Shown here piece by piece: positions 1 to 17,025 of a stretch of DNA of 17,025 nucleotides; the first letter of the stretch is position 1, and each line of letters opens with the position of its first letter. The position numbers were made by a program, and so were the translations under genes. The DNA lies in contig JADFUO010000335.1 in assembly GCA_015222115.1 (NCBI GenBank), positions 1-17,025 on the forward strand. Reading direction: 5' to 3'. Below the pieces are notes generated by a model that made no database searches, was not told the origin of the DNA, and saw only the letters and a program-made list of their open reading frames with translations. The stretch is from Bacteroidota bacterium. GTDB lineage: Bacteria > Bacteroidota > Bacteroidia > Bacteroidales > JADFUO01.

Positions 1-23
1 AGCTACGAGTATAAAAGTTTAAA

Positions 24-187
24 GGTATCCAGATGACTGAAAGAAATCCGTATGGGCGGACGCCCTTTGGTTATATGGGTATAAAGGTATAAAGGTATAG
101 GGGTATAAAGGTATAGGGGTATGTGGTCCCTTATTTCCCTTATTCCCCCTATTTCCCTTACACCCGCAGGGCGTCCGTATGGATACC
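24..187. repeat. Low-complexity element bounded by an inverted repeat
   Basis: A non-coding stretch lies upstream of icmF. Its core (about 77-122) is a run of 8-bp units of the form GGTATAAA or GGTATAGG, followed by pyrimidine-rich CCCTTATT-like units. The core is enclosed by a perfect 10-bp inverted repeat, CGGACGCCCT at 57-66 and its complement at 168-177, and by an outer pair GGTATCC at 24-30 and GGATACC at 181-187. The 9-mer TCCGTATGG also occurs directly at 47-55 and 174-182. A reading frame crosses the element on the minus strand, but it is only Tyr/Leu/Pro repeats from the low-complexity DNA and I do not call it a gene. The bounded structure suggests a small dispersed repeat or a decayed non-autonomous element. 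No transposase is present. Confidence 0.6.
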
Positions 188-243
188 CCAATTCAATAAT
201 AATATTTGTTATTTATTAATTATAGACAAGTTTAAGTATATTT

Positions 244-3200
244 ATGAAAACAAAAGCACCATATAAACCTAAGAATCACATAAGAATAGTAACTGCAGCT
301 TCTTTATTTGACGGGCATGATGCATCAATAAATATAATGAGGCGAATAATACAGGCAACAGGTGCCGAAGTTATACATCTCGGTCATAATCGTTCTGTTC
401 AGGAAATTGTTGATTGTGCTGTTCAGGAAGATGTTCAGGCAATAGCAATTACTTCCTACCAGGGAGGGCACATTGAATTTTTTAAGTATATGTATGACTT
501 ATTAAAAGAAAAAGGATGTCAACATATCAGGATTACCGGTGGTGGTGGTGGTGTAATCCTTCCTGATGAAATAAAAGAATTGCATGATTATGGAATTGCC
601 CGTATATATTCACCTGATGATGGAAGAAAAATGGGTTTACAGGGAATGATTAATGATACACTTAAAATAGCAGATTTCCCAACAGGTAAAAACAGCAACA
701 TTAAAATTGAAGATATTGAGAATAAAAATATTAATTCAATAGCCCATGCTATTTCTGCTGCCGAAAATTATCCCGAAACAATTAAAAGTTTTATGGATAA
801 AATAAAAAAAGAAATAAAAAGCAGAAAATCTCCTGTTTTAGGAATTACCGGTACCGGCGGTTCAGGCAAATCATCTTTAGTGGATGAGATTGTCAGAAGG
901 TTTTTAGCTGATTTCCCTGATAAAACAATTGCGATAATTTCTGTTGACCCTTCAAAACGCAAAACAGGAGGTGCCTTGCTTGGCGACAGGATAAGGATGA
1001 ATTCAATTGACGATCCGAGAGTTTATATGCGTTCATTGGCTACAAGGCAATCCAATCTTGCCATGTCAAAATATGTAAGAGATGCAGAGAGTATTGTGCA
1101 GGCAGCAAATTATGATCTGATTATTCTGGAAACCTCAGGAATTGGGCAATCGGATACTGAAATAATTGACCATAGTGATATTGCAATGTATGTTATGACA
1201 CCTGATTATGGTGCAGCTACACAGTTGGAAAAAATTGATATGCTTGATTTTGCCGACATTATTGCTCTGAATAAATTTGATAAAAGAGGCGCTTTGGATG
1301 CTTTGCGCGATATTAAAAAACAATATGCCCGTAATCATCAGATTTGGGATGCAGATATTGATACAATGCCTGTTTATGGCACGATTGCTTCACAATTTAA
1401 TGACCCGGGAGTTAATCAGCTATACCTCGCATTGATTAAAATAATCAAAGAAAAAACAGGTGTTGATTTTAAATCATCAATGAAAGCAGAGGATGAAACA
1501 CCTGAAAAAATATACATAATTCCACCTAATCGTACAAGATATCTTTCTGAGATTTCAGAAACTATAAGAAATTATAATAAATGGACAGAAGACCAGGCAG
1601 AAATAGCTCAAAGACTTCACAGTATCCAAAAATCAATAGATGTTATAAATTCCTCTTTTGAAAAAAAAGACAGGGGGTTTGATAAAGCCGTATTAGTTGA
1701 CCAGTTACGAAATGTTTACAAAGAGGTTGAACTAAACCTTGATGGTTTTAATAAAGAAATTCTAAAAGAATGGGATAATAAGAAACAATCTTATGAAGAT
1801 GAATATTTTACTTTTAAAGTAAGAGATAAGATATTTAAAATTGAAACTCATACAGAGTCATTGTCTCATCTGAAAATCCCGAAAATTTCATTTCCTAAAT
1901 ACAAAAACTGGGGTGATATTTTGAAGTGGGTTCTAAGAGAGAATGTTCCGGGTGAATTTCCTTTTGCTGCCGGTGTTTTTCCGTTTAAGCGTGAAGGCGA
2001 AGACCCAACCAGAATGTTTGCCGGTGAAGGCGGGCCCGAGAGAACCAACAGACGGTTTCATTATGTTTCATTAGGAATGCCTGCAAAACGCCTGTCAACT
2101 GCGTTTGATTCTGTAACCCTGTATGGTCAGGACCCTGATATACGTCCTGATATTTATGGTAAAATTGGCAATTCAGGTGTTTCTATTTCCTGTCTTGATG
2201 ATTTGAAAAAACTTTATTCAGGATTTGATTTATCCGATCCCAAGACTTCGGTTTCAATGACAATTAATGGTCCGGCTCCCACAATGGTTGGGTATTTTAT
2301 GAATGCAGCAATTGATCAGCAGTGCGAAATTTACATCAGGGAAAATGGGCTTGAACAAGAAGTTGAAAAGAAAATTGAGGATATTTACAAAAAGAAAGCT
2401 ACGGTACGTCCCCGATATCAGGGCGATTTACCTGAAGGAAATGATGGTCTGGGATTGATGTTGCTTGGAGTTACAGGAGATATGGTGTTACCTAAAGATG
2501 TTTATGAAAAAATTAAAGCTGAGACAATTAGCAGAGTTCGCGGAACAGTTCAGGCTGATATTTTAAAAGAAGACCAGGCTCAAAATACTTGTATTTATTC
2601 AACTGATTTTTCATTAAAGTTAATGGGAGATGTTCAGGCATACTTCAATGAACATAATGTAGGGAATTTTTATTCGGTTTCAATTTCGGGCTATCATATT
2701 GCCGAAGCAGGTGCAAACCCGATTTCACAACTTGCTTTTACTCTTGCAAACGGATTTACTTATGTTGAATATTATCTTTACAGAGGAATGGACATAAATA
2801 AATTTGCACCGAATTTATCATTCTTTTTCTCAAACGGAATTGACCCTGAATATTCGGTAATGGGGCGCGTTGCAAGACTTATATGGTCAAAAGCAATGAA
2901 GATGAAATACGGTGCTGATGAACGATCGCAAAAATTAAAATATCATATTCAAACATCAGGGCGCTCATTACATGCCCAGGAAATTGACTTTAATGATATC
3001 AGAACAACATTACAAGCTTTATATGCTATTTATGATAATTGCAATTCGTTGCATACCAATGCTTATGATGAAGCCATTACAACTCCTACAGAAGAATCGG
3101 TACGGAGGGCGATGGCTATTCAGATGATAATTAATCATGAATTAGGACTGGCAAAAAATCAAAATCCTTTACAAGGCTCGTTCATTATTGATGAATTAAC

Positions 3201-3639
3201 TGATTTGGTTGAAGAGGCAGTGTTGGCTGAATTTGACAGAATTACGGAAAGAGGCGGGGTTTTAGGTGCTATGGAAACCATGTATCAGCGAAGTAAAATA
3301 CAGGAAGAATCACTATATTACGAAACCCTGAAACATACCGGAGAATTGCCGATAATGGGTGTTAATACATTTTTATCATCCAAAGGCTCGCCCACAATTA
3401 TTCCGGGTGAAGTAATCCGTGCTACTGAAAAAGAAAAAGAATACCAGATTAATATGTTGGAACAACTTCACAAAACTTATGCTGAAGAATCTGAAAAACT
3501 GCTGAAAGAATTAAAAAAAGCCGCAATTTCGAATAAAAACATTTTTGAAAGCTTAATGGAAGTATCAAAATATTGCTCAATCGGTCAGGTTACCGAAGCC
3601 TTGTTTGGAGTTGGAGGACAGTACAGAAGAAATATGTAA
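244..3639 (+). CDS. icmF: Fused isobutyryl-CoA mutase IcmF (B12 domain, G-protein chaperone, mutase)
   Basis: The 1131-residue protein has the three-part IcmF order. Residues ~11-145 are a B12-binding domain with DGHD (His25 is the expected lower cobalt ligand) and a run of Gly at 99-103. Residues ~198-420 are a MeaB-like GTPase with P-loop GTGGSGKS (203-210), the ETSG segment (296-299) and NKFD (343-346) for guanine binding. Residues ~555-1131 are the mutase barrel. Phe592 and Gln780 align with the positions held by Tyr89 and Arg207 in Propionibacterium methylmalonyl-CoA mutase. That Phe/Gln pair marks isobutyryl-CoA/butyryl-CoA mutases. The fused GTPase normally loads and protects adenosylcobalamin. 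The start is an ATG with no Shine-Dalgarno sequence. The gene is 48 bp upstream of the butyrate-kinase-like gene on the same strand, so the two may be co-transcribed and concern C4 acyl-CoA interconversion. Length and motifs are complete. A related mutase such as pivalyl-CoA mutase is possible but less likely. Confidence 0.93.
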
Positions 3640-3687
3640 ATTTGGAATAATTAATATAATTTTGAAAAAAAATTAAATTTAGAATAT

Positions 3688-4764
3688 ATGATTTCACAAA
3701 AAATATTAGTGGTATATCCTGCAATAAACTCAACTTTTGTTGCAGTGTATATGGGTTCTGATATGATATTTTTAAAAAATATTAAACATCAGGAAGAAGA
3801 GTTAAATAAACTAAAAAATATTAAAGAACAGAAGGATTTCAGAAAGGACCTTGTTTTAAAGGTTTTAAAAGAAAATGACATAGATATTAATCGTGTTGAA
3901 ATGGTTATGGCTCGCAGCGGTATGTTAAAACCTTTAAAATCGGGTGTTTATGTAGTTAATGAGAAAATGCTGGAAGACCTGAGACTTGGTACTTATGGGA
4001 AACATCCAATGAATCTTGGCGGAATTATGGCTTATGAAATTGCTTCTTCGATCAATAAGAAAGCTTATATGGCCGATCCTATTGTGGTTGATGAATTAGA
4101 CGAAGTGGCAAGAGTTACCGGTCATCCGTTATTCAAAAGGAAATCTGTATTTCATGCGTTAAATCATAAACATTTTGCCAGGAAATATGCAAAGTCACAA
4201 AATAAAAATTATGAAGATCTTAATTTAATAGTAGCCCATATCGGAATAGGAGGTATTTCAATCGGAGCTCATAAAAATGGCAGGGTAATTGACGTTAATC
4301 AGTCGTTTGATGGAGATGGGCCGTTTACAATTTCAAGAACCGGATCATTGCCTTCCGGAGATCTGGTAAGGTTATGTTTTAGCGGAAAATATACAGAAGA
4401 AGAAATTATTAGGATGATCACAAAAGAAGGCGGTTATACAGCTTATCTTGGCACAAGCAATTTGGATGAAATTGACCAGAAAATTAGTTCCGGCGACGAA
4501 ACAACCTTATTTTATTCTTATGCCTTAGCTTATCAGGTTTCAAAAGAAATTGGAGCTATGTCAACAGTGCTTGAAGGTAATGTTGATGCTATCCTTTTAA
4601 CCGGAAATATTTTTAACAGTGAAAAATTTCTTGCTAACGTATCAAAAAGAGTAGGAAGTATTGCACCTATTGCATTGTATCCCAGTCAACTTGATTTTGA
4701 GGCATTAGCATTGAACGGTTTAAGAGTTATGAAAGGAGAAGTTGAAGTTCTTGAATATAAATAA
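3688..4764 (+). CDS. Butyrate-kinase-like ASKHA protein with eroded active-site motifs
   Basis: The 358 residues are the normal length of butyrate kinase and similarity covers the whole chain. Examples are the ARSGMLKP segment (75-82), VVDELDEV (133-140), FHALNHKHFARKYA (155-168), VAHIGIGG (182-189) and DGDGPFTISRTGSLPSGDL (208-226). Butyrate kinase makes butyryl phosphate and ADP from butyrate and ATP, or runs in reverse in fermentation. Several normally invariant residues have changed. The N-terminal NPGSTSTK phosphate motif reads YPAINSTF (10-17), so its Asn and Lys are gone. The LTGG nucleotide motif reads LTGN (304-307). The C-terminal GEDE segment reads SQLD (333-336). The frame is intact, so this looks like a conserved divergent paralog rather than a decayed gene. 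No phosphotransbutyrylase is in the window. It follows icmF, so isobutyryl or butyryl compounds are the obvious candidate ligands. Activity as a kinase is doubtful. Confidence 0.8.
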   Translation: MISQKILVVYPAINSTFVAVYMGSDMIFLKNIKHQEEELNKLKNIKEQKDFRKDLVLKVLKENDIDINRVEMVMARSGMLKPLKSGVYVVNEKMLEDLRLGTYGKHPMNLGGIMAYEIASSINKKAYMADPIVVDELDEVARVTGHPLFKRKSVFHALNHKHFARKYAKSQNKNYEDLNLIVAHIGIGGISIGAHKNGRVIDVNQSFDGDGPFTISRTGSLPSGDLVRLCFSGKYTEEEIIRMITKEGGYTAYLGTSNLDEIDQKISSGDETTLFYSYALAYQVSKEIGAMSTVLEGNVDAILLTGNIFNSEKFLANVSKRVGSIAPIALYPSQLDFEALALNGLRVMKGEVEVLEYK

Positions 4765-4844
4765 TTTAATAATTATATATAATGATAAACTGGTTAGAAG
4801 AAGCAGAAGAGGAAGTTAAAAAAACATAAGGATAAAGACAGAAT

Positions 4845-6791
4845 TTATTTTAATTCAGGGCGATCCTTATAATAATTTAATGATTCTGGGTTAGCAAATG
4901 CATCCTTGTTTTTCACTTCTTCACCATGAATTATTTTCTTAACTGCAATTTCTACTTTTTTCCCATTGATAGTGTAAGGAACATCAGGGACATCAAGAAT
5001 AACAGCAGGGACATGTCGCGGGCTACAATTTGTTCGTATTATGGAAGCAATTTTTTTCTTCAGTTCATCAGTAAGGTTGAATTTGTTATTTAATTTGACA
5101 AATAAGATCACACGTTCATCATCCTCAAATTTTTGCCCCACAACAACCGAATCATCAATTTCTTCCATGTTTTCAACCACACGGTAGATTTCAGAAGTAC
5201 CTATTCGAACACCACCGGGATTTAAAGTTGCATCCGAGCGTCCGAACATTGTAATGCCACCATGTTCGCTGATACGAATGTAATCACCATGCCACCATAT
5301 ATTTTCATAAACTGTAAAATAGGCATTTTTATATTTTTCTCTGTTTTCATCATTCCAGAAATATATCGGCATGGAAGGAAAAGCGGATTTACAAACCAGT
5401 TCGCCTTTATCCCCGATAATCGTATTACCATTTTCATCAAAACTGTCAACGTCCATACCTAATCCGCGACATTGAATTTCGCCTTTATAAACCGGCAGAA
5501 TTGGATTTCCCAATACAAAACATGAGATAATATCAGTACCCCCTGAAATTGAAGATAACTGAACATCTTTTTTCCATTTATTATAAACGTATTCAAAGCT
5601 TTCATCTGATAAGGGAGAGCCGGTTGAAGTAATTGCTTTCAGTTTCGGGAAATCGGAAATTTTTTTAGGTACAACACCCGCAGCTTCAAGCGAGGCAATA
5701 TATTTTGCACTCGTCCCGAAAATTGAAATGTCCAGTTCATCAGCCATTTTAAGCAAAGCATCAGGTGCGGGATAAAACGGGTTTCCATCATAACAAACAA
5801 TGGTAGCTCCAACTGCCAGTGAACTAATAAACCAGTTCCACATCATCCAGCCACAGGTGGTAAAATAAAAGATTACATCATCTTCCGTAAGATCGCAATG
5901 CAGAATTAATTCCTTTAAGTGTTGAATTAATGTACCTCCTGCTGAATGGACAATACTTTTCGGAAGTCCTGTTGTTCCGGATGAATACATTATGTAAAGC
6001 GGATGATCAAAAGGTAATTGTTCAAAGGTCATTTCTTCTTTTGAGGGTTGAGCCAGGTCTTCCCAACTCATGGCTTTTGGCATTGTTTCTAAATCCGGAT
6101 TACCTGTATATTTTATCATCACTACATTTTCAACAGATGGTAATTTATCAAGGATGCCTTTTAACTTTTCCTGCGAATCAAATATTTTACCTTTAAAATA
6201 ATAGCCGTCTGCCGAAAAAATGATTTTGGGTTCTATCTGGCTGAACCGGTCAAGCACACCTTTAATTCCAAAGTCGGGAGATGAAGATGACCAGATTGCG
6301 CCTATTGAAGAAGCAGCAAGCATGGCAATTATTGTTTCGGGCATGTTGGGCATGAACCCGGCAACACGATCGCCTTTTTTTATGCCGAGTCTTTTCAAGC
6401 CTTCAGCTACTTTGTGAACTTCATCAAACAGCTCTTTATATGTAATTGTTTTTTTTACTTTATCTTCTCCACGGAAAATAATTGCCTGATGGTTATCTCT
6501 TCGCCGGAGCAGGTTTTCGGCATAATTTAATCGTGCACTGCTGAACCACTCAGCTCCCGGCATTTTTTTTGGTTCATCAACTACTTTATCATATTTTTTT
6601 GAATAAATAATTTGAGAATAATCCCAAAATTCTCCCCAAAAATCGGCAATATTTTCAATACTCCATTGATGAAGATTGTAATAATCTTTAATATCCTGAT
6701 TATACTTTTTCCTGATCACATTAAGGAATTCATTCATCTGTGATCTTTCTGCGTTTTCTTTTTTTGGTTGCCAAAGGGTTTTATATTTCAT
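4845..6791 (-). CDS. aacS: Acetoacetyl-CoA synthetase (acetoacetate--CoA ligase)
   Basis: This adenylate-forming ligase activates acetoacetate with ATP and CoA. With start ATG at 6791 it has 648 residues, the usual AacS length. An upstream in-frame TTG at 6818 is a less likely start. The N-terminal ACAS segment carries WxPKKENAERSQMNEF and FWGEFWDYSQI, both typical of AacS. The ATP/AMP signature YIMYSSGTTGLPK lies at ~266-278. The hinge-region motif GRSDATLNPGGVRIG lies at ~517-531. The catalytic Lys sits in TINGKK near residue 611. It is the last minus-strand gene and converges on the butyrate-kinase-like gene with an 80-bp gap. A 308-bp interval separates it from the acyl-CoA dehydrogenase, so it may have its own promoter. 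It would recapture the acetoacetate released by HMG-CoA lyase, which fits the leucine-degradation context. Confidence 0.93.
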   Translation of the reverse strand: MKYKTLWQPKKENAERSQMNEFLNVIRKKYNQDIKDYYNLHQWSIENIADFWGEFWDYSQIIYSKKYDKVVDEPKKMPGAEWFSSARLNYAENLLRRRDNHQAIIFRGEDKVKKTITYKELFDEVHKVAEGLKRLGIKKGDRVAGFMPNMPETIIAMLAASSIGAIWSSSSPDFGIKGVLDRFSQIEPKIIFSADGYYFKGKIFDSQEKLKGILDKLPSVENVVMIKYTGNPDLETMPKAMSWEDLAQPSKEEMTFEQLPFDHPLYIMYSSGTTGLPKSIVHSAGGTLIQHLKELILHCDLTEDDVIFYFTTCGWMMWNWFISSLAVGATIVCYDGNPFYPAPDALLKMADELDISIFGTSAKYIASLEAAGVVPKKISDFPKLKAITSTGSPLSDESFEYVYNKWKKDVQLSSISGGTDIISCFVLGNPILPVYKGEIQCRGLGMDVDSFDENGNTIIGDKGELVCKSAFPSMPIYFWNDENREKYKNAYFTVYENIWWHGDYIRISEHGGITMFGRSDATLNPGGVRIGTSEIYRVVENMEEIDDSVVVGQKFEDDERVILFVKLNNKFNLTDELKKKIASIIRTNCSPRHVPAVILDVPDVPYTINGKKVEIAVKKIIHGEEVKNKDAFANPESLNYYKDRPELK

Positions 6792-6801
6792 ATTGGTAAG
6801 T

Positions 6802-6819
6802 TTTGGTATTAAGACCAAA
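6802..6819. promoter_or_regulatory. Dyad just upstream of aacS (possible operator or 5' UTR hairpin)
   Basis: The perfect 6-bp arms TTTGGT (6802-6807) and ACCAAA (6814-6819) are separated by 6 bp. The dyad ends 10 bp before the aacS ATG on the minus strand. Its position suits a repressor site or a leader hairpin. No partner regulator is seen in the window. A short AT-rich dyad like this could be chance. Confidence 0.25.
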
Positions 6820-6876
6820 TTTCGTCATTTTTTTGAAAATACAGGTCTTTTTATTATTTTTTGCGACTATCAGGTC

Positions 6877-7052
6877 GTCCCGATGGGACTTTCATTAGCT
6901 TGGGTTTACTAACTAACCGGACTTCCGTCCGGTTTATAAATAGATTGTCCCTAACGAGACTTAATTATTTATTTTTGTTTTTCAAGTTCCGTATGAACGT
7001 TCTGTTTGTAGCTCTGAACAGCCTGTCCCGAAATTTCGGGAGTAGTTCAGAG
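6877..7052. repeat. Cluster of short palindromes in the 308-bp gap between aacS and the acyl-CoA dehydrogenase
   Basis: The gap 6792-7099 has no convincing gene. It contains GTCCC-GAT-GGGAC (6877-6889), an 8-bp stem with a 4-nt loop AACCGGAC/GTCCGGTT (6915-6934), and a strong nested structure at 7012-7052. In the last, the outer arms CTCTGAAC/GTTCAGAG enclose the perfect 16-bp palindrome TCCCGAAATTTCGGGA (7026-7041). A weaker TCAGG/CCTGA pair lies at about 7083-7097. None is followed by a T-run in the minus direction, so these do not look like ordinary intrinsic terminators. They resemble short dispersed palindromes. They could still insulate transcripts or pause RNA polymerase between the two minus-strand genes. 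Confidence 0.6.
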
Positions 7053-7099
7053 ATAAATGATAATCAATAATGTAAAATCCTGTCAGGGATGACCTGATT

Positions 7100-8245
7100 T
7101 CAGACCCCAATATATCTTGAAATAACCAGTCGCTGGATTTCGGAAGTACCTTCGCCAATTTGTAATAAACGCTGATCGCGGTAAAATCGTTCAACATCAT
7201 AATCTTTCATTAAACCATAACCACCATGAAGCTGGACAGCTTCATCAGCTACTTGCTTGGCAATTTCCGAGCAATAAAGTTTTGACATTGCAGCTTCTTT
7301 CCCGAAAGGTTTATTGTTGTCTTTCAGCCAGCATGCTTTGTAAAGCAGGTTACGAGCCAGTTCGATTTTTGTTGCCATATCTGCAAGTTTAAAAGCATTG
7401 ACCTGGAATTTACAGATTGGCTTACGGAATTGTTTTCGTTCCTGTGAATATTGCAATGCCAGTTCAAAAGCACCCTGGGCGCAACCTAAGCCCATTGCAG
7501 CGATTGACAATCTTCCGTTATCAAGTGTGCTTAACATAATTTTTGAGCCCTGACCGATTTTACCTAAAAGATTTTCTTCAGGCACTTTGCAATCATCAAA
7601 ATAAAGTTCGGCTGTGTCTGAAGCTCTCCACATCATCTTGCCATGCATGGTCACTTGCTTAAATCCGGGTGTTCCTTTTTCAACAATAATACATGTGAAT
7701 TCTTTTTTCCCGTCTTTTTCTCCGGATACTGCCTGAACAGTAGAGCCAATGGAAATATCTGCTGAACCATTAGTAATGAAAATCTTTGATCCGTTTATTA
7801 TCCATTCTCCGTTTTCCAATATTGCTTTGGTTTTTGTTCCTCTGGAATCTGAGCCGGCATCGGGTTCTGTAAGTCCGAATCCCCATAAAGCATCGCCTGT
7901 GCAAAGTTGAGGCAGGTATTTCATTTTTTGTTCTTCTGTTCCGTAATAGTAAAGCGGTCCTATTCCAAGCGAATTATGTGCCGCAAGTGTTGCTGCCTGT
8001 GAACCGTCAACTCTTGCAATTTCTTCAACTGCAATTATGTAAGATAAATCATCCAAACCTTGTCCACCATATTTTTCGGGTAAATACATACCAAATAATC
8101 CGAGCTCCCCGATTTTTTTGGTCAATTCAACAGAAAACTCAGCCTTTTCATCAAGATCTTTGGCTACGGGTTTTATTTCTCTTTCTGCGAAATCTCTTAC
8201 GGTTTCCCTGATAAGTTGTTGTTCTTCTGTTAATTCAAAATTCAT
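7100..8245 (-). CDS. Acyl-CoA dehydrogenase (short/branched-chain type)
   Basis: The 381-residue FAD flavoprotein would oxidise an acyl-CoA to the 2-enoyl-CoA and pass electrons to ETF. Domain order is the standard helical N-domain, beta domain and helical C-domain. Signature segments are GFGLTEPDAGSDSRG (~122-136), QERKQFRKPICKFQ (~268-281) and QLHGGYGLMKDYDVER (~338-353). The base is probably Glu365 in the C-terminal IGEGTSEIQR segment, the usual place in butyryl- and medium-chain enzymes. Isovaleryl-CoA dehydrogenases generally have Ala or Gly there and carry their Glu in the LDLER helix. Here that helix reads LDNGR, with Gly244. So although the locus position suggests isovaleryl-CoA dehydrogenase (LiuA), the active-site layout points to a straight-chain or 2-methyl-branched substrate. 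It begins 29 bp after the fusion carboxyltransferase gene, so the two are probably co-transcribed. Confidence 0.92.
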   Translation of the reverse strand: MNFELTEEQQLIRETVRDFAEREIKPVAKDLDEKAEFSVELTKKIGELGLFGMYLPEKYGGQGLDDLSYIIAVEEIARVDGSQAATLAAHNSLGIGPLYYYGTEEQKMKYLPQLCTGDALWGFGLTEPDAGSDSRGTKTKAILENGEWIINGSKIFITNGSADISIGSTVQAVSGEKDGKKEFTCIIVEKGTPGFKQVTMHGKMMWRASDTAELYFDDCKVPEENLLGKIGQGSKIMLSTLDNGRLSIAAMGLGCAQGAFELALQYSQERKQFRKPICKFQVNAFKLADMATKIELARNLLYKACWLKDNNKPFGKEAAMSKLYCSEIAKQVADEAVQLHGGYGLMKDYDVERFYRDQRLLQIGEGTSEIQRLVISRYIGV

Positions 8246-8274
8246 ATCTTTTTTATGTTGTTAATATTTTTGTT

Positions 8275-10449
8275 TTACTCGAATTCAATTAAAGCAACTC
8301 CTGCATCAACCATTTCATCAAGGGAAACAAGAATTTTCTTTATAACTGCATCTTTCTTTGAAACAATGTTGTTTTCCATTTTCATGGCATCAATAACTAT
8401 TACAACATCACCTTTTTTAATTTTATTACCTTCTTTTACATTTATCTTGAATATTCTTCCTGGAATAGGTGAAATGATGTGGTGTTCTTCATCTGCCATG
8501 AGTTCTTCTTCTCCATGTGAAATTGCCTCCTGTTCTAAAAGGTCATTCCTAAACATTTGAAAGTTTCCTCCGTTTATTGTAATTTTTGTTTTTCCTTCAT
8601 CACCTTTTGAAATATTTGCAAGGTAAGTTTTATCGTTTACAGTAAAATCCAGTTCACCTTTATCAATAAAGCATAATTTTGAATTATATTTATTTCCAGA
8701 AATTTCAAATTCGTATTCTTTATCTTTGGCTTTATTGATTTTTACGGGATATTCTTCTTCGTTATAAGTTAAATTAATGGTCATCAAATTTCTCCAGTAT
8801 CCGATTGTTTCCCAAACATTATGATTTTTTTGAACATGCTGTTCCTCGGAAATTAATCTATTATTAAGACTGTAAAGCAGGAATGCAATCATAGCAATCG
8901 GGTACTCAACTTTATCTTTGTTATAAGAATTCCGGTTGGGGGTTTGTTTTTCTTTCACGGCGATTGTTGTTTTTGTTGTTGAACTTTGTGATTTTAATTT
9001 TTGAATTTCGTCTTCAAATCTTTTTTTTGCACGACCGGATTTATAATCTCTGTATTGGGTTTCGTGCATGGCGAACTCAAATAACTCTTCATCATTTTCA
9101 CCAAAATCCCATTTATTATTTTTCATTTCTTTGCGATACTTATCCAGTACATCGGGATATGCATCCTGTGGTATTCCGGTATAAAATTCCCTGTTTTGTT
9201 TTTCTGCCAGATTGATTATTTCAGGAGCTAACGGACCAGGTAATTTACCTGCTTTTCCAAGTATCATGTCCCAAGTGGTTTCATCCATCATTGAATATCT
9301 TTCTTCTCCTTTTGCCAACTGAACGATATTTAGAAGTGCTACATTTTTTACATACTGGCTGAAAGGTGTAACCAGTGGCGGATATCCTAATTTGGGCCAA
9401 ACATAGGCAACTTCGTCAAATAATTTCATAAGGAGGTCATCTTCCGTAAGTTCTTGTTTATTACTGGCTTTTAAAGAATAATTTATACCATCCTGAACAC
9501 CTTTTAGATCAGCCATCAGGCTTCCCATCATACCGCCGGGCAGACCTGATTGTATCATCAATGATGAGAGAAATCTATTTTTAGGATTAATAAAATACCC
9601 CAGAAAATCCTCAATAAAACTATGTGTTAGAGCACGGGCTTCCATATATGCTTTCATATTGATTTTAGGGACGTCAAAACCTGCATCTTTAAGCATAGCC
9701 TGAATTGTTATCACATCAGGATGGACCATTCCCCACGACAGCGGCTCCATTGCAACATCAATATAATCGGCTCCGGCCTTAGCGACTTCCAAGGTTGAAG
9801 CAATTGAAAATCCGGGACCTGAATGCCCGTGATACTGGACTATAATATCGGGATATTTGTCTTTGATAGCTTTGACTAATTTACCTAATGTTGCAGGTCG
9901 TCCGATACCTGCCATATCTTTCAGGCAAATTTCATCTGTTCCGAATTCAACAGCTTTGTCAACAACATCCATAAAATAATCAACACTATGGATTTTTGAA
10001 TGAGTGATACTCAATGCTACCTGGGATATCATCCCGGCTTCTTTAGCATATTTTACTGAGAGCTCAAGGTTTCTCGGGTCATTTAATCCGCAGAATGATC
10101 TTGCAATATCTGTACCTTGTGCTTTTTTAACTTTATACATTAAGTGGCGGACATCAGCAGGTACAGGAAACATTCGTATGCCGTTTAATGCTCTTTCAAG
10201 CATGTGTGTTTGAATACCTGCTTCATTAAAAGGTTTTGTCCATTCACGGACAGCTTTGTTGGGATTTTCTCCGTAAAGTAAGTTTACTTGTTCAAAAGCT
10301 CCTCCGTTTGTTTCAATTCTTGAGAAACATCCCATATCAATTATGACGGGGGCAATCTTTTTTAATTGGTCAATACGGGGAACATATTTCCCTGAAGACT
10401 GCCACATGTCGCGGTATATCAAACTGAATTTTATCGGTCGTTTTTTCAT
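8275..10449 (-). CDS. OadA/PycB-type carboxyltransferase fused to an MCC-alpha-like BT and biotin-carrier tail (putative transcarboxylase subunit)
   Basis: The 724-residue chain joins parts that usually occur in different enzymes. Residues ~1-480 are a keto-acid carboxyltransferase of the oxaloacetate decarboxylase alpha / pyruvate carboxylase B / transcarboxylase 5S type. It has Asp14 in YRDMWQS, Lys177 in CLKDMAG (expected carbamylated metal ligand), His207 and His209 in YHGHSGPG, then YPPLVTPFSQ (~356-365). A Ser/Thr/Lys-rich linker covers ~485-510. Residues ~516-650 have the WETIGYWR start (546-553) and beta-rich repeats of the BT domain of methylcrotonyl-CoA or propionyl-CoA carboxylase alpha subunits. 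Residues ~656-724 are a biotin carrier with AMKM and biotinyl Lys690. There is no biotin carboxylase domain. The gene lies where liuD (MCC alpha) would be expected, two genes from an MCC-type beta subunit. I infer a subunit that moves CO2 between a keto acid and an acyl-CoA without ATP. Pocket segments differ from OadA (see findings), so the donor is uncertain. Confidence 0.85.
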   Translation of the reverse strand: MKKRPIKFSLIYRDMWQSSGKYVPRIDQLKKIAPVIIDMGCFSRIETNGGAFEQVNLLYGENPNKAVREWTKPFNEAGIQTHMLERALNGIRMFPVPADVRHLMYKVKKAQGTDIARSFCGLNDPRNLELSVKYAKEAGMISQVALSITHSKIHSVDYFMDVVDKAVEFGTDEICLKDMAGIGRPATLGKLVKAIKDKYPDIIVQYHGHSGPGFSIASTLEVAKAGADYIDVAMEPLSWGMVHPDVITIQAMLKDAGFDVPKINMKAYMEARALTHSFIEDFLGYFINPKNRFLSSLMIQSGLPGGMMGSLMADLKGVQDGINYSLKASNKQELTEDDLLMKLFDEVAYVWPKLGYPPLVTPFSQYVKNVALLNIVQLAKGEERYSMMDETTWDMILGKAGKLPGPLAPEIINLAEKQNREFYTGIPQDAYPDVLDKYRKEMKNNKWDFGENDEELFEFAMHETQYRDYKSGRAKKRFEDEIQKLKSQSSTTKTTIAVKEKQTPNRNSYNKDKVEYPIAMIAFLLYSLNNRLISEEQHVQKNHNVWETIGYWRNLMTINLTYNEEEYPVKINKAKDKEYEFEISGNKYNSKLCFIDKGELDFTVNDKTYLANISKGDEGKTKITINGGNFQMFRNDLLEQEAISHGEEELMADEEHHIISPIPGRIFKINVKEGNKIKKGDVVIVIDAMKMENNIVSKKDAVIKKILVSLDEMVDAGVALIEFE

Positions 10450-10510
10450 ATTTTATTTTTCTGTAATCTTTTCCTCAGGAGAGGAAATAAAAAAATGACA
10501 TTCAAATAAT

Positions 10511-11299
10511 CTATTTTACCCAGTTGGGTTTTCTTTTTTCAATAAAGGCAGCCATACCTTCCTGCCCTTCTTTTGAAGCACGTAACTCAGCAATCAAATT
10601 TGCTGTGTAATCAATGGAATCTTCAAAATTATATTTATTTGAAATATTGTAAAGTAACTGTTTGCAGGCAGCCATTGCATCCGGTCCGCTTGACATTAAC
10701 ACTTTTATAGTTAAATTTATCTGGTCTTCCAGTTTTTCAGCGGGTAAAGATTTATTTACCAATCTGTAATATTCTGCTTCTTTTCCAAGAAATCTTCTTC
10801 CGGTAAGCATCAGGTCTCTTGCTCCGTATTCACCAATTCGTTTTACAACATAAGGCGAAATAGTGGCAGGAACAATGCCGAGTTTCACTTCTGCAAAAGC
10901 AAATTTTGTTTCATCTGTACAATAAACAAAATCACAGGCAGCAAGCAATCCGTTTGCTCCACCTATGGCAGCGCCCTGCACAACAGCAATTGTAGGTTTT
11001 TTACAAGTATAAATTACGTTAAAGCATTTGGCTAATTGCAAACTGTCCTGATAATTTTCATCATAACCAAATTCGGCTATACCTTTCATATAATTCAGGT
11101 CGGCACCTGCACAAAATGATTTTCCCCGCCCCCTGAGTAATACAATTCGTACTTCGGACATACTATTAATTTCATGAAAACAATCAATAATTTCAGCTAT
11201 CATTTCGGCGTTCATAGCATTGTGTTTTTCAGGGCGGTTTAACCATACAGTACCGACTTTATTTTCTAATTCAAATTCAATGTTTTGGTATTGTTTCAT
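10511..11299 (-). CDS. liuC: Crotonase-family methylglutaconyl-CoA hydratase
   Basis: The 262-residue crotonase-fold enzyme is predicted to interconvert 3-methylglutaconyl-CoA and HMG-CoA. The oxyanion-hole segments are FCAGADLNYM (62-71) and QGAAIGGANGLLAACD (108-123). Glu137 in FAEVKLGIVPATIS matches the catalytic Glu164 of rat enoyl-CoA hydratase. The place of the other catalytic Glu (144 in rat) is Gly117, which I recall as common in bacterial LiuC-type hydratases and unlike classical enoyl-CoA hydratase. The start is an ATG. It lies between the carboxyltransferase beta gene (71 bp upstream) and the fusion carboxyltransferase gene (61 bp downstream), all on the same strand, and that neighbourhood supports the methylglutaconyl assignment. 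A generic enoyl-CoA hydratase is the main alternative. Confidence 0.87.
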   Translation of the reverse strand: MKQYQNIEFELENKVGTVWLNRPEKHNAMNAEMIAEIIDCFHEINSMSEVRIVLLRGRGKSFCAGADLNYMKGIAEFGYDENYQDSLQLAKCFNVIYTCKKPTIAVVQGAAIGGANGLLAACDFVYCTDETKFAFAEVKLGIVPATISPYVVKRIGEYGARDLMLTGRRFLGKEAEYYRLVNKSLPAEKLEDQINLTIKVLMSSGPDAMAACKQLLYNISNKYNFEDSIDYTANLIAELRASKEGQEGMAAFIEKRKPNWVK

Positions 11300-11335
11300 T
11301 TCGTTAAAAATTTTGTAACTATTTATTTGTCACTG

Positions 11336-11363
11336 TCGTAATTCGTAATCCGTAACTCGTAGA
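11336..11363. repeat. Four tandem 7-bp units (TCGTAAT-like)
   Basis: Four adjacent heptamers, TCGTAAT, TCGTAAT, CCGTAAC and TCGTAGA, lie in the 71-bp spacer between the beta-carboxyltransferase stop and the hydratase start. The first two are identical. No function is evident. It may be a slippage tract or a spacer within the operon. Confidence 0.5.
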
Positions 11364-11370
11364 TCATATT

Positions 11371-12978
11371 CTACATCCTGAATACACCGAATTTTTGTTC
11401 AGGAAATTTATTATTCAACGACATTGAAATACCCATTGCAACTATTTTACGTGTATCAACCGGATCAATGATACCATCGTCCCACAAGCGGGCAGTACTA
11501 AAATAAGCAGAGCCTTCCTGATCGTATTTATCCATAATAGTTTTTCTAAGGTTATCAATTTCTTCCTGAGGCATTTCTTTTCCTATAGCTTTGTACTGGT
11601 CGTATTTAACGGTGATCAGAACACCGGCTGCCTGCATTCCGCCCATCACCGAGATTTTAGAATTAGGCCACATAAACAACAAACGGGGGCTGTAGGCACG
11701 ACCAGCCATTCCGTAATTACCAGCACCGAAAGAACCGCCGAATATGACTGTGAATTTGGGGACATTTGCATTGGCAACTGCGTGAACCAATTTGGCTCCG
11801 TCCTTAGCAATGCCTTTTCTTTCAAAATCTTTTCCAACGATAAATCCTGTTATATTTTGAAGGAATAACAGCGGAGTTTTTCTTGTTGCACATAATTCAA
11901 TAAAATGTGTTCCTTTTAAAGCGGATTCAGAGAACAAAACACCATTATTTGCCAGTATCCCGACAGGAAAACCCATGATACGGGCAAAACCCGTAATAAG
12001 AGTTTTGCCGTATCTTTCCTTGAATTCGTGGAACTTACTTCCATCAACAATACGCATAATAACTTCGCGTGGGTCAAGCATTTTTCTGAAATCAATAGGT
12101 GCTATTCCATATAATTCTTCGGGGTCGTAAATTGGCTCTTCAATAGCTTCAATGTCTAAAATTTGTTTTTCATTTACTTCAAGATTTTCAAAGATATTCC
12201 TGCAGATTTGAATAGCATGTTCGTCGTTTTCAGCTAAATGGTCAGCTACTCCCGACATTGAAGTATGAACTTCTGCACCGCCTAATTCTTCAGGTGTAAC
12301 AACTTCTCCTGTAGCTGCTTTAACCAATGGTGGTCCGCCAAGGAAAATTGTTCCCTGCTTTTTAACGATAATTGCTTCGTCACTCATTGCAGGAACATAC
12401 GCACCTCCGGCAGTACATGATCCCATAACGATTGCTATTTGCGGAATTCCCTTTGATGATAACTGTGCCTGGTTGTAAAAGAACCTGCCGAAGTGATCTC
12501 TGTCGGGAAAAACATTTGCCTGCTCAGGTAAAAATACTCCTCCGGAATCAACCAGATAAACGCAGGGCAAATTGTTTTCCATAGCAATTTCCTGTGCCCG
12601 TAAATGTTTTTTTATTGTTTCTTTGATGTAAGTACCGCCCTTTACAGTTGCATCATTTGCAATAATTATGGTTTCTTTTCCGTGTATTACGCCTATTCCT
12701 GTAACGATCCCTGCTGAAGGATGACCATTGTCAAAAATATTGTAAGCTGCAAGTGGAGATAATTCCAAAAAGGGAGTATTAGGATCAATCAGCTTATCAA
12801 TTCTTTCCCTGACAAGCAGCTTCCCTCTTCCTTTATGTTTTATTATGGCTTTTTCCGGACCACCCTTAATAATTTCTCGATGAATTTCTTTATATTTATT
12901 TAAAATTTTCAGAAATTCTTCTTTGTTTTTTTTAAACTCATCCGAGTTGGTATTGATTTTTGTTTCTAATGTAAACAC
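11371..12978 (-). CDS. liuB: Acyl-CoA carboxyltransferase beta subunit, methylcrotonyl-CoA type
   Basis: The 535-residue crotonase-like carboxyltransferase transfers the carboxyl group between carboxybiotin and an acyl-CoA. Segments typical of MCC beta are GKLLVRERI (52-60), [15 protein letters not shown] (187-201), [21 protein letters not shown] (~377-397) and [21 protein letters not shown] (~411-431), ending in [13 protein letters not shown]. The VGKxFE...[11 protein letters not shown] pattern separates MCC and geranyl-CoA carboxylases from propionyl-CoA carboxylases. The predicted start is GTG at 12978 and there is no nearby in-frame ATG. It is the first gene of the minus-strand group and faces the divergent lyase genes across a ~180-bp AT-rich region. 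Its usual partner, a biotin-carboxylase alpha subunit, is missing here. The biotin carrier is supplied by the fusion protein two genes downstream. It corresponds to the 12S component of Propionibacterium transcarboxylase. Confidence 0.92.
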
Positions 12979-13018
12979 TATTTTAAAATTTGGGTTTAAA
13001 AAAGAATAAAATAATATT

Positions 13019-13038
13019 ATTGTTATTGTATTAACAAT
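13019..13038. promoter_or_regulatory. 20-bp dyad in the divergent promoter region (candidate operator)
   Basis: The perfect 7-bp arms ATTGTTA (13019-13025) and TAACAAT (13032-13038) are spaced by 6 bp. They lie in the AT-rich interval between the divergent beta-carboxyltransferase and lyase genes, 41 bp from the former. A second reading of the same bases gives TATTGT/ACAATA arms at 13024-13039. A dimeric regulator bound here could control both operons together. No regulator gene is in the window. I could not find a convincing Bacteroidota -7/-33 promoter in the interval, so the promoters themselves are not called. Confidence 0.4.
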
Positions 13039-13156
13039 ATTTCAGTGCAATTATAAATAAATTTTTACTATTTATGCCGATTAATTTTAGATATTTAATT
13101 ATTTTAGCAGAAATAAATTTTGAAAAAATAAAGATATAAAGATAAAAAATGTGATT

Positions 13157-14164
13157 ATGAACTATCCAAAAAAAGTAAAAATCGGAGAAATAACCGTTAG
13201 GGACGGTTTTCAGCATGAAGAAAAATTTATTCCTACAGAAGCAAAGCTTTGGGTTCTTGAACAATTAATTCTTGCAGGATTTAAACATGTTGAAACAACA
13301 AATTTTGGCAATCCACGAGGGATGCCTCAGTTTAAGGATGCCGATGATTTAATGAAACGTTTGCATGCAAGCAAAAAAGTTAAACATTTGCTTGATGATG
13401 TAACCCTCACAGCAATCACAATCAGGGAAAGGTCAATAGAAAGGGCAATACAGGCAAAGAAAGACGGGTATGGGCCCGACAGGGTTTTATTAATGGTTTC
13501 AACGAGTGAATCACATCACAAAAGAAATTCAGGTGCAAGTCTTGCTGAATACTGGAAGATGAGTGAAAAATATATTCCTATGTGCCATGATGCCGGTATT
13601 AAGGTAAACGGTACAGTAAGTACGATTTGGGGCTGCCCCATAGAAGGTCCTACTGAAATGAAAAAAGCCATAGAATTTACACAACGATGGCTTGATATCG
13701 GTGCTGATGATATTGAACATGCCGACCATGATGGCTCTGCCTCTCCCGACAGGGTTTATGAATATTTCTCAATGCTTTTGGACGCAATTCCACAACCTGA
13801 AAAACATATTGCTCATTTTCATGTTACACGCGGATGGGGATTAGCAAATGTTTTAGCTGCATTGCAGGCAGGAATGACGAATTTTGAATCGTGTTTAGGA
13901 GGAATCGGTGGTCAGCCCGCAAATTTTGTTGATGGAGTGCCAGTTTCCGGCACAGGTGCTTATTACTATAAAGACCCCAATGCAGTTGGTTTGGTTTGCA
14001 CTGAAGATATGGTTGTTATGATGGATGAAATGGGAATTGACGTGGGTGTTGATGTTGACAAAGTTCTTGAGATCGGGAAAATATTTGAAAAAATAATCGG
14101 TCGCAGGTTACATTCGGAAACAATTAATAATGGCAGAATCCCCAAAACATTGACAGGAAGGTAA
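13157..14164 (+). CDS. Divergent HMG-CoA-lyase-like DRE-TIM metalloenzyme lacking the catalytic Cys
   Basis: The 335 residues (ATG at 13157; a GTG lies 6 bp upstream) form a TIM-barrel lyase or acyltransferase of the HMGL-like family. The metal-site signature is present: Arg15-Asp16 in TVRDGFQHE, and His220 and His222 in AHFHVTRGWG. HMG-CoA lyases have an essential Cys in GGCP on the flexible loop. Here the segment is LGGIGGQPANFVDG and the residue is Gln253. The chain is also longer than the neighbouring lyase and ends in a distinctive VGLVCTEDMVVMMDEMGID segment (~277-295). It is therefore unlikely to be an ordinary HMG-CoA lyase. Automated annotation would probably say pyruvate carboxyltransferase or HMGL-like. 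It is the first gene of the plus-strand group, 36 bp before the Cys-containing paralog, so a role in the same pathway is likely. The reaction is unknown. Confidence 0.85.
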   Translation: MNYPKKVKIGEITVRDGFQHEEKFIPTEAKLWVLEQLILAGFKHVETTNFGNPRGMPQFKDADDLMKRLHASKKVKHLLDDVTLTAITIRERSIERAIQAKKDGYGPDRVLLMVSTSESHHKRNSGASLAEYWKMSEKYIPMCHDAGIKVNGTVSTIWGCPIEGPTEMKKAIEFTQRWLDIGADDIEHADHDGSASPDRVYEYFSMLLDAIPQPEKHIAHFHVTRGWGLANVLAALQAGMTNFESCLGGIGGQPANFVDGVPVSGTGAYYYKDPNAVGLVCTEDMVVMMDEMGIDVGVDVDKVLEIGKIFEKIIGRRLHSETINNGRIPKTLTGR

Positions 14165-14200
14165 TCACTATTCGTTTTCCAGTAGAAATAGAGAAAATTG

Positions 14201-15046
14201 ATGAAAATAATCGAAACTCCCCGCGACGGTATGCAGGGCTTAAAGAAATTTATTCCCACACAACTCAAGGCAGATTATATTAATTTATTATTAAAAGTTG
14301 GTTTTGATGCTGTTGATGTCGGGAGTTTTGTTTCACCTGATGCAATTCCGCAGCTAAGCGATACGGCAGAAGTTTTGAAAAAATTGGATCTGTCAAAAAC
14401 CAAAACAAAATTAATGGTTTTGGTTGCAAACAAAAAAGGAGGTGAAATTGCTGCCGGTTTTGATGAAATAAAATACCTTATTTTTCCATTTTCGGTTTCT
14501 CCAACATTTCTAAAAAGAAATATTAATTCTGATATTGAAAGTTCGTTGCAAACCATTGAAGTTTTAAAAAATATTTGTATAAAAGCAAAAAAGGAACTTG
14601 TAGTTTATATAGCAATGGGTTTTGGAAATCCTTATGAAGATAAGTGGAATATTGAGTTAGTTGAGAAATGGGTTGATGTACTTTACAGGCTTAAGATACA
14701 AATTATTCCTTTTTCAGATATTCTTGGAAATTCAACACCGGAAAGAATAAAAGAGGTTTTTTCAACAGTAATTCCTAAATTTCCTGGTGTGGAATTTGGA
14801 TTACATTTACATGCCAAACCCAATGATTGGTATGAAAAAACAGATGCTGCATATAAAGCCGGCTGCAGAAGATTTGATACGGTTATAAATGGCTTGGGTG
14901 GTTGCCCTATGGCAGATGATAAACTGATTGGTAATATGGACACAAAAAATTTACTGTATTATTTTGATAAAAGTAATATTAAATATAAAATTGATAAAAA
15001 AGCATTTGATGATGCTGTAAAAATGGCATCAAAAATATTTAATTAA
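14201..15046 (+). CDS. liuE: Hydroxymethylglutaryl-CoA lyase
   Basis: The 281-residue enzyme (ATG at 14201; an in-frame TTG just before it is less likely) should cleave HMG-CoA to acetyl-CoA and acetoacetate. Arg8 and Asp9 lie in ETPRDGMQG, VDVGSFVSPDAIPQLSD at ~38-54 matches the family's SFVSP segment, the metal-binding His202 and His204 are in LHLHAKPND, and the catalytic Cys235 is in GLGGCPMADD on the active-site loop. The N-terminus is short but starts directly at the first barrel strand, so nothing essential seems missing. It sits between the Cys-less paralog and the DUF6125 gene with gaps of 36 and 33 bp, indicating one transcript. Its product acetoacetate would be activated by the acetoacetyl-CoA synthetase encoded in the opposite direction. 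Confidence 0.9.
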   Translation: MKIIETPRDGMQGLKKFIPTQLKADYINLLLKVGFDAVDVGSFVSPDAIPQLSDTAEVLKKLDLSKTKTKLMVLVANKKGGEIAAGFDEIKYLIFPFSVSPTFLKRNINSDIESSLQTIEVLKNICIKAKKELVVYIAMGFGNPYEDKWNIELVEKWVDVLYRLKIQIIPFSDILGNSTPERIKEVFSTVIPKFPGVEFGLHLHAKPNDWYEKTDAAYKAGCRRFDTVINGLGGCPMADDKLIGNMDTKNLLYYFDKSNIKYKIDKKAFDDAVKMASKIFN

Positions 15047-15079
15047 AGTATTAATTTTGAAAACACAATATATTTTAAT

Positions 15080-15829
15080 ATGGGAAAAAAATTAGAATCA
15101 CAGGAAGACCTGAATCATAAAGATACCGCGCGGTTAATAATTGATTTTTTTCATCGTACTATGATGCATTATGCTTTCTGGTATGCTGAAGTGCAACATC
15201 AGTTTGGACGCGAGAAAGCACAAAAGATACTTACAGAAGCATATTCAAAAAGTTATCATATTCAGATGAAAAGATTGTCCAAGACCCTGGGGTTTGAAAT
15301 GGAAGATAATATTCCAAAACCATTGCTTGACCTTCCCAAAGAAAAACTTCATGAGTTAAAAGAAAAAGTAGCTGTAAACTGGCTGGCAAATGATGGAGTT
15401 TGGTTTCAGGCAGTTGAGTTTTCAAAAAGCATGTTTGATGCAAAAAGGTGTAATGACACTTGCTGGGGACAATTTTCTCCTTTTGAAGCATGGTCAATAA
15501 AACGCTTTTTGAATTTACCTGAAAACCCCGGACTGGAAGGATTAAAAAAAGCATTGAATTTTCGTTTGTATGCCACAGTAAACAAACAATCAATAACAGA
15601 AGAAACTCCAACTAGTTTTGTTTTTCAGATGAATGACTGCCGCGTTCAAAGTGCCCGGAAACGAAAAGGATTAGATGATTATCCATGCAAATCAGGTGGT
15701 TTGGTTGAATACATGACTTTCGCCGAATCAATAGACCCGAGAATAAAAACCGAATGTATCAGCTGCCCACCCGACCTACATCCGGATGAATGGTTTTGTG
15801 CGTGGAGGTTTTATGTTGAGGAGGAATAG
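15080..15829 (+). CDS. DUF6125-type conserved protein of unknown function
   Basis: The 249-residue soluble protein resembles what I recall as the DUF6125 family, related to a group annotated as L-2-amino-thiazoline-4-carboxylate hydrolase-like. Conserved-looking segments are VNWLANDGVWFQAVEF (99-114), AKRCNDTCWGQFSPFEAW (121-138), NDCRVQSARKRKGLDDYPCKS (~185-205) and IDPRIKTECISCPPDLHPDEW (~218-238). There are seven cysteines in the second half (124, 128, 187, 203, 226, 229, 240), including a CxxxC and a CxxC pair, which suggests a metal site or redox chemistry. No signal peptide or membrane segment is visible. It begins 33 bp after HMG-CoA lyase and is the last gene of the group. The co-directional arrangement suggests a link to acyl-CoA metabolism, but I cannot assign a reaction. 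The family name is from memory. Confidence 0.75.
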   Translation: MGKKLESQEDLNHKDTARLIIDFFHRTMMHYAFWYAEVQHQFGREKAQKILTEAYSKSYHIQMKRLSKTLGFEMEDNIPKPLLDLPKEKLHELKEKVAVNWLANDGVWFQAVEFSKSMFDAKRCNDTCWGQFSPFEAWSIKRFLNLPENPGLEGLKKALNFRLYATVNKQSITEETPTSFVFQMNDCRVQSARKRKGLDDYPCKSGGLVEYMTFAESIDPRIKTECISCPPDLHPDEWFCAWRFYVEEE

Positions 15830-15845
15830 TAAGTTTTTTTAAAAT

Positions 15846-15982
15846 GTTTAACGGATTGGGCATCAGCGGACGCAAACACGCACGCGTTTAGCGTCCAGGA
15901 CGCCACAAACTTTTAAAATTATAACACTGGTGAAGCATGCAACCGGAACGCGTTTGCGTTCCGTTGCATGCCCGTGTTATAC
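15846..15982 (-). repeat. attC-like compound hairpin (candidate long integron recombination site)
   Basis: Read on the minus strand, a 137-bp structure begins GTATAAC (15982-15976) and ends GTTAAAC (15852-15846). The end matches the attC R' consensus GTTRRRY exactly and the start matches RYYYAAC at six of seven positions. Inside are complementary GGGCAT (15858-15863) and ATGCCC (15968-15973), like L boxes, and two internal hairpins. One is GGACGC-AAAC/GTTTAGCGTCC (15868-15896). The other is a 16-bp stem with one extra C (15935-15971, loop GTTT). A competing fold pairs ATAACAC (15921-15927) with GTGTTAT (15974-15980). It lies downstream of the 42-residue ORF on the same strand, where a cassette attC would be. 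It could instead be an unrelated repeat cluster, so confidence is moderate. Confidence 0.45.
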
Positions 15983-16000
15983 GCTATTTAACCATTAAAA

Positions 16001-16031
16001 TAAAAAATAACGGTCGGCTATAATTGCCGTT
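16001..16031 (-). terminator. Possible intrinsic terminator after the 42-residue ORF
   Basis: On the minus strand the 5-bp stem AACGG/CCGTT (16031-16027 with 16013-16009) is followed by ATTTTTTA (16008-16001). It starts ~20 bp after the stop codon of the small membrane protein. The stem is short and the loop is 13 nt. A wider inverted repeat, AAAAATAAC (16003-16011) and GTTATTTTT (16052-16060), encloses it. Confidence 0.4.
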
Positions 16032-16052
16032 TGGCATTTTTAGCACGTCCTG

Positions 16053-16181
16053 TTATTTTTCTTTTTTTTGCTTTGGCAATTTTATTTTTTCGTATAACGA
16101 ACACCACCATAAGAAACCCACACCAGCGAAAAAGACACCTAGACCAGCGAAAAAGATACCTAAATTAACCAAATTTTCCAT
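16053..16181 (-). CDS. 42-residue single-span membrane protein
   Basis: The short ORF starts MENLVNLGIFFAGLG and ends in a basic tail, KLPKQKKEK. Residues ~7-29 form one hydrophobic segment with a near-duplicated unit, GIFFAGL followed by GVFFAGV, then GFLWWCSLY. The basic C-terminus suggests N-out/C-in insertion by the positive-inside rule. A perfect AGGAGG lies 7 nt before the ATG, which is strong evidence that it is translated, because the metabolic genes in this window lack such sites. It lies between two attC-like structures and may be the gene of an integron cassette. I recognise no family. Small membrane proteins of this form include type I toxins and subunit-like regulators, but nothing here separates these. 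Confidence 0.72.
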   Translation of the reverse strand: MENLVNLGIFFAGLGVFFAGVGFLWWCSLYEKIKLPKQKKEK

Positions 16182-16473
16182 GTTTTTACCTCCTAAATTA
16201 ATTTTTAGAAAAAATATAATTCTTAATCCTAAAATAATTATTATCTAACAAAATGATAGAAAACATTCATTTTTTTCTCAATCCATTTAATAACACTATT
16301 AAATCATGCCAAGAATAAAGTTTATAAGCTCAAGATGGATTTATACCATTGTCACATAACGTTTGTATATATTCATTGTGTTTATCCTCCCGATTTAGTG
16401 GTATAAACACAATTGTTTATATTTTTCTTTTATCCAAAGATCAATAATCTTGACCAAAAATTTTTATCCAAGC
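16182..16473. other. Gene-poor spacer with an SD-containing inverted repeat and an 11-codon ORF
   Basis: No substantial gene is seen here. A perfect 10-bp inverted repeat, TTGTGTTTAT (16376-16385) and ATAAACACAA (16403-16412), has a 17-nt loop. On the minus strand the loop carries GGGAGG (16391-16386), and an ATG begins at 16376, overlapping the stem. The resulting frame, MNIYKRYVTMV, stops at 16341. It could be a leader peptide, the start of a disrupted cassette gene, or chance. The stretch 16182-16340 is very AT-rich and shows nothing else to me. Confidence 0.4.
16189..16194 (-). promoter_or_regulatory. Perfect Shine-Dalgarno site (AGGAGG) for the 42-residue ORF
   Basis: AGGAGG ends 7 nt before the ATG at 16181. 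This fixes the start and contrasts with the SD-poor genes at 244-15829, which supports a foreign origin for this ORF. Confidence 0.75.
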
Positions 16474-16545
16474 GTCTAACGAAAAGCAAAGCCGCCTGAA
16501 AAAGCGGTGAGCTTTTTCAGGTCGGTCTTGAGCGGTTTGTTAAGC
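16474..16545 (-). repeat. attC-like integron recombination site
   Basis: Read on the minus strand, this 72-bp imperfect palindrome begins GCTTAAC (16545-16539), matching R'' RYYYAAC. It ends GTTAGAC (16480-16474), matching R' GTTRRRY. The apex is a perfect 11-bp stem, CCTGAAAAAGC (16495-16505) and GCTTTTTCAGG (16511-16521), with a 5-nt loop. Below it CCG (16492-16494) pairs with CGG (16523-16525), leaving T16522 extrahelical. Further AAG-type pairs follow, then an unpaired central section, then the paired R boxes. Paired R boxes, unpaired spacer, paired L region with extrahelical bases and a terminal stem are the hallmarks of folded attC. The orientation fits a cassette whose gene is the RRM protein directly upstream on the minus strand. 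No integrase or attI is in the window. Confidence 0.68.
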
Positions 16546-16587
16546 GAAATGTTATATGATTGTATTCTATATGTTGTATCCCGATGA

Positions 16588-16878
16588 CTAGGAACGACGG
16601 CCACCCCCTCGTCCTCCTCCACCACCGCGATTTTCGGTGCGAGGACGAGCCTCATTCACGTTAAGAGTTTTTTCTTTTAACTCTGTGCCATTGAGTCCAT
16701 CAATTGCAGACTGCGCTTCAGCTTTAGAGGGCATCTCCACGAATCCAAAACCTTTTGATCGACCACTATACTTGTCTTTTATAATAATAGCAGACTCAAC
16801 CTGGCCGAATGGCTCGAAAGCCAGTCGTACGTCCTCTTCGGTGGCCTCGTACGACAAATTTCCTACATAGATATTCAT
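16588..16878 (-). CDS. Glycine-rich RRM RNA-binding protein
   Basis: The 96 residues starting at MNIYVGNL (ATG at 16878) form one RNA-recognition motif followed by a short Gly/Arg tail. RNP2 is IYVGNL (3-8) and RNP1 is KGFGFVEM (42-49), with the aromatic Phe44 and Phe46 expected to stack on RNA bases. The tail is GGGGGRGGGRRS. A longer frame starts 12 codons upstream, but family members begin right at RNP2, so the shorter start is preferred. Such small RRM proteins occur in cyanobacteria and many Gram-negative bacteria, often linked to cold response or RNA chaperoning. By my hand count the gene is ~48% GC, higher than the sampled metabolic genes (roughly 32-45% per line). It is followed 43 bp later by the attC-like site, which is consistent with arrival as a gene cassette. 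Confidence 0.92.
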   Translation of the reverse strand: MNIYVGNLSYEATEEDVRLAFEPFGQVESAIIIKDKYSGRSKGFGFVEMPSKAEAQSAIDGLNGTELKEKTLNVNEARPRTENRGGGGGRGGGRRS

Positions 16879-16911
16879 TCTAATCTCTTTTTGTAATAAA
16901 TTATTAAGCTG

Positions 16912-16942
16912 CAAATATCTATATAATATACGTAATATGCAA
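16912..16942 (-). promoter_or_regulatory. Possible Bacteroidota-type promoter for the RRM gene
   Basis: On the minus strand TTG (16942-16940) is followed after 20 nt by GATATTTG (16919-16912). This matches the Bacteroidota -7 consensus TAnnTTTG at seven of eight positions with acceptable -33 spacing. Transcription would start near 16905, giving a leader of about 27 nt. Confidence 0.35.
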
Positions 16943-17025
16943 GAAAAAAGTAATCTAATACTCTTATTTGTAATAAAAAGCTGTAAATTGCAGTGTTTAT
17001 ATTAATCCAAAAGTGCTGTGGCGTA

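Follow-up and report, generated by a model that had tools for sequence, protein, structure and literature searches.

The breakdown of leucine and isovalerate normally consumes ATP in the step from methylcrotonyl-CoA, which is a real burden for anaerobes living near the energy limit. Among known systems, those closest to the locus described here are 3-methylcrotonyl-CoA carboxylase (MCC, EC 6.4.1.4), the Propionibacterium transcarboxylase (methylmalonyl-CoA carboxyltransferase, EC 2.1.3.1, with subunits 5S, 1.3S and 12S), the oxaloacetate decarboxylase (OAD) alpha subunit together with PycB, the beta subunit of two-subunit pyruvate carboxylase (PC) and, by name and not by sequence comparison, the Giardia transcarboxylase (Jordan 2003). 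The window, a stretch of 17,025 nucleotides from a Bacteroidales genome, encodes a 724-residue fusion protein in an operon with an MCC beta subunit. As in the Propionibacterium enzyme, fusion and beta subunit together hold the same three functions and no biotin carboxylase (BC), the N-terminal half matching 5S and the carrier matching 1.3S. The fusion differs in that a single chain carries the 5S and 1.3S functions, separated by a BT domain, and the acyl-CoA subunit is an MCC beta and not of the 12S type, so that an MCC-like substrate and quaternary structure are expected. With MCC the locus has in common the beta subunit, the BT domain, the carrier and the operon, but its alpha protein has a keto-acid carboxyltransferase where MCC alpha has BC. 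The N-terminal half is homologous to OAD alpha and PycB, whereas the tail is of the MCC alpha type and the neighbor is MCC beta, with neither OadB nor PycA alongside. A search of open-licence PMC papers found no description of such a fusion. The features of the window are as follows.

4845–6818, minus strand: acetoacetate-CoA ligase (TIGR01217 above cut-off)
7100–8245, minus strand: acyl-CoA dehydrogenase, probably isovaleryl-CoA dehydrogenase (substrate from context)
8275–10449, minus strand: the fusion, 724 residues, keto-acid carboxyltransferase, MCC-alpha-type BT domain and biotin carrier (domain and alignment evidence)
8278–8487, minus strand: biotin carrier, residues ~655–724 (Pfam Biotin_lipoyl), with predicted biotinylated Lys690 in AMKM (codon 8380–8382)
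8500–8928, minus strand: BT domain, residues ~508–650 (limits approximate), a helix, a hook with WETIGYWR (546–553) and an eight-stranded barrel
8968–10449, minus strand: OAD/PycB/5S-type carboxyltransferase, residues about 1–494, with metal set Asp14, Lys177, His207 and His209
10511–11299, minus strand: enoyl-CoA hydratase family, probably 3-methylglutaconyl-CoA hydratase (substrate from context)
11371–12978, minus strand: MCC-type beta carboxyltransferase, 535 residues, with diagnostic Phe163 (sequence comparison)
13151–14164, plus strand: HMG-CoA-lyase-like protein 1 (below NCBIfam cut-off)
14198–15046, plus strand: HMG-CoA-lyase-like protein 2 (below NCBIfam cut-off)

We put at about 80% the probability that the fusion and MCC beta act together in leucine/isovalerate metabolism as a biotin transcarboxylase that needs no ATP, uses oxaloacetate as donor and is derived by a swap of the BC half of MCC alpha. 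A Pfam domain search finds no Biotin_carb domain in the fusion or elsewhere in its operon. The full-length structure model is of middling confidence, with a pLDDT of 73.8 and residues 282–306 below 50. The carboxyltransferase and carrier assignments of the preliminary description stand: the metal and carbamyl-lysine residues align with 5S and PC and are invariant in 31/31 fusions, and Lys690 lies in AMKM within the Biotin_lipoyl match and is invariant in the alignments. The N-terminal half has a median identity of 72% to Bacteroidales OadA-like proteins (1519/1519 pairs); against 5S it scores 148 bits and gives a TM of 0.78 of target in structural comparison.

The tail has a different affinity. 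The alignment of residues ~508–724 to MCC alpha tails from Bacteroidales spans 213 columns (E 2.6e-54), but that to ordinary OadA-like tails only 76, in the carrier part. The region earlier called BT-like is a homologue of the BT domain of MCC alpha, and the lack of similarity that had been named as evidence against this is not what we find; judged from the alignments, the fusion carries a complete BT and biotin-carrier tail that is of the MCC alpha type from end to end. The Pfam model PF21139 (BT_MCC_alpha) matched in 0 of 149 genomes of the order and 0 of 14 controls; being silent even in the controls it is uninformative, and tail profile A1 was used in its place. Foldseek comparisons of the two-domain tail with PCC and MCC give an rmsd of about 14–16 in most rows because the BT and carrier domains differ in relative orientation, and the best VIA rows for the tail are carriers alone. 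An origin of the tail from the genome's own 168-residue carrier was set aside, since that alignment covers 161 columns (E 1.3e-31) as opposed to the 213 for MCC alpha tails.

The partner of the fusion is, on sequence comparison, a true MCC beta and not a 12S-type acyl-CoA subunit, in agreement with the earlier assignment. It scores 252 bits against 12S and 689–723 bits against the best MCC-type chains, and its alignment begins at residue 3–5, so that the MCC-type N-terminal extension is present. Phe163 aligns with human residue 191, and phenylalanine occupies this position in all 67 betas compared; at the GCC/MCC switch position, Phe marks the MCC type (PMC4673880). In a quick LG+G4 tree, from which identical sequences and betas below 400 residues were excluded and in which the meeting of long branches is a flagged risk, fusion-linked betas cluster inside MCC-alpha-linked betas. 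The beta of one BC-bearing locus (L125) sits inside the fusion-linked clade, and a second quick LG+G4 tree places two OadA-like rows (L040 and L064) inside the fusion group.

Gene order gives a separate view of the replacement. Related genomes have the conserved order MCC beta–hydratase–alpha–dehydrogenase, and the alpha slot is occupied by the fusion in some and by a normal MCC alpha (BC-BT-BCCP) in others. MCC beta lies upstream of the fusion in 19 of 21 loci (two genes away in the window), counting alpha proteins of at least 560 residues at loci where the contig extends far enough; a fusion truncated by a contig end (L057) is classed as short. Among 393 genomes of the order, with every locus typed by domain, the fusion occurs in 32, a BC-bearing alpha in 79 and both in none (hypergeometric 5e-4, kinship ignored). 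At E ≤ 1e-30, MCC alpha is absent from all 32 fusion genomes. The count of 60 beta-bearing genomes omits G118, whose match is 69% identical but a fragment cut by the end of its contig, as well as G104, G062, G053 and G084 (47–50% identity). Domain make-up, the homology of each half, gene order and the exclusion are read directly from the sequences. The preliminary view of an MCC alpha with its BC replaced is borne out by gene order, exclusion and tree as well as by domain content. In some uncultured Bacteroidales, a keto-acid carboxyltransferase domain appears to have taken the place of the ATP-using half of MCC alpha without a change of gene cluster.

The same distribution bears on whether the fusion is recent or degenerate and lacks a function of its own, or is an assembly artefact. 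One lineage (G069) has a fusion without a stretch of the BT barrel, but recurrence in 32/393 genomes with many family codes, a conserved operon and invariant catalytic residues make this idea scarcely credible, and an assembly chimera was rejected on the recurrence and conserved operon. Beyond the order, a distribution is only suggested: a scan with six peptide patterns gave 102 relatives, of which 80 were kept, and in a phylum sample of 296 genomes (E ≤ 1e-25), four had matches, the source genome and three more whose frames are 689 (one internal stop), 177 and 171 residues long.

If the fusion were charged in trans by a housekeeping AccC-type BC, the system would still be an ATP-driven carboxylase of methylcrotonyl-CoA, perhaps of pyruvate. 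Exactly one BC, which could in principle serve, is present in 27 of 32 fusion genomes, and in actinobacteria one alpha subunit is known to serve several betas. However, the remaining five, judged as MAGs, have none, including the two genomes sampled from a single genus (G033 and G147), and in the four of these five that were re-checked a second BC domain, PF02785, was absent too. In a 17-genome subset, moreover, the BC adjoins its own carrier of ~170 residues in 12 of 13 genomes, and charging in trans leaves the swap of the BC half unexplained; we regard it as unlikely. The source genome (83% complete) has one BC, on another contig, in an operon with the 168-residue carrier and a PCC-type carboxyltransferase. 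A biotin carboxylase dedicated to MCC was found neither there nor in any of the 32 fusion genomes. One 99%-complete genome has the fusion and MCC beta with no BC, OadB pump or other match to the beta query. Neither of the two BC domains nor OAD_beta was found in G012 or G090; in G012 the fusion and beta lie on different contigs, both small, and there is another, weaker match to the tail. G495 has a BC, so that its absence from G580 of the same genus may mean that G580 is incomplete. Biotin ligase is present in 17 of 18.

The identity of the donor is the part of the earlier claim that we soften. The fusion has RDMWQS where classical OAD, 5S and PC have RD[AG]HQS, and PGGMMGSL where they have PGGM[IL]SN[LM]; their strand-3 arginine is out of register in the alignment. 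These motifs are fixed or almost fixed in 31 fusions and 49 relatives. Such departures favor a transcarboxylase with another donor, for example a different 2-oxo or beta-keto acid. On the other hand, among 52 relatives that share this signature, 11 have OadB as immediate neighbor, and an OadA-like gene beside OadB is the gene layout known from the sodium-pumping oxaloacetate decarboxylase. NCBIfam also ranks pyruvate carboxylase B and oadA models first, both below cut-offs. We thus consider another donor improbable, and oxaloacetate the keto acid that we infer.

The pairing of certain OadA-like relatives with OadB also invites the idea that the fusion itself belongs to a sodium-pumping decarboxylase, in which it hands carboxyl groups taken from methylglutaconyl-CoA or oxaloacetate to the OadB membrane subunit. 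OAD_beta is found in 11 of 17 fusion genomes (the source genome's match is a 62-residue end piece), but not in the other six, and no OadB gene occurs in any of 48 fusion loci, redundant copies included. In G098, G103, G114 and G033, OadB instead adjoins a carrier frame of ~141–147 residues. Such a pump seems very improbable.

In the transcarboxylase that we favor, the N-terminal domain would load the biotin of Lys690 with the carboxyl group of oxaloacetate and release pyruvate. The BT domain would dock the fusion onto MCC beta, to which the carrier would swing, and there 3-methylcrotonyl-CoA would be carboxylated to 3-methylglutaconyl-CoA. The pathway could then continue through hydratase, HMG-CoA lyase and acetoacetate-CoA ligase. 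The best reading of the net reaction is oxaloacetate + 3-methylcrotonyl-CoA ↔ pyruvate + 3-methylglutaconyl-CoA. With a keto-acid carboxyltransferase in place of the ATP-using half, this step could run without ATP. Activity, direction and docking, like the keto acid, are what we infer from sequence comparison. The arrangement probably originated in Bacteroidales, when an OadA-type carboxyltransferase displaced the BC half of MCC alpha in a pre-existing operon.

If correct, this would take biotin transcarboxylation beyond methylmalonyl-CoA to the gamma-carboxylation of an unsaturated acyl-CoA, and would couple leucine breakdown to the pool of oxaloacetate and pyruvate. It would also mean that in nature a biotin enzyme has exchanged its carboxyl-donor domain and kept acceptor subunit, docking domain and operon, a useful rule for engineered carboxylases. 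More tentatively, and at somewhat less than even odds, this 3-methylcrotonyl-CoA:oxaloacetate transcarboxylase could be part of a wider Bacteroidales habit in which lineages without a BC match run acyl-CoA carboxylations on oxaloacetate, not on ATP and bicarbonate. In a first screen, no BC was found in 58 of 149 sampled genomes of the order, or in 52 of 130 near-complete ones. Homologues of the fusion are currently named 'pyruvate carboxylase subunit B', 'biotin/lipoyl-binding protein' or 'oxaloacetate decarboxylase', names that would need correction if the proposed activity holds.

The gene set of the window is a leucine/isovalerate cluster, and the residues that the preliminary description named in the 724-aa fusion were found where it had placed them.

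Genes of the cluster in the window
4845-6818, minus strand, acetoacetate-CoA ligase
7100-8245, minus strand, acyl-CoA dehydrogenase (exact substrate assigned from context)
8275-10449, minus strand, 724-aa fusion
10511-11299, minus strand, enoyl-CoA hydratase (exact substrate assigned from context)
11371-12978, minus strand, MCC beta
13151-15046, plus strand, two HMG-CoA-lyase-like genes

The gene order beta–hydratase–alpha–dehydrogenase recurs among the Bacteroidales sampled, its alpha slot being taken by the fusion in some and by a BC–BT–BCCP MCC alpha of ~660 aa in others. Among loci with room on the contig, beta lies upstream of alpha in 19/21 fusion loci and in 30/35 MCC alpha loci. The hydratase is upstream in 22/24 and 27/37, and the dehydrogenase downstream in 24/25 and 29/38, respectively. 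The two fusion loci without upstream beta (L007 and L020) apparently belong to genomes G098 and G033, which have a beta on another contig. At the level of sequence, an exchange of domain within the operon is established.

The two alpha types exclude one another. Matches to the tail (BT plus carrier) at E ≤ 1e-30 were found in 111 of 393 order genomes and typed by domain: 32 are of the keto-acid CT type (the window's own genome, 16 and 15 others) and 79 of the biotin carboxylase type (77 by sequence, G014 and G099 because a BC matched on the contig that carries the tail). None of the 111 typed genomes (393 screened) carries both, a zero overlap with a chance of 5e-4 (hypergeometric, kinship ignored). 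Both types occur inside each of the family codes f13 (G012 with the fusion versus G520), f68 (G625 versus G067, G465, G558 and G685) and f74 (G629 versus G073 and G562). In a 149-genome subset, MCC beta at ~60% identity or more is present in 60 genomes; 17 have the fusion, 41 a BC in a frame of at least 587 aa, G043 a BC cut near the contig end and adjoining beta, and in G138 neither fusion nor BC was found.

In the tree, the 27 fusion-linked betas and that of L125 fall into a single clade (SH-aLRT 100) surrounded by MCC-alpha-linked betas, which favours loss of the BC half over its gain. At L125 (genome G101) the alpha is a BC-bearing MCC alpha and lies ~5 kb from the beta; reversal or transfer is possible. 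The fusion of L097 (G069), and of L078 on a contig of equal length, has 699 aa, with a barrel ~25–30 residues short after the metal histidines, and it may be inactive or misassembled.

The description of the partner as an MCC-type beta is upheld. Its five best solved chains score 689–723 bits and are human MCC beta, an M. smegmatis MCC chain, a Pseudomonas MCC beta, and two named for propionyl-CoA carboxylase (PCC), of which 9tps_A is identical in sequence to entries titled Legionella MCC. Scores for other types are 472 bits for geranyl-CoA carboxylase (GCC), 266 for the best PCC beta and 252 for 12S. Phe163 of the window beta aligns to human residue 191 and is F in 67/67 relatives; PMC4673880 describes a Phe in MCC beta where GCC has Gly.

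For the fusion, oxaloacetate is the likely donor because the active-site residues (metal ligands, Arg13, Gln17 and Ser18) match those of OAD, 5S and PC, and because an OadB gene lies within 300 bases of 11/52 relatives. These 11 cluster in the N-domain tree. The motifs RDMWQS, MLERALN and PGGMMGSL, by contrast, are peculiar, and they vary little or not at all across 31 fusions and 49 relatives.

We put the probability that the system would be an ATP-free 3-methylcrotonyl-CoA transcarboxylase at roughly four in five. It differs from transcarboxylase proper (EC 2.1.3.1) in that its beta is not 12S, and from MCC (EC 6.4.1.4) in that the fusion has no BC. It is expected to act as the former does, but on the latter's substrate. 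Oxaloacetate decarboxylation releases energy similar to that of glutaconyl-CoA, and carboxyl exchange should therefore be near equilibrium. The value for glutaconyl-CoA is ~30 kJ/mol in PMC7145394. That the cluster includes lyase-like and acetoacetate-CoA ligase genes suggests operation in the breakdown direction.

The window's own genome encodes a single BC, which lies on a different contig together with a carrier of its own and a PCC-type CT. Exactly one BC is present in 27/32 fusion genomes (open frames of 503–539 aa and one of 244), and none was found in 5/32: G012, G580, G090, and G033 and G147 of one genus. G580 is possibly incomplete, since G495 of the same genus has a BC. PF02785 gave the same split in a 17-genome subset (13 with BC versus 4 without); the BC adjoins a ~170-aa carrier frame in 12/13, and in G083 the two lie on different contigs. 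Biotin ligase was found in 17/18 genomes, G083 being the sole miss, and OAD_beta in 11/17 fusion genomes. In 13/17 no OadA-type CT other than the fusion was found; G026, G033, G090 and G147 have a separate one as well. G012 is 99% complete with 3% contamination and is spread over 700 contigs, the fusion and beta lying on different ones. Neither a BC nor OAD_beta was found in it, and the beta query gave no further match; it has a second, weaker tail match. As read from its sequence, exchange between keto acid and acyl-CoA would be the only discernible route on and off its carrier.

At L082 (9211–11263 on contig C163 of the window's own genome), a 502-aa BC appears to end with a BT-like helix and hook, and a 168-aa carrier appears to start with the barrel (by-eye reading; hhalign of carriers), so that the BT domain is apparently split across two genes. 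No biotin carboxylase domain was found in 58/149 order genomes (52/130 near-complete ones); free-standing OadA-like proteins, acting by transcarboxylation, are a candidate source of malonyl-CoA there.

A peptide-pattern scan of one genome per species (84,980 species; 80 of 102 loci kept) placed the long protein, or a C-terminal portion of it, in 27 loci besides the window, all from uncultured organisms whose records are titled as Bacteroidota groups or 'uncultured bacterium'.

HMG-CoA-lyase-like protein 1 (13151–14164, plus strand) has GIGGQP where protein 2 has GLGGCP, the usual lyase signature; a different substrate is possible for protein 1. Beside the operon lie genes for IcmF, a fused isobutyryl-CoA mutase, and for a member of the butyrate-kinase family (244–4764, plus strand). 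L002 and L075 also have the two of them close to the operon, and some further loci one or the other; they may connect branched-chain acyl-CoA pools. A DUF6125 protein (15080–15829, plus strand), which adjoins the second HMG-CoA-lyase-like gene again in several loci, is possibly an unnamed pathway member.
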